Positions 1 through 64,000 of a stretch of 64,000 nt of DNA are shown here, in pieces; position 1 is the first letter of the stretch, and the number at the start of each line of letters is the position of its first letter. A model generated the notes under the pieces. That model had not been told where the DNA came from and made no database searches. It worked only from the letters and a program-made list of their open reading frames with translations. Source of the stretch: Magnetovibrio sp. PR-2 (GTDB taxonomy: Bacteria; Pseudomonadota; Alphaproteobacteria; Rhodospirillales; Magnetovibrionaceae); the NCBI RefSeq assembly GCF_036689815.1, contig NZ_JBAHUR010000011.1, positions 1 through 64,000 of the forward strand. The letters run 5' to 3'. The translations under genes were made by a program, and so were the position numbers.

Positions 1-785
1 CCGAACACAATGCCAGAACCTTCCGCGAGTAATTTAAGAGGGTCAATCTCAGGCTCTGACATATTTAGATTTATCTGGAGTCCCATCCCAGGGAACACTT
101 CTGAAAACCGATTATCAATATGAGTTGCCGCCTCATTTGCCTTATCTTGGTGCTGATCAGTTGTACCCTTTACAGTTTCAATCAATGCAGATAACGCACT
201 TCCAATATCTGATGCCTTGTCAGATAACTTGGTCTTTATGACTTTTGAAATTGGGCTCAAAATCAACTTCAAAAGTTTTTTGTGATACACGTCAGGCTCT
301 TCCAATGACCCAACTCTTATAGGGGCTGGTAATCGACTTTTAAAAACATTGTCCAACCCAGCAGCATTTCCTTCGCTAGCCCAATCACCCTCCTCAATGG
401 TCTGAGCATTTTCATTTGGTTTCCAAGTTGTTCTCTCTGGCTTATCGCCCTCTCTAAACCACTGCCATCGACTTCTAACTATTCGCAGATTTTCAGGGTT
501 TTCAGGAGGAACAAACTTCCATTCTTCCGCCACATTCCCAATCCCCTCCGGAATATGAATGTCCAATATGATTTCAGTTGGTTCCCTATCCCCAGCTAGC
601 TTACATCGTGCCCCGCGAGGAAGCTGTTTGCCTCCTTGAGCAAGCTCATAGGCATCAAGAACTGTGGACTTCCCTGAATTATTTTTTCCAACTAAGCAGG
701 CAATATCGTTTAGAGGGATTGAAAGTCCATCTGAACCAATACAACCCAGGTTTCGTATTTTCATTTCGACTAGCTTGGAACGCAC
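1..785 (-). CDS. AAA/OLD-family ATPase (5' part, runs off the left edge)
   Basis: About 261 N-terminal residues are present; the gene continues beyond base 1. A Walker A motif (GKNNSGKST) sits about 30 residues after the first internal Met. It follows the short beta-strand start (MKIRNLGCIG) typical of RecF/SMC/OLD-like ATPases that bind DNA ends, including OLD nucleases with a C-terminal Toprim domain. The C-terminal half is not visible, so nuclease activity cannot be judged. I chose the GTG at 785-783 as start because a GGGAGG ribosome binding site lies 7 bases upstream; an ATG at 764-762 is the alternative. Base composition is AT-richer than the rest of the window, which suggests acquisition by transfer. 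Many such genes are anti-phage or mobile-island cargo, but here that is inference. Confidence 0.75.
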   Translation of the reverse strand, partial: MRSKLVEMKIRNLGCIGSDGLSIPLNDIACLVGKNNSGKSTVLDAYELAQGGKQLPRGARCKLAGDREPTEIILDIHIPEGIGNVAEEWKFVPPENPENLRIVRSRWQWFREGDKPERTTWKPNENAQTIEEGDWASEGNAAGLDNVFKSRLPAPIRVGSLEEPDVYHKKLLKLILSPISKVIKTKLSDKASDIGSALSALIETVKGTTDQHQDKANEAATHIDNRFSEVFPGMGLQINLNMSEPEIDPLKLLAEGSGIVF

Positions 786-900
786 TTTTCTTCCTCCCAG
801 CGATTATGTCACTAATTAGCTCGATCACACACAGCCGTAACAATCATAAGAGGTGTAAGTGTTTTATCAAACCCTTTTAGAGAGTTTTCTGTATCCAATA

Positions 901-927
901 GGGTCAGAGTAAATTGATTTAGACCCC
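901..927. repeat. REP-like imperfect hairpin
   Basis: The short sequence begins GGGTCAGAGTAAAT and ends ATTTAGACCCC. It pairs as GGGTC/GACCC and TAAAT/ATTTA with a bulge of AGAG on one side. A pattern opening with GGGTCAGAGTAAA is familiar at the ends of REP-type elements mobilised by Y1 (RAYT) transposases. No transposase is visible here and I see no second copy in the window. It sits upstream of the ATPase gene and downstream of the lipoprotein gene, at the change from AT-rich to GC-rich DNA. Confidence 0.4.
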
Positions 928-950
928 ATCTTCCCCACTTCAACATCTAA

Positions 951-1640
951 TCAATAACACGAGTATGAATACGACCCGCTGCTGGAACAGGTCCATGTTT
1001 TGTTGTAGAGCGTGTTGACGTTGGCGTTGTATGTGCTGATATTTTGGTTGTAGGTGTAGAGATTTTGGTTATAGGCGTTCAGCTGGTTTTGCAGTTGGTT
1101 CATGCGCATCTGTTGCTGGACTTGTTGAACCATCTGCGCGGTTTTTTGCTCCCCGATTTTGCGGCCCTGTTCGGCGGCTACGACGCCACTGTTGCGAAAC
1201 TTGGCTTGTTCGCGCAGGGCTTTGGCCAAACCGTAATTGTAAACGGCGAAGGGGATTTCGCCCTTGAACAAGCCGTAGCGCAAATTGCTGAGGCGCTGTT
1301 CGACAATTTCTTCGGTGGCCGATGTCGGCATGTCGGCGGTGTTGCGCAGGGCGTGGCACGCGCGAATTGCGCCTTCCAAGGCCTTGACCGCGTGGCCTTC
1401 TTCTTCGCTGATGGGCGCGTTGCTCAAGATCATTTCGCGGGTGGGCAGTTCCCCCGGGAGAATGGGCATTTTGCCCTTGAGAACTGCGAATTCCGGGGCA
1501 TTGAACAGGTCCGCGCAGTGCGCGTTCCCCTTTTGTTGGCTGACTTTCGAAAAGGCGGAATGTGCAGCTAAACAGCCGCTTAACCCCACGCCCGCTGATA
1601 GCACCACCAAAATACGAAGAATACCGACTTGCTGAAACAT
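951..1640 (-). CDS. Putative lipoprotein with Asn/Gln/Tyr-rich C-terminal repeats
   Basis: 229 residues. The N-terminus is a lipoprotein signal (hydrophobic stretch to residue 21, lipobox LSGC), so the mature protein should be lipid-anchored in the envelope. The middle is helical and charged. The last 50 or so residues are low complexity: Gln/Met-rich, then repeated YNQN/YNAN units, ending in a Ser/Tyr/Cys tail. I do not recognise the family. The gene is convergent with nothing on its left and divergent from the small lipoprotein gene at 1776. The translation has good GC-rich codon use, so it is a real gene; function unknown. Confidence 0.7.
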   Translation of the reverse strand: MFQQVGILRILVVLSAGVGLSGCLAAHSAFSKVSQQKGNAHCADLFNAPEFAVLKGKMPILPGELPTREMILSNAPISEEEGHAVKALEGAIRACHALRNTADMPTSATEEIVEQRLSNLRYGLFKGEIPFAVYNYGLAKALREQAKFRNSGVVAAEQGRKIGEQKTAQMVQQVQQQMRMNQLQNQLNAYNQNLYTYNQNISTYNANVNTLYNKTWTCSSSGSYSYSCY

Positions 1641-1775
1641 TGGCTCTCAAACCCTCAACACACATCATCTTTAAGTAACGGAAGGACAGAATAAATCAAT
1701 CACCAGTATGGACAACCATAATAATATATATATCTTGTTACGCGTCTAGTTTGTATGTGTTTCAAGGGGGCAAAA

Positions 1776-2207
1776 ATGCGCACCAAATTTGTAAATATTT
1801 TCGGCCTGGTGTTGACCTCTGCGGTCCTGTCGGCGTGTGCTCAATACTCTGTCGGCGGAACGTTTGAAGGCACCGGCCAGCAGTTTTTCGGTGAAGTGAC
1901 GGTGATGCCCGGTGATATCGGGACCATCAAAATTGAAACCTTGGACGGCAGTGTGGCCTGCGACGGCACCAGCCGGGTGACCAGTCGGGCGTCGCTGATG
2001 ACGGTGGTCGGTGCGCAAGGCATGGCAACGGCGGAATGTACGGACGGTTCCTCGTTTAAAGTCGATTTCATTCAAACCACAGAAAGCGGCGGCCATGGAC
2101 AGGGGATTTCGTCGAACGGCTCCATTATCAAGTTGAACTTCAACACATCCAATGCCGTGGTGCGCAGCAGCTTGGAAATGGATCAGCTGGACGCTTTGAT
2201 CCAGTAA
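1776..2207 (+). CDS. Small putative lipoprotein
   Basis: 143 residues from the ATG at 1776, which has an AAGGGGG ribosome binding site about 5 bases upstream; an upstream in-frame start at 1755 would add seven residues in front of the signal peptide and is less likely. The signal peptide ends in lipobox LSAC, predicting a lipid-anchored protein. The mature part is beta-rich and Gly/Thr-rich (several GT and GDxGT turns). The family is not recognised. The 135 bp upstream is very AT-rich (a run of ATATAT near 1725) and should hold promoters for this gene and the divergent gene at 1640. Confidence 0.65.
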   Translation: MRTKFVNIFGLVLTSAVLSACAQYSVGGTFEGTGQQFFGEVTVMPGDIGTIKIETLDGSVACDGTSRVTSRASLMTVVGAQGMATAECTDGSSFKVDFIQTTESGGHGQGISSNGSIIKLNFNTSNAVVRSSLEMDQLDALIQ

Positions 2208-2216
2208 GCCCTTCGC

Positions 2217-2957
2217 TTAGATGAGATCCGCCAAGATGCGCACGGCGCGGCGTCGAACTTCTTCGGTGATTTCAGATTGGGCGACATTTTTGCCACCGGC
2301 ATAAATGGCAAGCTCGGTCGTATAGGTTTTGCGAAACCCGCCGCGAATGACCTTTTCGTCTTCGTTGGGGTCATCGATGTTTTTAAGCTTTTCACTGCGG
2401 CTAAAGGTAACGCGCTTGCGGCTTTCCTTGAAGGGTTTGACGATGCCGAACGTGACCCGTGCCACCACCATATACGTATTGTCGCGATCAAAGCTGCCGA
2501 TGATGTGGCCCAGGGCCGCACCGGTTGCGGTGGCGGTGATGATGCCGCGCCGGGTGTCTCCGCCATATGTCGAGCCCAGCACGCCGCCCAACCAAGAATA
2601 CGCGGCGGCTTGGGAGGATTGAACTTGGCCGCTGTACATGACGTTGACGTCAACCAGCAGGCCAAAGTCATCGGCCGTTGTCGGCGTGTAGCCGTTGGTT
2701 TCGTAAGCTGATTTCAAATCGCCGGTGAATTGGGACAAGTCAAACGCTTCGTCGCCGGACGTGTTGCGCGTGCGGACTTTCATTTTGCTGTTGTGATAAA
2801 ATGAGGCATCCGTGACGAAGTTCCGCTCAATCGCCGAGCCGTACATGATGCCGGTGTCCTCATCCACCACCATGCCCATGCGCGGTTTGTTCGGGCCTAA
2901 GCAGCCGGACAATAACAATGCCGTAACGATCACGGCTCCAAGGGCTTTTAGCTTCAT
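2217..2957 (-). CDS. TraT-like outer-membrane lipoprotein
   Basis: 246 residues with a lipoprotein signal and lipobox LSGC at residues 16-19. The layout matches TraT (complement resistance/surface exclusion lipoprotein, about 243 residues): an NTS motif before a helix (KSAYETNGY), a strand with LLVDVNVMYSG, a Gly/Ala-rich central hydrophobic segment (GIITATATGAALGHIIG), and a C-terminal strand and helix. The start overlaps the end of the protease gene by four bases (ATGA), so the two are probably translationally coupled. TraT is classically plasmid-borne; chromosomal relatives occur in several Proteobacteria. There is no conjugation gene nearby, so a role in the cell envelope is more likely than surface exclusion. 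Confidence 0.55.
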   Translation of the reverse strand: MKLKALGAVIVTALLLSGCLGPNKPRMGMVVDEDTGIMYGSAIERNFVTDASFYHNSKMKVRTRNTSGDEAFDLSQFTGDLKSAYETNGYTPTTADDFGLLVDVNVMYSGQVQSSQAAAYSWLGGVLGSTYGGDTRRGIITATATGAALGHIIGSFDRDNTYMVVARVTFGIVKPFKESRKRVTFSRSEKLKNIDDPNEDEKVIRGGFRKTYTTELAIYAGGKNVAQSEITEEVRRRAVRILADLI

Positions 2958-4444
2958 CGTTTGACTTCCTTCTTCGGGCCTGCGGGCGAGACGGAGTAGC
3001 CCGCCAAGTGGTCGTTCATAAAGTTCATCAGTTGGGAATAATGGACCGAGAAATTCAGGCCTTCGCCATCATTTCGTCCCCACGTGTTCATGCCGACGAC
3101 ACGGTTGCCCAAAAACAACGGCCCACCGGAATTGCCGGGATTGATCGGCGCATCGGTCTGGATGTAGAGGACTTTGTCCCCCGCACCATACGGCAAATTG
3201 ATGGAATAGTGACGGCGGATGGCGCTAACGACACCGCGTGTGATGGAAAACTCCATCCTTCTGGGATGGCCGATGGCTTCTACGCTGTGTCCGACATCCA
3301 CAGACTTTCCGGTATAAAAGGCGACGGGGCGCCCGCGCAGCTCCACCTTGACCAAGGCGACATCCAACAAAGCGTCCTTACCCAAAACGGTGCCAAAGGT
3401 CTCACGACCGTCATAGGTCTTCATTTCCACAAAGGGGTGATCTTCGACCACATGCCAGTTGGTCATGACCACCGTCGGCGTGACGTAAAAGCCCGTGCCC
3501 AATGACCCTGCGCCGGTGTAGATGGCGACGACGCTGTCGAACCGTGGGTCATTGAGTGGCCGGTCGTCGAAGGTGTTGGCATTGACGTTGGCCAAATTGA
3601 TGTTGCGATCCTTCATCCAAGCTTTGCGGAGCGCGACCGGATTATTGATGGCGACGGCCTGGGAGCGCTTGGTGAGGTAGTCCTTAAACAGGGACGAAAG
3701 CTTCACGTCGAGGCTGTCCTTTTCGAAATCATCCACATCTTCTTCGCTGTCGTTGGTGTTGCGGATGGTCTCGCGCCGGGGGTCATAACTGGACACCCGG
3801 TAGGCGACTTCAAAACGCCGATCGTCGGTGATGTCGAAATTCGATTTCACATACGTGCGTTTGTGCCGGTCGATGACGTAGGTGGTAACACTCATGGCGC
3901 GGGTGGCATGAATTTGAGCCTTGTCGTATTCGTAGCTCAGAAGAATGGGCTCACCCAATCCGCCCGATTTATTGAGCCCCGATTGGTTGAGGTATGACTG
4001 CGCCAAGTTGCGATTGGAGGACAGACGTTGGACTTCCGACAGGGAGGAAATGGGATCGTCGGGCGCGACGCTCAATGCTTTTCCGCCATAGCCGAGAAAT
4101 ACAGTGGACGGAACGCCCTTCAAATTCACCACGCGGCGGCGGGCTTTGGCTTGCTGAACGTCGAAGATAAAAGCGAAGCGGGGGCCCGGGGCGTCGAAGT
4201 CTAGAATTTGGCCCAGCTCGGCACGCTCAGCTTCCACGGCCAGATCCAAATCCACCGACAGCGGAAAGTCGACGTGCCCCATGCGCAGTAAAGTTTGAGA
4301 CGTGATCTCGCTCATCCACACCTTGCTGTCGTGGGGCTGCCCATAGACCCGGTCCAGCAGTGAAGCGTCGCCTGCCCGGGCGTTGGCAGGGACCTGCGCT
4401 GCGACAAACAGGGCCATCAGTGTAAAAGCGAGGAGGAGGCGCAT
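2954..4444 (-). CDS. Secreted trypsin-like serine protease (S1 family, no PDZ)
   Basis: 496 residues from the ATG at 4444, which begins a clean Sec signal peptide (MRLLLAFTLMALFVAAQ, cut near ANARA). Upstream in-frame starts at 4489 and 4561 would bury this signal and lack a ribosome binding site. Residues 25-300 form a novel-looking N-terminal region. Residues 305-480 are a chymotrypsin-fold protease with the triad His331 (TNWHVV), Asp361 (DVALVKV) and Ser439 (GNSGGPL). Unlike DegP there is no PDZ domain after it. Predicted periplasmic. It forms a four-base-overlap operon with the TraT-like lipoprotein, so the two may act on the same envelope process. Confidence 0.8.
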   Translation of the reverse strand: MRLLLAFTLMALFVAAQVPANARAGDASLLDRVYGQPHDSKVWMSEITSQTLLRMGHVDFPLSVDLDLAVEAERAELGQILDFDAPGPRFAFIFDVQQAKARRRVVNLKGVPSTVFLGYGGKALSVAPDDPISSLSEVQRLSSNRNLAQSYLNQSGLNKSGGLGEPILLSYEYDKAQIHATRAMSVTTYVIDRHKRTYVKSNFDITDDRRFEVAYRVSSYDPRRETIRNTNDSEEDVDDFEKDSLDVKLSSLFKDYLTKRSQAVAINNPVALRKAWMKDRNINLANVNANTFDDRPLNDPRFDSVVAIYTGAGSLGTGFYVTPTVVMTNWHVVEDHPFVEMKTYDGRETFGTVLGKDALLDVALVKVELRGRPVAFYTGKSVDVGHSVEAIGHPRRMEFSITRGVVSAIRRHYSINLPYGAGDKVLYIQTDAPINPGNSGGPLFLGNRVVGMNTWGRNDGEGLNFSVHYSQLMNFMNDHLAGYSVSPAGPKKEVKR

Positions 4445-4656
4445 GCCGGGAATCTCTTCATAGGTGGAACGGGTCTTGTTGGCAATCATGAGTATATATA
4501 CGCGTTGGTTGTTCTGTCGATAATAAGTTCTCTTTTTGTACGATCCCAAGACGCTGTTCAAGGCATATCAAGGGCTGTTCTCCGGTCCATGTGCGTGCTA
4601 AAAGATCGGAGCACTTTTTTGCACCTGTTTTGAACTTGTTTAGGGGGAGTGTCTCC

Positions 4657-5544
4657 ATGTCGACACCCAGTTCTGCACCCGTCATCGGCGTGATCGGCGG
4701 CAGTGGTATTTACGAAATCGATGGTCTGGCCAACACCGAATGGCGCAAGGTCGAAAGCTCTTTTGGGGAGCCTTCCGATGAGTTGCTGTTTGGCGAGTTG
4801 GACGGCCAAAAGATGGTGTTTTTACCGCGTCACGGACGTGGCCACCGCATTCCCCCATCGGACTTGAACTTCTGCGCCAACATTGACGCCATGAAGCGCG
4901 CGGGCGTGACGGAGATTTTGTCCGTGTCCGCGTGCGGTTCGCTTAAAGAAGACCTGCCGCCTGGCAAATTTGTGATCTGCGATCAATTCATCGACCGCAC
5001 CTTTGCGCGCACCAAAAGCTTCTTCGGCCCCGGTCTTGTGGCACACGTGGCGCTGGGTGATCCCGTTTGCTCCCGTCTGGGCGATGCCTTGGAGGAAGCC
5101 GGCAATGAGATCGGTTTGGACTTTCAGCGCGGTGGCACGTACCTCGCCATGGAAGGTCCGCAGTTCTCCACCAAGGCTGAATCGAACTTGTACCGTAGCT
5201 GGGGCTGTGACGTCATCGGCATGACCAACATGCCCGAAGCCAAATTGGCCCGCGAAGCCGAGATGTGCTACGCCACCGTTGCCATGGTCACGGACTTCGA
5301 TTGCTGGCATCCCGACCACGACCACGTCACCGTCGACAGCATTATTAAAACGTTGATGGGCAACGCCGACAAAGGCCGCAACTTGGTTAAAACTGTCGCG
5401 CCGAAATTGTCGGGCCGCACGGACACCTGTTCCGAGGGCTGCCAAACCGCACTGGACACCGCCATCATCACCGCACCGGACGCACGCGATCAGGACATGA
5501 TGCAAAAACTAGACGCCGTCGCCGGACGCGTATTGAAGGGTTAA
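4657..5544 (+). CDS. mtnP: S-methyl-5'-thioadenosine phosphorylase
   Basis: 295 residues. It cleaves 5'-methylthioadenosine with phosphate to adenine and 5-methylthioribose-1-phosphate, in the cytoplasm. Family motifs are clear: GVIGGSGIYEIDGL at the start, PRHGRGH, EGPQFSTKAES and GMTNMPEAKLAREAE near residue 190. The start at 4657 follows a GGGGGAG ribosome binding site; the longer in-frame start at 4591 has none. First gene of an operon with mtnA and a class II aldolase (15 and 3 base gaps). This is the arrangement known from Rhodospirillum for salvage of methylthioadenosine left over from polyamine and homoserine-lactone synthesis. Confidence 0.95.
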   Translation: MSTPSSAPVIGVIGGSGIYEIDGLANTEWRKVESSFGEPSDELLFGELDGQKMVFLPRHGRGHRIPPSDLNFCANIDAMKRAGVTEILSVSACGSLKEDLPPGKFVICDQFIDRTFARTKSFFGPGLVAHVALGDPVCSRLGDALEEAGNEIGLDFQRGGTYLAMEGPQFSTKAESNLYRSWGCDVIGMTNMPEAKLAREAEMCYATVAMVTDFDCWHPDHDHVTVDSIIKTLMGNADKGRNLVKTVAPKLSGRTDTCSEGCQTALDTAIITAPDARDQDMMQKLDAVAGRVLKG

Positions 5545-5559
5545 GGGGAGCTTTAGAAT

Positions 5560-6657
5560 ATGAAAGTCAACGGCAAGCCCATGCGCACCATCTGGGTGTC
5601 TAGCGATGGCCAAGCGGTGGATATCATCGATCAGACCAAACTTCCGTTCGAATTTGAAACGGTGCGTCTGGAAACGGTTCAAGAAGCCGCGCATGCAATT
5701 TTCGACATGCTGGTGCGCGGTGCGCCTTTGATCGGCGCCACGGCAGCGTATGGGTATGCCTTGGGCCTGAAAGCCGATCCGTCCGACGCCAACATGGATA
5801 AGGTCTATAAAACCCTTTATGAAGCCCGCCCGACCGCAGTGAACCTGCGCTGGGCCATCGATGAGCAAAAGTCCGTTGTAGCGGGCTTGGCACCGGAAGA
5901 GCGCTTTGCCGCAGCCTGGCAGCGGGCCCATGAAATCTCCGACGAAGATGTCGAGATTTGCGCCGCCATCGGTGAAAACGGTAAGACCTTGATCGAAGAA
6001 GCCTGGATCAAAGCCGACAAATCCCGTCCGGTGAATATCTTGACCCACTGCAACGCGGGTTGGCTCGCCACCGTGGATTGGGGCACGGCCATCGCCCCCA
6101 TCTACAAAGCGCACGAAGCCGGCATTCCGGTTCACGTCTGGGTCGATGAAACCCGTCCGCGCAACCAAGGTGCCAGCCTCACCGCGTGGGAGCTCAACCA
6201 GCACGGCATTCCGCACACGGTGATTGTGGACAACGCAGGCGGTCACTTGATGCAGCACGGCAAAGTCGATCTGTGCATCGTCGGCACCGACCGCACCACG
6301 TTCACAGGGGATGTCTGCAACAAGATCGGCACATACCTGAAAGCCTTGGCCGCGTATGACAACGGCGTGCCGTTTTATGTCGCATTGCCGGGGCCGACCA
6401 TCGACTGGACCATTCAAAACGGTTTCGACATTCCCATCGAAGAACGCGATGATGCCGAAGTCACACAGATGAACGGCAAGGACATGAACGGCAACGTGGT
6501 CAACGTGCGCATCGTGTCCGAAGGCTCCAAAGGTGGCAACCCGGCGTTCGACGTCACACCGCGCCGCTTGGTGACCAAGCTGATCACCGAACAAGGCGTG
6601 TGCGACGCGTCCGAAGACGGTTTGCGCAATCTTTATCCGAACGCGCTTGGGGTCTAG
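5560..6657 (+). CDS. mtnA: Methylthioribose-1-phosphate isomerase
   Basis: 365 residues, the normal length for MtnA. It isomerises 5-methylthioribose-1-phosphate to 5-methylthioribulose-1-phosphate. The expected catalytic residues are visible: the Cys in [11 protein letters not shown] (about residue 164) and the Asp in [12 protein letters not shown] (about residue 246). Further family marks are [13 protein letters not shown] near residue 54 and the C-terminal NPAFDVTP. The start at 5560 has an AAGGGGA site upstream. Encoded between mtnP and the aldolase, and surely co-transcribed with both. Confidence 0.95.
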
Positions 6658-6660
6658 TCC

Positions 6661-7425
6661 ATGCAGTTTGTGGATCTGCGTCAAAAAGTCATCAAAACCG
6701 CACTTGCTCTAAATTCGACAGGGTTGAGCGCGGGCGCGTCGGGCAATGTGTCGGTGCGCGTGCCCGACAAAGACGGCGGTGGCTTTTTGGTGACGCCGTC
6801 GGGGGTGAAGTATCACAAGCTGCGCCCCGAAGATATTGTCTACATGGACTTCGAAGGCAACGTGGTCGAAGGCGACTATGTGCCGTCTTCCGAATGGCGC
6901 TTTCACATGGATATCTACAACGGCCGCAACTACGCCAAAGCCATCGTGCATGCCCACCCGCCCTACTGCACCGCGCTGGCGTGTCTCAACAAAGAAATCC
7001 CGTCGTTCCACTATATGGTCGCGGTGGCGGGCGGCAAAAGCATCCGGTGCTGCCGTTATGAGCCGTTTGGAACGCCGGAACTGTCCGAGGCGGTCTTAGA
7101 GGCCCTAGACGGGCGCCGGGCGTGCTTGATGAGCCACCACGGCATGATCGCTTACGGCGACAACCTGGAAAAGGCTTTGAGCTTGGCGGTCGAAGTCGAA
7201 GTCCTGGCCCAGCAATATCAATTGGTCCTGTCCATGGGTGAGCCGGAGCTGTTGTCCGACGACGACATGGAACGGGTCATGCACCAGTTTTGGACCTACG
7301 GCGACAACGCCCAAAAGATCGAAAATGAAAAGCGCCGCAAGCCGCGCAAAAAATGGTCGGCCAACATCAGCTACCCGAAGCGCTCAACGTTTTATCGGCG
7401 CCCGGATGAGAAAGACGGGCTGTAG
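6661..7425 (+). CDS. Class II aldolase, probable methylthioribulose-1-phosphate aldolase of the DHAP shunt
   Basis: 254 residues of the FucA/adducin-type aldolase fold. Visible metal and catalytic residues are the Glu in SSEWRFH, the His pair in IVHAHPPYC and the His in MSHHGMIAYG; SGNVS and TPSG form the phosphate site. MtnB dehydratases share this fold, but no mtnC/mtnD genes follow. In Rhodospirillum rubrum a homologue in the same mtnP-mtnA-aldolase order (Ald2) cleaves methylthioribulose-1-phosphate into dihydroxyacetone phosphate and methylthioacetaldehyde. I infer the same reaction here from gene order. The Lys/Arg-rich tail after residue 225 is unlike classical FucA. Three bases separate it from mtnA. 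Confidence 0.8.
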   Translation: MQFVDLRQKVIKTALALNSTGLSAGASGNVSVRVPDKDGGGFLVTPSGVKYHKLRPEDIVYMDFEGNVVEGDYVPSSEWRFHMDIYNGRNYAKAIVHAHPPYCTALACLNKEIPSFHYMVAVAGGKSIRCCRYEPFGTPELSEAVLEALDGRRACLMSHHGMIAYGDNLEKALSLAVEVEVLAQQYQLVLSMGEPELLSDDDMERVMHQFWTYGDNAQKIENEKRRKPRKKWSANISYPKRSTFYRRPDEKDGL

Positions 7426-7483
7426 ACACGTAACGTTCTGGTCCACGCTAATCAGTGCTGCGCGCGCTGGGTTTGTCAAAACA

Positions 7484-7515
7484 AAAGCCCCCGTCTCTTG
7501 CGAGACGGGGGCTTT
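7484..7515. terminator. Bidirectional rho-independent terminator
   Basis: A perfect 14 bp stem (AAAGCCCCCGTCTC with GAGACGGGGGCTTT) around a TTGC loop lies between the convergent aldolase and petC genes. The A/T flanks on both sides fit termination in both directions. Confidence 0.9.
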
Positions 7516-7542
7516 GTGTTTAACCAAACTCAAGTCAGCCGA

Positions 7543-8376
7543 TTAAAGCTTCTTTTGTTTGTCCAGGTCAGCTTGGTATTGTGATTCATACGGACCGTGG
7601 GTGTACTCGTCCAAGCACACGCGGCTCCAGATGCGATGCTTGAGCGCATACAACATGGCGGTCAGGATGATGAGGTACAACAGAACTTTCAGGCCAAGCG
7701 CTTTGCGCTCTTCCAATTCCGGTTCTGCAGCCCAAGCCAAGAACGTGGTGATCAACTTTGCTTCTTCTTCCAGGCTGACTTCTGTGCCATCCGGGAACTC
7801 TACGCTTTCGCCGTAAAGCGGTTGCGCCATAGCAATGGCGTGACCGGGGAAGTATTCGTTGTAGTTCAAGCCTTCGGGGATCGAGACACCTTCCGGAGCT
7901 TCGTCTTTGTAACCCACCAACAGGGAGTACAAGTAGTCCGGACCACCCTTGCGGGCTTTGGTCATGACCGACAGATCCGGCGGAACTGCGCCGTTGGCAG
8001 CAGCGGCTGCCTTGTCGTTCGGATACGGAGCAACGATGCGGTCCGACAGACGCGCGGGACGTTCGAACATCTCGCCTTCGTCATCGGGGCCGTCGGTGAC
8101 TTCGTACTCGGCAGCCAATTCTTTGGCTTCGTCTTCGGTCCAGCCGATGTCGACCAAGTTGCGGTAGGCAACCATGTCCATGGAGTGACAGCCGTTACAG
8201 ACTTCGAAGAAGATCTGTCCGCCTTTTTTCACATCCTCACGGTCGAACGTACCGAACATGCCTTCCCAGGACCAGTCGATGTCGACGGGTTTCACGGCTC
8301 CACCAGCGGCGGTTGCCGAAGTGGCGCTCAGTCCAAGGGCTAAGCCCACGGTTGCTGCAATAAACAGTTTACGCAT
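7543..8376 (-). CDS. petC: Cytochrome c1 of the bc1 complex
   Basis: 277 residues. It carries electrons from the Rieske protein to soluble or membrane cytochrome c. It has a Sec signal peptide (cut after ATAA, residue 24), a covalent heme site CNGCH near residue 60, and a C-terminal membrane anchor (LLYLIILTAMLYAL) with a short cytoplasmic tail. The PPDLS segment near residue 145 is a family mark. The acidic stretches (TDGPDDEGEMFE; SLEEEAK) are typical of the cytochrome c docking face. Last gene of petABC, three bases after petB. Confidence 0.95.
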   Translation of the reverse strand: MRKLFIAATVGLALGLSATSATAAGGAVKPVDIDWSWEGMFGTFDREDVKKGGQIFFEVCNGCHSMDMVAYRNLVDIGWTEDEAKELAAEYEVTDGPDDEGEMFERPARLSDRIVAPYPNDKAAAAANGAVPPDLSVMTKARKGGPDYLYSLLVGYKDEAPEGVSIPEGLNYNEYFPGHAIAMAQPLYGESVEFPDGTEVSLEEEAKLITTFLAWAAEPELEERKALGLKVLLYLIILTAMLYALKHRIWSRVCLDEYTHGPYESQYQADLDKQKKL

Positions 8377-8379
8377 GGC

Positions 8380-9624
8380 TTAGTCCTCCTTCGCGCGGCA
8401 GTTCTTCGCCACTTCTTCGTAGATCGAGCTCGGCAGAGGCTTGGTTTTTTCGAGTTTACCAAGCAACGGCAAGATGATCAGGAAGTGAGCAAAGTAGTAA
8501 GCGGTTGCGATCTGACCCCAGATGAGCATTTCCATGCCCAAGAGCAGATCCGTCGGCGAATGGAAGCCGATGTAGCCCAAGAAGATGCAGTCCAGGAAGA
8601 AGATCCAGTACAGCTGCTTGAAGACCGGACGGAACTTACCGGAACGGACTTTGGACGTATCCAACCAAGGCAGCACGAACAGGATCAACACACCTGCGAA
8701 CATCAACAACACACCACCCAGCTTGCTTTCGACAGCACGCAAGATCGCGTAGAACGGCAAGAAGTACCATTCCGGGACGATGTGCGGCGGCGTCACCATC
8801 GGGTTGGCCGGGATGTAGTTGTCCGGCTCACCGAAGAAGTTCGGCGCGTAGAAAACAAAGAACATGTAGAAGATCAGGAAGATGCCCAGACCGAACAAGT
8901 CTTTGATGGTGTAGTACGGGTGGAACGGCATCATGTCCTGCGGGGTTTTGATGTCGATACCCAGCGGGTTGTTGGACTTGTGAACGTGCAGCGCCCACAG
9001 GTGAACCACAACAACCATGACCAAGACCATCGGCAACAGGTAGTGGAACACGAAGAAGCGGTTGATGGTCGGAAGATCGACCGAGAAACCACCCCAGATC
9101 CATGTCACGATGTAGTCACCGACAACCGGGAATGCAGAGAACAGGTTGGTGATAACCGTTGCACCCCAGAAGCTCATTTGGCCCCAAGGCAGAACGTAAC
9201 CCATAAACGCGGTGGCCATCATCAACAGATAGATGACAACACCAACCATCCACAAGATTTCGCGGGGCGCCTTGTAGGAACCGTAGTACATGCCGCGGAA
9301 CATGTGGATGTAGACGACGATGAAGAACATCGACGCGCCGTTCATGTGCAGATAGCGCAAGAGCCAACCGTAGTTGACATCGCGCACGATGCGTTCAACC
9401 GATGCAAAAGCCACATCAACGTGCGGCTGGTAATGCATGGCCAAGAAAATACCCGTGGCCAACATGATCACCAAAACGATGCCGGCGAGAGAACCGAAGT
9501 TCCACCAGTAGTTCAGGTTTTTCGGCGTGGGGTACGAAATTACGTTGTGATCGGCGTAGGAAAAAATCGGTAACCGATCATCGATCCATTGAACCAAGCG
9601 GTTCGAATATTGACTGCTACTCAT
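8380..9624 (-). CDS. petB: Cytochrome b of the bc1 complex
   Basis: 414 residues with eight or nine membrane helices. The two heme b sites are shown by the His pairs spaced across two helices (RYLHMNGAS with [12 protein letters not shown], and FHYLLPM with [13 protein letters not shown]). The quinol-oxidising site motif [13 protein letters not shown] is intact near residue 287. This single long polypeptide is the mitochondrial/alphaproteobacterial form, not the split b6/subunit IV form. It lies six bases after petA and three bases before petC. Confidence 0.97.
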
Positions 9625-9630
9625 GACCGC

Positions 9631-10176
9631 TTATCCAATCTTAATCATCAATTCATCAGTAAAGACATACTGAGGAACCGGGAGGTTGAGCGGAGCCGGA
9701 CCCTTGCGGATGCGGCCGGATGTATCGTAGTGCGAACCGTGGCACGGGCAGTACCAACCGCCGAATTCACCGCGGTCGTCACCGGTTTTTTGACCGGACG
9801 GGATGCAGCCCAAGTGGGTGCAAACACCAACGGTGATCAGCCATTCAGGCTTTTGCACACGATCGGCGTCCGTTTGCGGGTCGCGCAGGTCGTCCACAGC
9901 CACGGCGCTTGCAGCTTCGATTTCGGCTGCGGTGCGGTGGCGAACGAAGACCGGCTTACCACGCCACATCACGGTGATGGACTGACCAACTTCGATGGAG
10001 GACAAGTCCACCTCGGTCGAAGCCAGAGCCAACGTGTCTTTGGCGGGGTTAATGGAGTGAATAAAGGGCCAAGCCGCTGTGGCTACGCCCGCCGCGCCGA
10101 GCGCGGTAGTGGATAGCAAAAGGAAGTCACGGCGAGGGCCGTCTACCTCTGGAGTGTTCGTGGGATTATCCGTCAT
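9631..10176 (-). CDS. petA: Rieske iron-sulfur subunit of the bc1 complex
   Basis: 181 residues from the ATG at 10176, which has a GGAAAGG site seven bases upstream; a longer in-frame start at 10203 is possible. The N-terminus carries an uncleaved Tat-type anchor ([16 protein letters not shown]). The 2Fe-2S ligands are the Cys/His pairs in CTHLGCIP and CPCHGSHYD. It shuttles electrons from quinol to cytochrome c1 on the periplasmic face. First gene of petABC. Confidence 0.96.
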
Positions 10177-10456
10177 GATGACGCCTTTCCTGACCTTGGT
10201 CACAGGCTTTTCACAAGCTCACGGCGGGAAGCTTTTTTTATAGGGGTAGACGTTGAGATCCACCCCTTGGACCGCATTTGCGCTGCCCGTTTAGCCACCC
10301 TGCCAAACGTTCAAACGAGCCTGTCAAAGAATAGACCTGCTCGCATTCGGCACACGTATAATGGAAATCCACACTAGAAAAAAGGGAAAATTTTAACTGA
10401 CTCTAATATAATAAGTTTGCGGTTGCGAAGTGAAACCTGGAAAAGTACCTAAAATC
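10177..10456. other. Intergenic region between petA and trmL
   Basis: 280 bases between two divergent genes, expected to hold promoters for both. A TATAAT box at 10407-10412 on the plus strand could serve trmL, but no good -35 is seen 17 bases upstream. A run of T near 10236 and AT-rich DNA at 10370-10420 are the only other features. I see no clear FNR/FixK palindrome. Confidence 0.4.
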
Positions 10457-10912
10457 ATGAACTTAGCCCAATTTCAGCCCGATATCCCCCAAAACACCGG
10501 AACACTTTTACGCATGTGTGCATGCCTCGATATTCACGCTGATATCATCGAGCCCTGCGGGTTTGTCTTCTCAAGTAAGCACTTAAGACGTTCGGGGATG
10601 GACTATTTAGACTTAGCTGAGGTCACCCGGCACACGTCTTGGACCGAATTTCGTCAACAAAGACAATTAGATGAGGGGCGCCGAGTGGTGCTTTTGACGA
10701 CCAAGGCGGATGAGTTATACACAGGTTTCCGATTCCAGCCGGACGATGTGTTGCTTTTGGGCTCCGAAAGCACCGGCGCGCCGGCTTATGTCCACGACGT
10801 TGTGGATGCGCGCATCACCATTGCCATGGCCGACAACACCCGCTCGCTCAACATTGCGGTCGCGGCGGCGATGGTGGTGGGGGAAGCTTTGCGCCAAACC
10901 CGGGAACTTTAG
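10457..10912 (+). CDS. trmL: tRNA (cytidine/uridine-34-2'-O)-methyltransferase
   Basis: 151 residues, a minimal SPOUT methyltransferase that 2'-O-methylates the wobble base of tRNA-Leu. The start MNLAQFQPDIPQNTG matches how the family begins, so I prefer the ATG at 10457 over the GTG at 10430. The SPOUT knot motifs are visible: LLGSESTGAP near residue 99 and ITIAMADNTRSLNIAVAAAMV at the C-terminus. The stop overlaps the end of the convergent cca gene by four bases. Confidence 0.93.
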   Translation: MNLAQFQPDIPQNTGTLLRMCACLDIHADIIEPCGFVFSSKHLRRSGMDYLDLAEVTRHTSWTEFRQQRQLDEGRRVVLLTTKADELYTGFRFQPDDVLLLGSESTGAPAYVHDVVDARITIAMADNTRSLNIAVAAAMVVGEALRQTREL

Positions 10913-12183
10913 GTTCTCAGAACGTGATTGAGCCGGTCCAAGCAATCTTCCCGGTTCGGACGGAAGTCCTGTGAACGCCACCAGTCTTTCACGGTGTTCA
11001 GTGCCTGGCCGATTTCAGGGCCGTGCAGCCCCCCTAAGTCAATGACGTCTTGGCCGCGCAGCGGGAAGGGCGGGATTTGGGTGGTGATGGCCGTTTCAAT
11101 CAGCGAGCGCCAGCGCTCTGTGCGGTCCCGGGGTAGGTGAGAGACCAGAGCCAATTCTGCCGCCCAAGCCAAAAGCCCCCGGTCCACAACACTGTCGCTG
11201 CCCACATCCATGTGCGCTTGGCGCAATTGGGACTCGCTCATGGTTTCAAAGATTGTGGGGCCCGGCGCGGTCATGGCCAAAAGGTGTTTCTTTTCGCGGT
11301 TGGAGAACTTTAGTCGCACCGCGACGGCTTCGACCTCGGCGGGGCTTAAGCCTGGGTCCAGCAGGGCGGCCAAGCGGCGCACGGGATCGATTTCGACGCC
11401 GTCGAAACGCACGGCGCGCTCCAACAGCCATTGCAGCATGCGCAGCCGCCCGACGTCACCGGCTTCGGGGAGAATGTGCTCAATCACTTTTTCACCGCGC
11501 ATCAACGTGATGGTGTCCGCCGGGTGGGGCGCGGTGAGGATGCGAAACAGTTCGCCCCGCACCCGTTCGCCGGACAGTTCAGGCAGGCGGTGGGCCAACT
11601 TGCGGCACGCGCGGAGCGCCTTGCCGTTGATGGGCGGCTTGCCGTATTCGGCGTTGAAGCGAAAAAACCTGAGCAGGCGCAAAACGTCTTCTTCGATGCG
11701 CTGCTCAGGCTCGCCCACAAATTGCACCTGACCTTTGCCTAAATCGTCCAAACCGTCGTAGGGGTCGTAGACGTTGCCGTCTTCATCACACGACATGGCA
11801 TTGATGGTGAAGTCGCGGCGCGCGGCGTCTTGGGTCCAATCGTCGGTAAACGCGACCCGCGCTTTGCGCCCGAAGTTTTCGACATCAACACGCAAGGTCG
11901 TAATTTCGAAATGATGATTGCCGATGACGGCGGTCACGGTACCGTGCTGGATGCCCGTGGGGATAACGTGAATGCCATCTGCTTCCAATAAGGCTTGAAC
12001 GTTTTCGGGCTCCAAAGGGGTGGCGATGTCGATGTCTTTTGCGGCGCGCCTCAACACGGCGTCACGCACGCACCCGCCAATGAAGCGCGCCTCAGCGCCC
12101 GCTTTGTGAAACGCGTTCATGACGGCCTGTGTTTCGGGCCAGCGCATCCATGGCTGGGGAGCGATCAGTCCTGTGGGTTCCAA
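10909..12183 (-). CDS. cca: CCA tRNA nucleotidyltransferase / poly(A) polymerase family
   Basis: 424 residues of class II nucleotidyltransferase. Visible motifs are FIGGCVRDAVL, the metal-binding KDIDIATP, the RRDFTINAMS segment and the EEDVLRLLRFFRFNAEYG helix that follows. The C-terminal half is the helical tRNA-binding region. It adds or repairs the 3' CCA end of tRNA. Alphaproteobacterial homologues in this position are normally annotated as CCA transferases. Last gene of a four-gene operon starting with the DUF1285 gene at 13795; 15 bases after the DUF6111 gene. Confidence 0.9.
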   Translation of the reverse strand: MEPTGLIAPQPWMRWPETQAVMNAFHKAGAEARFIGGCVRDAVLRRAAKDIDIATPLEPENVQALLEADGIHVIPTGIQHGTVTAVIGNHHFEITTLRVDVENFGRKARVAFTDDWTQDAARRDFTINAMSCDEDGNVYDPYDGLDDLGKGQVQFVGEPEQRIEEDVLRLLRFFRFNAEYGKPPINGKALRACRKLAHRLPELSGERVRGELFRILTAPHPADTITLMRGEKVIEHILPEAGDVGRLRMLQWLLERAVRFDGVEIDPVRRLAALLDPGLSPAEVEAVAVRLKFSNREKKHLLAMTAPGPTIFETMSESQLRQAHMDVGSDSVVDRGLLAWAAELALVSHLPRDRTERWRSLIETAITTQIPPFPLRGQDVIDLGGLHGPEIGQALNTVKDWWRSQDFRPNREDCLDRLNHVLRT

Positions 12184-12198
12184 GGGGCCGGTCCTGAT

Positions 12199-12543
12199 CT
12201 AGTTTTGGGGTTTGGCTTTGTCGGCGGGGACAAACTGTCCGGGGACAATGGTGTCGCCTTCCATGTGTGGAGGCTGATACACGCTGTCTTCGGGGTTCTT
12301 CGGACTGAAAAAGACCGAGATCAGCAAGCTCACGACCAAAAGTCCCACCCCTGCCAAGATCAGGCGGAACCAAGGTGTTTTGATGTCGTAGTCTTCGGGC
12401 TCGGTGTGGTCGCCCTCAGTGCCTTCGGCTTTGGCCTTGGCGCGGTTGTCGCGGACTTTTTTCGTGACCCAGGCGGTCCAGATCAAATACATGATCGTCG
12501 GCAGGGCCAGCGGCAATACATATGTCAAAACGATGCGTAACAT
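12199..12543 (-). CDS. DUF6111-type small membrane protein
   Basis: 114 residues: an N-terminal membrane helix (residues 1-25, with PLALPTIMYLIWTAW), a charged cytoplasmic linker rich in Lys/Glu, and a second helix (residues 62-82) followed by a periplasmic tail. Function is unknown. In Rhodospirillales this small protein is commonly found between the Nudix CoA pyrophosphatase and CCA transferase genes, as here. That position is the main support for the family call. Confidence 0.7.
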   Translation of the reverse strand: MLRIVLTYVLPLALPTIMYLIWTAWVTKKVRDNRAKAKAEGTEGDHTEPEDYDIKTPWFRLILAGVGLLVVSLLISVFFSPKNPEDSVYQPPHMEGDTIVPGQFVPADKAKPQN

Positions 12544-12564
12544 CTTTTTTCCTTCGGGCCCCGT

Positions 12565-13191
12565 TTATGCCGGGGCCTCACTGGGTTGAGTGTGCACCAA
12601 GGTTTGGTAGAGGTCCATAATCATCCCTGCCGTGGCGCCCCAGATAAAATAGTCGCGATAGGGCATGGCGTAAAAATAGCGTTTCCCGCCTTCAAACTCA
12701 CGTTCATGGCGGTGGTGGTTGGCGGGGTCCAATAAAAAGGTCAACGGCACTTCGAAGACTTCGGCCACTTCGTGGGGGTCCGGGGTCAGGTCAAACGTCG
12801 GGCGGATCATGGCAACCACGGGCACGACTTCGAAGCCCGTGCGTGTGACGTAGGTGTCCAGGCGTCCGACGATGTCGATGTGCTCGGCAGTGATGCCGAC
12901 TTCTTCTTCGGTTTCGCGCAAAGCGGTGGCGATGGCGTCAACGTCGCCGGGGTCGACATGACCGCCGGGGAAACTCACTTGACCGGGGTGATGCTCCAGA
13001 TGGTCCGTGCGCCGGGTCAATAGCAACGTCACGCCTTCGTCGCGTTCAACCAGACCGACCAAGACGGCGGCCGGTTTTAAGGGCTTGTCGGGACGGTAGT
13101 CGGGGTTGAGATCGTGATCGCCGCGTTCAGGTGAACGTTCGGACGTGGATAACCGTTCAACGATCCAGTTGCGATCGATATTTATCGCCAA
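12565..13191 (-). CDS. Nudix hydrolase, CoA pyrophosphatase type
   Basis: 208 residues. The Nudix box is present as GGHVDPGDVDAIATALRETE followed by EEVGI. The first Glu of the consensus is an Asp here, which is common in this branch. The preceding PAAVLVGLVER and LLLTRRTDHLEHHPGQVSFP segments are typical of the CoA-pyrophosphatase (NudL/YeaB) group, which hydrolyses CoA and derivatives to 3'-phospho-AMP and 4'-phosphopantetheine. Second gene of the DUF1285-Nudix-DUF6111-cca operon. Confidence 0.88.
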   Translation of the reverse strand: MAINIDRNWIVERLSTSERSPERGDHDLNPDYRPDKPLKPAAVLVGLVERDEGVTLLLTRRTDHLEHHPGQVSFPGGHVDPGDVDAIATALRETEEEVGITAEHIDIVGRLDTYVTRTGFEVVPVVAMIRPTFDLTPDPHEVAEVFEVPLTFLLDPANHHRHEREFEGGKRYFYAMPYRDYFIWGATAGMIMDLYQTLVHTQPSEAPA

Positions 13192-13210
13192 GGGCAGGGC
13201 TCCATATATG

Positions 13211-13795
13211 TTACGCGTCAGTTTCGCGCATGGACCCCAGTGGAAAAAAAGAGCCGGAACTCCACACGCCGAAAATCAGTTCGTCATCTAAATCCATTTC
13301 CACGCCGTGTTCGACCAGTTCGTAATAAACGGACCGTTCAAGGCGGGCCTCAATGTTGCCGGGCAAAACCACGTATGGGGTCATTTCCCCCGTGAGCGGC
13401 GACGGCTTCATTAAGATCGGACTATTTTCGGACACTGTGACCATTTTGTCCACGTTGGTGCAAAAGCTGATGGTTGTTTCTTCGCCTGCGCCGCTGGTGA
13501 ACATCTCGGTGATGACGAACGGGCTGTCTTCGACTTCAATGCAGCCCATTTCGGTGGGCGTCACCAGCCAGTATGACCCGTCGTCGGCGCGCAAAAGTGT
13601 GGATGCGAACAGGCACACCATTTCTTTGCGGTTGATTGCGGTACCGTTGTAAAACCAAGCCCCGGACCGGTCGATGTGGATGTCCAATTCGCCACAGTAG
13701 TTGCGTCCTTCCAAAGGAACCGGAAGGTCCAGTGGCGGTTCGCTGATTTGTGCGGTTGTCGGAAATTCACCTGTGTTGAGTGCGCTTCTACCCAT
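13211..13795 (-). CDS. DUF1285 domain protein
   Basis: 194 residues. The family pattern is recognisable: a start of the domain with IDRSGAWFYNGTAINRKEMV, then LFASTLLRADDGSYWLVTP and later LERSVYYELVEHG. The fold is a small beta-rich module; the biochemical role is unknown. It heads the operon with the Nudix hydrolase (19 base gap), DUF6111 and cca. The start at 13795 is supported by the family's typical lead-in length. Confidence 0.8.
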   Translation of the reverse strand: MGRSALNTGEFPTTAQISEPPLDLPVPLEGRNYCGELDIHIDRSGAWFYNGTAINRKEMVCLFASTLLRADDGSYWLVTPTEMGCIEVEDSPFVITEMFTSGAGEETTISFCTNVDKMVTVSENSPILMKPSPLTGEMTPYVVLPGNIEARLERSVYYELVEHGVEMDLDDELIFGVWSSGSFFPLGSMRETDA

Positions 13796-13915
13796 AAGCT
13801 TTCGTCGCCCCTGTTATTCGTGGGTCCCCTGAATATCCCCATCATCAGTGAAGATATAGGTACGCCTCTTAGGCGAATACAAAAGAAAAAAGTCAAAAAA
13901 TCGATATTTTTTTTG

Positions 13916-14833
13916 TCACGGAGCTTCGCTGACATCTTCCCAATCGGGGGTGTGGCGCATCCACTCCACCAGATAATCGACAAAGGCGCGCACTTTGGGC
14001 GATAAGTTGCGGCTGGACGGATAGACTGCGTAAATCCCCAAGGGATCGGTCGAATAGTCTTCCAGCGCGGTTTCCAATTCTCCCTTACGCAGGGCATTGC
14101 TGACGATGAAGGCGGGACCGTAAAAAATGCCGATGCCTTGTTGGGCGGCGGCGCGGATCACCACGTCGTTGTTGGTGGTGAGGTTGCCGTGCATCTTCAC
14201 ACTGAGCGGTTTCCCCTTGTCTTGGAAGTGCCATTCACCCGGTGTGGAGAGAAACGAATAGATGATGCCCGTGTGTTCAGACAGCTCGGACGGATGGTTG
14301 GGCTTGCCGCGTCTTTCCCAATAACTGGGGGCGGCGCACAGGGTGATGTTGACCGGGGCCAAACGGCGCGCGATCAGGCTGGAATCTTTAAGTTTCGAAA
14401 TGCGAATCGCCAGATCAAAGCCTTCGTCCACCAAATTCACCAAACGGTCGGAAAATTCGATGTCCAATTCGACCAGAGGATAGCGTTCGACAAAACACGC
14501 CAGGGCATTTGACAGGTGCATGGCGCCAAAGGTATGCGGCGCGCTGATGCGCAGCTTGCCACGGGGCTCAGCCGTGGACGGCGAAACGGCGTCTTCGGCG
14601 TCTTCCAAATCCTCCAGGATTTGTCGCGCACGATCGACATAGATGCGCCCCTCATCCGTCAAGTTGAGCTTGCGCGTGGTCCGGTGCAATAGACGCACGT
14701 TCAAATGGTCTTCCAAGGCTGCGACTTGTTTCGACAAGGTCGCCTTGGATGTCCCCAATGCGCGCGCGGCCCCGGAAAAGCTGCCTTTATCCACGGTGGT
14801 GATAAAGGCCCGCATGGCGGAGAATGTATCCAT
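13916..14833 (-). CDS. LysR-family transcriptional regulator
   Basis: 305 residues with an N-terminal winged helix-turn-helix (SFSGAARALGTSKATLSKQV, residues 19-38) and a periplasmic-binding-protein-like effector domain after residue 90. It is transcribed away from the pirin gene at 14942, with a 108 bp shared control region. The palindrome at 14839-14859 lies only a few bases before its start codon, so self-repression is likely. The divergent layout suggests it controls the pirin gene. The inducer cannot be predicted. Confidence 0.92.
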   Translation of the reverse strand: MDTFSAMRAFITTVDKGSFSGAARALGTSKATLSKQVAALEDHLNVRLLHRTTRKLNLTDEGRIYVDRARQILEDLEDAEDAVSPSTAEPRGKLRISAPHTFGAMHLSNALACFVERYPLVELDIEFSDRLVNLVDEGFDLAIRISKLKDSSLIARRLAPVNITLCAAPSYWERRGKPNHPSELSEHTGIIYSFLSTPGEWHFQDKGKPLSVKMHGNLTTNNDVVIRAAAQQGIGIFYGPAFIVSNALRKGELETALEDYSTDPLGIYAVYPSSRNLSPKVRAFVDYLVEWMRHTPDWEDVSEAP

Positions 14834-14838
14834 GGTAT

Positions 14839-14859
14839 CTGTTTCCTATTTTGAAACAG
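14839..14859. promoter_or_regulatory. Probable LysR operator
   Basis: A perfect inverted repeat CTGTTTC-N7-GAAACAG lies in the divergent region between the LysR and pirin genes. The size and the T...A ends fit a LysR recognition site. It overlaps the ribosome-binding area of the lysR gene. Confidence 0.6.
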
Positions 14860-14941
14860 TATTGTGCCTTTTGTGTGGATTGTCCATATCTAGGTGACCG
14901 CTTATCTTGTAGGTTAAGACAACGCCTGAAAGGAGAGCGCT

Positions 14942-15652
14942 ATGATCACCGTATCGACCTTGAACGATTTTGGACACCAAGACCACGGCTGGCTCAAAGC
15001 CGTGCACCATTTCAGCTTTGCCGATTACTTCGACCCCGATCGCATGGGCTTTGGTCCCTTGCGCGTGTGGAACGATGATCAAATCAAGGGTGGCACGGGC
15101 TTTCCCCTTCATCCTCACCGGGACATGGAAATCGTCACCTACATCCGCAAAGGCGCGGTTAGTCATGAAGACAACTTGGGCAACCAAGGCCGAACGGCGG
15201 CGGGCCAAGTCCAGGTCATGAGCGCGGGCACCGGCATTCGCCACTCGGAATACAATATGGAAGACGAAGATTTGGATCTGTTTCAAATCTGGGTGCACCC
15301 CAACAAACAAGGCCACGCGCCGCGTTGGGACCAGCGGGACTTCGACCGTCATCACGCCTCTCACGGATTTGTGACGCTGGTGTCCGGGCGCGGTGGGCAA
15401 GAACTGGACGGGGCACTGTTCATTCATGCCGACGCTGCGTTCAAGGCTGCTATTTTAGAAGACGGTGAAGAAACCGAGGTCTCCCTGGAAGACGGTCGCT
15501 TAGCCTATGTGGTTCCGGCGCGGGGCAGCATTGAAATCAACGGCGTGAAGGTGCCCGAGCGGGGCTCGGCCGCGATCAGTGCCGAGACGCTTCTGCACAT
15601 CAAAGCCAAGGGTGAGGTCGAAGTGGTTTTGTTCGATTTGCCGTCACAATAA
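14942..15652 (+). CDS. Pirin family protein (YhaK/YhhW-like bicupin)
   Basis: 236 residues. The N-terminal cupin holds the metal-ligand pattern HPHRDMEIVTY, GAVSHEDN and GIRHSEYN (residues 58-100), matching pirins such as YhhW that can act as quercetin 2,3-dioxygenases. The C-terminal cupin lacks ligands, as is usual. The start has an AAAGGAGA site. It is divergent from a LysR regulator, a frequent pairing for pirins in Proteobacteria. The native substrate is unknown. Confidence 0.9.
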   Translation: MITVSTLNDFGHQDHGWLKAVHHFSFADYFDPDRMGFGPLRVWNDDQIKGGTGFPLHPHRDMEIVTYIRKGAVSHEDNLGNQGRTAAGQVQVMSAGTGIRHSEYNMEDEDLDLFQIWVHPNKQGHAPRWDQRDFDRHHASHGFVTLVSGRGGQELDGALFIHADAAFKAAILEDGEETEVSLEDGRLAYVVPARGSIEINGVKVPERGSAAISAETLLHIKAKGEVEVVLFDLPSQ

Positions 15653-15741
15653 AGCGTCAGATTTGCCTGCTTTCGGTCCGGGTTGGTGGTATGCTCTCGC
15701 CAACCCGGATTTGTTTTGATGAAACGAAGGATCAAGCCCAA

Positions 15742-16161
15742 ATGAAAGCTGAAGTGAAGTGGCTGGGAAAACGTGCCTTTGAAGGAACACCCGACAGCGG
15801 CCACAGTGTGATTATGGACAGCTCGCCGGACTTCGGTGGGGAAGATCGCGGTGTGCGCCCGATGGAATTGATGATGATGGGCATGGGCGGATGCACGTCC
15901 ATCGATGTGATGAACATCTTGGAAAAATCCCGCCAAGACGTGACCGACTGCGTCGCTGAAATCACGGCGGAACGGGCCGACACCGAACCCAAAGTCTTTG
16001 TCAAAATGCATGTGCATTTTAAAGTCACGGGCCGGGGAATTGACCCCAAGCGTGTTGAGCGCGCCATTGCGTTGTCGGCGGAAAAATACTGCTCGGCCTC
16101 GATCATGTTGAGCAAAACTGCGGAGATTACCCATGACTTCGAAATTATCGAAGCCGACTAA
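15742..16161 (+). CDS. OsmC-family protein
   Basis: 139 residues from MKAEVKWLGKRAFEG; a start at 15691 would add an unlikely leader. The family marks are DRGVRPMELMMMGMGGCTSIDVM with the conserved Cys near residue 53 and the C-terminal AEKYCSASIMLSKTAEI with the second Cys. OsmC/YhfA-like proteins reduce organic peroxides or bind small thiol-reactive compounds. Its last 29 bases overlap the start of the next gene in another frame, so they are probably co-expressed. Confidence 0.9.
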   Translation: MKAEVKWLGKRAFEGTPDSGHSVIMDSSPDFGGEDRGVRPMELMMMGMGGCTSIDVMNILEKSRQDVTDCVAEITAERADTEPKVFVKMHVHFKVTGRGIDPKRVERAIALSAEKYCSASIMLSKTAEITHDFEIIEAD

Positions 16162-16837
16162 GGTTCTGGGTGCGCTCGCACTGGTGGTGGGGCTGGTGGG
16201 CTGTGAGGCCATGGGCCCCACAGAAAATCCGTTTGAGCGCAAGTTCCAGTGGTTCTCTTATCTAGAGGGTGAAGACTTTCAAAATACCTGTGCCGCCCTC
16301 CCGTCTAGCCGATATCGCATGGTCTACAACGGGGTCTACACGGAACAAATACGCACCTATGATTTGGATGGTGAAGGCGCGATGCGTATTCAAGTCATTG
16401 GCGGCGAAAATTTGCGAGAGCTGGAGCTCTCGTCTCCTTCCGACCTCTTGAACCCTTGGCGCGGGAAAACGGTGAACTTCCAACTGGACGCGGATGAGGT
16501 CACGGCCATTGTGGACGCGTTGGACCAAGACGGCGTTTTCGGACCACCTGCGGACGGTTTGGAGCTGTCGTCGAAGGGGTTCTTTTGGACCATCGCGGCG
16601 TGTCATGGGGGGCAGTATCGCTTCACCGGCGTGACGTGGCCCTCAGCCCAGTGGGATGCGCTTCGCTTCGATGATGTCTTATTTGACGTTGACCTCTCAC
16701 AAATCCCTGTGAATCCCCCCCGCAAAACCGATTTGCGCCGTGATCTCGGCACAGGTGTCAATGAAGCTTCTGACATCGAATTTCACACCAAAGTGGGAAA
16801 GCGTGGCTTAGTGAAGCTGTCGGACCTGTTCCAATAG
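16133..16837 (+). CDS. Putative lipoprotein, unknown family
   Basis: 234 residues. The signal peptide (VLGALALVVGLVGC) ends in lipobox LVGC at residues 21-24. The mature protein has a few conserved-looking aromatic segments (FQWFSYLEG, GFFWTIAACHGGQYRFTG) and two further Cys residues that may form a disulfide. It overlaps osmC by 29 bases. Function unknown; the envelope location is the only confident statement. Confidence 0.7.
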   Translation: MTSKLSKPTKVLGALALVVGLVGCEAMGPTENPFERKFQWFSYLEGEDFQNTCAALPSSRYRMVYNGVYTEQIRTYDLDGEGAMRIQVIGGENLRELELSSPSDLLNPWRGKTVNFQLDADEVTAIVDALDQDGVFGPPADGLELSSKGFFWTIAACHGGQYRFTGVTWPSAQWDALRFDDVLFDVDLSQIPVNPPRKTDLRRDLGTGVNEASDIEFHTKVGKRGLVKLSDLFQ

Positions 16838-16913
16838 GACTTGGCTGTCGGCGGTCAAAGCCGTTACACTCAAAACAACGTCAACCGTTCAACCAGAAAT
16901 TAGGTGAACCTCA

Positions 16914-17285
16914 ATGCCCTACGTGATGAAAAATGCAGAAGGCCGCATCATCGCCGTTCTGAGTGAAGAAGCCGAAGGCTCTGAATTTATCAGTGCCAAT
17001 GACCGTCAGCTTGGGTCTTTTTTGTCCCAAGAGAGCCCGGAGAAACGCGCACAACGCGAATTGATGGAATCGGACATGGGTCTGATTCGTGTGTTCGAGG
17101 ATTTGGTGAACGTCCTCATTGAGCGCGGTGTCATCATGTTCAACGATTTCCCCGAAGCCGCGCAGAACAAATTGTTGGCACGCAGTGGCTTGCGCAAAGA
17201 ATTTTCTTATGTGGATGAATTATTCAATCCCGAAGAAGAAGAATTTTTGCCGCCCCCGGATGATGAGGGCGACGGGTTCTTATAG
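16914..17285 (+). CDS. Conserved small protein (often labelled 'tryptophan synthase subunit beta like')
   Basis: 123 residues. Pattern: MPYVMKNAEGRIIAVLSEE at the start, an acidic middle, and SDMGLIRVFEDLVNVLIERG followed by the FNDFPEAAQNKLLAR helix. Proteins of this type are widespread in Proteobacteria and carry a misleading database name; they bear no relation to TrpB catalysis. The C-terminus is very acidic (EEEEFLPPPDDEGDG). Cytoplasmic, function unknown. Confidence 0.7.
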   Translation: MPYVMKNAEGRIIAVLSEEAEGSEFISANDRQLGSFLSQESPEKRAQRELMESDMGLIRVFEDLVNVLIERGVIMFNDFPEAAQNKLLARSGLRKEFSYVDELFNPEEEEFLPPPDDEGDGFL

Positions 17286-17415
17286 GATTTATTTCAGTTA
17301 AGTGTCAGCTTCTTGTCAGGTTCGTTACGCTCATTCAAAACTACGCCTTACTAAATCTTAGAAAACGCGCACATCTTCAATACGTTATTTCCAAAAATTG
17401 TGATGGCTGGGTAGG

Positions 17416-17445
17416 TTGACCCGGGCTCGTGGCATTTGGCATTAT
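17416..17445 (+). promoter_or_regulatory. Candidate sigma-70 promoter for the diguanylate cyclase
   Basis: TTGACC (17416-17421) and CATTAT (17440-17445) are 18 bases apart, about 45 bases before the start codon. It is the best promoter-like pair in the 205-base gap. Confidence 0.35.
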
Positions 17446-17490
17446 CCCCTTTGGCGCCTGTTGCAACCTTAAGCTCTGATCGAAACCACA

Positions 17491-18666
17491 ATGCAAATTC
17501 ACCGCTTCCTTAAAGAACTCAACGTTTCTTGGGACCAAGCCTATCACTTGTTGATCGCCACGCCCCATTCGCCGTATCTGCGTCGTCACCGCGTCAGTTA
17601 CATCATTGGGCGTGTTCAGTTGGTGTCTTTCTTGTTTGCGATTTTTATTCCGCTCTGGTCAATCATTGACTTCTTCGTCTTCCCCTATCCCCAATGGGTG
17701 ATGTTGACGGGCATGCGGCTTGTTTCGGGCGGCGTGTTTTTGTTGCTGGCTTGGCCATGGAAGATCGAGCCTTCGGCGCGCAATGCCTTTGGTATGATGG
17801 TGGTCATGTTGTTGGGCCCGCCGGTGTTTTATCTGGCGACGCTGCCCATGTTCAACACCGTCGAGCTGTCCATGATGGGGCAAATCGTCTATCAGCTTTA
17901 TGCTTTGCTGCCGTTCATCGTGTTGGCGGGTTTGAGCGTCTTTCCGCTCACCGTGGTTGAAACGCTGCTGTTCGGCATTCCGTTTTTACTGCTGACGGCC
18001 TATGGCGCGTCCCTGAGTGAGACATTTTCGTGGGACACTTACATCGGCACGCTTTGGCTGGCGATGCTGATTTTGGCGGTGTCTCTGTTTGCCGGCATTT
18101 CTCAGCTGCGCTACATGATCACACTGGTGGCGCAATCGAGCCTCGATCCGCTGACGGGGTGCTTTACGCGGCGAAGCGGTTCGGAAATCATCGATATGCA
18201 GTTCCGCGTGTCGATCCGCCAACATGCTTCGTTCACCATCATTTTCTTCGATCTGGATCACTTTAAATCCATCAACGACACCTACGGCCACGACGAAGGC
18301 GACAAGACTTTGGTGATGTTTGCGTCGAACTTGCAGAGTTTATTGCGTGGTTCGGACGTCATCGTGCGCTGGGGCGGCGAAGAATTTTTGGCTGTTCTGC
18401 CCAACACCGATATGGAGGGCACCCGCCTGGTGGTGCAACGCATTGTCGACAATTGGTTGGGCGAACGCCCCGACGATCACAAGCTCACCGCCAGCATTGG
18501 TGTGGCCGAGCGCACCGCCGACGGCCTGGAAGATTGGCCCGAATTGGTGGAGCTGTCGGACAAACGCATGTATGAAGCCAAGAAAACCGGCCGTGCCCGT
18601 GCCTTGATGCCGGGCGATGAGATCATCGCAGATGAAAACGTCGTGCTGCCGCCGTCGGGACGCTAA
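17491..18666 (+). CDS. Membrane-bound diguanylate cyclase (GGDEF)
   Basis: 391 residues. Six or so membrane helices occupy residues 38-205, with short loops, followed by a cytoplasmic GGDEF domain. The active site is GGEEF (295-299), and the product-inhibition site RGSD lies at 286-289, five residues before it. FDLDHFKSINDTYGHDEGD gives the metal-binding Asp. All catalytic marks are intact, so it should make cyclic di-GMP. The membrane half is probably the sensor. It stands alone, with its own promoter, ahead of a convergent marR gene. Confidence 0.92.
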   Translation: MQIHRFLKELNVSWDQAYHLLIATPHSPYLRRHRVSYIIGRVQLVSFLFAIFIPLWSIIDFFVFPYPQWVMLTGMRLVSGGVFLLLAWPWKIEPSARNAFGMMVVMLLGPPVFYLATLPMFNTVELSMMGQIVYQLYALLPFIVLAGLSVFPLTVVETLLFGIPFLLLTAYGASLSETFSWDTYIGTLWLAMLILAVSLFAGISQLRYMITLVAQSSLDPLTGCFTRRSGSEIIDMQFRVSIRQHASFTIIFFDLDHFKSINDTYGHDEGDKTLVMFASNLQSLLRGSDVIVRWGGEEFLAVLPNTDMEGTRLVVQRIVDNWLGERPDDHKLTASIGVAERTADGLEDWPELVELSDKRMYEAKKTGRARALMPGDEIIADENVVLPPSGR

Positions 18667-18681
18667 GTCGCCGGATCACGT

Positions 18682-19128
18682 TTAGCGGTTCGTGTCGAGG
18701 TGCTTTCGTATTTTTTCCAAAGTGGGCAAAGTGCTTTTGAGCTCTGATTGCGGCACGACCGATGACAGCTCGGCGATCAACGGTGCTAGGCGTTGCACAC
18801 AGAGGCTGCGCATGGCGTGGCCTTCTTCGGTGATGCTAACCAGCTTCCCGCGACCGTCGTTCGGGTCTTGGCCGACCTTTACAAAACCACGTGCCTCCAA
18901 TTTCTGAACGGTATTCGTCATAGCGCCTTTGGTGAGTTGGAAGGCGGTGGCGAGGCGCAGGGGGCTCCATTCCCCCCCAAGACGCACCAAATGGTTCAGG
19001 ACTGCGAACTGCGACATGCGAAGGTCGTCGGGAAGGTTGCGTTCCAACTGGTTTCGCGCCAGCTGTTCGATGATTCCCACTTCGGTGAGCAGGCGGAATA
19101 TGTCCGGGTCTTGGGGTGTCTTCGTCAA
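18682..19128 (-). CDS. MarR-family transcriptional regulator
   Basis: 148 residues with the winged helix pattern: SQFAVLNHLVRLGGEWSPLRLATAFQLTKGAMTNTVQKLEARG-like recognition helix (residues 40-80) and the wing GRGKLVSITEEG. It is six bases downstream of the Acg-type oxidoreductase gene, so both are one operon. A palindrome at 20313-20334 upstream of that operon is a likely binding site. This suggests a regulator that represses its own operon until a small ligand appears. Confidence 0.9.
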   Translation of the reverse strand: MTKTPQDPDIFRLLTEVGIIEQLARNQLERNLPDDLRMSQFAVLNHLVRLGGEWSPLRLATAFQLTKGAMTNTVQKLEARGFVKVGQDPNDGRGKLVSITEEGHAMRSLCVQRLAPLIAELSSVVPQSELKSTLPTLEKIRKHLDTNR

Positions 19129-19134
19129 AGAAAA

Positions 19135-20277
19135 TTACCTTAGTCGTTCGGTAAGGGACCAGCGTGGTGCCGGACCAACGGGCTTTGCGTAGCCAAGCCG
19201 TGCAAGCATTTGAACGGTTTGTCCTGGCTTTTCGGTGAGAAGCGCATGGGCCTTGGCATAATGGACTTTCATTTCGGGGTATTCCTGTAACGCTTGGCTC
19301 ATGGGCTGCATGGCTAGATTAGCATTCGTTGCCGCCAGGGCCAAACGCATGTATGCGCGACCGGCCAGGATTTGGTCTGTGCGGGTATTGTCGGCGGTGT
19401 TGATCCAGGCAAATCCCATCGACGACATTGCGGCTTCTGCCGTTATGTCGAGGGCAGATTGAAACGCGCTGGAATTTGGATCGGTAAGACTTTCGCGCGA
19501 AAGAACCCCAAACACACCAAGTGTGTCGAGCAAGGGGCCGCCTAAGCTGATGCCGTCAGGGTTGGCTTCGATTTCAGCGCGTCCGATTCTCATGAGTTTG
19601 ACGCTTTCCATGTGAGCCGCAGGGGTTTTCATTTCGGCAAACATGGCATCGCGGGTCAGGGTTCTGAGGCTTTGTAAAAGTGGCTCATCCTGAATTGCTG
19701 CAATCAGCACACCCGTCGAGGCAGATCTGCGCAACGCCTTAAGTGCCTCTGTGGAGATGGCTTTGTGCGTATCGTATACATTGCGATTGGTGTGGCGCTT
19801 CAAAATGGCACCAAACAACGGGTCCGGGGATAGCGCGGGTGTTTTATGCAAGGACAAGCGTGCGATTGGCCGCTGGTCGAGAACCTCACTGTTTTCGCCT
19901 TCGGGAAACAGTGAGATGTCCGCCGTGTAGCCTTGTTCCCGCGCAGCCAAAACAAAACCTTCCAAAAAGCAGCCCAAGCCGATCACGATTTGGCGGCTAA
20001 AGGGGTCCGTTGCGGGAAGAAGCCGGTCGAGATCGCAGCTCAATACGGCCTCTGTCTCACTTTTTAGATCAACCAGCCACGGCTGGCGGTTGTGAGGATT
20101 GGGGGCCAAAATCGCATAGGACAGCGAGCGGCGCATGGGATCGGGGTAGAGCTTTCCGGCGTCTTCCCAAGCTTGAAGAACATCAGATGGGGCGCGGGTC
20201 GCGGCAAAGCCGAGGCCGCCGGCAGCAACGATGACACTGGCAGATCCTGCGATTTTCAAAAATTTTCGTCTGTTCAT
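19135..20277 (-). CDS. Tat-exported Acg-like nitroreductase-family protein
   Basis: 380 residues from MNRRKFLKIAGSASVIVAAGG, a textbook Tat signal with an AGGAG site upstream; longer in-frame starts are not credible. The body shows two nitroreductase-like halves, with SYAILAPNPHNRQPW near residue 50 and the C-terminal half after residue 240. This duplicated form is typical of the mycobacterial Acg family, where the FMN site can be closed by a lid so that FMN is stored rather than used. The N-terminal Tat signal would place it in the periplasm. It heads an operon with marR. Confidence 0.8.
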   Translation of the reverse strand: MNRRKFLKIAGSASVIVAAGGLGFAATRAPSDVLQAWEDAGKLYPDPMRRSLSYAILAPNPHNRQPWLVDLKSETEAVLSCDLDRLLPATDPFSRQIVIGLGCFLEGFVLAAREQGYTADISLFPEGENSEVLDQRPIARLSLHKTPALSPDPLFGAILKRHTNRNVYDTHKAISTEALKALRRSASTGVLIAAIQDEPLLQSLRTLTRDAMFAEMKTPAAHMESVKLMRIGRAEIEANPDGISLGGPLLDTLGVFGVLSRESLTDPNSSAFQSALDITAEAAMSSMGFAWINTADNTRTDQILAGRAYMRLALAATNANLAMQPMSQALQEYPEMKVHYAKAHALLTEKPGQTVQMLARLGYAKPVGPAPRWSLTERLR

Positions 20278-20312
20278 GATGGCCCACTCCTGTCGATGAA
20301 TAAGGTTTAGCA

Positions 20313-20334
20313 TTAAACTAAATATATAGTTCAA
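20313..20334. promoter_or_regulatory. Probable MarR operator
   Basis: A near-perfect inverted repeat (TTAAACTA-N6-TAGTTCAA, one mismatch) is located 36-57 bases before the oxidoreductase start codon. The AT-rich DNA and half-site size match MarR-type sites. Confidence 0.55.
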
Positions 20335-20386
20335 TATTAAACCAGTCAACGGATTCTTTTTATCCCATAGGTGGGCGGGCGTTGAT

Positions 20387-22234
20387 CTATTCAGCGATGC
20401 CTTTGTATTTCGACAAGCTCTGCATAGCCTCTGCATTTCGGCTTTCAAAAAAATTCTTATAAGCCATATCGACTTTGAGGATGTGGTTATACCACCAGTC
20501 GATCAGATACGCGTAAGCCTCTGCGCCATCCCACTTGGAAGGGGCGCTATCTTGCATGTCTTTTTGCTGCGCAACCCAACGTCTAAATTCATCGTGTTTC
20601 GACTTATGGTCTTTAAACGCTGGATAATCCATCGATAACATGGTGGCTTCTTCGGAATTAAAATGGACGTTTATATAGTGTCTTAGATCGTCGAAGATGT
20701 TGGTTATTGTTTCGTGGGAATTGCGTTGGAAGATAGCCTCATGAAGTTTCGAAATTGTAGAGAGAAGCACGCGATGGTCTTCATCCCAGACCTCGACCCC
20801 CACGGTCATAGATGGCAGCCATGAAACTGTTTTCGTGACTTCACGGGTATGGCTTTCACGTGTCAGTAGTTCCTCGTCATTGCTTGTGGGCAAGGTGAAC
20901 GTCACTTTCGTTCCATGGCCCACTTCACTTTCCACGAAAAAGCTACCCCCCTGAATTTCAGCAAAGCCCTTGCTCAGGGGAAGCCCAAGCCCTGTGCCTT
21001 CATGGGATCGTCCTTTTGCTCTTTCGACTTGTCTGAAAGGTTCCAGTGCACGTTCTAATTCCTGTGCATTCATGCCAATGCCAGTGTCGGTCACTTGTAC
21101 GCAGAGCATGCCATCCGCAATGTCTGCGGACACCTTCACGGTGCCGCCTTCGGGTGTAAATTTAATTGAATTGGTCAGCAGGTTTATGAGGATTTGTTTG
21201 GTGATCATCTCATCGGCGAGAATCATGGGAAGTTCGGCTGATACCTCTGATGTAACGGTTACGTTTTGCTGATTGGCCCGGCCCTTGACCAATGTCATCG
21301 CCGCCTCAACTAAGTCGATGAGGGATGCCAAATTGAGGTTCGGCTTGAATTCACCAGCTTCTATCTTCGACAAATCCAGAACTTGATTGATCAAGCTCAA
21401 AAGATGCTTGCCGCTTTCGTTGATGTCTGCTGAATATTCGGAATAATTGGCCGGTTGTATCGGACCCAGAACTTCATTTCTCATCATGTCCGAGAATCCG
21501 ATAATGGCGTTTAACGGGGTCCTGAGTTCATGGCTCATGTTCGCCAAAAACACCGACTTTGCCCGGCTGTGCAACTCGGCGTCTTCTTTTTCTCTTAGCA
21601 ATTTTTTACGATTGCTGATGTCAACGAGTGTCCCCACGAGCCGAACCGGCGTGTCATCTTCGTTAACGGCAAAGCCCCGGGCGAGAACCGTCACGCACGA
21701 GCCGTTCTTATGGCGCATCTGGAATTCGGTATCAAAAGTATCGGAAACCGCATTCAGATAATTGCGCACCTCTTGCATGACACGATCTTTATCATCGGGA
21801 TTTACCAGTTGTTCCCAGGTGTCTAAGGATGGGCGCAGTTCATCAGAGCTATACCCCAACATGCCAGCCCAACGTGGAGAGTAATAGACGTGATTGTTTG
21901 TGAGGTTCCAGTCCCACAAACCATCATTGGCCCCCTGCATGGCCAAAGAAAATCGCTCTTCACTTCTTGATAACTCTTCAAGAAGTCGATCCTTTTCCTT
22001 GGCGCGTTTGATGATTTGGCGTTGTGTTTCAAAGACAAAAAGGATCACAAGTCCGAATACGAACCCCAACAAAAGGCCGAGCGCGCCCGGAATGTCGTAT
22101 TCTCGAAGCGGTAATTCTCCACTGTGTTGGAGTGTCGCAACACCGGCGACGAACACCATGCCCAAAATTGAGCTTAGGACCAGTTTCCCCGCGTTACGAG
22201 CTGCTACGCTGCGAACCTTTTGAAAAGCGTTCAT
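20387..22234 (-). CDS. PAS histidine kinase with C-terminal bacteriohemerythrin domain
   Basis: 615 residues. Two N-terminal membrane helices (about 18-36 and 50-70) are followed by a coiled coil, a PAS domain (92-210), HisKA with phospho-acceptor His235 (SHELRTPLNAIIGFSDM), and HATPase_c with the N box (NLLTNSIKFTPEGG), DTGIGM and GTGLGLPLSKG. Residues 470-600 are a hemerythrin domain with diiron ligands expected at His487, His519/524, Glu528, His543, His547, His584 and Asp589. Hemerythrins bind O2 or NO, so it is probably a gas or redox sensor. No response regulator is adjacent. It is transcribed alone. Confidence 0.9.
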   Translation of the reverse strand: MNAFQKVRSVAARNAGKLVLSSILGMVFVAGVATLQHSGELPLREYDIPGALGLLLGFVFGLVILFVFETQRQIIKRAKEKDRLLEELSRSEERFSLAMQGANDGLWDWNLTNNHVYYSPRWAGMLGYSSDELRPSLDTWEQLVNPDDKDRVMQEVRNYLNAVSDTFDTEFQMRHKNGSCVTVLARGFAVNEDDTPVRLVGTLVDISNRKKLLREKEDAELHSRAKSVFLANMSHELRTPLNAIIGFSDMMRNEVLGPIQPANYSEYSADINESGKHLLSLINQVLDLSKIEAGEFKPNLNLASLIDLVEAAMTLVKGRANQQNVTVTSEVSAELPMILADEMITKQILINLLTNSIKFTPEGGTVKVSADIADGMLCVQVTDTGIGMNAQELERALEPFRQVERAKGRSHEGTGLGLPLSKGFAEIQGGSFFVESEVGHGTKVTFTLPTSNDEELLTRESHTREVTKTVSWLPSMTVGVEVWDEDHRVLLSTISKLHEAIFQRNSHETITNIFDDLRHYINVHFNSEEATMLSMDYPAFKDHKSKHDEFRRWVAQQKDMQDSAPSKWDGAEAYAYLIDWWYNHILKVDMAYKNFFESRNAEAMQSLSKYKGIAE

Positions 22235-22542
22235 AATTATCCCAGCTAGAGGATAGATCGTACACGGTGCTGAAAGCCCTCGGTGACGATCTCGAATGGT
22301 TGTGGCATTTATATATCAATCGTTCCCACCCACCATCAGAGGTGAGCGGGTCTATCAATTTTGGGAGGGGTATGTCCCTCTTCTTCTTCCACTCATAAAT
22401 TCGAATGAGTTTATATGACATATCCATAACGAAGGTAGTAATATGTGCGCACACAGATGTTGGGTTGGCGCCAAAACAAAAGTGCGGCCAACTCGACAGC
22501 TGGCCGCACTTTAAAATTGGCCGAGGCCACAACGTCAGTATT
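22235..22542. other. Intergenic region between the hemerythrin kinase and gcvPB
   Basis: 308 bases. It includes the gcv terminator (22479-22512). An inverted repeat ACTCAT-N8-ATGAGT lies at 22391-22410, inside AT-rich DNA, roughly 160-175 bases before the kinase start, and could be a regulator site for the kinase gene. Nothing else stands out. Confidence 0.35.
22479..22512 (-). terminator. Rho-independent terminator of the gcv operon
   Basis: A perfect 12 bp stem (AAAGTGCGGCCA / TGGCCGCACTTT) with a 10-base loop lies 30 bases after the gcvPB stop codon. On the minus strand it is followed by a short T-containing tract (TTTGTTTTGG). Confidence 0.85.
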
Positions 22543-24114
22543 TTATTCAGCCGCTTTGGCCTGGGGTTCCAGCGGGCTCCAACGCAAGACGGGTTTGCGC
22601 GCTGCCGCCGTTTCGTCCAAACGCCGGCGCGGGGTGAGCACAGGGGCGTTTTTAAACATGTCCGCTTCACCCGCTTTGGCCTTAGCCGTCAGTTCGCGCA
22701 AGGTGTGGATGTAGAGGTCTAGTGTTTCTTTGGACTCGCTTTCGGTGGGTTCCATCAGCAACGCGCCGTGCACCACCAGCGGGAAGTACATGGTCATGGG
22801 GTGGAAACCCTCGTCGATCATGGCCTTGGCAAAGTCCAAAGTGGTGACGCCTGTGTCTTTCAAGAACGCATCGTCGAACAGAACTTCGTGCATGCACATG
22901 CCGTCGAACGACACGCTCATGATGTCTTGCAGTTCTGCGCGCAGGTAGTTGGCGTTCAACACGGCATCGGTCGAGGCCTGACGCAATCCGTCCGCACCGT
23001 GGCTCAACATAAAGGCCAGCGCGCGAATGAACACACCCATTTGGCCGTGGTTGCCCTTGAGCCGCCCAAATGGTTTGGCGTCCGAGTCCGCCTCGTGCTC
23101 AACCATATTGTAGCCGTCTTCGTCGTGGATGACGTACGGCACGGGGGCAAAGGGGGCCAAGGCTTCGGACAGCACCACCGGACCGGCACCCGGACCACCG
23201 CCGCCGTGGGGGGTGGAGAAGGTCTTGTGCAGGTTCAAGTGCATGCAGTCGATGCCCAAATCCCCCGGTCGCACGCGCCCGACGATGGCGTTGAAGTTTG
23301 CGCCGTCGCAATAGAAATAACCGCCTGCATCGTGAATGGCTTCGGCGATTTCGATCACGTCATTTTCAAACAAACCACAGGTGTTGGGGTTGGTGAGCAT
23401 GATACCCGCCACGTCGTCGCCCAGCTTGGCTTTGAACGCTTCGATGTCCACGCGGCCTTGTTCGGTGGCGGGGATGGAATCGACGCTAAACCCACACGCA
23501 GCTGCGGTGGCGGGGTTGGTGCCGTGGGCACTTTCGGGAACCAAGACACGTTTGCGGGTGTCGGCTTCGCCGCGGTCTTGGATGGCGGCTTTGATGGCCA
23601 TCATACCGCACAGCTCACCATGCGCACCCGCAGCCGGGCTCATGGCCACGGCGGGCATGCCGCACATGACTTTGATCCAGTGCGCCAAGGTGTCGATGAG
23701 TTCCAACGCACCTTGCACGGTGCTGATGGGTTGCAGCGGGTGAAGATCGCCCAGCCCCGCCATGCGCGCGACCTTTTCATTGACGCGCGGATTGTGCTTC
23801 ATGGTGCACGAGCCCAGCGGATAAAAACCGGAATCAATGCCGTAGTTTTTTTGGCTCAAACGGGTGTAGTGGCGCACCACTTGCGGTTCGGACAAACCGG
23901 GCCAGCCGACGGTGTCTTTGCGGCGCAAACCGCCTAAGCGGTCATCGCTGACGTGCACGTCTTCGAAGTCCACGCCCGTGCGGCCATCTTCGCCCATTTC
24001 GAAAATGAGCGGTTCGGCGAACTCCAAACCCTTGGAGCCGGAAATGGTTTGGGTTGCGGGCGCTTGGCTACCGCCTTGGGGGACGTTCGAGCGACCTTGC
24101 GATTGATCAGCCAT
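22543..24114 (-). CDS. gcvPB: Glycine dehydrogenase (decarboxylating) subunit 2
   Basis: 523 residues. The PLP lysine is in HLNLHKTFSTPHGGGGPG near residue 280; other family marks are YPLGSCTMKHNP and SAHGTNPATA. With GcvPA it forms the P protein that decarboxylates glycine and passes the aminomethyl group to lipoyl-GcvH. The start at 24114 has an AAGGAGGT site and overlaps the gcvPA stop by one base (TAATG), so translation is coupled. A longer start at 24180 would lie inside gcvPA. Confidence 0.95.
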   Translation of the reverse strand: MADQSQGRSNVPQGGSQAPATQTISGSKGLEFAEPLIFEMGEDGRTGVDFEDVHVSDDRLGGLRRKDTVGWPGLSEPQVVRHYTRLSQKNYGIDSGFYPLGSCTMKHNPRVNEKVARMAGLGDLHPLQPISTVQGALELIDTLAHWIKVMCGMPAVAMSPAAGAHGELCGMMAIKAAIQDRGEADTRKRVLVPESAHGTNPATAAACGFSVDSIPATEQGRVDIEAFKAKLGDDVAGIMLTNPNTCGLFENDVIEIAEAIHDAGGYFYCDGANFNAIVGRVRPGDLGIDCMHLNLHKTFSTPHGGGGPGAGPVVLSEALAPFAPVPYVIHDEDGYNMVEHEADSDAKPFGRLKGNHGQMGVFIRALAFMLSHGADGLRQASTDAVLNANYLRAELQDIMSVSFDGMCMHEVLFDDAFLKDTGVTTLDFAKAMIDEGFHPMTMYFPLVVHGALLMEPTESESKETLDLYIHTLRELTAKAKAGEADMFKNAPVLTPRRRLDETAAARKPVLRWSPLEPQAKAAE

Positions 24115-25466
24115 TAGAGAACCTCCTTCAATGCGGAAACAAGCGTGTCCATATCCGCGTCCGAGTTGGTTTCGGTGCAAGCGACGATCATCATGTTGGC
24201 GAAGTCGTCACGGTCAGGGAACAGGCGTTGCAGCGGTATGCCACCCAAGATGCCCTTTTGCGCCAAAGCTTCGACGACGTCAGAGGCGTCTTTGGACAGC
24301 TTCACCGTGAATTCGTTGAAGAACGTTTCGTTCATCACCTCGACACCGTCGATGGCCGCTAACTGGTCGGCTAACTTACAGGCGTTGGCATGATTGACCC
24401 GGGCCAGACGATTGAGGCCGCCTTCCCCCAATAGCGATGCGTGGATGGTAAAGGCCAACGCGCACAGACCTGAGTTGGTGCAAATGTTCGACGTGGCCTT
24501 TTCCCGGCGAATGTGTTGTTCGCGGGTCGATAGGGTCAAGACCCAGCCGCGCTGGCCTTCGACGTCCAAAGTTTCACCCGCCACACGCCCCGGCATTTGC
24601 CGCACGAGTTTTGAGCGCGTGGCGAACAAGCCGACATAAGGCCCGCCGTAGCTCAGCGCATTGCCGATGGATTGGCCTTCCGCAGCGACGATGTCCGCAC
24701 CTTGGTTGCCTGGGGCTTCCAACAGACCCAGTGAAACAACCTCCGTCGTCACCGCCACCAACAGCGCGCCTTTTTTATGGGCCGCTTCGGCGATGGGGCG
24801 TAGATCAATGACGCGCCCGAACACGTCCGGGGTTTGCACCACAACGCACGAAGTCTTGTCATCAATCAGATCAATGACGCTTTCAGGTAGGGCCGGATGG
24901 GTCGGGTCTGAATCCGGGTGGACCAATTCGATGTCTAAGAACTTTGCGCTGGTCTTGGTCACGTCGAAATAATGCGGATGCAGACCGCCTGCCAACACTG
25001 CGCGATTGCGCCGCGTGGCGCGACCCGCCATCAACACGGCTTCGGCCGTGGCCGTTGCCCCGTCGTACATGGACGCGTTGGACACTTCCATGCCCGTCAG
25101 CATGGCGACCTGGGTTTGGAATTCGTACAGATATTGCAGCGTGCCTTGAGAGACCTCTGGCTGGTAGGGGGTATACGCTGTCAAGAACTCACCGCGCTGG
25201 ATCATGTAGTCCACACTGGACGGCACATGGTGGCGATAAGCCCCTGCACCCAAAAACGTCGGGGCGCATCCGGGGGAAAGGTTCTTGGTGGCGAAGTTGG
25301 AGAACGTCTTTTCAACGTCCATCTCACCCGCATAGGACGGCAGGTCCACGGGCTCGGCCAGCAAGGCCTTGGCAGGTACATCGCAGTAGAGATCTTCGAC
25401 CGTATCCGCGCCGATGCTTTTGAGCATGGCTTGGCGGTCTTCGTCAGTGTGCGGCAAATAACGCAT
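24114..25466 (-). CDS. gcvPA: Glycine dehydrogenase (decarboxylating) subunit 1
   Basis: 450 residues. The start pattern [15 protein letters not shown] and the [13 protein letters not shown] and [14 protein letters not shown] motifs are diagnostic of the split P-protein N-terminal half. The ATG at 25466 has AAGGA seven bases upstream and is preferred over the GTG one codon earlier. Third gene of gcvT-gcvH-gcvPA-gcvPB, 30 bases after gcvH. Confidence 0.95.
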
Positions 25467-25496
25467 CACGAATTCCTTGTTTAAGTATGGGAGAGC

Positions 25497-25871
25497 TTAG
25501 TCGAGCCCGTCCACGTAGGCTTTGTATTCGGCTTCATTTTTCAAACCGTCCAGTTGAGAGGGCTCGGACATTTTGATTTTGAAAAACCAGCCGTCACCTC
25601 CCGTGTCGCCGGACACGGCTGCCGGGTCGTCAGCGATGGCCCCGTTGCCGTCGACCACATCCCCCGCCACGGGGGCGTAGACTTCGGACGCGGCTTTGAC
25701 GGATTCCACAACAGCCGCTTCTTCACCTTGCATGACGGTGCGGCCGGCTTCGGGAACTTCGATGAAGACGAGATCGCCCAGTTGCTGTAGCGCATAATCC
25801 GTGATGCCCACGGTGGCGACGTCACCGTCAACGCTGATCCATTCATGATCGTCCGTAAAAAGTACACTCAT
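25497..25871 (-). CDS. gcvH: Glycine cleavage system H protein
   Basis: 124 residues. It carries the lipoyl arm: the modified Lys is in VVESVKAASEVYAPVAG near residue 60. The start MSVLFTDDHEWISVDG and the C-terminal DGWFFKIK are normal for the family. It accepts the aminomethyl group from the P protein and passes it to GcvT. Between gcvT (28 base gap) and gcvPA. Confidence 0.97.
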   Translation of the reverse strand: MSVLFTDDHEWISVDGDVATVGITDYALQQLGDLVFIEVPEAGRTVMQGEEAAVVESVKAASEVYAPVAGDVVDGNGAIADDPAAVSGDTGGDGWFFKIKMSEPSQLDGLKNEAEYKAYVDGLD

Positions 25872-25899
25872 TGTTTTGGTCCCTTAGTCTCAAAGAAAA

Positions 25900-26997
25900 T
25901 TAGGTTTTATAGCTTTTGTCGGTGAACGGCATTTTGACGACTTTGGCCGCCAACGCTTTGCCGCGCACAATCAAGTTCACAGGCGTGCCGGGCTCGGCAA
26001 ATGCGGTTTGCACATAGCCCATGGCGACCGGGCCGCCCACCGACGGGCCGAAGCCGCCGCTGGTGATGGTGCCAATGGTGTTGCCGTCGGTGTCTTGGAC
26101 CTCTGTGCCTTCGCGGGCCGGGGCACGGCCTTCGGGCAGGATGCCGACGCGCAAACGTTCGGTGCCGTCGTTCAACTGGCTCATGAGGATGTCATAGCCC
26201 GGAAAGCCGCCTTGTTCGCGGCGGCGCTTGTTCACCACCCATTTGAGATCGGCCTCAATCGGCGTGGTTTCGGTGGTGATGTCGTGACCGTAGAGGCATA
26301 GGCCTGCTTCCAAACGCAGGCTGTCGCGCGATCCCAGTCCAGCGGCTTCGACTTCGGGCTGACCCAGTAAGAGCTTCGCGAAATCTTCGGCCTGGTCGGA
26401 CGGCACTGAGATTTCAAAACCGTCCTCGCCGGTGTAGCCCGACCGGGTGACGAAGCACTCAATCCCTTGGATGGATACGACCCGGAAGTTCATGAACTTC
26501 ATGTCTTCGGTATCGGGCGCCAAGCGTGCCAAAACGTCGCCCGCTTTGGGGCCTTGAAGCGCCAACAGCGCGCGGTCGGTGAGGATTTGCAGATCGGCTT
26601 TGCCGGCCGTGCCCGCTTCGATGTGGGCGAAGTCTTGGTCTTTACAGGCTGCGTTGACGACCAGATACAGACCGCCTTCGATGCGCGTGGCCATCAAGTC
26701 GTCCAGGATGCCGCCTTGGTCGTTGAGCAACACGGTGTAGCGGGTTTTGCCCTCGGCCATGACTTGATAGTCGCCGGGCACCAGGGTTTCGAACGCTTCG
26801 ATGGCGTTCTCACCTTTCAAGAACGCTTGGCCCATATGTGACACGTCGAACAGGGCAGCGCCTTCGCGGGTGTGCAGATGTTCTTTGAGAATTCCGGCTG
26901 GATATTGCACAGGCATGTCATAGCCCGCAAACGGGACCATCTTGGCGCCCAGTTCGCGATGCAAGGCATCCAACGGTGTTTTGTGTAGATCTGACAT
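25900..26997 (-). CDS. gcvT: Aminomethyltransferase (T protein)
   Basis: 365 residues from MSDLHKTPLDALHRELG; an AGGGAC site precedes this ATG, and longer frames would run back into the riboswitch. Visible folate-site motifs are SHMGQ near residue 52, SRSGYTGEDGFEI-like segment (TRSGYTGEDGFEIS) and the RDSLRLEAGLCLYGHD segment near residue 240. It releases ammonia from the aminomethyl-lipoyl H protein and forms methylene-tetrahydrofolate. First gene of the gcv operon, under a tandem glycine riboswitch. Confidence 0.95.
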   Translation of the reverse strand: MSDLHKTPLDALHRELGAKMVPFAGYDMPVQYPAGILKEHLHTREGAALFDVSHMGQAFLKGENAIEAFETLVPGDYQVMAEGKTRYTVLLNDQGGILDDLMATRIEGGLYLVVNAACKDQDFAHIEAGTAGKADLQILTDRALLALQGPKAGDVLARLAPDTEDMKFMNFRVVSIQGIECFVTRSGYTGEDGFEISVPSDQAEDFAKLLLGQPEVEAAGLGSRDSLRLEAGLCLYGHDITTETTPIEADLKWVVNKRRREQGGFPGYDILMSQLNDGTERLRVGILPEGRAPAREGTEVQDTDGNTIGTITSGGFGPSVGGPVAMGYVQTAFAEPGTPVNLIVRGKALAAKVVKMPFTDKSYKT

Positions 26998-27049
26998 ACT
27001 CAGGTCCCTTTTACAGTAGCTGGCAGTCACCAAACCCACATGGGTAAAA

Positions 27050-27240
27050 GTGCTGCCCCACTCTGTCTTGGAACCTGAAAGATTCCCCGAAAAGCTCGGG
27101 TTACATCTTCGGTGAGAAATCGGTTCTCCGACTTCTGCTTTCCAGAGCCTCGTCGCCATCACGGTCCGTTTGCCTGAGAGATTCCGGGGCGGTTGCTCCT
27201 TCGGCGCTGCCAATTAAACGCGGCAGTCTCTCCCGTGGCG
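27050..27240 (-). ncRNA. Tandem glycine riboswitch
   Basis: Read on the minus strand, two aptamers follow each other. The first opens with GGGAGAGACTGCC, contains GCGCCGAAGGAGCAA and closes with AATCTCTCAGGCAAA. The second contains CACCGAAGATGTAACC and AATCTTTCAGGTTCC, and ends near GACAGAGTGGGGC. These are the conserved gcvT-motif blocks. The leader ends about 55 bases before the gcvT start. In this class glycine binding turns on the downstream cleavage genes. Boundaries are approximate. Confidence 0.93.
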
Positions 27241-27378
27241 GCATAAATCGAGGTAACCAGTATTCGATTTTATCGCATAGCCCAGTTCGACCAGGCTGGC
27301 TTCATTGTATTGATCATACCCTCAACGTCAATGGGGGCTATCCACAGGTGGGTGGTTCAGCCCTCAATTCAAGGGAAA

Positions 27379-27945
27379 TCAACGGTTTTTGAGCTGGTAT
27401 TGAAGCTCGTCGCGGGTGAGCTTGAGACCTAGGTAGAATCGGTACGTTTGTCCCGTTTCTCCGGGTTTCAGCGCCAACGTAACTTCGTAGGGTTCGGTCC
27501 GTTGCCAAGCCAAACGCGGAACAGATGCGGTATAGGTCAAATCAACGCTGAAGGTATCGCGTTTGATGATGTTTTTGGACGAATCGGTCAATGCAATGAA
27601 GTATTCAAAGCTGGATTTGCCCTTGGCGTTGGCCGGGCCACGTTCAGACAGGATTTGGGGGGCAATCAAAACTGTGAGTTCAGCACTGCCGTCGTCTTCG
27701 TATTCATACTGGCAGGCGCCACCGAAACCGGTCATTTGCTCTTCATGCACGACATCGATGATGTCGCGGCCATTGCCGGGACGAAAGCGCGTGAGTTTTT
27801 CCGCACCACCCAAGATGCGGATTTCCGGACACGGCGGCGGCGGGCCTTCATCGGTAGCGCACGCAGCCAAGCCGAGAGCCATCAGCCCCAGTAAGCCAGC
27901 TTCTATGGTGCGTGTGAAGGCGCGTGTGAAGGTGCGTTTCGCCAT
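27379..27945 (-). CDS. Putative lipoprotein, conserved hypothetical
   Basis: 188 residues. Signal peptide with lipobox LAAC at residues 26-29. Mature part begins with a Pro-rich segment (GPPPPCPEIRIL), then RFRPGNGRDIIDV, then beta-strand-rich sequence with a C-terminal YRFYLGLKLTRDEL helix. I recognise the pattern as a conserved lipoprotein of Rhodospirillales-type bacteria, without known function. It is in its own transcription unit upstream of the riboswitch region. Confidence 0.7.
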   Translation of the reverse strand: MAKRTFTRAFTRTIEAGLLGLMALGLAACATDEGPPPPCPEIRILGGAEKLTRFRPGNGRDIIDVVHEEQMTGFGGACQYEYEDDGSAELTVLIAPQILSERGPANAKGKSSFEYFIALTDSSKNIIKRDTFSVDLTYTASVPRLAWQRTEPYEVTLALKPGETGQTYRFYLGLKLTRDELQYQLKNR

Positions 27946-27984
27946 GTCCCCAATGACCCCTATACGTGTGCGTAACCCCTCTGT

Positions 27985-28224
27985 TTAGAGGTTTTTGTGT
28001 TCTCCGTCGCAGACTGCCCCCTTTTTCGAAGCGCGGCAACCGCAGAAATACACATTGCCGGATTTTTCAGCGGTGTAGGGTTCGGGTTTGAAGTCTGTGC
28101 CCTTGTGCTTGCCATCGCAAAACGGCTGGTTTTCTGTGAGCCCACAGGTGCAATAGTAATAGGTCTTGCCTTCCTCGGCTTCGACGACATAGGGGGCTTT
28201 TTTGCTGCAGACGGGTGCGTCCAT
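27985..28224 (-). CDS. Tandem CDGSH-type iron-sulfur protein
   Basis: 79 residues with two copies of the mitoNEET-type 2Fe-2S motif (three Cys and one His): CTCGLTENQPFCDGKH in the first half and CGCRASKKGAVCDGEH in the second. The tandem form corresponds to the small bacterial class related to Miner2/CISD3. It should hold two redox-active, pH-labile clusters in the cytoplasm. The physiological partner is unknown. It is a single-gene unit between a lipoprotein and a peptidoglycan-binding protein. Confidence 0.9.
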   Translation of the reverse strand: MDAPVCSKKAPYVVEAEEGKTYYYCTCGLTENQPFCDGKHKGTDFKPEPYTAEKSGNVYFCGCRASKKGAVCDGEHKNL

Positions 28225-28321
28225 TTTGCTGTTCCTAGTTTCTTTTTGGGTCAGTTTTATGATTGATTGGCCGGGAATTTAGACAACTCGGACCGGGGAT
28301 ACAACCCGTGAGAATTTAGGG

Positions 28322-30151
28322 TCATTTGGGAACAGATGTTTGAGCCGTTTGTGCGGTTTGATCCATCAGGGTCGTCATGGTCGCCGCCACCTTGCTCAGG
28401 GCCCGGGCGCGCCCCCAGGGGTTTCGAATGGTTTTGGCTTCGTCCAAGGCAAGATTGAACACCGACCATGCACCATCGTTTTCCAAGCGCTTGGTTCGTT
28501 CAATGGCGATATCGCAGAGCATCCACACCCGGGAAAAAGGGCTTAAAATATCATCAGTGGCGGTATCGGCGGCGTCTTGAGCGCGGGTTGCGCCGGTTAA
28601 GTCTGCGGCGCGCCGGCGTTCATCGGCAATGGTCCAAAAGATATGCGCTTTGAGGCGTTCATCCGTGATCAGATGGGCCGCTTCGACGGATTGCTCGAAC
28701 AAATCGGGGGCCTTAGCCGCGCTGATGGAGACGTCGTTGTACGCCAAAGAAATGCGCGAAAAGGCGTAGGCCTTGGCAAATGGGAATTTAATTTTAGCCG
28801 CGTCTTTTTTGGCTTTGACCAAGGTCTCACGGGCTTCGTCGATCAAACCTGCACCGCCTTGAAACGCGGCGATGCGCGCCAAGACCAAAGCGCGGTAGCG
28901 CACGGTTTCAATGCTGTCGGCCGTAATCAACGCCGCACTGGCTTCGCCCGATTGGGCAAGCCCCGTTGCTGCGGCGACCAAAACAGGGGTGTCGGCGGAC
29001 CCGTTTTCAACGCGGCCCAAGACCTCCAAAGCTTTTTTGGCCATGCCGCTTTCGGCGTAGCTGGCCGCAATGTAGCGTAGCGCCTTGTCGGTCTCTTCCG
29101 TCGTCTTTAGGTCTGCAAGCAAGCGTTCGGCGGCTTCGATATGACGGATGGCTTGGGGTTCAAATCCGGCTTTGGCCAGTACGCCTGCGATGCGGGTGTA
29201 GAGCGATATTTGCGACAGCGCAGACGGGACGTTGTCCAAATACCTGCCCAATTGGTCTTCGGTCTGGGCCGGATCGAACTGCGGGTTTTCCTGGGCTTGG
29301 ATTTCCGTGATGTGAATGTAGGCTTCGGCTTGTTTGTAGGCGTCCGGGATGATGTCGACGGCGGCCAGCGCATCTTCAAGCTCACCAGATTCGGCGCGCG
29401 CTTTGGCGATGTCGCGCAGGGCGACCATAATCAATCGGGGGTCGTGGATGCGCCGTGTTGTCGCCGTGGCGTCTTGCGCAAAACCGGAGCGCGCCTGGGC
29501 CGCGAGAATTTCACCCAAGGCCCAATCGCGCATTTCCGGCTTATCGATATCGCGGGCACTCGACGCCGCTTCGATCAGCAAACACCGTGGCTTGGGGTTC
29601 GCCATGCAGGCTTTCGTATTGGGTTCGCCAGTGCTGCTGCCCAGTTGGTCTTGTTCTTCGAGCAGGTTTCGCGTTTTGGGGTTGGCCAACAAGGCATCGC
29701 GGGCGCGTTCAATGGTGCGCGCGCGGGAATCTTCCAGGCGTTTGAGAAGCTTGTTGACCTGTCCGCCTGTGACCAAATCCCGGGCCAGATTTTCAGTGGC
29801 TTTGCCGTCCACCTTCAGGTCGGCGCTGGCTTGATAAGCGCGGATGGCGGCTTCGGTTTGCAGGCCCATACGTCCATCGATGGGGCCAAGGTAAAAGCCT
29901 TGGTTGGCGAGTTCTTCTTGGATGGTAAAGATATGGTTCTTTGCCGGGCCGGAGGGTGCTTGAGGCTCTGCACGCCGAATGTCGCCACCCGCAGCGGTTT
30001 CGAAACCAGCCAGCCCCCCAGAGGTCGGCGAGATGGCCGGTGAGAAGGTCGGCGAGAAGGTCGACACAGGCGCGTTCGCCGCCCACAAATGAGTGGCAGT
30101 GCACAGTATCCCGGTCATGATGAAAATGGCGACGGGCCCTTGTGGGCGCAT
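28322..30151 (-). CDS. Exported protein with peptidoglycan-binding domain and helical repeats
   Basis: 609 residues. An N-terminal signal peptide (cut after LWAA) is followed by a low-complexity TFSPTFSPAISP stretch. Residues 75-125 form a PG_binding_1 domain (IQEELANQGFYLGPIDGRMG, then AIRAYQ). Residues 150-609 are all-alpha, TPR/HEAT-like repeats with recurring Ala/Gly-rich helix pairs (ALRDIAKARAESGELEDA, IAASYAESGMAKKALEVLGR). It should sit in the periplasm bound to the cell wall and act as a scaffold. Partner unknown. One-gene unit. Confidence 0.8.
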   Translation of the reverse strand: MRPQGPVAIFIMTGILCTATHLWAANAPVSTFSPTFSPAISPTSGGLAGFETAAGGDIRRAEPQAPSGPAKNHIFTIQEELANQGFYLGPIDGRMGLQTEAAIRAYQASADLKVDGKATENLARDLVTGGQVNKLLKRLEDSRARTIERARDALLANPKTRNLLEEQDQLGSSTGEPNTKACMANPKPRCLLIEAASSARDIDKPEMRDWALGEILAAQARSGFAQDATATTRRIHDPRLIMVALRDIAKARAESGELEDALAAVDIIPDAYKQAEAYIHITEIQAQENPQFDPAQTEDQLGRYLDNVPSALSQISLYTRIAGVLAKAGFEPQAIRHIEAAERLLADLKTTEETDKALRYIAASYAESGMAKKALEVLGRVENGSADTPVLVAAATGLAQSGEASAALITADSIETVRYRALVLARIAAFQGGAGLIDEARETLVKAKKDAAKIKFPFAKAYAFSRISLAYNDVSISAAKAPDLFEQSVEAAHLITDERLKAHIFWTIADERRRAADLTGATRAQDAADTATDDILSPFSRVWMLCDIAIERTKRLENDGAWSVFNLALDEAKTIRNPWGRARALSKVAATMTTLMDQTAQTAQTSVPK

Positions 30152-30264
30152 TTTCGTTCCTTAAATTATTTTTGACGCCCTCATGAGTATCGCACGCAGG
30201 GGGGCTGTCCATAAAGTCATCATTGTGTTTTGATGTAAAAAATTAGTGAAGCAAGAGCACTTTA

Positions 30265-31227
30265 ATGGCTGTTTATACGGAAATCTCCGACGATGATCTC
30301 AACGCTTTTGTCGCCCAGTACGACATTGGCGAAGTGTTGTCGTGCAAGGGCATTGCCGAAGGGGTGGAAAACTCAAACTATCTATTGGTGACGAGCCAAG
30401 CCCCGTTCATTTTGACGTTGTACGAAAAGCGCGTGGATCCGGACGACCTGCCGTTCTTTTTGGAGCTCACCGAACATTTATCCCGCGCCGGTGTGCCGTG
30501 TCCAACGCCTGTGCGGGCGCGTGACGGCGAAGCGTTGAGAGCACTTAGCGAACGCCCGGCCGCCATCGTCACGTTCTTAAACGGTATGTGGCCCAAGCGG
30601 GTGCAAAACCATCACTGCGCTGAGCTGGGCCGTGCCATGGCCGAGATGCATGTGGCAGCCTCTCGCTTTGAGAAGGGCCGCCCCAATACGCTCAGTGTCG
30701 ACAACTGGCGGCCTTTGTTTGTGTCTTGCGACGGGCGCGGTGATGAAGTTCAGCCGGGCTTAAACGCTATCTTGTTGGCGGAGTTGGACGCGCTGGAGGC
30801 CAGCTGGCCCAAAGACTTGCCCCAAGGCATCATTCACGCGGATCTCTTTCCCGACAATGTGTTCTTTCGGGGAGAAACGCTCAGCGGACTGATCGATTTT
30901 TATTTCGCCTGCACAGATACTTTCATGTATGACGTGGCGATCTGTTTGAACGCGTGGTGCTTTGAGCGGGACGGCGATTTTAACGTTACCAAAGCGCGCA
31001 AAATGTTGGCGGCTTATAGCAAGGTGCGGCCCTTGAGCGGGTCTGAAATGAACGCACTGCCGATTTTGGCCCGTGGTGCCGCCATGCGCTTTTTGTTAAC
31101 GCGTCTTTATGATTGGTTGAATACACCGGACACGGCTTTTGTCACGCGCAAGGACCCGTTGGAATATTTAAACAAGCTGCGCTTTCATCAAAGGGTCTCG
31201 GGCCCCGGCGCATATGGATTGGATTAA
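30265..31227 (+). CDS. thrB: Homoserine kinase (APH-fold type)
   Basis: 320 residues of the aminoglycoside-phosphotransferase fold, the ThrB type found in alphaproteobacteria. Visible motifs: [10 protein letters not shown] nucleotide loop near residue 35, the catalytic [14 protein letters not shown] near residue 190, and the metal-binding DFYFAC. It phosphorylates homoserine for threonine synthesis; thrC is at 39476. The stop overlaps rnhA's start by one base (TAATG). Confidence 0.93.
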
Positions 31228-31688
31228 TGGCTAAAGACATCGTTGAAATTTTTACGGACGGAGCGTGCTCCGGCAACCCCGGCCCCGGGGGCTGGGGCGT
31301 GGTCATGCGTTGGAACGATCACGAAAAAGAACTGTCCGATTTCGAAGCTGAGACCACCAACAACCGCATGGAACTGATGGCCGCCATTCGCGGGCTCGAA
31401 CAGCTCAAACGCGACGTCGGCAAAGTGCGTCTCACCACCGACAGCACCTACGTGAAAGACGGCATCACCAAATGGATCTTCGGCTGGAAGAAAAACGGCT
31501 GGAAGACGGCAGCGAAGAAGCCCGTCAAAAACAAAGACCTGTGGATGCGGCTAGACGAAGCCCTGAAGGGCAAAGACGTCGAGTGGGACTGGGTCAAAGG
31601 CCACGCCGGACATCCGGAAAACGAACGCTGCGACGAACTGGCGCGGCTTGCGATTAAGCAGTACAGGGATGCTTATAGCCAAGACTGA
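31227..31688 (+). CDS. rnhA: Ribonuclease HI
   Basis: 153 residues. Catalytic acids are in [34 protein letters not shown] and the C-terminal [16 protein letters not shown]. It degrades the RNA strand of RNA-DNA hybrids. The start overlaps the thrB stop by one base. The last codons and the stop (31686-31688) lie inside the left 32 bp arm of the inverted-repeat element that follows. Confidence 0.96.
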
Positions 31689-31943
31689 ATAGTGATTAGG
31701 TTGATGCCTTTGATGGAGGCGCTCTTTCGTTTTGGCACGGTGCATTCCGCCGCGCGATGTGGTTCATCGGGCAAGGGATGAGACATAGCCAAAACGAAAG
31801 AGCGCCCCACCGAAGGCCGCCTTTCTTTGCCCCGTGGCTTCGTTGATACACTTGGATGATGAACCACATCAGCCTGCGTGTCTCGCCTCGCCACAAGACA
31901 AAGAAAGGCGGTCAAAGGCGTCAACCTAATCACTATTCAGTCT
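31682..31943. repeat. Compound inverted-repeat element with complementary hairpin loops
   Basis: Terminal arms of 32 bases at 31682-31713 and 31912-31943 are inverted copies with one difference, which is a U.G pair in plus-strand RNA. Inside are two hairpins. The first has 19 bp perfect arms (31718-31736 and 31788-31806). The second has 13 bp perfect arms (31817-31829 and 31899-31911). The loop of the first holds GATGTGGTTCATC (31756-31768) and the loop of the second holds its exact complement (31858-31870). The two halves look like diverged inverted copies of one hairpin of about 90 bases. The arms cover the 3' ends of rnhA and the convergent peroxiredoxin gene. No protein-coding gene is credible inside. 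Confidence 0.9.
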
Positions 31944-32417
31944 AGACAACTGAACCGCTGCGCTGGAGATTTCGAACTGTTTCGGCTCTTCGCGGTCTAG
32001 GCTTTGCACCACGCCGTCTTTGACGATCATGGCGTAGCGGTCCGAGCGCACGCCCATGCCGCCGCCGGTCAAATCCAGTTCCAGGCCTAGCTTTTTCGTC
32101 AGTTCTGCAGAGCCGTCTGCAATCATGCGCACTTTGCCATCGACATTTTGGTGTTGGCCCCAGGCGGCCATGACGAAGGCATCGTTGACGGACAAGCAGA
32201 CGATGTCGTCCACGCCTTTGGCTTTGAGTTGCTCGGACAGCTGAATATAGCCCGGCAGGTGTTGGGCAGAGCACGTCGGTGTATACGCGCCCGGCAAAGC
32301 GAACATCACAACGGTTTTCCCGCCAAACAAATCATCGGTAGAAACCGGTTCGGGGCCGTCGGGGCCCATTTCGAAAACGGTGGCTGTGGGGATTTTGTCG
32401 CCGGGTTGGATGCTCAT
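31926..32417 (-). CDS. Peroxiredoxin, Prx5 type
   Basis: 163 residues from MSIQPGDKIPTATVF (AAGGA eight bases upstream; a start at 32435 is possible). The peroxidatic Cys is in PGAYTPTCSAQHLPGY near residue 50. This PxxxTxxC block, with the later GVRSDRYAMIVKDG, is typical of Prx5/type II peroxiredoxins that reduce H2O2 and alkyl peroxides, often with glutaredoxin. The final codons (SRLNSD and stop) fall in the right arm of the inverted-repeat element, so the C-terminus may differ from relatives. Confidence 0.92.
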   Translation of the reverse strand: MSIQPGDKIPTATVFEMGPDGPEPVSTDDLFGGKTVVMFALPGAYTPTCSAQHLPGYIQLSEQLKAKGVDDIVCLSVNDAFVMAAWGQHQNVDGKVRMIADGSAELTKKLGLELDLTGGGMGVRSDRYAMIVKDGVVQSLDREEPKQFEISSAAVQLSRLNSD

Positions 32418-32440
32418 CGGTGCGGTCCTTATCAAATCAT

Positions 32441-32470
32441 AAACGCGTCCCTAATAAGTGGGACGCGTTT
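32441..32470. terminator. Terminator-like hairpin between dsbD and peroxiredoxin
   Basis: An 11 bp perfect stem (AAACGCGTCCC / GGGACGCGTTT) with a TAATAAGT loop sits 20 bases after the dsbD/scsB stop on the minus strand. It lies upstream of the peroxiredoxin start and should separate the two units. The U-tract is short, so strength is uncertain. Confidence 0.65.
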
Positions 32471-32490
32471 TCAATTGTGCAAGAGGCAGC

Positions 32491-34659
32491 TTAGCGTTTT
32501 GCGCCGACCGCCATGGCGCCACTGCCCGCTTTGTCCAGTGCCGAGATGACTTCCGATGTGCTCAACAGCTCGGGCAGCGCAATCCCGCCCGGCGCTCCGG
32601 GGCCGTAGACCGCGTTGAACGGAATGCCGTAACGCCCGAAGCTGGACAGATAGTTTGTAATCACCGTGCTGGGACGGGTCCAGTCGGCTTGCATGGCGAC
32701 GGTGCCGGAACTTGTCAGGCGGTCATAGACGATGTCGTCACTGATCACGACGGCTTTGTTCACTTGGCAGGTGATGCACCACTCTGCCGTGACATCGACA
32801 AACACCACGCGCCCGGCGACGACGTGTTCGCGGATGGCGGCTTGGTCAAACGTCGTCCACAGGGCGTCGAGCTTGGGTTCGGATGCGGGTTCGGACGAGG
32901 TGGAGATGGTGTCCGGCACGCCAAATGCCAACACGGACAAGATCGCAACCGCGCCCCAATCCATGCGGCCATAGCGGTGATGCAGGCGTTTGTGGATAAA
33001 GAGCATGGCGGCGATCACGACCAAAATCGCGCCGATTAAGGCCGCGGCCAGTTGGCTCACCTGGATGGCTAAAATGCTCACCAACCACACGCCGGTGCCC
33101 GCGAGGGCAAAGCCTAAGATCCGGCGCAAGATGACCATCCAGCGTCCAGGCTTGGGCATCTTCGTGGCAAAGGCCGGGCGCAGCGCTACCAGCAAGTAGG
33201 GCAGGGCCAAGCCGACACCAAGGGCGGCGAAGATTGCTAAAATCTCAAACGTGCCGCGCGCCAAAGCAAAGCCCACGGCGGTGCCCAGGAAGGGTGCCGA
33301 GCACGGTGTCGCCAACAACGTCGCCAACGCACCCGTCATGAAGTGGCTGCCCAGGCCATGCACGTGGGTGGTGGGGGCGCCCAATTCGGACACGCCTTCG
33401 GGCAGGTGCACTTCAAAAAAGCCCCAGAGGTTACAGGCGAACAAGGTGACCACCAAGGCCATGGCGACCAAGAACCACGGGTGTTGGAACTGAATCCCCC
33501 AACCAATAGCAAGGCCCGCCGTTTTCAAAACAATGAGGGCGGCGGCCAGAACCAGGAACGAGGTGATGATGCCGGCAGCTGATGCTAAGAAGCTCATGCG
33601 CACGGTGCGGGTGTCGCTGCCGCCATGCCCGACCACGCCCAGCAGTTTGATTGATAGCACAGGCAGCACGCACGGCATTAAATTCAAAATCAAACCGCCC
33701 AACACGGCCAAGGCCAGCATGACCAACAGCGAAGGCCCCGCAGCGGGGGCTGCTTCCGGTTGAGCTTTTAGAAGTTGAGCGAGTTCTTGTGTTAGAGGCG
33801 CGGGCGTTGCGGAAAATTCAGCACCGCGCGGGGCATCGGCCAAGGTGACGGTGAACGCGCCTTGGTCCAGCGGAGCTTTGACGTATTTAAGCCCTTTGAC
33901 CTCGATTTCCATCAACGCCGTTTTGCCGTCGCCGCTGAGGGTGAGGCTGGGTTCGCCGTAAGCCAAGCCTTCCGGTCCTTCGATGAACGCATCGGGATTG
34001 GTGAAGGCTTGGGCGGAGGACGCTTGGACGTAGAGCAGCGCTTGGTCTTCGGGGTTTTGGGGATCCCTTTGGAACTGAAGGGCTTCGAGCTCCAACCCCA
34101 ATCCAGCGCCAACGCCCGGAACGGTGCTTTGATAACGGTTTATCAGGTGGGCTTCTTCGGACGGTGTTGCGGGCCCGGCGGGAAGTTGAAAGGTGATCTC
34201 AGCGTCATAGGGAATACAGATTTCGGCGCAGGCCAGGTAGCTGATCTGGGTGTTCAGCGCTAAGCCTTCTCCCGGTTGGTCGACCTCGACCGCCAGCGGC
34301 AGCACGACTTCTTTTTTGTAGCCCAGCGTTTCAAAGCCCAAGACCGAAAAGCGTTCGGGTAACGGCCAGAGAATTTCGGTGCTTGTGACGTTTAAGGACC
34401 CGTCCGTTTCCACATAGGGCGGAAATCCGGCGTCACCGGGCGAACGCCAATAAATCTTCCAATCGGGCTTGAGCTTGTAATGCAGGCCGAAGGTCAAACG
34501 CTTGGCCTCTCCCGCGCCGTCGGTTTGGGAAATGATGCGCAGTTCGGTGTGATCGGTTTTGATCCAATCGCTGGTCGCCGCAAAGGCTTCGCCGCTGAGG
34601 ATCAGCAGGGTTCCCAAAAGCACGAGAGCGGGGCGGAAAAAGCGGTGCACGTGAATCAT
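32491..34659 (-). CDS. DsbD/ScsB-type thiol:disulfide transporter
   Basis: 722 residues from MIHVHRFFRPALV, which starts a Sec signal (cut near GEAFA); the longer open frame upstream has no such signal. Residues 25-280 form a periplasmic domain with a Cys pair in YLACAEICIPY. Eight membrane helices follow, with one Cys in LNLMPCVLPV and its partner in ATPCSAPFLG. The C-terminal thioredoxin-like domain has the CITC active site (AEWCITCQVNK, about residue 635). It moves reducing power from cytoplasmic thioredoxin to periplasmic partners, such as cytochrome maturation or copper-defence proteins. Single-gene unit, divergent from yqgE. Confidence 0.88.
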   Translation of the reverse strand: MIHVHRFFRPALVLLGTLLILSGEAFAATSDWIKTDHTELRIISQTDGAGEAKRLTFGLHYKLKPDWKIYWRSPGDAGFPPYVETDGSLNVTSTEILWPLPERFSVLGFETLGYKKEVVLPLAVEVDQPGEGLALNTQISYLACAEICIPYDAEITFQLPAGPATPSEEAHLINRYQSTVPGVGAGLGLELEALQFQRDPQNPEDQALLYVQASSAQAFTNPDAFIEGPEGLAYGEPSLTLSGDGKTALMEIEVKGLKYVKAPLDQGAFTVTLADAPRGAEFSATPAPLTQELAQLLKAQPEAAPAAGPSLLVMLALAVLGGLILNLMPCVLPVLSIKLLGVVGHGGSDTRTVRMSFLASAAGIITSFLVLAAALIVLKTAGLAIGWGIQFQHPWFLVAMALVVTLFACNLWGFFEVHLPEGVSELGAPTTHVHGLGSHFMTGALATLLATPCSAPFLGTAVGFALARGTFEILAIFAALGVGLALPYLLVALRPAFATKMPKPGRWMVILRRILGFALAGTGVWLVSILAIQVSQLAAALIGAILVVIAAMLFIHKRLHHRYGRMDWGAVAILSVLAFGVPDTISTSSEPASEPKLDALWTTFDQAAIREHVVAGRVVFVDVTAEWCITCQVNKAVVISDDIVYDRLTSSGTVAMQADWTRPSTVITNYLSSFGRYGIPFNAVYGPGAPGGIALPELLSTSEVISALDKAGSGAMAVGAKR

Positions 34660-34839
34660 AGCCTCAGAGTTTATCGTTATTTTTTCAGAAGTTAAGCCCA
34701 GAACATGGCCGATTTGGGGCAAAACGCATTCGTCACATGAAATTGACGCAAGTTTGTAGCGGAAAAGGTCCTGGTTTATGCTTATATTTATGTTTGGAAG
34801 AGCCAACGCGATTTGGGACAAAAAAAGAACGGTGTCACT

Positions 34840-35418
34840 ATGAACACAAAAATCCCCGAAGACCCGTATTTGGCCGGGCAACTTCTTCTCGCCATGCCGG
34901 GAATGGAAGACAGCCGCTTTACGCATTCGGTCATTTATGTCTGTGCGCACAATGGTGACGGCGCCATGGGATTGGTTATCAATCAACCCATGGAAGACTT
35001 TACCTTCGAAGATTTGATGGAGCAGCTCAACCTCGAGCAAACCAGCCACAAAGCCGACCCTATCATTGTGCAATCCGGTGGTCCGGTGGAGCAAGGCCGG
35101 GGATTTGTGCTGCACGGGTCGGACTATGTGCACGAAAGCACCATGGTGGTGAACGAAGACATATCGTTAACCGGCACCGTTGACATCTTGAAGGCCCTTG
35201 CAGATGGCACAGGCCCACAAGAGCACATTTTGGCATTGGGTTACGCCGGATGGGGACCGGGACAGTTGGACGAAGAAATCCTCGCCAACGGCTGGCTAAC
35301 CGTGGATGCGGACACGGACATTTTGTTCAACACGGCGCTGGACAAAAAATGGCAAAGCGCCATGGCGAAGCTGGGCATCGATCTCAGCTTACTTAGTGAA
35401 AATGCCGGGCATGCTTGA
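34840..35418 (+). CDS. YqgE/AlgH family protein
   Basis: 192 residues. The family's opening is clear: YLAGQLLLAMPGMEDSRFTH, then HNGDGAMGLVINQPM and the QSGGPVEQGRGFVLH block, with GYAGWGPGQLDEEI near residue 140. Biochemical role unknown despite the old AlgH name. ATG at 34840 chosen over an upstream start at 34813. Followed by a strong terminator. Confidence 0.93.
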   Translation: MNTKIPEDPYLAGQLLLAMPGMEDSRFTHSVIYVCAHNGDGAMGLVINQPMEDFTFEDLMEQLNLEQTSHKADPIIVQSGGPVEQGRGFVLHGSDYVHESTMVVNEDISLTGTVDILKALADGTGPQEHILALGYAGWGPGQLDEEILANGWLTVDADTDILFNTALDKKWQSAMAKLGIDLSLLSENAGHA

Positions 35419-35440
35419 TCTATTTGGAAAGACACAAAAA

Positions 35441-35465
35441 AAACCCGCTCCGAAAGAGCGGGTTT
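35441..35465. terminator. Rho-independent terminator
   Basis: A 10 bp perfect stem (AAACCCGCTC / GAGCGGGTTT) with a CGAAA loop, A-run before and T-run after, between convergent yqgE and the Gly/Tyr/Trp-rich protein gene; likely bidirectional. Confidence 0.9.
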
Positions 35466-35485
35466 TTGTTTGCGCTAAGCCGTGA

Positions 35486-35809
35486 TTATTCGGCTTTGGT
35501 TTGCGGCTGAACCGGTTGTACCGGCTGAACAGCTTGGGGGTATGCATACGGCGTATAACCGTAGCCATATCCCGGATAGCCATAACCGTAGCCGGGATTG
35601 CCGTAGCCATATCCCGGATAGCCGTAGCCATAACCGGGATAGCCACCCCAGTTGTTGCCACCCCACGGGCCGCCACCCCATGGACCGCCGCCCCAGTTGT
35701 TGTTTCCCCAGTTCCACGGCCAGGTCCAAGCTTCGGCTTGGTTCGGCTGAGCGAACAGGGCAAAGGCAGCGACGAGGACGCCAGCGAAAATGATGGATAG
35801 TTTTTTCAT
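35486..35809 (-). CDS. Exported Gly/Tyr/Trp/Pro-rich protein, sulfur-globule-protein-like
   Basis: 107 residues. A Sec signal peptide is cut near AEA (residue 26). The mature protein is WTWPWNWGNNNWGGGPWGGG followed by tandem GYPGYGYG / NPGYGYG units and a Pro/Gln/Val tail. Coiled, Gly- and aromatic-rich exported proteins of this size resemble SgpA/SgpB, which coat periplasmic sulfur globules in purple sulfur bacteria. Similarity of composition is not proof; it could also be a surface or cuticle-like protein. No sulfur-oxidation genes lie in the window. Confidence 0.6.
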   Translation of the reverse strand: MKKLSIIFAGVLVAAFALFAQPNQAEAWTWPWNWGNNNWGGGPWGGGPWGGNNWGGYPGYGYGYPGYGYGNPGYGYGYPGYGYGYTPYAYPQAVQPVQPVQPQTKAE

Positions 35810-35950
35810 GTCTTATTCCTCCCAAATGGGTGCTCTAAACAGAGCTCGATCGATCGTTTGATCGCACCAGTCAAAGGCGCATGCCCCATGATTATACATT
35901 AGCAATGCATAATATAAAAGTCCGTCATGGAATTATCACACGGGTTCATA

Positions 35951-35980
35951 TTGACATAACTAGAAAACTAGTTTTATAGT
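35951..35980 (+). promoter_or_regulatory. Strong sigma-70 promoter with operator palindrome for the permease gene
   Basis: TTGACA at 35951-35956 and TATAGT at 35975-35980 (18 base spacer). The spacer contains the perfect 12 bp palindrome AAAACTAGTTTT (35964-35975), which touches the -10 box and overlaps a second ACTAG. A repressor here would block the polymerase, as metal-sensing ArsR-type proteins do. Transcription would begin near 35987. Confidence 0.7.
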
Positions 35981-36012
35981 GTTTGAAAGTGAAATCAGAC
36001 TGGAAAATTGTC

Positions 36013-37095
36013 ATGTCCTCAAATGAAGCCGCTGCCCAGAAAACGTCCTGTTGTTCAACGTCCTCAGCGCCGGATCCCAAATCCGCTCCGTGGTACACGA
36101 AGTTCAAGATTGAAAAAGCGTGGTTGGCTTCGGCCGTCATTTTGGGGGTGCTGGCTGTGGTCGTGCCTGAACAGCTGCAACCCAGTGCGGTGTTTGTCTG
36201 GGATGCGGTTTTGGGCATTTTGCCGTTTTTACTTCTGGCTGTGGCCAGTGCGGCTTATGCCGGGGCCAGCGGTGCGGACAATCTGATCGCCAAGGCCTTT
36301 TCCGGCCACATCGCTGTCATGGTGTTGGTGGCGGCTTCGTTTGGCGCACTTTCGCCATTTTGTTCGTGCGGTGTGATTCCGCTGATCGCGGCTTTGTTGG
36401 CCATGGGGGTGCCCTTGGCCCCGGTGATGGCGTTTTGGCTGGCGTCGCCGCTGATGGATCCGACCATGTTTTTTGTCACGTCCGGTGAGCTGGGCATGGA
36501 CTTCGCCATCGCCAAAACCATGGCGGCGTTTGGTGTTGGATTAATGGGGGGGTATGGCACGCTGATCCTGTCGTCTACACCGCTGTTGACCAATCCGCTG
36601 CGCGAAGGTGTCGGCAATGGCGGGTGTGGGGCATCGACGGTTCGCGCGCCCAAGGCCGTGCACTGGGCGTTTTGGCAAGACCCCGCGCGTCGTCAAAAAT
36701 TCTGGTCCGAAGGCCTGAAGTCCGCGCTGTTTTTGCTCAAATGGTTGGTGTTGGCGTATTTGCTGGAAAGCTTGATGGTAGCGTACGTGCCCCCCAGTCT
36801 GATCGCGGACGTGGCGGGTGATGGTGGCTTGCTGTCCATCTTCGTTGCGAGCCTCATCGGTGTGCCCGCTTATTTGAACGGTTATGCCGCGGTGCCTTTG
36901 GTCAGTGGCTTGATCCAGGGCGGCATGGCGCCCGGCGCAGGTATGGCGTTTTTGATCGCAGGTGGGGTCACCAGCTTACCCGCAGCAATCGCCGTGTATG
37001 CCTTGGCCCGCTTGCCCGTGTTTGGCCTCTACTTGGCCTTTTCACTGGGCGGTGCGACGTTGGTTGGTTTGCTGTTCCAAGCGTGGGCGGTTTAG
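36013..37095 (+). CDS. Permease of the YraQ/ArsP-like family, probable metal(loid) exporter
   Basis: 360 residues from the ATG at 36013; the in-frame TTG at 35983 would lie upstream of the predicted transcript start. After a cytoplasmic lead with a Cys pair (KTSCCSTSS) come eight to ten membrane helices. The family signature SPFCSCGVIPL is at about residue 110. Later Cys residues (GNGGCGAS) lie in the central loop. Relatives include SO_0444-type copper/zinc exporters and ArsP organoarsenical exporters; the substrate cannot be read from sequence. It ends four bases into the convergent TAXI gene. Confidence 0.8.
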   Translation: MSSNEAAAQKTSCCSTSSAPDPKSAPWYTKFKIEKAWLASAVILGVLAVVVPEQLQPSAVFVWDAVLGILPFLLLAVASAAYAGASGADNLIAKAFSGHIAVMVLVAASFGALSPFCSCGVIPLIAALLAMGVPLAPVMAFWLASPLMDPTMFFVTSGELGMDFAIAKTMAAFGVGLMGGYGTLILSSTPLLTNPLREGVGNGGCGASTVRAPKAVHWAFWQDPARRQKFWSEGLKSALFLLKWLVLAYLLESLMVAYVPPSLIADVAGDGGLLSIFVASLIGVPAYLNGYAAVPLVSGLIQGGMAPGAGMAFLIAGGVTSLPAAIAVYALARLPVFGLYLAFSLGGATLVGLLFQAWAV

Positions 37096-38081
37096 CGCGG
37101 CGCGCGCACCTTATCCACGGACGGATTAAACCCCATGTTCATGAAGTGCTTGAGCGCGCCGTCGTGCAGCTCGGCGGAGTGTTCATAGTTCACCATATCG
37201 TCCGGCTTTAAATGGAAGAACGCTGAGTGGGCAAAACGAAAATCGATGAAGTCGTCGAACACGGATTGGATCACCCGTTTCACAACCCGGTCAGACTGGC
37301 GTATGGAGGTCATCAACGTTGCCGTCACGCCAAACGTCGGCACAGGTGCAGGCGTGCCGTTGTAAGAGTCCGCGGGAATACGCAAGCGGGAATAATAGGG
37401 GAACTTTTCCACCAGCTTCAGGGTCAGCTTGTCATAGGCGGACACAATCTCGACGTCGCATTTGGCTGATGTGTCTTTGATGTGGTCGCTCATATGCCCG
37501 ATGGTGACGACGAAGGCGTCGATTTCATTGTTGCACAGCAACTCACTTTGTTTTTGCAGATCGCTTTTGGTGACTTTGGCGAAGTCTTTAAACGACCATT
37601 TGCGCATGCCCATCATCAACTTCATGTCGGTGTACTGGCCCGAATTTGGATGGCCCACATCGACGCGTTTGCCTTTGAGATCACGCAGGTGGTGAATACC
37701 CGCGTCTTTCCGGGCAACAATGGTGAAGGCTTCGTTGTGCAACGCGAGAGCTGCGCGCAAGGAATCATCGGGGCCGAATTTCTTATACGGGCCAAAGCCT
37801 TTGACGGCGTAGTACTGTGCGTCGGATTGCACGATGCCAAAATCGGCCTCACCGTTTTGTATGCGGCGGATATTTTCCGCTGATCCCTTGGACGGGATCG
37901 CCCGACACTCAATGCCATGCTTTCTTGTATTCTTATTGACCGCCGCGCAAATGGCTTGTCCCGCCGGGTAATAGACCCCGGACGTGCTGCCTGTGGAGAT
38001 GGTGATGGCGGTAAAAGCCCCTGCTTGAAGCGGTAGAAAGCTCACAAGTAGAGCTGCAGCTGTGCCCGTTAATTTCAGCAT
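37092..38081 (-). CDS. TAXI-family TRAP transporter substrate-binding protein (orphan)
   Basis: 329 residues. A signal peptide (cut after LQAGA) is followed by the TAXI opening TISTGSTSGVYYPAGQAICA and the GEADFGIVQSD segment. These proteins capture small organic acids in the periplasm and hand them to a DctQM-type membrane unit. No TRAP membrane subunit is encoded next to it or anywhere in the window, so it must pair with one elsewhere, or act as a sensor. Confidence 0.9.
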   Translation of the reverse strand: MLKLTGTAAALLVSFLPLQAGAFTAITISTGSTSGVYYPAGQAICAAVNKNTRKHGIECRAIPSKGSAENIRRIQNGEADFGIVQSDAQYYAVKGFGPYKKFGPDDSLRAALALHNEAFTIVARKDAGIHHLRDLKGKRVDVGHPNSGQYTDMKLMMGMRKWSFKDFAKVTKSDLQKQSELLCNNEIDAFVVTIGHMSDHIKDTSAKCDVEIVSAYDKLTLKLVEKFPYYSRLRIPADSYNGTPAPVPTFGVTATLMTSIRQSDRVVKRVIQSVFDDFIDFRFAHSAFFHLKPDDMVNYEHSAELHDGALKHFMNMGFNPSVDKVRAPR

Positions 38082-38198
38082 ATCCCATTCCTCAAAGAAT
38101 AATTTTTAACCAGTCTAATCGGAATAATATTGTGTGTCGCTCAAAAAGTGTATGCGCGGCATGGACTACGCTTCTGATTTATATGAGAAATGCGGGTT

Positions 38199-39479
38199 TT
38201 AACCCAGACGTGCTTTGAAGGTGTCGAAGTCTTCGACTTGGTCGATGGGGCCAAGGCTGGCCAGCGTCGGGGCGGATGAGAAAATTTCTTCCGATACACG
38301 TTTGATGGTGGCCGCATCCACGGCTTCGATCTTGGAAACGGCTTCCGTTACAGGAATAGCGCGCCCGAAAATCATCATCTGACGCGCCAATTGTTCGGCG
38401 CGCGATGAGGTGCTTTCCAGGCTCATCAACACGGATGATTTCAGCTGGGCTTTGGCGCGGATCAGTTCTTTTTCATCCAAGGTCTGTGTCATTTTGCCGA
38501 TCTCGTCACACACCACGGGGATCAGTTCGGCGACTTCTTTTTCGCCCGTGCCGGCATAGATGCCCAACACACCCGTGTCGGCGTAAGCAGTGATGAAGCT
38601 GTAAACTGAATACACCAGACCACGTTTTTCGCGGACCTCTTGGAACAGGCGCGACGACATGCCGCCGCCAAACAACATGGACATGACCGAAGCGGCGTAA
38701 AAATCGTCGTCGGTGTAGTTGTAAGCTTCGAAGCCCATCAACAATTGAACCTGTTCGATGTCACGCTGCTCGCGGATGTCGCCGCCGACATAGTGGGCCG
38801 TTTCGTTTTCACGTTGGGACGTGGCAACCGTCGCACCTGCAAATTGGGTCTGTGCCATTTCGACCAAACGGTCGTGTTCGAAGTTGCCCGCCGCAGCCAT
38901 GACCATAGCGTCCGGGCAATAGTGTCCCTTCATATAATCCAAAACATCACCGCGGGGCATGTTGGATATACCGTCAAACGTACCCAGCACTGGGCGGCCT
39001 AAGGGTTGGTTGGGGAAACACGCATCTTGGAACAGATCGAAGATCACATCGTCGGGGGTGTCTTGGGCTTGGTTGATTTCTTGCAAAATCACGCCGCGCT
39101 CGCGTTCCAGCTCTTCACTGTCCAGCGTTGCGTTCAAGACCAGGTCGGAAACCATATCGACGGCGAGACCTAAGTCTTCTTTGAGGACCTTGGCGTAGTA
39201 AGCCGTGCTTTCGCGTGATGTGTAGGCATTGATGTGCCCGCCGACGTCTTCGATTTCTTCGGCGAAGGCTTGGGCAGAACGCTTTTTGGTGCCCTTGAAC
39301 GTCATGTGTTCCAGCATGTGGGACACGCCGTTGACTTTGGGCGCTTCGTTGCGCGCGCCTGCTTCGATCCACACACCTGCCGACGCGGTTTCCACGCTGG
39401 GCATTTCATCTGTGATGATGTTCAGGCCGTTATCCAGCCGAGTGATTTTGACGGAGGTGTTCTCAGGGGAATTGTTCAA
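38199..39479 (-). CDS. M16 family zinc peptidase (processing-peptidase-like)
   Basis: 426 residues. The inverted zinc motif is HMLEH near residue 58, with the distal Glu in EEIEDVGGHINAYTSRE or the ERGVILQEI block downstream. The length and the N-terminal TRLDNGLNIITDEMPSVETAS match the single-domain bacterial relatives of the mitochondrial processing peptidase beta subunit. It overlaps the stop of thrC by four bases (ATGA), an association common in alphaproteobacteria. Confidence 0.94.
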   Translation of the reverse strand: MNNSPENTSVKITRLDNGLNIITDEMPSVETASAGVWIEAGARNEAPKVNGVSHMLEHMTFKGTKKRSAQAFAEEIEDVGGHINAYTSRESTAYYAKVLKEDLGLAVDMVSDLVLNATLDSEELERERGVILQEINQAQDTPDDVIFDLFQDACFPNQPLGRPVLGTFDGISNMPRGDVLDYMKGHYCPDAMVMAAAGNFEHDRLVEMAQTQFAGATVATSQRENETAHYVGGDIREQRDIEQVQLLMGFEAYNYTDDDFYAASVMSMLFGGGMSSRLFQEVREKRGLVYSVYSFITAYADTGVLGIYAGTGEKEVAELIPVVCDEIGKMTQTLDEKELIRAKAQLKSSVLMSLESTSSRAEQLARQMMIFGRAIPVTEAVSKIEAVDAATIKRVSEEIFSSAPTLASLGPIDQVEDFDTFKARLG

Positions 39480-40882
39480 AGTTTACCGCGTTCTTTCAAT
39501 GTGGTTTCGATGTAGCCTTTGACAGCGTCGAAGCTGCCGGGCAGTTCAACCAAACGTTCTTCTCGTTCATATAGGTCGGAAAGATGCGCAGGCAACTGAG
39601 GATGTACGCCGGACGCCGCTTTCACCGCGTCCGGGAACTTTGCCGGGTGCGCGGTGGCCAAGCAAATCATCGGGATATTCAAGTCTTTGCGCTTGGCGCG
39701 CGCGGCACCAATGCCGATGGCCGAGTGGGTGTCCAACAGGTATCCGTTTTCCTTGTGAATGTCGCCGATCAGTTTCGCCGTGCTGGCATCGTCGAAGCGT
39801 TCACCGTCCATAATGGCCTTTAGACGCGTCATCACGTCGTCCGTGACGTCGTAAGAGCCGGTATTTTTAAAGCTGTCCATGGCGGCGGTCAGGGCGGCGG
39901 CGTCGCGGTCCATCAATTCGAACAAGAAGCGTTCGAAGTTGGACGAGATCTGGATGTCCATAGACGGGCTGGTGGTGGCCACCACGCCTTTGGATTCCAT
40001 CGCCCCTTGTTCAATAAAGCGGATCAAAATGTCGTTGGCGTTAGACCCAATGATGAATTGATCGACGGGAAGGCCCATCTTCATCGCCACAATACCGGCC
40101 AACACGTTGCCGAAGTTGCCTGTGGGGACCGAGAACGAAACCTTAGTGTCCGGTGCGCCGGCTTTCAGCCCGGCCCAGAAGTAATACACCACCTGCGCCA
40201 TGATGCGCGCCCAGTTGATGGAGTTCACTGCGGACAGGTTCACCTGATCGCGGAATTCTTCGTCGTTGAACAGGGCCTTGACCGTGTTTTGGCAATCGTC
40301 GAAGTTCCCGTCCAAGGCGATGTTGTGCACGTTTTCTGAGAGCACTGTCGACATTTGGCGGCGTTGGACTTCGGAGACCTTGCCGTTGGGGAACATGATG
40401 AAGATTTCAATGTTGTCGCGATCGCGGCACGCTTCGATGGCGGCCGAACCCGTGTCGCCCGACGTTGCCCCCGCAATGGTCAGCTTCGCGCCGCGCTTGG
40501 TCAGCACGTGGTCGAACATGCGGCCCAGGAACTGAAGCGCGTAATCTTTGAAGGCCAAAGTGGGGCCGTGGAACAGCTCTAACACAAACTCGTTTTCGCC
40601 CAATTCGACCAAGGGGGCGACGTCAGCGTGGTCGAACCCGGCGTAGGTGTCTTCGACAATGGCTTTGAGATCTGCGGCGTCAATGACGTCTTCGACGAAC
40701 GGGGTCATCACTTTGACGGCCAGTTCGGTGTAGCTCAAGCCTTTGAAATAAGACAGTTCTTCGGTTGAGAACTGCGGCCAGGTTTCGGGCATATACAGGC
40801 CCCCGTCGCGGGCCAGGCCCGCCAACAGAACGTCGTCGAATGCGAGTTTAGGGGCTTCCCCCCGGGTGCTGATGTACTTCAC
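39476..40882 (-). CDS. thrC: Threonine synthase
   Basis: 468 residues. The PLP Lys is in GPTLAFKDYALQFLG near residue 111, followed by GATSGDTGSAAIEA for phosphate binding. It converts O-phosphohomoserine (made by ThrB) to threonine. The long form is the yeast/alphaproteobacterial type. First gene of thrC-M16 peptidase, divergent from lrgA. Confidence 0.96.
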   Translation of the reverse strand: MKYISTRGEAPKLAFDDVLLAGLARDGGLYMPETWPQFSTEELSYFKGLSYTELAVKVMTPFVEDVIDAADLKAIVEDTYAGFDHADVAPLVELGENEFVLELFHGPTLAFKDYALQFLGRMFDHVLTKRGAKLTIAGATSGDTGSAAIEACRDRDNIEIFIMFPNGKVSEVQRRQMSTVLSENVHNIALDGNFDDCQNTVKALFNDEEFRDQVNLSAVNSINWARIMAQVVYYFWAGLKAGAPDTKVSFSVPTGNFGNVLAGIVAMKMGLPVDQFIIGSNANDILIRFIEQGAMESKGVVATTSPSMDIQISSNFERFLFELMDRDAAALTAAMDSFKNTGSYDVTDDVMTRLKAIMDGERFDDASTAKLIGDIHKENGYLLDTHSAIGIGAARAKRKDLNIPMICLATAHPAKFPDAVKAASGVHPQLPAHLSDLYEREERLVELPGSFDAVKGYIETTLKERGKL

Positions 40883-40989
40883 GGTCTTCGGTCCGTTGAA
40901 CTGTTATAAAAAAGTGCTCCCTTTCTTAGTGGGCGCAGGCCAAAATGTCCATGCGAAGATGGTATTTTTGAAGATTTGGATGTGAAGCC

Positions 40990-41355
40990 ATGAGCCTTGG
41001 TTTTGTGACAGTTTTGTTGGTGTGCCAGTTGGCAGGCGAAGTGATTTCCAAGGGATTGGCGTTGCCGCTGCCCGGTCCTGTGGTGGGCATGGCGATTTTG
41101 TTCGTCGTCTTGGTGATGAAGGGGGACTTGCCCGACGGCCTGAAAGACACGGCAACGGGATTGCTCAAACATCTTTCCCTGTTGTTTGTGCCTGCGGGCG
41201 TAGGCGTGATGATGCATCTGCATTTGCTGCGCGATGAATGGCAGGCGATCTCTGCGGCTTTGCTGGTCAGCACCGTGCTCACCATAGCCGTGACGGCTTT
41301 GGCGATGGTGGGGCTCAGCCGGGTGTTCAAAACCAGTGATGAGGGGGAGAGCTGA
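40990..41355 (+). CDS. lrgA: LrgA/CidA family protein
   Basis: 121 residues with four membrane helices. Family marks: LLVCQLAGEVISKGLALPLPG and the PGPVVGMAILF block. With LrgB it forms a membrane pair related to holin-like regulators of murein hydrolases; later work on homologues points to export or uptake of small carboxylates such as pyruvate or glycolate. One base separates it from lrgB. Confidence 0.9.
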   Translation: MSLGFVTVLLVCQLAGEVISKGLALPLPGPVVGMAILFVVLVMKGDLPDGLKDTATGLLKHLSLLFVPAGVGVMMHLHLLRDEWQAISAALLVSTVLTIAVTALAMVGLSRVFKTSDEGES

Positions 41356-41356
41356 T

Positions 41357-42076
41357 ATGAGCGGTGAATTTTATCAAATCTGGGTCTACCTCTCCACCAC
41401 ACCCTTATTGGGGCTGACCGTAACGTTGGTGGCGTATCAAGCGGGCATGTGGATTTACACCCGCGCCAACCTTCACCCGTTGCTCAATCCGGTGCTGATC
41501 GCGGTGGTGTTGCTGGTGGGATTGTTGATGGTGACGGGCACGGACTACCGCACGTACTTTGACGGCGCACAGTTTGTGCACTTCATGTTGGGCCCGGCGA
41601 CGGTGGCGTTGGCGGTGCCGCTGTATCAACAGTTTCAAAAGGTCAAAAAGTCCTTTGTCTTGATTTTGGTCTCCATCGTCACGGGCTCCACCGTGGCGGC
41701 GCTCAGCGCCATTGGGGTGGCGTGGTTGATGGGCACGACCCAAGAAACGCTGTTGTCACTCGCACCCAAATCCGTCACAGCACCCATTGCCATGGGCATT
41801 GCCGAAGCCACAGGCGGTGTGCCGTCACTGACCGCCGTGTTGGTCATTTTGACAGGCATCTTGGGCGCTGTGCTTGGCACCTGGACGCTCAATGCTTTGC
41901 GGATTAAAGATTGGCGTGCGCGCGGTCTCGCCATGGGTACCGCGAGCCACGGAATCGGCACGGCCCGCGCCCTTCAGGTGAACGAAATCGCAGGTGCTTT
42001 TGCCAGTCTTGCCATGGGGCTGAACGGCTTGGCGACGGCTGTGTTGTTGCCCATACTGATTGGTCTGATTTTCTAA
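41357..42076 (+). CDS. lrgB: LrgB family protein
   Basis: 239 residues with six or more membrane helices. Family marks: PLLGLTVTLVAYQAGMWIY, FMLGPATVALAVPLYQQ, and the C-terminal GTASHGIGTARALQ. The ATG at 41357 is one base after the lrgA stop. See lrgA for role. The two together look complete. Confidence 0.93.
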   Translation: MSGEFYQIWVYLSTTPLLGLTVTLVAYQAGMWIYTRANLHPLLNPVLIAVVLLVGLLMVTGTDYRTYFDGAQFVHFMLGPATVALAVPLYQQFQKVKKSFVLILVSIVTGSTVAALSAIGVAWLMGTTQETLLSLAPKSVTAPIAMGIAEATGGVPSLTAVLVILTGILGAVLGTWTLNALRIKDWRARGLAMGTASHGIGTARALQVNEIAGAFASLAMGLNGLATAVLLPILIGLIF

Positions 42077-42159
42077 ACAAGTGGGGGAAGCCCCAGTTTA
42101 CGCCATTTTTTCATTATAGTGGCGGGGGTTGTGAGCGAATTCAGAATAACACTCACTAT

Positions 42160-42200
42160 TAGATTAGCATTTTCTAATTGACATATTTCGAAAATATGAC
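42160..42200 (+). promoter_or_regulatory. Candidate control region of the 37-residue membrane protein
   Basis: AT-rich DNA with a TTGACA (42178-42183) and two inverted repeats: ATTAGA...TCTAAT (42159-42178 region) and CATATTT-CGA-AAATATG (42182-42198). No good -10 is found at 17 bases. Regulator binding is plausible; exact promoter is unclear. Confidence 0.3.
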
Positions 42201-42273
42201 AATTTCGCGCGCGTCCTCCCCACCAATCATAAAAAGGCCACCTAGCGGCCGCACATCCTTTAGGAGACTTCAA

Positions 42274-42387
42274 ATGGGCTTTATCCGTAACCTCGGCAAC
42301 GACAACATCCCCCTTCTGTTCATCCTCATCGGCGCCGTGATGTTGGGCTGGTTGTTCTTTGGCGACGCTATTCAAGCGGCCATCTAA
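42274..42387 (+). CDS. Small single-helix membrane protein (37 residues)
   Basis: A short gene with an AGGAGA ribosome binding site seven bases before the ATG. The protein is MGFIRNLGNDN followed by a single hydrophobic helix (IPLLFILIGAVMLGWLFF) and a short GDAIQAAI tail. Orientation, length and the strong ribosome binding site support real translation. Such mini-proteins often associate with larger membrane complexes; no partner is clear, although lrgAB lies upstream in the same direction with a 200 base gap. Confidence 0.6.
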   Translation: MGFIRNLGNDNIPLLFILIGAVMLGWLFFGDAIQAAI

Positions 42388-42408
42388 CACAAAGTTTTTC
42401 TCAAAAGC

Positions 42409-43902
42409 TTAGTCGTTCAAGTAGCGCGCTTTTAAGTGCGTCTTGAAATATTGGGCGTTCAACGGCTCGCCCGTGGCTTGGGTGATGAGATCTTGGGTGG
42501 GTAAGCTGCAGCCTTTGGCGTGAATATTTGCGCGCAGCCAGCCCATCAAGGGGGAGAAATCCCCCTTAGCGATGGACGGCAGAATTTCTGGTTTGTCAGC
42601 TTTGGCTTTGGCAAACAGTTGTGCCGCCGTCATGGCGCCCAGGGTATAGGTGGGGAAGTACCCCCACGCTCCGTCATACCAGTGAATGTCTTGCAGGCAG
42701 CCTTCGCGGTCTGTGGGCGGTGTGATGCCCAACAGCTTTTCCAAACCTTCATTCCACGCACCGGGCAAATCCTTCAGCTGAAGATCGCCCGCAATGGCGG
42801 CGCGTTCCAATTCAAAGCGCAAGATCACGTGAGCGGGGTAGGTGACCTCGTCGGCGTCTACGCGGATGACCCCCTTTTCGACTTTGGTGTAAAGCCGGGT
42901 GAGGTTCGGGGCTTCCCAAGCGGGGCCTGAGCCGCCAAAGGCTTTGCGCATCAAGGGGGCTGCGTACTCTAAAAACTCCGGTGAGCGGCACGCTTGCATT
43001 TCGATCAGCAAAGATTGGCTTTCGTGCACACTCATGCCCCGGTCAGACCCCACCGGTTGGCCGCGCCAATCTTTGGGCAGGCCTTGGTCGTAGATGGCGT
43101 GCCCGGTTTCGTGCAGCACACCCATGAGCGCCGAGGTAAAGTCCGCCGCGTCATAACGTGTGGTCAGGCGCACGTCGTCATATGTGCCGCCGCAAAAAGG
43201 ATGGTGGCTCTCGTCCAAACGGCCGTGGTCAAAATCAAAGCCCAGTGCGGCCATGAAGGTTTGGCCCAGTGCTTTTTGTTTTTCCGGCGGGAAGGGGCCT
43301 TCTAAGGGCAGAATATCCGGCCCCGCAGTTTGTTTGGCCAACACGTCGTCCAAGAAATTCGGCAAGAAGTCTTTGAGATCGGCAAACACGACGGCGATAT
43401 CCTCGGTCCGTCCGTCGGGCTCATAGCTGTCGAGCAATGCATCATACAGGCCGACGCCCAGTTTCTCGGACTTGGCCTGAGCCTCTTGACGCACCAGGTT
43501 CAAGACCTCTTCCAGGGCGGGCAGGACGGCATTGAAATCCGCGTCTTGGCGGGCTTGGCGCCAAATGGTTTCGCATTTGGTGCAGGCCCGGGTGAAGGCG
43601 TCGACGAAGTCCGCATCCAAGGCGTTGGCATGCACCCAAGATTTGCGCATCTCTTTGACGTTGGCCTGCTGCCAATCGCTTAAATGCTGATCGGCTTCGG
43701 CCCCGTCCAATAGATCTGGCAGGGCGGGGTCGGTGAGCATGCCGTGATGCAGGGTTTTGAGCACCGCCAACTGTTCGGTGCGGCTATGGATACCGCCCGG
43801 CGGCATCATCGCCGACATATCCCAGTGCAGCATGGAAATGGAGCCACCCAGCGCATCCAAGCGCTTAAAGCGGTTCTCTAAGTCGTCATAAGGTTTTTTC
43901 AT
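42409..43902 (-). CDS. M32 family metallocarboxypeptidase (Taq type)
   Basis: 497 residues. The zinc site is HETGH near residue 267 (GVLHETGHAIYDQGLP), with ESQSLL as the distal Glu block. This cytoplasmic enzyme removes C-terminal residues from peptides. It lies three bases after ctaB at the end of the oxidase-assembly operon, but its function appears unrelated. Confidence 0.95.
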   Translation of the reverse strand: MKKPYDDLENRFKRLDALGGSISMLHWDMSAMMPPGGIHSRTEQLAVLKTLHHGMLTDPALPDLLDGAEADQHLSDWQQANVKEMRKSWVHANALDADFVDAFTRACTKCETIWRQARQDADFNAVLPALEEVLNLVRQEAQAKSEKLGVGLYDALLDSYEPDGRTEDIAVVFADLKDFLPNFLDDVLAKQTAGPDILPLEGPFPPEKQKALGQTFMAALGFDFDHGRLDESHHPFCGGTYDDVRLTTRYDAADFTSALMGVLHETGHAIYDQGLPKDWRGQPVGSDRGMSVHESQSLLIEMQACRSPEFLEYAAPLMRKAFGGSGPAWEAPNLTRLYTKVEKGVIRVDADEVTYPAHVILRFELERAAIAGDLQLKDLPGAWNEGLEKLLGITPPTDREGCLQDIHWYDGAWGYFPTYTLGAMTAAQLFAKAKADKPEILPSIAKGDFSPLMGWLRANIHAKGCSLPTQDLITQATGEPLNAQYFKTHLKARYLND

Positions 43903-43905
43903 ACC

Positions 43906-44913
43906 CTAGAAGGTAACAGGCATCGGTAGCCATGCAATCCTGTCGATCAGCAAAAATGCAAAAATCAGGAACAGATACAGGATCGAAAATAAGAACGTCG
44001 GACGCGCATGCTTGTCTTCTTTGTCTTTGAACAGCTTCCAGCAATGATGCAGGAACAACACACCGAGGGCCCCCGCACCTGCGGTATACAGCAACCCCGA
44101 CATGCCAATAAAGCCGGGGATTAATGTTACCGGAACCAACAGTGCGGTGTAGACAAGGATCTGGATTTTGGTGCGGTGACTGCCGACCACAACGGGCATC
44201 ATGGGCACGCCGACACGTTCATAGTCGCCATGGCGGAACAGGGCCAAAGCCCAGGTGTGCGGCGGCGTCCATAAAAAGATGATCAAGAACAAAATGCCGG
44301 ATGCAAAGCTGAAATCGCCTGTGACGGACACCCAGCCGATCATCGGCGGAAACGCCCCGGACGCACCGCCGATGACGATGTTTTGCGGGGTCGAGCGCTT
44401 CAGCCACATGGTGTACAGGAACACGTAGTACAAGATTGTGAACAGCAACAGACCGGAGGCTTCGGAGTTCACACCGAAATACATCACCACGACCGAAAAT
44501 ACCGCCAGCACGACACCAAACACTAGGGCCTGGGTCGGTTCGACCTTGCCCGCCGGGATGGGGCGCTTTTGCGTGCGCTTCATGAATTGATCGATGTCGC
44601 GGTCGTACCACATGTTGATGGCACCCGACGCCCCTGCGCCGATGGCGATGCATGCGATGGACAGCAAAGCTTGCCACCACACAATGTGCCCTGGCGCTAA
44701 AACCATGCCGGTGATGGCGGTGAAGACCACCAAAAACATCACCCGCGGTTTGAGCAAGTTGGCATAGTCCGCCACGCGGAAGCGGTAACCTTCCGTTGCT
44801 TTGACGTGTTCAGCGTGAACCGCTTCGTCGTCGCGCTCTTGGTTCGCGTGGTCTGCGGTGTTGTCAGCCACTGTCATGATCCCCTCAGCATTCCCCAGAT
44901 GTCTCCCGGTCAT
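43906..44913 (-). CDS. ctaB: Protoheme IX farnesyltransferase (heme O synthase)
   Basis: 335 residues with nine membrane helices after a charged cytoplasmic lead. The prenyltransferase motif NMWYDRDIDQFMKRTQKRP is at about residue 115, and the second acidic loop is HYGDYERVGVPMMP-like (FRHGDYERVGVPMMPV). It converts heme B to heme O for the terminal oxidase. Both the ATG at 44913 (AAGGA nine bases upstream) and that at 44877 are plausible; I kept the first. No ctaA (heme A synthase) or ctaG is seen in the window. Confidence 0.94.
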   Translation of the reverse strand: MTGRHLGNAEGIMTVADNTADHANQERDDEAVHAEHVKATEGYRFRVADYANLLKPRVMFLVVFTAITGMVLAPGHIVWWQALLSIACIAIGAGASGAINMWYDRDIDQFMKRTQKRPIPAGKVEPTQALVFGVVLAVFSVVVMYFGVNSEASGLLLFTILYYVFLYTMWLKRSTPQNIVIGGASGAFPPMIGWVSVTGDFSFASGILFLIIFLWTPPHTWALALFRHGDYERVGVPMMPVVVGSHRTKIQILVYTALLVPVTLIPGFIGMSGLLYTAGAGALGVLFLHHCWKLFKDKEDKHARPTFLFSILYLFLIFAFLLIDRIAWLPMPVTF

Positions 44914-44974
44914 CTTGATTATTCCTTATCCATGTAGGAACTCGGCCTCCCCTGACCCAGTTCTTTCCTATGTG

Positions 44975-46429
44975 TTATTCGGTTTTTTTCTGGCCTCCCA
45001 GTAGCGCGCTGGCTGTCACCCAGACAAACAGGGCGCCGCCGATAATCGCCAAAAGGCCGGCTCCGCCGTTGAGCCCCATGCCAAGCTTCATAGCAAAGCC
45101 GTCGAGGCCTTGGTCCGCGCCCGCCGTTTTGCGCGCCGCCCCATGGCCGCCTGCGATGAACAGGCCGCTGCTGGCCAAGGCTTGGGACACGCCAAACAGC
45201 CACACCGACGCCAGTGCCAGCTTGGGCTGCGTGATGGTGCGGCCCAGCAAGGGCAAGAAAACCACGTAATAGAGCGCAATGAACGACAAGGTCACGCCGG
45301 CGATCATGCCGTGATAATGCGCAGGCGTGCGGGTGTCTTGTCCGTCGACGAACAATCCCATGACGCCGCCGATGCCAAACACCAAAGGGCTCAAGACCAA
45401 CGCCACAAAGCCTGGGTTTTTCCAGGGCTTGTTTGTGCCCGTCATTAAGTTTTTGACCAAGGGCAAGGCGACGATCAGTGTCACAGGGGCAAAGGCGTAT
45501 TGCCAGTTGGTGAACGCCAACAGCCAGTCGGCGCTAAAGATTTCGTAGAAAACGGAAATCAGCGACGTTGTGAACGCAGCCACAGCCAGCAGCCCTAAAG
45601 CCAACACAACGGTCATGGGGTTGAACGTGCTTGGGCCGAAAACGCTGGACGAGATGGCGTACCAAGCGCCGAGCAAAAGGGCCACATTGATGAACTGCAG
45701 CACATGGCCGCCGGCCCAGAACAGTTCTTCGTTGAATTGATGTGTAATGGGCTGTCCATCGAGCAGCTTCCAGGTGAACAGAAAGTAGCCGAACGCCAAC
45801 AGGTAGACGGCGGCAGAGACAAGGCCCGCCAAGCTCAACACATCGATGCCTTGGCCGTGCTCTGCTTTTGCAGCTGCGGGGCGCTCCCAAAGGTTCACCA
45901 ACGCAAAGGCGGCCATGAAAGCCATGGCGACGGCCAAAACCAACAAAGACAGATAGAACATCGGGCTGGTGACGACGGGCACGTAGTTGCTCATCACCGG
46001 TTCGCCCACCAGCATGGGGAACAGGGACAGGGCCTCTTCGGACAGCGGCAGCACGGGCGTAAACATGCCGGCGACCGCGACCACGGCGAAACGGAATGCG
46101 GCGAATTCCAAAACAGTCAGACGAGGGCTGCCGTTCGACAAACGATACGCGGTTACGTGCGCCACGGCGGCAAAAATACACAGGAAAAACACGACGAAGC
46201 TAAAGTCGACGTGCACCACCAAAAAGCGGTGAAAGTTCGCAACGAACCACGGGAAATAATCGCTGATGCCCGGTGCGCGTCCAAATGCCAATGGCAAAGC
46301 AAACAGGCCCGCCGTGCCCAAAACGATCAAACCCAGAACCACCCAGCGCGTCAGCCACAGGCGCGCGCCCGGACCGTCCATGACAGTGTGCAGGCGGTCC
46401 ATGAGCGGGGGCAGGGCGGGTGCGTGCAT
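44975..46429 (-). CDS. Divergent heme-copper-oxidase subunit I-like membrane protein
   Basis: 484 residues, about twelve membrane helices. Alignment by eye with cytochrome oxidase subunit I places His73 as the helix II heme ligand (FLVVHVDFSF), His242 in helix VI (FWAGGHVLQFIN) and His371/His373 in helix X (TPAHYHGMIAG). The helix IX-X stretch GGVMGLFVDGQDTRTPAHYH parallels the normal subunit I. The His-His pair expected in helix VII for CuB is missing. It may bind hemes but not form a normal O2-reducing centre. Start at 46429 chosen because longer frames run into the DUF420 gene. Operon with DUF420 and ctaB. Confidence 0.75.
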   Translation of the reverse strand: MHAPALPPLMDRLHTVMDGPGARLWLTRWVVLGLIVLGTAGLFALPLAFGRAPGISDYFPWFVANFHRFLVVHVDFSFVVFFLCIFAAVAHVTAYRLSNGSPRLTVLEFAAFRFAVVAVAGMFTPVLPLSEEALSLFPMLVGEPVMSNYVPVVTSPMFYLSLLVLAVAMAFMAAFALVNLWERPAAAKAEHGQGIDVLSLAGLVSAAVYLLAFGYFLFTWKLLDGQPITHQFNEELFWAGGHVLQFINVALLLGAWYAISSSVFGPSTFNPMTVVLALGLLAVAAFTTSLISVFYEIFSADWLLAFTNWQYAFAPVTLIVALPLVKNLMTGTNKPWKNPGFVALVLSPLVFGIGGVMGLFVDGQDTRTPAHYHGMIAGVTLSFIALYYVVFLPLLGRTITQPKLALASVWLFGVSQALASSGLFIAGGHGAARKTAGADQGLDGFAMKLGMGLNGGAGLLAIIGGALFVWVTASALLGGQKKTE

Positions 46430-46440
46430 GGCCTGTTGCT

Positions 46441-46908
46441 CTATTGACCGGGCAGGTTCAAGCCAGAGGCTTGGCACAGGCCCGTGCACGGCCAGATGTG
46501 CAGCGCCATGACGTAAACGATCACGCCCGTGAGCGCGACAAAGAACCAAATCGGCCACGCCCACTTCACGGTTTTTCTGTGGGCATCAAAGTTGCGTTTG
46601 ATGGCGTGAAACACCGCCATGGGCACCAAAGGGGTCGCAGCAACGGCACCCACCACGTGCACGATCAAGATGGTGAAATAGATCGGACGGATAATGCCTT
46701 CGCCACCGAATTTCGCGAGACCGGAATTGAAGTGATAATAGAGATAAAACGCCAAGAACACAGCCGACACGACAAGTGCTGCGATCATGGTCTTTTTGTG
46801 GGCTTGGATATTGCCGCCTTTGACAAAGCTGCGCGCCATCCACAACAGCACCACGGTTACAGCGTTTAAAACAGCATTGATATGCGGAATGGTTGTGACT
46901 TCGATCAT
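46441..46908 (-). CDS. DUF420 membrane protein (oxidase-assembly-type)
   Basis: 155 residues, four membrane helices. Conserved DUF420 marks: LPHINAVLNAV-like start (IPHINAVLNAVTVV), AHKKTMIAALVVSAVFLAFYLYYH, ILIVHVVGA and HRKTVKWAWPIWFFVALTGVIVYVM, with several membrane His residues that could bind heme or copper. Gram-positive relatives (CtaM group) are needed for oxidase maturation. It lies between a 66-residue membrane protein and the oxidase-like subunit. Confidence 0.85.
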   Translation of the reverse strand: MIEVTTIPHINAVLNAVTVVLLWMARSFVKGGNIQAHKKTMIAALVVSAVFLAFYLYYHFNSGLAKFGGEGIIRPIYFTILIVHVVGAVAATPLVPMAVFHAIKRNFDAHRKTVKWAWPIWFFVALTGVIVYVMALHIWPCTGLCQASGLNLPGQ

Positions 46909-46923
46909 GTCTGGCGGTCCGGG

Positions 46924-47124
46924 TCAGTTGTGCAGTTGCGTGTCTTCTTTGATGGGCTGGTCAGCACCCACCCCGACGTAGCCGTAGTTTTGAATACGGT
47001 ACATGGTGCCTGCGTACATGCCGATACCGACGATCAGGAACAAAGCGCCCATGATCCAAAGACGCGCACGTGGAATTTCCGGACGTGCGGCTGGTTTGGA
47101 CTCGTTTTGAGCCGTTTCGTTCAT
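46924..47124 (-). CDS. Small membrane protein of the oxidase cluster (66 residues)
   Basis: From the ATG at 47124 with a GGGGAG site seven bases upstream. A hydrophilic lead, then one membrane helix (LWIMGALFLIVGIGMYAG), then a polar tail. I do not recognise the family. It lies 15 bases before the DUF420 gene and 180 bases after coxA, with a terminator in between, so it heads the second oxidase-related operon. A small accessory subunit or assembly factor is possible. Confidence 0.6.
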   Translation of the reverse strand: MNETAQNESKPAARPEIPRARLWIMGALFLIVGIGMYAGTMYRIQNYGYVGVGADQPIKEDTQLHN

Positions 47125-47256
47125 TGGTGAACTCCCCATCTTTTTTCTGTGTTCCAGATATACATTTTTAGGGCTCTTATCGCAAGGAAAGAGCCGAAAA
47201 AACCCGTTAAAATTCAAGGTTTTTTGCGATTTTGGGGCGGATCCTGCCAACAAAAA

Positions 47257-47280
47257 AGCGGGGGCCCGAAAGCCCCCGCT
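47257..47280 (-). terminator. Rho-independent terminator after coxA
   Basis: A nine-bp perfect GC stem (AGCGGGGGC / GCCCCCGCT) with a short loop, followed on the minus strand by six T residues, 26 bases after the coxA stop. Confidence 0.9.
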
Positions 47281-47306
47281 TGATGTGTTGGTCAGATGTT
47301 TCTGAC

Positions 47307-48944
47307 TTAGCCTTTGGTGTACTCGTAAGGCGACCAGTTTTCGTCGACAATCACGTCTGTGTCGCCGAAGTTACCCGGGCCCGGAGGCGAAGCCGTGTGG
47401 GTCCATTCCAAAGACTTGGAATTCCACGGGTTGGTCGGCGCCGGTTTGCCATTGAACGCGGAGGCAATGAAGTTGATGAATTGCAACAGCATGCCAATGG
47501 CGATCACGCCTGCACCGATGGTGGCGATGAAATGGAACTCTTGGAAACTGCGTCCCAGGACTTCAACATCCTTGAACATTTCATAGTCCCAGTAACGACG
47601 CGGCATGCCTTCTTTACCGATGATGAACAGCGGCCAGAAAGTGACGTTCACACCGACGAAGTTCAGCCAGAAGCTGATGGTTGCCATCGGACCGTCGGCA
47701 AAACGACCGGTCATTTTGGGGAACCAGTAGTAAATGCCGGCGAACAGCGCAAACGCCGAGAACAACGCCATGATGAAGTGGAAGTGAGCGTGCACATAAG
47801 ACGTTTCCGACAGGTGCAGCGTCATGGACGGAATAGCCAGCGGAATACCCGTCAAACCACCCAACAAAATGAGATACAAGCAAGAAGCTGCGTACATCAT
47901 TGCGGTGTTATACGTGATCGCACCTTTATAGAGCGTGCCCCACAAAGACAGGGTCAAGATACCCACCGGAACCGAGATCAGCAGCGTCGTGACCATGTGG
48001 CCCAGACGGATCCAGTCCGGCATGCCAGCGATGTACAGGTGGTGAACCCACACGATGCCAGCGATACCAACGATGCCCCAAATGCCGGCGTAGACGGCGG
48101 CTTTGTAGTTGAACACGCGGTTCTTCGCCATGGTCGCCATGATGTCGAACAAGATGCCGACGGCAGGCAAGAAGATCACGTAAACAGCCGGGTGCGAATA
48201 GAACCAGAACAAGTTCTGATACAGCAACACGTCACCACCCGCAGATGGATCGTAGAAGTGCGTGCCCAGATATTTGTCGAACAGCAACAAGGTTACGGCA
48301 GCAGCCAAAACAGGGATGAAGATCAACTGAATGACAAACGCGGCGACCGTGGTCCACACGAAGATGTTCAGCTGGTTCCAGCCCATGCCCGGTGCCCGCA
48401 TGTAAATCACGGTGACCAAGAAGTTCACGGCGCCCAAAATGGACGAGAAGCCCAACAGGTGAACGGTGAACACGTACATGGACGTGTTGGAGGCCGACGT
48501 TACGGAGTACGGCGGATAGCCGGTCCACATGATGTCAGGACCATCAGGAACGATGAAGCTCAACAGCGCCAAAACGATGGCGAAGTAGAACAGCCAGACG
48601 GAAAACGCATTGATGCGCGGAAACGCCACATCGCGTGCGCCGATCATCAGCGGCAAGAAGTAGTTTGCCGCAAAGCCGGTCAGACCGGGGATCAGGAACG
48701 CCAAGATCATCGCTGCGCCGTGGAAATACAGATAACCGTTGTATTCCGTGCCGCTGCTGATGAACTGCATACCCAGTTCCATCTGTTCGAAACGAATGAT
48801 CAAAGCCATCAGGCCGGCGACGCCAAACGCCGCCATGGAACCGACCAGGTACAAAACGCCAATGCGCTTGTGGTCAGTTGTTAAAAGCCACTCTTTCCAG
48901 GCCGGAGCCGCAGAGTGAGAAGCTGTGGTTGTCGGAGTACTCAT
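47307..48944 (-). CDS. ctaD: Cytochrome c oxidase subunit I
   Basis: 545 residues, twelve membrane helices. The ligands are all present: His75 (heme a), His251 (CuB), His301-His302 (CuB) and the HAHFHF block in helix X. Tyr255, the His-crosslinked Tyr, is present. Helix VI reads FYSHPAVYVIFLP, not GHPEVY: the D-channel Glu is absent and replaced by the Tyr-Ser arrangement of type A2 oxidases. Helix VIII reads SVPVGILTLSLWG where most have a Lys (PTGIKIF), so the K-channel Lys is also missing. Co-transcribed with coxB, SCO and coxC. Confidence 0.95.
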   Translation of the reverse strand: MSTPTTTASHSAAPAWKEWLLTTDHKRIGVLYLVGSMAAFGVAGLMALIIRFEQMELGMQFISSGTEYNGYLYFHGAAMILAFLIPGLTGFAANYFLPLMIGARDVAFPRINAFSVWLFYFAIVLALLSFIVPDGPDIMWTGYPPYSVTSASNTSMYVFTVHLLGFSSILGAVNFLVTVIYMRAPGMGWNQLNIFVWTTVAAFVIQLIFIPVLAAAVTLLLFDKYLGTHFYDPSAGGDVLLYQNLFWFYSHPAVYVIFLPAVGILFDIMATMAKNRVFNYKAAVYAGIWGIVGIAGIVWVHHLYIAGMPDWIRLGHMVTTLLISVPVGILTLSLWGTLYKGAITYNTAMMYAASCLYLILLGGLTGIPLAIPSMTLHLSETSYVHAHFHFIMALFSAFALFAGIYYWFPKMTGRFADGPMATISFWLNFVGVNVTFWPLFIIGKEGMPRRYWDYEMFKDVEVLGRSFQEFHFIATIGAGVIAIGMLLQFINFIASAFNGKPAPTNPWNSKSLEWTHTASPPGPGNFGDTDVIVDENWSPYEYTKG

Positions 48945-49027
48945 AGGTTTTCTCTCCCTCCGGTGTCCTGCCCCGGAAATGCTATTTCCGGGATTAGCAG
49001 GCCACCAAAATCAATAAGCCAGGGGCC

Positions 49028-49738
49028 TTAGCCTTCAGCTGCCATTTTGGCGAGCCAGGCGTTGTATTCCGCTTGCGGAACCGCGTGGATCGGGTTGGAC
49101 ATCTGCGAGTGTGCTTCGCCGCAGAATTCTGCGCATTGCACAACGCCGTCAGTTTGTGCCTCAACCGGGTTGACCCAAATGTAGGTTTTGCGGCCCGGCA
49201 TAATGTCTTCTTTGACGCGATATTTCGGAATACCGAACGAGTGGATCACGTCTTCGGACGTCATGCGGAATACCACCGGTTGACCCACTGGGATCATGAC
49301 AGGCGTTTCCATATCGGCTTCGACCAAGACACCACCCGGATACTCATATTCGAAGTACCACTGGTAGCCGATGACTTTGACTTCCATGGCGTTGTCCGGA
49401 ACACGACGGTAGTCGTTCCAAACGGTCCAACCGTTGGCGGCCAAGTAGAAGTCATCAGCCATAAAGATCGAAGCCGGGATCAGCGCAAAAGCAATCGACT
49501 GGACGGTCGTTAGCTTTTTCGCGGTTCCCACTTGATCGGGGCTGGTGGCGCGGAATTTGAACAACATCCAAACCGCGGCAATGGCCATGATCACGCCGAT
49601 AACCGTGATATCTAACATCACCGTATCCCAGAGACGTTCCCACGACTCGTTGGGAACGGGCAGTTCCTTAGCGAAAGCTTGGCTAGACACCAACGTTGTG
49701 CCGACCAAGCCTGTCATTGCTGACAGAAATTTCATCAT
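49028..49738 (-). CDS. ctaC: Cytochrome c oxidase subunit II
   Basis: 236 residues, rather short. A signal peptide is followed by two membrane helices and a periplasmic cupredoxin domain. The CuA site is complete: VIHSFGIP, then CAEFCGEAHSQM. The electron-entry Trp/Tyr block is VIGYQWYFEYEYPGG. No fused cytochrome c domain is present, so it is aa3-like, not caa3. The start overlaps the SCO stop by one base (TAATG), with GGGAGG eight bases upstream. Confidence 0.95.
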   Translation of the reverse strand: MMKFLSAMTGLVGTTLVSSQAFAKELPVPNESWERLWDTVMLDITVIGVIMAIAAVWMLFKFRATSPDQVGTAKKLTTVQSIAFALIPASIFMADDFYLAANGWTVWNDYRRVPDNAMEVKVIGYQWYFEYEYPGGVLVEADMETPVMIPVGQPVVFRMTSEDVIHSFGIPKYRVKEDIMPGRKTYIWVNPVEAQTDGVVQCAEFCGEAHSQMSNPIHAVPQAEYNAWLAKMAAEG

Positions 49739-50568
49739 TAACTTAACCTCCCTCTCCTCCGTCTGCGGAACAACAGAACGGAAACTGCAAAGGACGAGAC
49801 GCCTAAGGACAAGGCGCCCGCACCAACAAACAACGGAATGCTGACCGTGTATTTCCCCTCAGCATAGTTGTAACTGTAACAAAGACTTATGGCGTAATCG
49901 ATGATCTCACCGGGCTTGAATTCCCCGGCTTTGGCATCAAAAACAGCCAGTTTGACATCCTGCGGCTCGGAGTTGAGTGCATACAACACCCGCGCCAGAC
50001 GCCCTTCGGGCGTTAGGAACATGAAGGCGCCCGGATGGAAGAACGTCCGATCCTGGGGCGACCAGAAATATTTAAAACCAATGGTATCGGCGAAGCTTTT
50101 GATCTGCTCTTTGTCTTTGAACGTCGCAAACGTCCAAGAGCCGTTCATCTTCTCCGTCATCTGTAAGTGTTCTTTGAACGCGCCGATGGACTTAAGGTCG
50201 TCGTGTTCGTCGAACGAGATGGTCAGAACGTCGAAATCCTGACCGGGTTTGATCCCCTCGACCTCATCCAAAAGGGCGTTGAGGTCTTGGTTGATGACGG
50301 AACAACTGCCATCGCATGTGTAATAGGACAAAACCAATATCAGCGGCTTTCCGAGCTTATCGGCCAATTGAAACTCTTGGCCCTGCCCGTCGATCAGCGT
50401 GAAATCGCCGCTGACCTTCGCCCCTAAATATTCTTTTTCATCAATTTGGAAAATAGACGGATCGATGTCCGAAACCGGCACGGCACCGCCGTACTGCGCC
50501 TTGGCCGGGAAAGCGGCCAAAGCGCAGGCGGTTATGGCAGATGCCAAAAGTGTGCGGGTCCGGGACAT
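49738..50568 (-). CDS. SCO1/SenC-family copper chaperone with C-terminal membrane anchor
   Basis: 276 residues from MSRTRTLLASAITACALAAF (signal peptide). The thioredoxin-fold domain carries the copper-binding CDGSC near residue 89 and the conserved His in RTFFHPGAF near residue 185. Unlike most SCO proteins it is anchored by a C-terminal helix (residues 245-268) followed by an Arg-rich tail. It delivers copper to CuA of subunit II, whose gene overlaps its stop codon. Confidence 0.9.
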   Translation of the reverse strand: MSRTRTLLASAITACALAAFPAKAQYGGAVPVSDIDPSIFQIDEKEYLGAKVSGDFTLIDGQGQEFQLADKLGKPLILVLSYYTCDGSCSVINQDLNALLDEVEGIKPGQDFDVLTISFDEHDDLKSIGAFKEHLQMTEKMNGSWTFATFKDKEQIKSFADTIGFKYFWSPQDRTFFHPGAFMFLTPEGRLARVLYALNSEPQDVKLAVFDAKAGEFKPGEIIDYAISLCYSYNYAEGKYTVSIPLFVGAGALSLGVSSFAVSVLLFRRRRRGRLS

Positions 50569-50596
50569 CAACACGTTTCCGTCCGTATATCGCGGC

Positions 50597-51364
50597 TTAC
50601 CAGAAGTAAATCTGAGACGCGACGAAGAACCAAACGATGTCCACAAAGTGCCAGTAAACCGACACACAGCTGACAAACGTTTTGTTCGTACGACCACCCA
50701 ATGCCGGGATCAACACGGCAATGAATGCACCCAAGCCAACCAACACGTGAGAGGCGTGGAAGCCTGTGATGGTGTAAAACGCCGTGGAGTAAGCGTTCGT
50801 GGACGGGATAAAGCCTTCTTGGATCAAGTGGCCCCATTCGTAGAGGGTGCAGCCCAAAAAGGCAGAGCCCAGAACGATGGTGATGATCCACCATTTGTTA
50901 AAGCCGGACAGGTCGCCGTGCTCCAACTTTTCTTCGGCAAAGTGTGCGGTGACGGAGGACCCGACCAGAATAAAGGTCATGATGACCGGCAGAACTTTAT
51001 CGATGTGCGGCGTGCCTTCCGGCGGCCAGCTTTCGATGCCCAGACGCATCATCCAGTAGCTGGAAAACAGCGACAGGAAGATGAAAATCTCAGACAAGAT
51101 GAAGATTGGCAGGCCAATATTGGCGACGCCCGCCAAAAGCGGCGTCTGGGTCAGACCTTCGTCAACCCACATGGCGACACCCGCCAGTAACATAACTGTG
51201 CCGACGCCGGCGAAAACCGTCGTAAGCATCATATCTTCATAAACAAAGAAGGTGGAAAAAGCGATTGGCACCAAGAAGAACGTGCCAGCAACCGCTAACA
51301 GCGGCGCCCAGCTCCATTCCCAGTGATGTTCATGCACGTGGGCGGTATCTGCTTCAGAAGTCAT
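50597..51364 (-). CDS. ctaE: Cytochrome c oxidase subunit III
   Basis: 255 residues, seven membrane helices. Family marks: LSEIFIFLSLFSSYWMMRLG, the TNAYSTAFYTITGFHASHVLVG block and the C-terminal VSVYWHFVDIVWFFV. The start has a strong GGGGAGGG site. It is the first gene of the operon ctaE-SCO-ctaC-ctaD, an order with subunit III first that differs from the usual ctaC-ctaD-...-ctaE. Confidence 0.95.
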   Translation of the reverse strand: MTSEADTAHVHEHHWEWSWAPLLAVAGTFFLVPIAFSTFFVYEDMMLTTVFAGVGTVMLLAGVAMWVDEGLTQTPLLAGVANIGLPIFILSEIFIFLSLFSSYWMMRLGIESWPPEGTPHIDKVLPVIMTFILVGSSVTAHFAEEKLEHGDLSGFNKWWIITIVLGSAFLGCTLYEWGHLIQEGFIPSTNAYSTAFYTITGFHASHVLVGLGAFIAVLIPALGGRTNKTFVSCVSVYWHFVDIVWFFVASQIYFW

Positions 51365-51742
51365 GGTCCCTCCCCAAAATCGGACGTTTTTGTGTTCTCG
51401 CTATTCATACACAGGACAGGTGTATAATAGTCAAAAGTAGATAATTCTCAGGTGTATAGCCTGAGATTGGACAAGTCTTCGTAATATGCCTGGGGGGCGG
51501 TGTCAATTGATACTACGGATGCATTACAACAAAATATCCTAAGTTCGAGACGTTATGAGTCTAAAGTTGCTCGCAAAGCCCTTGTATTTGCTTTTATATT
51601 AGAGGGTCATATTAAACAAATAAGTAGTGTTATAAGTTAAATTTATTTATGCGGTATGGGGCGGCTGGGTTGGTGTGAGAAAAAAACGCTGCAAATGGCT
51701 GCGACTCCCGTATAAAGGAGGTGTCCTAGGGGGAGTAAGGCC
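51365..51742. other. Intergenic region with paired CAGGTGTATA motifs
   Basis: 378 bases between divergent units. CAGGTGTATA occurs twice, at 51417-51426 and 51449-51458. The second is part of a hairpin CTCAGG-N7-CCTGAG (51447-51465). A weak minus-strand promoter (TTGACT at 51434-51429, TGTATG at 51411-51406, 17 apart) overlaps the first copy. This looks like a control region of the oxidase operon. The rest (51540-51660) is AT-rich with no recognisable feature. Confidence 0.4.
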
Positions 51743-53482
51743 TTGAACGAACAGTTAGAACTTCTGATTGAGATGGGGCGGCACTATGCCGACACTCAAG
51801 ACATCGAAGTCACCATGAGCCGCGCTTTGGAACGCATCACAGAGCTGATGGGTGTCGATGGCGGCGCGCTGTTCGTGTTGGAAGGCGGTGAAGATGACGG
51901 AAACTTGGTCTGTCACGCCAGCCACGGCCCCATCGATATTCGCGGCCTCAGCATTCCCGCCGGGCAAGGCATTGTGGGGCGTTCGGTCGCTTCGAACACC
52001 TCCGAAGTGGTGTGGGACGTGCAAAACGACCCCAGCTTTAACAAAGATCTCGATAAAGAACACAATTTCACCACGCGTTCGATCCTGTGCGCGCCAATGT
52101 CAGTCAAGGATGAACGCTTAGGCGCCATCGAGGTGGTCAACAAGTCCAGCGGCGACGGACTGTTCAATGACGAAGATCTTCAGGTGTTGGAAGCCTTGGC
52201 ATCCTCGGCGGCTTTGGCGATTTCCAATGCGCGCATGGCGGCTGCGGTTGCAGATAAAGAAGTCATGCGCCGCGAGTTGGAGCGCGCGGGTGAAATCCAG
52301 CGTGGCCTCTTGCCCGAGCCGGGAGACGATGAGAGCATCATCGCCGGGGTCAATCATCCGGCCCGCGTGGTGTCGGGGGATTTCTACGACTACTTCACTT
52401 TATATGATGGGCGCATCGTGTTCACTTTGGCCGACGTTTCGGGAAAGGGCATGAATGCAGCCCTGTTGATGGCGAAAAGTGCGAGCTTATTCAGATGTTT
52501 GGGCAAGGAAGATATGCGCCCGGGTCGGCTGCTTCAGCGCATCAATGCAGAAGTCTGTGAAACAACCCTGCGCGGCATGTTCGTGACCATGGTGGCCGGC
52601 ATTTACGATCCCTCCAGCGGGCGTTTGGTGCTGGCCAATGCAGGCCACGAGCCGCCTTTGTTCCACACACCGGAGGGTGAATTCGTATCCCTGCAAGCCA
52701 GCGCCCCGCCCGTGGGCATCCCCCCGGAATTGACGGGGGGCGGTCCGGTGGCGGAAGAGGTGATTAACCTGCGCGGCGGTTCTCTTTATATATTCACCGA
52801 CGGCGCGACCGAGGGCTACGTCGCCGCAGGTGAAGAACTGGGCGCGGACGGTTTTGAAGCCATGATTGAAGAGGGACTGAAAAGCTCCAAAAGTGGGCAT
52901 GCGCGCATCACCGCCGTGGCCGAGCGATTAAGCGCCACCGGCGAAGCCCTGCGCGACGATGTCACGGTTTTGGTCATTGATGACGCTAAACCCTTGCAAG
53001 ACCGTCAAAAACAGGCAGACTATGACCCTGATCCGAAACCGCAACGAGAACTGCCGCGTATGGATGGTCCCATCGAAGGTCAACTCTGCACACTGAGCGT
53101 GCCCGCCCGGCCCGCCAGTCTGAAGCTGATCCGTCAAGCCATCAATGACACGGCGAATACCTGCGGTTTTAACAAAGAAGAATGCCAAGATTTGGTTCTG
53201 GCGGTGGACGAAGCCTGCCAGAATGTCGTGCGCCATGCCTACGGCGGGCGCGAAGACGGCGATATGGATGTGGAAATCCGCTGTGAAAGCAAAAACTTCG
53301 TGGTCTTGATCCGCGATTTTGCGCCCGCTGTAGATGTTTCGAAAATCCAACCGCGCGATCTCGACGACGTGCGCCCCGGGGGATTGGGCGTGCATTTCAT
53401 TCGCGAAGTGATGGATGACGTGGAACATATGCCTCCACCCGATGGGCAGGGTAACCTGCTCAGATTGAAAAAAGCCATGTAA
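51743..53482 (+). CDS. GAF / PP2C (SpoIIE) phosphatase / HATPase partner-switching protein
   Basis: 579 residues. Residues 15-165 are a GAF sensor domain. Residues 190-395 are a SpoIIE/RsbU PP2C phosphatase (EIQRGLLPEP, VSGDFYDYF, LADVSGKGMNAALLM, DGATEG, LRDDVTVLVI). Residues 440-575 are a GHKL/RsbW-type ATPase (VDEACQNVVRHAYGG, FAPAVDVSKI, PGGLGVHFIREVMD), the kinase side of partner switching. One protein thus has both phosphatase and kinase modules. A TTG at 51743 with GGGGGAG seven bases upstream is the likely start. The STAS gene follows after 19 bases. Confidence 0.9.
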   Translation: MNEQLELLIEMGRHYADTQDIEVTMSRALERITELMGVDGGALFVLEGGEDDGNLVCHASHGPIDIRGLSIPAGQGIVGRSVASNTSEVVWDVQNDPSFNKDLDKEHNFTTRSILCAPMSVKDERLGAIEVVNKSSGDGLFNDEDLQVLEALASSAALAISNARMAAAVADKEVMRRELERAGEIQRGLLPEPGDDESIIAGVNHPARVVSGDFYDYFTLYDGRIVFTLADVSGKGMNAALLMAKSASLFRCLGKEDMRPGRLLQRINAEVCETTLRGMFVTMVAGIYDPSSGRLVLANAGHEPPLFHTPEGEFVSLQASAPPVGIPPELTGGGPVAEEVINLRGGSLYIFTDGATEGYVAAGEELGADGFEAMIEEGLKSSKSGHARITAVAERLSATGEALRDDVTVLVIDDAKPLQDRQKQADYDPDPKPQRELPRMDGPIEGQLCTLSVPARPASLKLIRQAINDTANTCGFNKEECQDLVLAVDEACQNVVRHAYGGREDGDMDVEIRCESKNFVVLIRDFAPAVDVSKIQPRDLDDVRPGGLGVHFIREVMDDVEHMPPPDGQGNLLRLKKAM

Positions 53483-53501
53483 GGGCAGGGAACGATAAAA
53501 G

Positions 53502-53834
53502 ATGGATATTTCAGTATCTGAAAACAATGGACTAAAGGTGGTCGGGATCACCGGCGAAGTGGATTTGAGCACTTCTCCGCAGGTGCGTGACGCTTTGTTG
53601 AAGGAATTGGCGGGAGGCTCTGGGGTTATCGTCGATCTGTCCGGCGTGGCGTATATCGATTCATCCGGCGTCGCTTCGCTGGTCGAAGCGTTTCAAACCG
53701 CCAAGTCCAAAGGCCAAGGGTTCGCTTTGGCGCAAGTCAGTGAAACGCCCATGCGGGTGTTGAAGCTGGCGCGCTTGGATCAGGTGTTTGTCATTTATGA
53801 CACCATTGACGACGCCTTGAGCGGCTTGGCATAA
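53502..53834 (+). CDS. STAS-domain protein (anti-sigma antagonist or MlaB-like)
   Basis: 110 residues, a single STAS domain. The phosphorylation site is the Ser pair in YIDSSGVASLVEAFQ near residue 56. It is the probable substrate of the upstream phosphatase/kinase protein. It also sits 62 bases before mlaE; in enteric bacteria the Mla transporter contains a small STAS subunit, MlaB, bound to the ATPase MlaF. Either role, or both, is possible. No sigma factor gene is nearby. Confidence 0.9.
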   Translation: MDISVSENNGLKVVGITGEVDLSTSPQVRDALLKELAGGSGVIVDLSGVAYIDSSGVASLVEAFQTAKSKGQGFALAQVSETPMRVLKLARLDQVFVIYDTIDDALSGLA

Positions 53835-53896
53835 CCAAAAAAAGCTATAAGCTAAGCCGAAATTGTGTGCACCACTTGGGGGAGCCTTGAGAGCCC

Positions 53897-54712
53897 ATGG
53901 CTGACGAGCCAAATCAAAACGCGATGAGCCGCTTTTTCGACCGTGTCGGCCGGGCGACCGTGTCCGGCATGGACGAGGTCGGACGCAACGGCTTCATGCT
54001 GGTTGAAGGCATCTATTGGCTGATTGTCGGCCCCCGCATGGGCCAGCCCGTCCGGATGAGCGCGGTCTTCGCCGAAATGATGGAAATCGGCGTGCGCGCC
54101 ATCGGCATCATCGGCATTATGGCTGCTGCCATCGGTGCCATGCTTGCTATCCAAGGCATCTATTCTTTGAAGATCTTCGGCGCCGAAGGCCACGTGGTGG
54201 TCGGGGTCGCCTTTTCCATGGTGCGTGAATTTGCCCCGCTGATCACAGGCATTTTGGTTGCGGGCCGTTCTGGTTCTGCTTTGTCGGCGCGTTTGGGCAC
54301 GATGAAAATCAACCAAGAGCTCGACGCCCTGGAAGTTATGGGCATCAACCCGACCCGCTTTTTGGTGGTGCCGTCGCTGATCTCGTCTCTGGTGATGGTT
54401 CCGGTCCTCACCTTCATGTCCATGGCGTTGGGGCTCTATGCCGCAGCCCTTTATGTGAATGCGGCGCTGGGTATGTCCTTGGCTGCGTTTTTCGACCAGA
54501 CCATTGACGTTTTGTCGCTGGATGATCTTCTCCATGGGCTTGGCAAGGCCGCAATCTTTGGCATTTTGATTGCGCTCATCGGTGTGCTCAACGGCTTTAT
54601 GGTCAAGGGCGGCGCGGAAGGTGTGGGCAAAGCCACCACGCGCTCCGTCGTGCAGTGCATTTCCGCCATTGTCGTCACGGATATGTTGTTCGCCCTTGTG
54701 GCGACGTTTTAG
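53897..54712 (+). CDS. mlaE: MlaE-type phospholipid ABC permease
   Basis: 271 residues with five or six membrane helices. Family marks: MGQPVRMSAVFAEMMEIGVR, VREFAPLITGILVAGRSGSA and LDALEVMGINPTRFLVVPSL. It is the membrane unit of the Mla system that moves phospholipids between inner and outer membranes. Ten bases before mlaF. Confidence 0.95.
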   Translation: MADEPNQNAMSRFFDRVGRATVSGMDEVGRNGFMLVEGIYWLIVGPRMGQPVRMSAVFAEMMEIGVRAIGIIGIMAAAIGAMLAIQGIYSLKIFGAEGHVVVGVAFSMVREFAPLITGILVAGRSGSALSARLGTMKINQELDALEVMGINPTRFLVVPSLISSLVMVPVLTFMSMALGLYAAALYVNAALGMSLAAFFDQTIDVLSLDDLLHGLGKAAIFGILIALIGVLNGFMVKGGAEGVGKATTRSVVQCISAIVVTDMLFALVATF

Positions 54713-54721
54713 GGAGGCGTT

Positions 54722-55558
54722 ATGAGCGAAGCTGAAAACACATCTCCCGCCACCGTTATTGAGGTCCGCGATCTGGTGACCCACTACGGTCCGCGTGAAA
54801 TCTTGCACGGTGTGAACGTCGATATCGTCGAAGGCGAAATCATGGTGATTATGGGTGGATCCGGCTCGGGCAAGTCGACGTTCCTGCGTCACTTGATGGC
54901 TTTGCAGCCGCCTACATCGGGCACCATTAAAATCTTGGACCACGACGTCTGGAGCTTGTCGCAAAAAGAACTGTTCGATCTGCGCAAAAAGCTCGGCGTG
55001 GCGTTTCAAGGTGGTGCGTTGTTCAGTTCCATGACGGTGGGTGAAAACATCATGCTGCCGCTTTATGAGCACACCAAGCTGGACCGCATGACCATGGAAA
55101 TCATGGCGCGCATGAAGCTGGAAGTGGTCGAGCTGTCGGGTTTTGAAGATTTGATGCCGTCCGAACTGTCGGGCGGCATGATCAAGCGCGCCGCCGTGGC
55201 CCGGGCCATTGTTATGGACCCACGGATCTTGTTTTTTGATGAGCCCAGTGCAGGGCTCGACCCGGTTGTGTCCAAGCAGCTGGATGAATTGATTTTGCGT
55301 CTGCGGGACGCCATGGGCATGACCATTTGTGTGGTGACCCATGAATTGGAAAGTGCCTTTACCATTGCGGACAGGATTACCGTTTTGGATCAAGGCAACA
55401 TCTTGTTTGTTGGTACGGTCGAAGAATTGAGAAAAAGCAAGTCTGAACGCATTCAGAACTTGCTCAATCGCCGCTCGGAAGAAGCCGAGATCGACGCCGA
55501 TGAATACCTGCGCCGCTTGACCGGCGATAAAGAAGAAGCTGAGGGAATGCCCAGATGA
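54722..55558 (+). CDS. mlaF: MlaF-type ABC ATPase
   Basis: 278 residues. Walker A GGSGSGKST (near residue 45), signature LSGGMIKRAAVARAI and Walker B ILFFDEPSAGLDP are intact. A C-terminal extension after residue 235 is charged (RRSEEAEIDADEYLRRL). The stop overlaps mlaD by four bases (ATGA). Confidence 0.96.
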   Translation: MSEAENTSPATVIEVRDLVTHYGPREILHGVNVDIVEGEIMVIMGGSGSGKSTFLRHLMALQPPTSGTIKILDHDVWSLSQKELFDLRKKLGVAFQGGALFSSMTVGENIMLPLYEHTKLDRMTMEIMARMKLEVVELSGFEDLMPSELSGGMIKRAAVARAIVMDPRILFFDEPSAGLDPVVSKQLDELILRLRDAMGMTICVVTHELESAFTIADRITVLDQGNILFVGTVEELRKSKSERIQNLLNRRSEEAEIDADEYLRRLTGDKEEAEGMPR

Positions 55559-56490
55559 ACACGGCAAAGATCAACTATGTTGCAGTTGGGATTTTCATAA
55601 CCGCCGCCTTGGTGGGTTTTGTCATCGCCATGGCTATGTTGACGGGGCGCACGGGATCGACCGACGCCTACTCGTCAACGTACACCAACGTCACCGGGGT
55701 GAAGTTTGGCACTCAAGTGCTGTACGAAGGTTATCCCATCGGCCAAGTGGAAAGCGTCACGCCCGTCCCCGTGAACGGGTCGATGAAGTTCCGCGTCGAT
55801 TATGAGGTTATTGAAGGGTGGCAAATCCCTGACGACAGCATCGCGCGCATCGGTGCTTCGGGTTTGTTGTCGGCGATCACCATTAACCTTGACGCAGGCT
55901 CCAGCCCTGTCCCCTACAAACCGGGGACAGAAATTACGGCGCAAGAAGCATCCGATTTATTTAAGGTCATGTCGGGTGTTGCGGGTGATATCTCAAGCTT
56001 AGCGGAAAATGATCTACGCCCCTTGCTGGCAACCATCAACACCGCCGTGGGGAATTTTGCGATTACTGTGGAAACGGTGGGCGAATTGTTGGACCAAGAC
56101 GGACAGCGCATGATCAAACAGTTCGCCATGATCGCGGATGATCTGTCTAAGTTGGTGATCGATCTGAATCAGCGCATTCCGCGCATTGCTGAAAACGTGG
56201 ATACCTCTGCAGCCAACTTTGCGGACTTGTCGGCGAACCTTGACGACACGCGCCAAAAGCTTGACCAGTTGTTGCATGAAAGCAAAACCTTAGTGGGCGA
56301 AAACCGCAACGATGTGGAAAAATCCATCGACGACTTGAAGCACGTGACGGAATCTTTAGCGCGTCACATCGACAGCGTGAACCTCAACGTCGAAGGGGCT
56401 GCGCGTAACATGTATGAATTTACACGTGAAATCCGGGCCAATCCGGGCGTGTTGCTGTCGGGCTCCAACCCGCAGCAAAAAGGCAAATAA
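55555..56490 (+). CDS. mlaD: MlaD/MCE-domain protein
   Basis: 311 residues. One N-terminal membrane helix (residues 7-28), an MCE domain (residues 40-120: YTNVTGVKFGTQVLYEGYPI, VRVDYEV-like strand) and a long helical C-terminal part that is longer than in E. coli MlaD (183 residues). The helices after residue 150 may build a tube or reach towards the outer membrane. Lipid-binding periplasmic part of the transporter. Confidence 0.93.
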   Translation: MNTAKINYVAVGIFITAALVGFVIAMAMLTGRTGSTDAYSSTYTNVTGVKFGTQVLYEGYPIGQVESVTPVPVNGSMKFRVDYEVIEGWQIPDDSIARIGASGLLSAITINLDAGSSPVPYKPGTEITAQEASDLFKVMSGVAGDISSLAENDLRPLLATINTAVGNFAITVETVGELLDQDGQRMIKQFAMIADDLSKLVIDLNQRIPRIAENVDTSAANFADLSANLDDTRQKLDQLLHESKTLVGENRNDVEKSIDDLKHVTESLARHIDSVNLNVEGAARNMYEFTREIRANPGVLLSGSNPQQKGK

Positions 56491-56510
56491 GGGGTGTAAG
56501 GAACATGACC

Positions 56511-57110
56511 ATGAACAGCTTGTTGAAATCATCCCTGGCCGCAGTGGCGTTGTCGGTGGGCTTGACGGCATGTGCCGCGCCACCACCGCAACCCGAAGAC
56601 ATCTATTATCGCTTGTCGCCGCGCGCGGATGCAAAGATGGACGCGCCGATCTTGGACGGTGTGGTTGAGGTTGACCGCTTCGCTGCCGCCGGCTCACCAT
56701 CCAGCCGTCCGATCCTGTACGCAGAAGACGGCACGCCCATGGTGACGGAATACCATTACCACTTCTGGATCGAAGCCCCACCCACCATGTTGCAAAGTGC
56801 TTTGGTGTCATACTTGCGTTCTGCCGGTGTGGCCAAACAAGTGGTGACGCCCGATATGCGGGTGCGTCCGGATTACACCGTTCAGGGGCGCTTGATCCGG
56901 TTGGACACCGTGCACGGTGACAACTCTTCGGGCATTGCCGAATTTGAGCTGGCGTTGCGCGATGAAAACTCCGGCAAGCTTGTTGTCTTGGGTGAGTACA
57001 GCACCGAAATCCCGGCTGAAACCAACGCGGTCAAACATTCCGTTGCCGCCATCGACGCGGCCGTGAAGAAGGTGTTCGACGACTTCGTTTTGGACATGCA
57101 CAAACCGTGA
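56511..57110 (+). CDS. ABC-type transport auxiliary lipoprotein (PqiC/YmbA-type)
   Basis: 199 residues from MNSLLKSSLAAVALSVGLTAC; AAGGA is eight bases upstream of this ATG, while an ATG six bases earlier leaves only two. Lipobox LTAC. The mature start PPPQPEDIYYRLSP is typical of the auxiliary lipoproteins paired with MCE systems, which anchor the transporter at the outer membrane. Its stop overlaps the GTG start of the next gene (GTGA). No MlaA or MlaC gene lies in the window. Confidence 0.85.
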   Translation: MNSLLKSSLAAVALSVGLTACAAPPPQPEDIYYRLSPRADAKMDAPILDGVVEVDRFAAAGSPSSRPILYAEDGTPMVTEYHYHFWIEAPPTMLQSALVSYLRSAGVAKQVVTPDMRVRPDYTVQGRLIRLDTVHGDNSSGIAEFELALRDENSGKLVVLGEYSTEIPAETNAVKHSVAAIDAAVKKVFDDFVLDMHKP

Positions 57111-58441
57111 GTCGACGGCCAAAGAAACACCGTGGCCGTAAGCGTACGGCCCCAAAGCTTGTGCGCGAACAGCTGGATGTCAGCGTGCAAAGCTTGGGCG
57201 CGCAAGGCGACGGCATTGCCCACGCTGAATTTCAAGGCAAGTTGCAACAGCTCTATATCCCCGGTGCATTGCCCGGTGAAAGTGTGCGCGTCGAAACACG
57301 TGCCAAACGTGGCGAGGGTGTGTTGTGCCAACTCTTGGACATAGCTTCTAAAAGTGAAGATCGCAAAGACGCCGCGTGCCCGCATTTTGACACCTGCGGT
57401 GGGTGCGCGCTTCAACACTTAACGGATCAGGCCTATGGCGCTTGGAAACAAGCGCGTGTGGTCGAGGCCTTGCAAAAGCGCGGCTTTGACACTGTGCCTG
57501 TCTCGGCCCCTATACGCATAGGTGAAGGAACGCGCAGGCGCGTCACGTTCACGGCGCTCAAACGCGGCAAAAAGCTGTTTTTTGGTTTTAATGCCCGCGC
57601 ATCCCATGATCTGGTGGCGGTGGAAAATTGCCCGTTGTTGGTGGCAGAGCTCAATGCCTTGATTGCCCCCATGCAAGCCGCGTTCGGTGCATTTTTGCAA
57701 GACGGGGCGCGGGCGCGCATTCATGTCACAGACTGCGAAAACGGTGCGGATATTTTAATCGAATGTGATCAGACCCCAGACTTGGCTGCACGCGAAGCTT
57801 TGGCGGCGTTTGTTCAGTCCTGTGAGACCGCGCGTATCGGCTGGAAACAAGACGGCCAGAGCCCCGAACCGATTGTGCAGGCGGCCACGCCCCTGATCGA
57901 TTTGTCGGGGGTCAAGGTCGAGCTGCCCCAAGGCGCGTTTTTACAGGCGAGCGTTGTGGGTGAGCATGCCATCCGTGATGCCGTTTTGGCGGGCCTGGAG
58001 GGAGTTTCTGGGCGCTTTGCCGATCTTTTTTGCGGGCTTGGGAGCTTTTCCGTGCCCTTATCCCGCCAAGGCCGGGTGGACGCGTTTGATGTGACCGAGG
58101 CATCGTTGAAGGCGTTGGAGCGTGGCGCCGGGCGTGCAGATTTAGGCGGGCGTATCTCTGCCCATGTGCGCGATTTGGGCAATAATCCGCTTGTCGGCAA
58201 AGAGCTGTGCGTCTTTGACGCCGTCGTGTTCGACCCACCACGCGCAGGTGCGCTGGACCAAGCCCAGCAATTGGCTGAGGCTGATGTGCAGCACGTGGTT
58301 GGCGTGTCGTGCAACCCGGCGACGTTCGCCCGGGATGCGCGGGTTCTTGTGGATGGTGGATTTCAGCTGATTTCCGTTCAGCCCATCGACCAATTCACCT
58401 ACAGCCCGCATGTGGAGCTCGTTGCTCAATTTCGCCGTTAA
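57107..58441 (+). CDS. TrmA/RlmD-family RNA (uracil-5-)-methyltransferase
   Basis: 444 residues. A Lys/Arg-rich start and TRAM domain (residues 18-80), an iron-sulfur site with Cys91, Cys97 and Cys100 (CPHFDTCGGC) and Cys175 (ENCPLL), and a Rossmann domain with FADLFCGLGSFSVPL, FDPPRAGA and the nucleophile GVSCNPATF. It methylates U in rRNA or tRNA using SAM. The GTG start at 57107 overlaps the previous stop, so it is read through from the mla operon. Confidence 0.93.
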   Translation: MSRRPKKHRGRKRTAPKLVREQLDVSVQSLGAQGDGIAHAEFQGKLQQLYIPGALPGESVRVETRAKRGEGVLCQLLDIASKSEDRKDAACPHFDTCGGCALQHLTDQAYGAWKQARVVEALQKRGFDTVPVSAPIRIGEGTRRRVTFTALKRGKKLFFGFNARASHDLVAVENCPLLVAELNALIAPMQAAFGAFLQDGARARIHVTDCENGADILIECDQTPDLAAREALAAFVQSCETARIGWKQDGQSPEPIVQAATPLIDLSGVKVELPQGAFLQASVVGEHAIRDAVLAGLEGVSGRFADLFCGLGSFSVPLSRQGRVDAFDVTEASLKALERGAGRADLGGRISAHVRDLGNNPLVGKELCVFDAVVFDPPRAGALDQAQQLAEADVQHVVGVSCNPATFARDARVLVDGGFQLISVQPIDQFTYSPHVELVAQFRR

Positions 58442-58567
58442 TACCCAAAGGGGTGTTTTAAAAGGCTCTGAGCTTCATTATAAAACCCTCAAATATATGT
58501 GGCCTCCCCATCCCATAGCTGCTTTGCGGCTAGATTTTGTTTGAGTTGAGGACACATAGGTATTCCC

Positions 58568-61480
58568 ATGCCCGATACGCCCCAGAACGACGCTTTTCGC
58601 GGTGCCGAACACAAAATTCTTCCCCGCGCCTGTCATTTGCGTGACGAGCTGGCCGACAAGCTCCAGCAATTCCAGCGCGAAGCGCGGGAAAATCACTTGC
58701 AATCCCCGATCCGGCGCATGGCTCTGTATGTGTCGTGTCTGCGTCAATCGGGCGACGTGTCGACAGGCGGCTTTTCCGACCTGGTTCGACTGTTGACGCT
58801 CAGTGCCTTTAAATACCGCGCCCAGCGCCTGCGTGATTATGTTGGGGAGCTGGATGTCGATAAAAACGAACAGCTTTTGCACGATTTGTTCGAAGGCTTG
58901 ACCCAAGACGACGGCGCCAAGGCCGATTTTGATGTGTTCAAAAGTCGGGTGGAGCGGGAAGTCTTTGGCGTGGTGTTTACCGCGCACCCGACGTTTACCG
59001 TGTCCCAAGACCTGACCGAAGCCGAAGCGGCGCTGGCCGTTGAGTGCAATCCGGATGGCTCTAAATTGAGCGAGGCCGAGTTCGACGCCCTGGTGAAATC
59101 CATCGCTGAAAAGCCCCATGGCACGCCGGACCAAATCGGTCTGGCGGACGAACAAAAGTTTGCCACCATGGCCATCGGCAACATTCACCTGGCCTTGCGC
59201 CGGGTCTATCGCGTGGTGTTTGCGGTTGCCCAAAAGCATTACCCCTACCAGTGGCTCACGTTAACGCCGAAGCTTTTGTCGGTGGCGAGTTGGGTGGGCT
59301 ATGACTTGGACGGCCGCGCCGATATTGGGTGGTCCGATACGTTGTTCATGCGCATGAGTGTGGAACGCTTGGCGTTGGAAAGTTATCTCGACAGCCTTGA
59401 CGGTGTTTCTGGTGTGGACGACGCGCGCGCTATGCTAAGGACCGCACTTGTGCAGTTGGACGGCGATTTGGAGCGCTTGGCCCTGAACCCCAACTCCATT
59501 GACGAAGTTGGCGCGTTTAGCCGTGCGTTGGCTGAAGGCGTGGAAGATCGCTTGGTCAGCATTGCGGGCGTCACGGATGTGTTGACCGACACGATAGAAG
59601 CAGGCGGCGAACACGCTGTGGACTTAGCCGTGTTGCGTGCGGAAATGGCAAACTTCGGTCTGGCCTTTGCGCAAACGCACATGCGCATCAATGCCACACA
59701 GCTGACCAACGCCATTCGCCACAACATCGACATCACCACCATGCCCGAAGACCCCGCCAACCGCCGCCGGTATTTGGTGGAGATCGCAAGCTTGTTGCAA
59801 AACGTCAAGCCGGTGTCTGTCAACTTCGGCACCATTATGAACGAACGCGCCACGGCGAAGCGTGTGTTCATGCTGGTCGCCAAATTTTTGACGTATGTGG
59901 ATCAAGACGAGCCCGTGCGCTTCTTGATCGCCGAATGCAACACGCCGTTCACGGTGCTGACGGCGCTCTATTTTGCCAAGCTGTTTGGGGTGGACGACAA
60001 AATCGATATCTCCCCCTTGTTCGAAACCGGCTTTGCCTTGGACCAAGGGCACGAGATCGTCACCGAGCTTTTGAAAAACCCGACCTATGTGGACTATGTC
60101 AAAGGGCGCGGGCGCATTTGCATTCAAACGGGCTTTTCGGACGCGGGGCGCTACATCGGTCAAGTTCCGGCATCCCTCGCGATTGAGCGCATCCGCATCA
60201 AACTTGCCAAACGCATCAAGGCCAGCGGGGTTGAAGGTGTTTCGCTCCTGATCTTCGACACCCACGGGGAATCCATTGGCCGCGGCGCGCATCCCTTGAG
60301 CTTTGCGGACCGTCTGGATTACACCTATCCACCCCAAGCCCGCGCGAAGTTCCAAGCCGCCGGCATTCATGTGAAACAAGAAGTCAGCTTCCAAGGCGGC
60401 GATGGGTATGTGTATTTTGCCCATCCGAACTTAGCCTTCGCCACGGTGTGCCGTCTGTTGGAACACGCGCTGACCCGTAAAACGAAACCTGTGTCGGCAG
60501 ATGTGTTTTACGAAGACACGGATTATTCGTTGGATTATTTCATGACCGTGACGGGCTTTAATGAGCGGCTCATGGAAAACCCGAACTATGCCGCGACGTT
60601 GAACTTGTTCGGCACCAACTTGCTGTACCCGACCGGTTCGCGCAAAGTTAAACGCCAGCACGAAGGCGGGGCGCAGGTGGACTTGGAACACCCCAGCCAA
60701 GTGCGTGCCATTCCGCACAATGCGATCTTGCAACAGCTGGGTTATTTTTCCAACACCATCAGCGGGCACGGCAAAGCCATCGCCAAAGACCAAGACCGCT
60801 TTGCCGAAGTCTTCCAATTGTCGGATCGCTGTCGCCGCTTCACCGCGATGGTGGCTTATGCAAGACATCTTTCAAACTTGGATGCGTTGCACGGGTATGT
60901 GTCCCTGTTTGACCCAGCCATATGGCTGCGCCGTGCGGCCATCGAAGAAAACCCTGAGCGTGCCGAGCAAATGCAGACCTTGGCCGATCTTTTGCGCCAC
61001 TCCAGCCGTCACGAAAAGGTCAACCGGGTCTATCGCATTTTCTTGAACGATACACTCTATCTGGATCGTGGCCTCAAAGCCGTTGGCGCGGATGAAATGC
61101 TGCCGACGTTGGTGGACGATTGTTACCCCGATTTGTTGCTGTTGCATGCGGTGCGCATTGCGCTGATCCACGAAATGTTTTTGCTGGCGGCGCGCTTGCC
61201 GAAGTTCTCTGACCGTCAGGTGTCTTCGTCGGATGAAACCATTCAGGCGCTGTTGAACCTGGATGTGGAGCACGCGCTGAACGTTCTGCGCAATGCTTTC
61301 CCGGTTTCGGGCGCGGATACGGACGCCAAAGCGTTCGGCGAAGAAGCGACCTACCGGACGGATGCCGAACACGGCTATGAGAAGGAACACCGCGAGCTTT
61401 TTGCCCCCTTGGAAGAGCTTTATGACATGACCCGGCGCATCTCCATCGCCGTCGCGCACATATCAGGTGCCGTTGGCTAG
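58568..61480 (+). CDS. ppc: Divergent phosphoenolpyruvate carboxylase
   Basis: 970 residues, the length of PEP carboxylase. The catalytic-His motif appears as VFTAHPTF with His140. The second motif, normally GYSDSNKDGG, is GFSDAGRYIG here (about residue 520), lacking the Lys. The FHGRGG block reads THGESIGRGAHP. The C-terminal QNTG is replaced by AHISGAVG. The family call is supported by length, gene-wide pattern and VFTAHPT. It should convert PEP and bicarbonate to oxaloacetate, although the altered motifs leave some doubt. Single gene, with an independent 126 base upstream region. Confidence 0.75.
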   Translation: MPDTPQNDAFRGAEHKILPRACHLRDELADKLQQFQREARENHLQSPIRRMALYVSCLRQSGDVSTGGFSDLVRLLTLSAFKYRAQRLRDYVGELDVDKNEQLLHDLFEGLTQDDGAKADFDVFKSRVEREVFGVVFTAHPTFTVSQDLTEAEAALAVECNPDGSKLSEAEFDALVKSIAEKPHGTPDQIGLADEQKFATMAIGNIHLALRRVYRVVFAVAQKHYPYQWLTLTPKLLSVASWVGYDLDGRADIGWSDTLFMRMSVERLALESYLDSLDGVSGVDDARAMLRTALVQLDGDLERLALNPNSIDEVGAFSRALAEGVEDRLVSIAGVTDVLTDTIEAGGEHAVDLAVLRAEMANFGLAFAQTHMRINATQLTNAIRHNIDITTMPEDPANRRRYLVEIASLLQNVKPVSVNFGTIMNERATAKRVFMLVAKFLTYVDQDEPVRFLIAECNTPFTVLTALYFAKLFGVDDKIDISPLFETGFALDQGHEIVTELLKNPTYVDYVKGRGRICIQTGFSDAGRYIGQVPASLAIERIRIKLAKRIKASGVEGVSLLIFDTHGESIGRGAHPLSFADRLDYTYPPQARAKFQAAGIHVKQEVSFQGGDGYVYFAHPNLAFATVCRLLEHALTRKTKPVSADVFYEDTDYSLDYFMTVTGFNERLMENPNYAATLNLFGTNLLYPTGSRKVKRQHEGGAQVDLEHPSQVRAIPHNAILQQLGYFSNTISGHGKAIAKDQDRFAEVFQLSDRCRRFTAMVAYARHLSNLDALHGYVSLFDPAIWLRRAAIEENPERAEQMQTLADLLRHSSRHEKVNRVYRIFLNDTLYLDRGLKAVGADEMLPTLVDDCYPDLLLLHAVRIALIHEMFLLAARLPKFSDRQVSSSDETIQALLNLDVEHALNVLRNAFPVSGADTDAKAFGEEATYRTDAEHGYEKEHRELFAPLEELYDMTRRISIAVAHISGAVG

Positions 61481-61650
61481 CGGCTAATTATGTTTCAAAA
61501 CTTACCCAAAAGTGTGGGCGGTTTTGCATTTATAACGCATTTTTGAGCCAATTTTATATGAAAGTTCCAATATATATGGATTTCATCAACTATTTCTGTA
61601 TCATGGTTTTTGGAAGTACAAAAAGTTGATAAAGAAGAAGGGGACTTTGT
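61481..61650. other. Intergenic region ppc to CBS protein
   Basis: 170 AT-rich bases. A weak terminator-like hairpin (CAAAAC...GTTTTG with inner CCCA/TGGG, 61496-61526) follows ppc. The 100 bases before the CBS gene are AT-rich and presumably hold its promoter; no clear -35/-10 pair was found. Confidence 0.35.
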
Positions 61651-62085
61651 ATGAAAGTTGAAACGATCCTCCAACGCAAAGGCAATAAAGTTCTGTCCTT
61701 GCGCCCCGAAGACACCATTCAAACCGCAGCTGCGATTTTGACCATGAATAAAATCGGTGCTCTTCCGGTTCGTGATGGCGAAGATTTGTTGATCGGCATC
61801 TTGTCCGAACGCGATATCGTTAAAGGCTTAAACACCAATGGCGCAGACGTCATCAACAACCGCGTTCGCGATTTGATGACCGAAAAGGTTACGACCTGCA
61901 CCTTGGATGAAGAAGTCGTGGATGTTCAAAGTAAAATGCACAACGGACGTTTTCGCCACATTCCTGTGATCGAAGACGGCAAGCTTTTGGGTGTGATTTC
62001 CCAAGGCGACGTCATGCACATGTGCATTGAAAAAGCACAAACCGAAGCCAATGTGATGCGCGAACTCGCCATCGCTCGCGGCTAA
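61651..62085 (+). CDS. CBS-domain protein
   Basis: 144 residues made of two CBS motifs (residues 8-62 and 72-128). The first includes IGALPVRDGEDLLIGILSERDI and the second FRHIPVIEDGKLLGVISQGD. Stand-alone CBS pairs bind adenine nucleotides or SAM and often act as energy-state regulators. The start has a GGGGA site. Followed by a terminator. Confidence 0.93.
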   Translation: MKVETILQRKGNKVLSLRPEDTIQTAAAILTMNKIGALPVRDGEDLLIGILSERDIVKGLNTNGADVINNRVRDLMTEKVTTCTLDEEVVDVQSKMHNGRFRHIPVIEDGKLLGVISQGDVMHMCIEKAQTEANVMRELAIARG

Positions 62086-62114
62086 CAAACTTAAAAACGC
62101 GACCAAGCGTGCTG

Positions 62115-62141
62115 CCCGGCAAGGAATGGCCCCTTGCCGGG
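62115..62141 (+). terminator. Rho-independent terminator
   Basis: A perfect 10 bp stem (CCCGGCAAGG / CCTTGCCGGG) with a seven-base loop followed by TTTCTTAT, 30 bases after the CBS gene. Confidence 0.85.
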
Positions 62142-62190
62142 TTTCTTATGTTCTGGGACACTGTTGGCGGCTTGAGTATGGGAGGTTTTT

Positions 62191-62583
62191 ATGGCTGTTG
62201 ATTTTAAAGTGCTCACCGTTTTGGTGGTCGAGGACGAAGCGTTCTCGCTCACGGTTGTGACCAAGGTGTTGCAAGGGTTGGGTGTTCAAAACATACTTTG
62301 CGCCGAAAACGGCCAAGTGGCCTTAGATGTGTTGGAAGACACGCGCAATGTGGACATGATCATCACGGACATCGAAATGCCGGAACTCAATGGCTTTGAG
62401 TTTGCGCGCCGTGTGCGCTACGGCCAAGTGGAACGCTTTAAGTCTGTGCCGATTCTCATGCTGACCGGAGCCGACACCGAAGACAACATCCGCAAAGGCC
62501 GCATCCACAAAATCAACGCGTTCATCGTCAAACCGCCAAAGCCGGAAGAGCTGAGGGATCATATGTTGTTGGCGTTGGGGTAG
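62191..62583 (+). CDS. Single-domain response regulator (CheY-like)
   Basis: 130 residues, a receiver domain only. The acidic pair is in LVVEDEAFS, the phospho-acceptor Asp is in MIITDIEMPELNGFEF near residue 59, the Thr in LMLTGADT and the Lys in FIVKPPKPEE. No output domain. It has a GGGAGG site. No kinase gene adjoins it; the hemerythrin kinase at 20387-22234 is a remote candidate partner. Confidence 0.94.
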   Translation: MAVDFKVLTVLVVEDEAFSLTVVTKVLQGLGVQNILCAENGQVALDVLEDTRNVDMIITDIEMPELNGFEFARRVRYGQVERFKSVPILMLTGADTEDNIRKGRIHKINAFIVKPPKPEELRDHMLLALG

Positions 62584-62630
62584 TTGTTCACAGGTACTTG
62601 CCCCTGAGCGAGCCGAGGGAAGTAAACTAG

Positions 62631-63317
62631 CTACTTCACCGCCACCCCATCCTCAACAATCGCCAACAAAGCTTCAATCGCCGCATCCGCGCCGTCGGCG
62701 ATTTGGGTGATGGTGCTTTCCAGCATGTAGCACGGCGCTGTGACCAGTTTGTATTTCGGATCAATCACGATGCCGACGTGGCCGGTGGGGGAATGTTTTG
62801 CGCCCATGGCTTCGATGGCGGCGGCGGTGCCTTCGTCTTGGCCGATGGTGACCTCAGGTGCGTTCAAAACCTTTGCGATGACCGCAGGGGCAATGCATAG
62901 GGCTGCGATGGGTTTGTCGGCTGCGACTGTGTCGTTCACCGCACGGGTGACGTCGTCGTTGACGGTGCAGTCCGCTCCATCAAATGCGAATGAGGAGAGG
63001 TTTTTCGCCGCGCCAAACCCGCCCGGGAAGGCCACGGCGTCAAAATCTGAGATGTTGAATGCGGATAACGGCTGAATATCGCCCCGCGCAATGCGCGCAC
63101 TTTCGACCAAGACATTGCGGGTTTCACCTTCGGCGACTTCGCCCTTGGTGTGGTCGATCACGTGGGCTTGCTCCACATCGGGCGCAAAGCACTGATAGCC
63201 GACGCCGCGTTTGTCGAGCGCATAAAGCGTGAACACACTTTCGTGGATTTCCGCGCCGTCGAAAACGCCGCAACCGGAAAGAATGACGGCAACTTTGGGG
63301 GATGTGGATGAAGTCAT
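62631..63317 (-). CDS. elbB: ElbB-type glyoxalase (DJ-1/PfpI family)
   Basis: 228 residues from MTSSTSPKVAVILSGCGVFDG (AGGAG seven bases upstream). The active-site Cys is in ALCIAPAVIAKVL near residue 138, and AFPGGFGAAKNLSSFAFDG is the family block. Cytoplasmic; linked to isoprenoid supply in E. coli, with weak glyoxalase activity. It is 46 bases after the gapR gene. Confidence 0.93.
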   Translation of the reverse strand: MTSSTSPKVAVILSGCGVFDGAEIHESVFTLYALDKRGVGYQCFAPDVEQAHVIDHTKGEVAEGETRNVLVESARIARGDIQPLSAFNISDFDAVAFPGGFGAAKNLSSFAFDGADCTVNDDVTRAVNDTVAADKPIAALCIAPAVIAKVLNAPEVTIGQDEGTAAAIEAMGAKHSPTGHVGIVIDPKYKLVTAPCYMLESTITQIADGADAAIEALLAIVEDGVAVK

Positions 63318-63363
63318 GGCAAGGCTCCTCTTGTCTGGCAAGAAAAGTTTATCGCCAAAACTT

Positions 63364-63606
63364 CTACATATCCAGGGCGCGCTTGTAGATGTCCAAGAGG
63401 TCTTCTTGCTCTTGGCGCTCAGACACGTCCATTTTGCGCAGGCGCACGACTTGGCGCAAAATTTTGACGTCGAAGCCCGTGCCTTTGGCTTCGGAATAGA
63501 CTTCACGAATGTCTGCAGCCAGCGCCGCTTTTTCTTCTTCGAGACGTTCGATGCGCTCCACAAATGAGCGCAAGCGATCGCCTGCAATGCCACCAACGTC
63601 GGTCAT
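63364..63606 (-). CDS. gapR: GapR/DUF2312 nucleoid-associated protein
   Basis: 80 residues. A helix-rich basic/acidic pattern: [20 protein letters not shown], then [29 protein letters not shown] and a C-terminal helix. In Caulobacter GapR binds AT-rich, overtwisted DNA ahead of the replication fork. The gene is nearly always present in alphaproteobacteria. Co-directional with elbB. Confidence 0.93.
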
Positions 63607-63700
63607 GGTGAAATCCTTTGATGCATTTACGTTGGCGGAAACTTAGCCGCCAAGTCCTGTTCCGTCCATGTGGAAAACCTGGGGGTAACAGGGGATAACT

Positions 63701-64000
63701 TCAAAGATCCTCAACGGTGGTGGTGACCAGCCAATCGACCACGGCTTGCAGGGCTTCTTCATGGCTGGCACCCAGGCCCAGGGCGGTGTCATAGGCTTTG
63801 ATTTGTTCATGCGCACTGGTGCCCAGATCCAAAATTGTGGGAATGCGCGCAAGTTCTTTTTCGCAGCCCAAAACCTTGGCGTCTTCAGCCAGCATGTCCA
63901 TCAATTCCGCCATCAATTCGCGGAACGGCACCATTTCGCCGCGGCCGAAATCGATCATACCTTCGTCCACACCGTAGCGCTGTGCGCGCCAACGGTTTTC
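63701..64000 (-). CDS. Carboxylate-amine ligase (GCS2 type), C-terminal part
   Basis: 100 residues, cut by the right edge. Reading the last 30 bases of the window gives ENRWRAQRYGVDEGMIDFGR, followed by a helical C-terminus. ENRWRAQRYG is a mark of the YbdK/GshA-like carboxylate-amine ligase group. The reaction (a glutamate-cysteine-type ligation) is inferred from the family; the catalytic half is not in the window. Upstream of and co-directional with gapR. Confidence 0.8.
   Translation of the reverse strand, partial: ENRWRAQRYGVDEGMIDFGRGEMVPFRELMAELMDMLAEDAKVLGCEKELARIPTILDLGTSAHEQIKAYDTALGLGASHEEALQAVVDWLVTTTVEDL

Follow-up and report, generated by a model that had tools for sequence, protein, structure and literature searches.

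The 64,000-nucleotide stretch of the Magnetovibrio sp. PR-2 genome analysed here (the window) raises the question of what a compound palindrome of about 260 bp, itself enclosing two hairpins, is doing at the point where two genes converge. The genes are rnhA (RNase H, PF00075; 31227–31688, plus strand, start codon assigned by eye) and a peroxiredoxin gene (Redoxin, PF08534; 31926–32435, minus strand); they are convergent, as the original prediction stated, and the stop codon of each falls within the palindrome. That prediction, made from the sequence letters, had offered a non-autonomous mobile element, a two-way terminator and a structured RNA controlling both mRNAs as possible explanations. 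The analysis described below indicates that the palindrome is very probably a non-autonomous MITE-like transposable element of ~260 bp, with a putative mobiliser of the IS5 type and with hairpins that may be recognised as a folded single strand.

The element proper occupies positions 31683–31942 and is flanked by AA on the left (31681–31682) and by TA on the right (31943–31944), neither dinucleotide being assigned to a strand; the AA stands where the family has TA, and is read as a decayed TA. The left end arm, or terminal inverted repeat (31683–31714, plus strand), carries the rnhA stop codon TGA at 31686–31688, and the right end arm (31912–31942, minus strand) carries the peroxiredoxin stop codon TAG at 31926–31928 on the minus strand. 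Hairpin 1 (HP1; 31718–31806, plus strand) has a tip motif in the forward sense and the apical motif GATGTGGTTCATC; it is followed by the three-way-junction segment CCACCGAAGGCCG (31807–31819, plus strand), by hairpin 2 (HP2; 31817–31911, minus strand), a diverged inverted copy of HP1 with the apical motif GATGAACCACATC, and by the foot CGGTCAAA (31909–31916, plus strand), partially paired with TTTGA of the left arm. The base pairing described in the prediction was recovered: the 32-nt arms 31682–31713 and 31912–31943 are 97% complementary, the sole change being a U.G pair in the plus-strand fold, the HP1 arms (31718–31759 and 31765–31806) contain a perfect stem of 19 bp, the HP2 arms (31817–31838 and 31890–31911) contain 13 perfect pairs, and the 13-base apical motifs of the two loops are exact reverse complements. 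The suggestion that the two halves are diverged inverted copies of one hairpin also holds, with a 67% match between the element and its own opposite strand and with tip senses that are opposite in most of 143 copies.

The predicted RNA folds are very stable, with minimum free energies of −158.2 and −160.2 kcal/mol for the two strands compared to about −80 ± 5 kcal/mol for shuffled sequences (z about −16; none of 200 shuffles folded equally well). Inspection by eye revealed no T-run of an intrinsic terminator after either arm, the sequence after the right arm being TCTAGACAAC. All Rfam matches of the window were far below the gathering cut-offs, and 20 relatives gave no matches; every open reading frame of 60 aa or longer that overlaps the window copy is antisense (64, 66 and 86 aa).

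Joining the window flanks with a single TA yields a peroxiredoxin ending in ...AAVQLSRL* and an RNase H ending in ...YRDAYSLDN*, so the present ends, SRLNSD* and SQD*, respectively, are partly derived from the element, which supplies the last codons and the stop of rnhA. The peroxiredoxin ends in QLSKL* in all four other members of the genus that hold the gene pair, and the element is absent there; the fifth congener, G001, gave only a weaker homologue. The two genes stand together in 12 relatives from the family with neither the element nor a match of the covariance model R1 (see below) between them, the intergenic gap being 30–59 nt in four of these genomes and 186–1164 nt, filled with other sequence, in the remaining eight. 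An empty site was found by comparing two genomes of one genus, where G056 has CTAG at the place filled in G071, the flanks being 95% and 89% identical; the filled site reads CTA-element-TAC, the last base departing from CTAG. A similar attempt at a second locus gave no empty site, the flanks lying on separate contigs in G056 and G094. These comparisons show that the window element was inserted at a CTAG-type site where the 3' ends of rnhA and the peroxiredoxin gene overlap.

The search of the host and its relatives, which the original prediction had proposed as a check, revealed multiple copies in addition to the empty sites. The genome of Magnetovibrio sp. PR-2 itself contains three copies; the second is 88% identical to that of the window, with outermost arms that differ yet are again complementary, and the third is diverged. 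A strict sequence pattern matched 11 of 297 genomes of the order, own genome included, with no match of the reversed control, and at least 118 stretches in a species-level genome collection; the matches listed include Roseibium marinum DSM 17023 and many MAGs labelled Rhodospirillales, Hyphomicrobiales and Kiloniellales. The covariance model R1, built from 41 copies, matched 34 of 289 sampled genomes of the class and 6 of 18 genomes of the window's family, own genome included in both counts. One 5.1-Mb MAG contains ~124 arm matches per strand, only part of which are shown as full copies. Many genomes carrying the family are MAGs, and some contigs start inside or near copies (C2, C5, C14 and C50 of G071; C57 and C169 of G056), so draft assemblies may undercount the element. 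The strict pattern undercounts the family as well, since a diverged member from the window's genus (L012, 1340–1605; G001:C121) has changed junction letters and retained pairing. Short derivatives are represented by arm-only palindromes of ~44 bp, devoid of hairpins, at L207 (2406–2449), L208, L215 and L216. The blastn searches found no match for the window copy in plasmids and phages and none for two relatives in plasmids, and the strict pattern had no match among viral contigs. In total, 100 elements were kept, and 42 pattern matches were set aside due to contig edges or weak outer arms, some of them maybe arising by chance.

Pairing across copies was analysed using 46 representatives with less than 88% identity, from which L014 and L125 (inverted hairpin) and L059, L087 and L105 (odd ends) were removed, leaving 41 copies. 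The compensated pairing noted in the prediction was clearly borne out by covariation analysis, with double changes at 72 of 87 consensus pairs and none of 500 shuffles reaching any of the measures. Paired cells constitute 94.6%, compared to 70.2% after shuffling and 34–44% with partners slid, the slide control favouring the consensus structure because the latter was derived from the same 41 sequences. The plan is constant in these copies, which are 257–269 bp long, and includes 31 outer pairs (96.1% of cells paired) and two hairpins; among the 100 elements kept, HP1 measures 93–97 nt in nearly all; each of the twelve consecutive arm columns 8–19 shows all four Watson–Crick types. The segments CCACCGAAGGCCG and CGGTCAAA are identical throughout this first set because both constituted the search pattern; TTTGATGG and letters within the hairpin tips, located outside the pattern, are also strongly kept. 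A fixed core sequence was rejected by means of 38 members found with the model (18 of 19 and 20 of 20 loci, L365 being unmatched; the third own-genome copy and several copies from same genomes are among them): these are 263–286 bp long, and 31 of the 38 differ at four or more of the 13 junction letters, with length and pairing retained. The general feature of the family is its architecture, not its letters, namely, end arms of about 31–34 bp around two head-to-head hairpins on a three-way junction. Among 143 copies, the tip of HP1 is forward in 127, reverse in 2 and unclear in 14, and that of HP2 is reverse in 131, forward in 1 and unclear in 11; the copies with one tip inverted (HP1 in L014 and L254, HP2 in L125) are pointing to occasional hairpin inversion, and L145 contains a collapsed hairpin.

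Both ends could be placed in 90 of the 100 copies, 89 of which were tabulated as 70 GAG-type and 19 TACC-ended copies. Of the 70 GAG-type copies, 50 are flanked by TA at both ends, and 43 of the 70 also have Y before and R after it (YTAR). Left–right matching of their 4-mer flanks shows no excess over shuffled flanks (26 compared to 23.6 ± 2.1) because the letters are nearly constant, and the duplication at these ends is deduced from the near-constant TA and the empty sites. In G298, TA flanks both sides of 14 of 15 copies (30 rows, each copy being read on both strands; many regions reached contig ends or did not fit). The TACC...GGTA copies have identical TNA triplets on the two sides in 11 of 19 cases compared to 5.8 ± 1.9 with shuffled partners, this being the best of 16 offsets. 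Five of the six full copies of Roseibium marinum among the matches listed, all with near-identical end arms, are bordered by identical triplets (TAA, TTA, TAA, TAA and TCA), the middle base being A, T or C; two of these loci, L078 and L085, are also within the 19. TNA duplication marks other groups of the IS5 family. The insertion sequence IS711 of Brucella duplicates the TA of YTAR, according to its description in PMC2266754. The dispersed copies, target duplications and empty sites agree with the mobile element of the original prediction, and we infer from these sequences that movement is of the MITE type and transposase-driven.

A limited search using PF01609, inverted repeats and arm patterns found no autonomous element with matching ends, so the transposase remains a putative one. 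PF01609 is present in 9 of 10 genomes searched; the inverted-repeat search covered the surroundings of 24 loci, several of them ending at contig ends, and the arm-pattern search had matches listed for G056, G071, G057, G094, G037 and G297–G300. Twenty single-arm sites inspected proved to be solo arms or truncated copies, with no long element. CTAG-bordered elements of 850–864 bp are present at L243, L245, L250 and L251, with ends not matching those of the family, and only that of L245 is named (IS5 family). The ends differ widely between lineages and the borders are of two kinds, so no single transposase could act on every copy. Inverted-repeat-replacing transposition was rejected as a mode of movement, since IS1272, as presented in PMC5678879, moves without duplications and the family has them. 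The insertion sequences located at copies include the IS5-family one of L245 (about 1069–1932), which adjoins a CTAG boundary of an element copy, and an IS701-family one at a CTAG within hairpin 2 in L254 (G298:C209, about 669–2519), with inverted partial element copies, both end arms included, on each side. A separate repeat of ~80–140 bp, situated outside the element (L049, about 847–989), is found dozens of times across G094, G056 and G071.

The position at gene ends is not confined to the window. Removal of the element restores a long open frame across the site in 22 of 65 cases; for positions drawn at random within these loci, the corresponding count is 984 of 1172. TAG is found at the junction in 94 of 140 flanks, and 31 of these 94 terminate an open frame of 100 codons or more, compared to 219 of the 1241 remaining YTAG sites of these loci, all of these being frames rather than confirmed genes. 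An element with TAG...CTA termini entering a YTAG stop can re-create the stop codon, which suggests why elements settle at gene ends. The proposed mechanism includes an IS5-type cut-and-paste transposase that would act on the end arms in their paired state and thereby move mostly copies whose arms match; insertion at gene ends would be cheap due to the re-created stop, and a factor would recognise the hairpin unit, folded from single-stranded RNA or ssDNA, on either strand.

Evidence for the latter step comes from the polarity of mismatches, counted at pairs predicted on both strands with at least 70% Watson–Crick pairing. The ratio of G.T to A.C mismatches is 20:19 in the outer arms, 41:13 in HP1 and 15:42 in HP2; HP2 being the inverted homologue of HP1, the ratio in the hairpin sense is 83:28. 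Counting each cluster once (14 clusters, 75% identity) gives 72:23, with 11 clusters positive and none negative (bootstrap 0.66–0.83). A replicate conducted by another method on the 38 further elements resulted in 23:23 for the outer arms and 54:20 for the hairpins, 20 elements being for and 4 against; the orientation was taken from the better strand of the model, which introduces slight circularity, and the tip motif agreed with it, often narrowly, in 36 (HP1) and 37 (HP2) of the 38 copies. A strand-specific whole RNA was rejected: the first count of 245 G.T against 156 A.C owed its excess to a pair list taken from a G.U-favouring fold, restricting the count to pairs predicted on both strands evens out the totals (76:74) and leaves the split between the hairpins as the sole asymmetry. 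The outer arms seem to be kept matched as DNA ends, plausibly since only matched copies jump, and each hairpin, to judge by its mismatch polarity, looks selected as a folded single strand with a sense. With one sense unit per strand, the two hairpins together are symmetric between the strands, and the element is not required to function as a single closed RNA.

The closed, pseudoknotted RNA with kissing loops envisaged in the prediction is not supported. The hairpin polarities are opposite, and, with loops coarsely assigned in the 41 copies, the mean longest loop–loop run is 2.12 compared to 2.13 for shuffled partners; a run of at least four was found in 1 of 41 copies, compared to 2.3 expected, the coarse extraction having mis-assigned the HP1 loop of the window itself. 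The complementarity of the loops is explicable by inverted duplication alone.

The stable fold on both strands, the massive covariation and the frequent placement at gene 3' ends could also be features of a conserved structured RNA, a regulator or a two-way 3'-end signal forming one Y-shaped molecule on the two convergent mRNAs. Such an RNA is very unlikely, however, as the site is not conserved, the gene pair occurring in 12 relatives without the element, and as a same-strand G.U preference would be expected in both hairpins, where HP1 and HP2 show opposite ones; moreover, loop pairing does not exceed that of shuffled partners, no Rfam match is above the cut-off, and a T-run is absent at either arm. 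It is likewise highly improbable that the fold is a mere by-product, with template-switch (quasipalindrome) correction maintaining an ancient inverted duplication in perfect form and no selection for the structure or for a hairpin function. Palindromes can self-correct, the inversion of HP1 or HP2 in 3 of 143 copies and the collapse in L145 indicate that hairpin rearrangement happens, and the junction letters of model-found members drifted while the pairing stayed. Nevertheless, one-sided arm changes persist within the same genome, with 4–5 arm mismatches in L082, L136 and L302; correction is therefore not fast, and fast self-correction of the arms was rejected. In addition, pure DNA correction predicts equal numbers of G.T and A.C mismatches in the hairpins, where 83:28 and 54:20 were seen, the arms being balanced.

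Another possibility, also an unlikely one, is that mobility is set by the folded hairpins through ssDNA or RNA recognition, and that the arms matter only as paired and not by sequence. The letters of the arms are almost completely replaced among copies, the ends of members found with the model are quite different (e.g., TAGTGTGG, TAGCCCGC and GTCACCTG), the hairpins are polar and the limited searches found no matching autonomous insertion sequence; at the same time, the TA and TNA borders and the similarity of arms within a genome are an ordinary outcome of a DDE transposase, the partner searches were limited in extent, and the letters of the hairpins and junction drift too, which means that no fixed sequence signal resides in the core. 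The related conclusion that the family moves or is maintained through recognition of its hairpin in a folded single-stranded form, each DNA strand carrying one sense unit and the arms being only complementary, is quite doubtful. If true, arm sequence would be free to drift, and one architecture could have many ends and two target borders; such a mobile element would owe its identity to its fold and polarity and not to the sequence of its termini.

The MITE-like element with a putative IS5-type mobiliser acting on its paired ends is the preferred reading. With it, the alphaproteobacteria gain a repeat family that is widespread (present in 34 of 289 genomes sampled from the class) and sometimes reaches a high copy number. 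With its balanced ends and oppositely skewed hairpins, the family represents a natural test of DNA-level and single-strand-level constraint in one element, and Roseibium marinum DSM 17023 would be a tractable place to look for a hairpin-reading factor, if there is one. A full-text literature search, which reached few subscription papers, recognised no published description of the family.

By the definition given in PMC3733652, the family is MITE-like: its members fall within 70–300 bp and have no coding capacity, possess terminal inverted repeats (about 15–30 bp in that definition) and are accompanied by target-site duplications. RUP, NEMIS/Correia and ERIC, as characterised in PMC3733652 and PMC2229807, are likewise small, non-coding and end-paired, with TA termini and target duplications, and are also mostly intergenic, with a very stable RNA fold and a high copy number. 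According to the account in PMC2229807, the repeats other than CIR form a stem-loop by pairing of the 5' and 3' ends and have no arms; unlike them, the family has paired ends surrounding two long hairpins that meet at a three-way junction. CIR, known from Caulobacter, Brucella and other alphaproteobacteria, is likewise intergenic, with two hairpin arms and TA termini, but is described in the same source as ~110 bp long, consisting of arms and a linker with no end pairing and having a conserved GANTC at the terminal loop, whereas the elements of the family are about 257–286 bp long and their ends are paired. GANTC is below expectation in the family (21 compared to 38.1 and 7 compared to 34.8 expected); the window copy has no such site, and none lies at a hairpin tip in any of 79 copies; identity with CIR was rejected, as neither the GANTC loop nor unpaired ends are found. 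The family combines end pairing and arms, and the repeats described in the 2007 review (PMC2229807) have one or the other.

The hairpins of the family, at about 95 nt, lie outside the 20–40 bp range of REP units, including those of BIME and REPIN, and are placed inside end arms with TA or TNA borders. A REPIN contains two hairpin units in inverted orientation, REP hairpins show a single-strand polarity like that of the family, and such units are associated with RAYT (Y1) transposases. The family shares the arrangement of two inverted hairpin units with REPIN and also with REP doublets and BIME, the latter two as presented in PMC2817692 and PMC3733652. The Bru-RS1 and Bru-RS2 repeats of Brucella, likened here by description, are also alphaproteobacterial palindromic repeats and constitute, according to PMC2266754, a preferred target of IS711, the TA duplication of which the main end class of the family appears to share.
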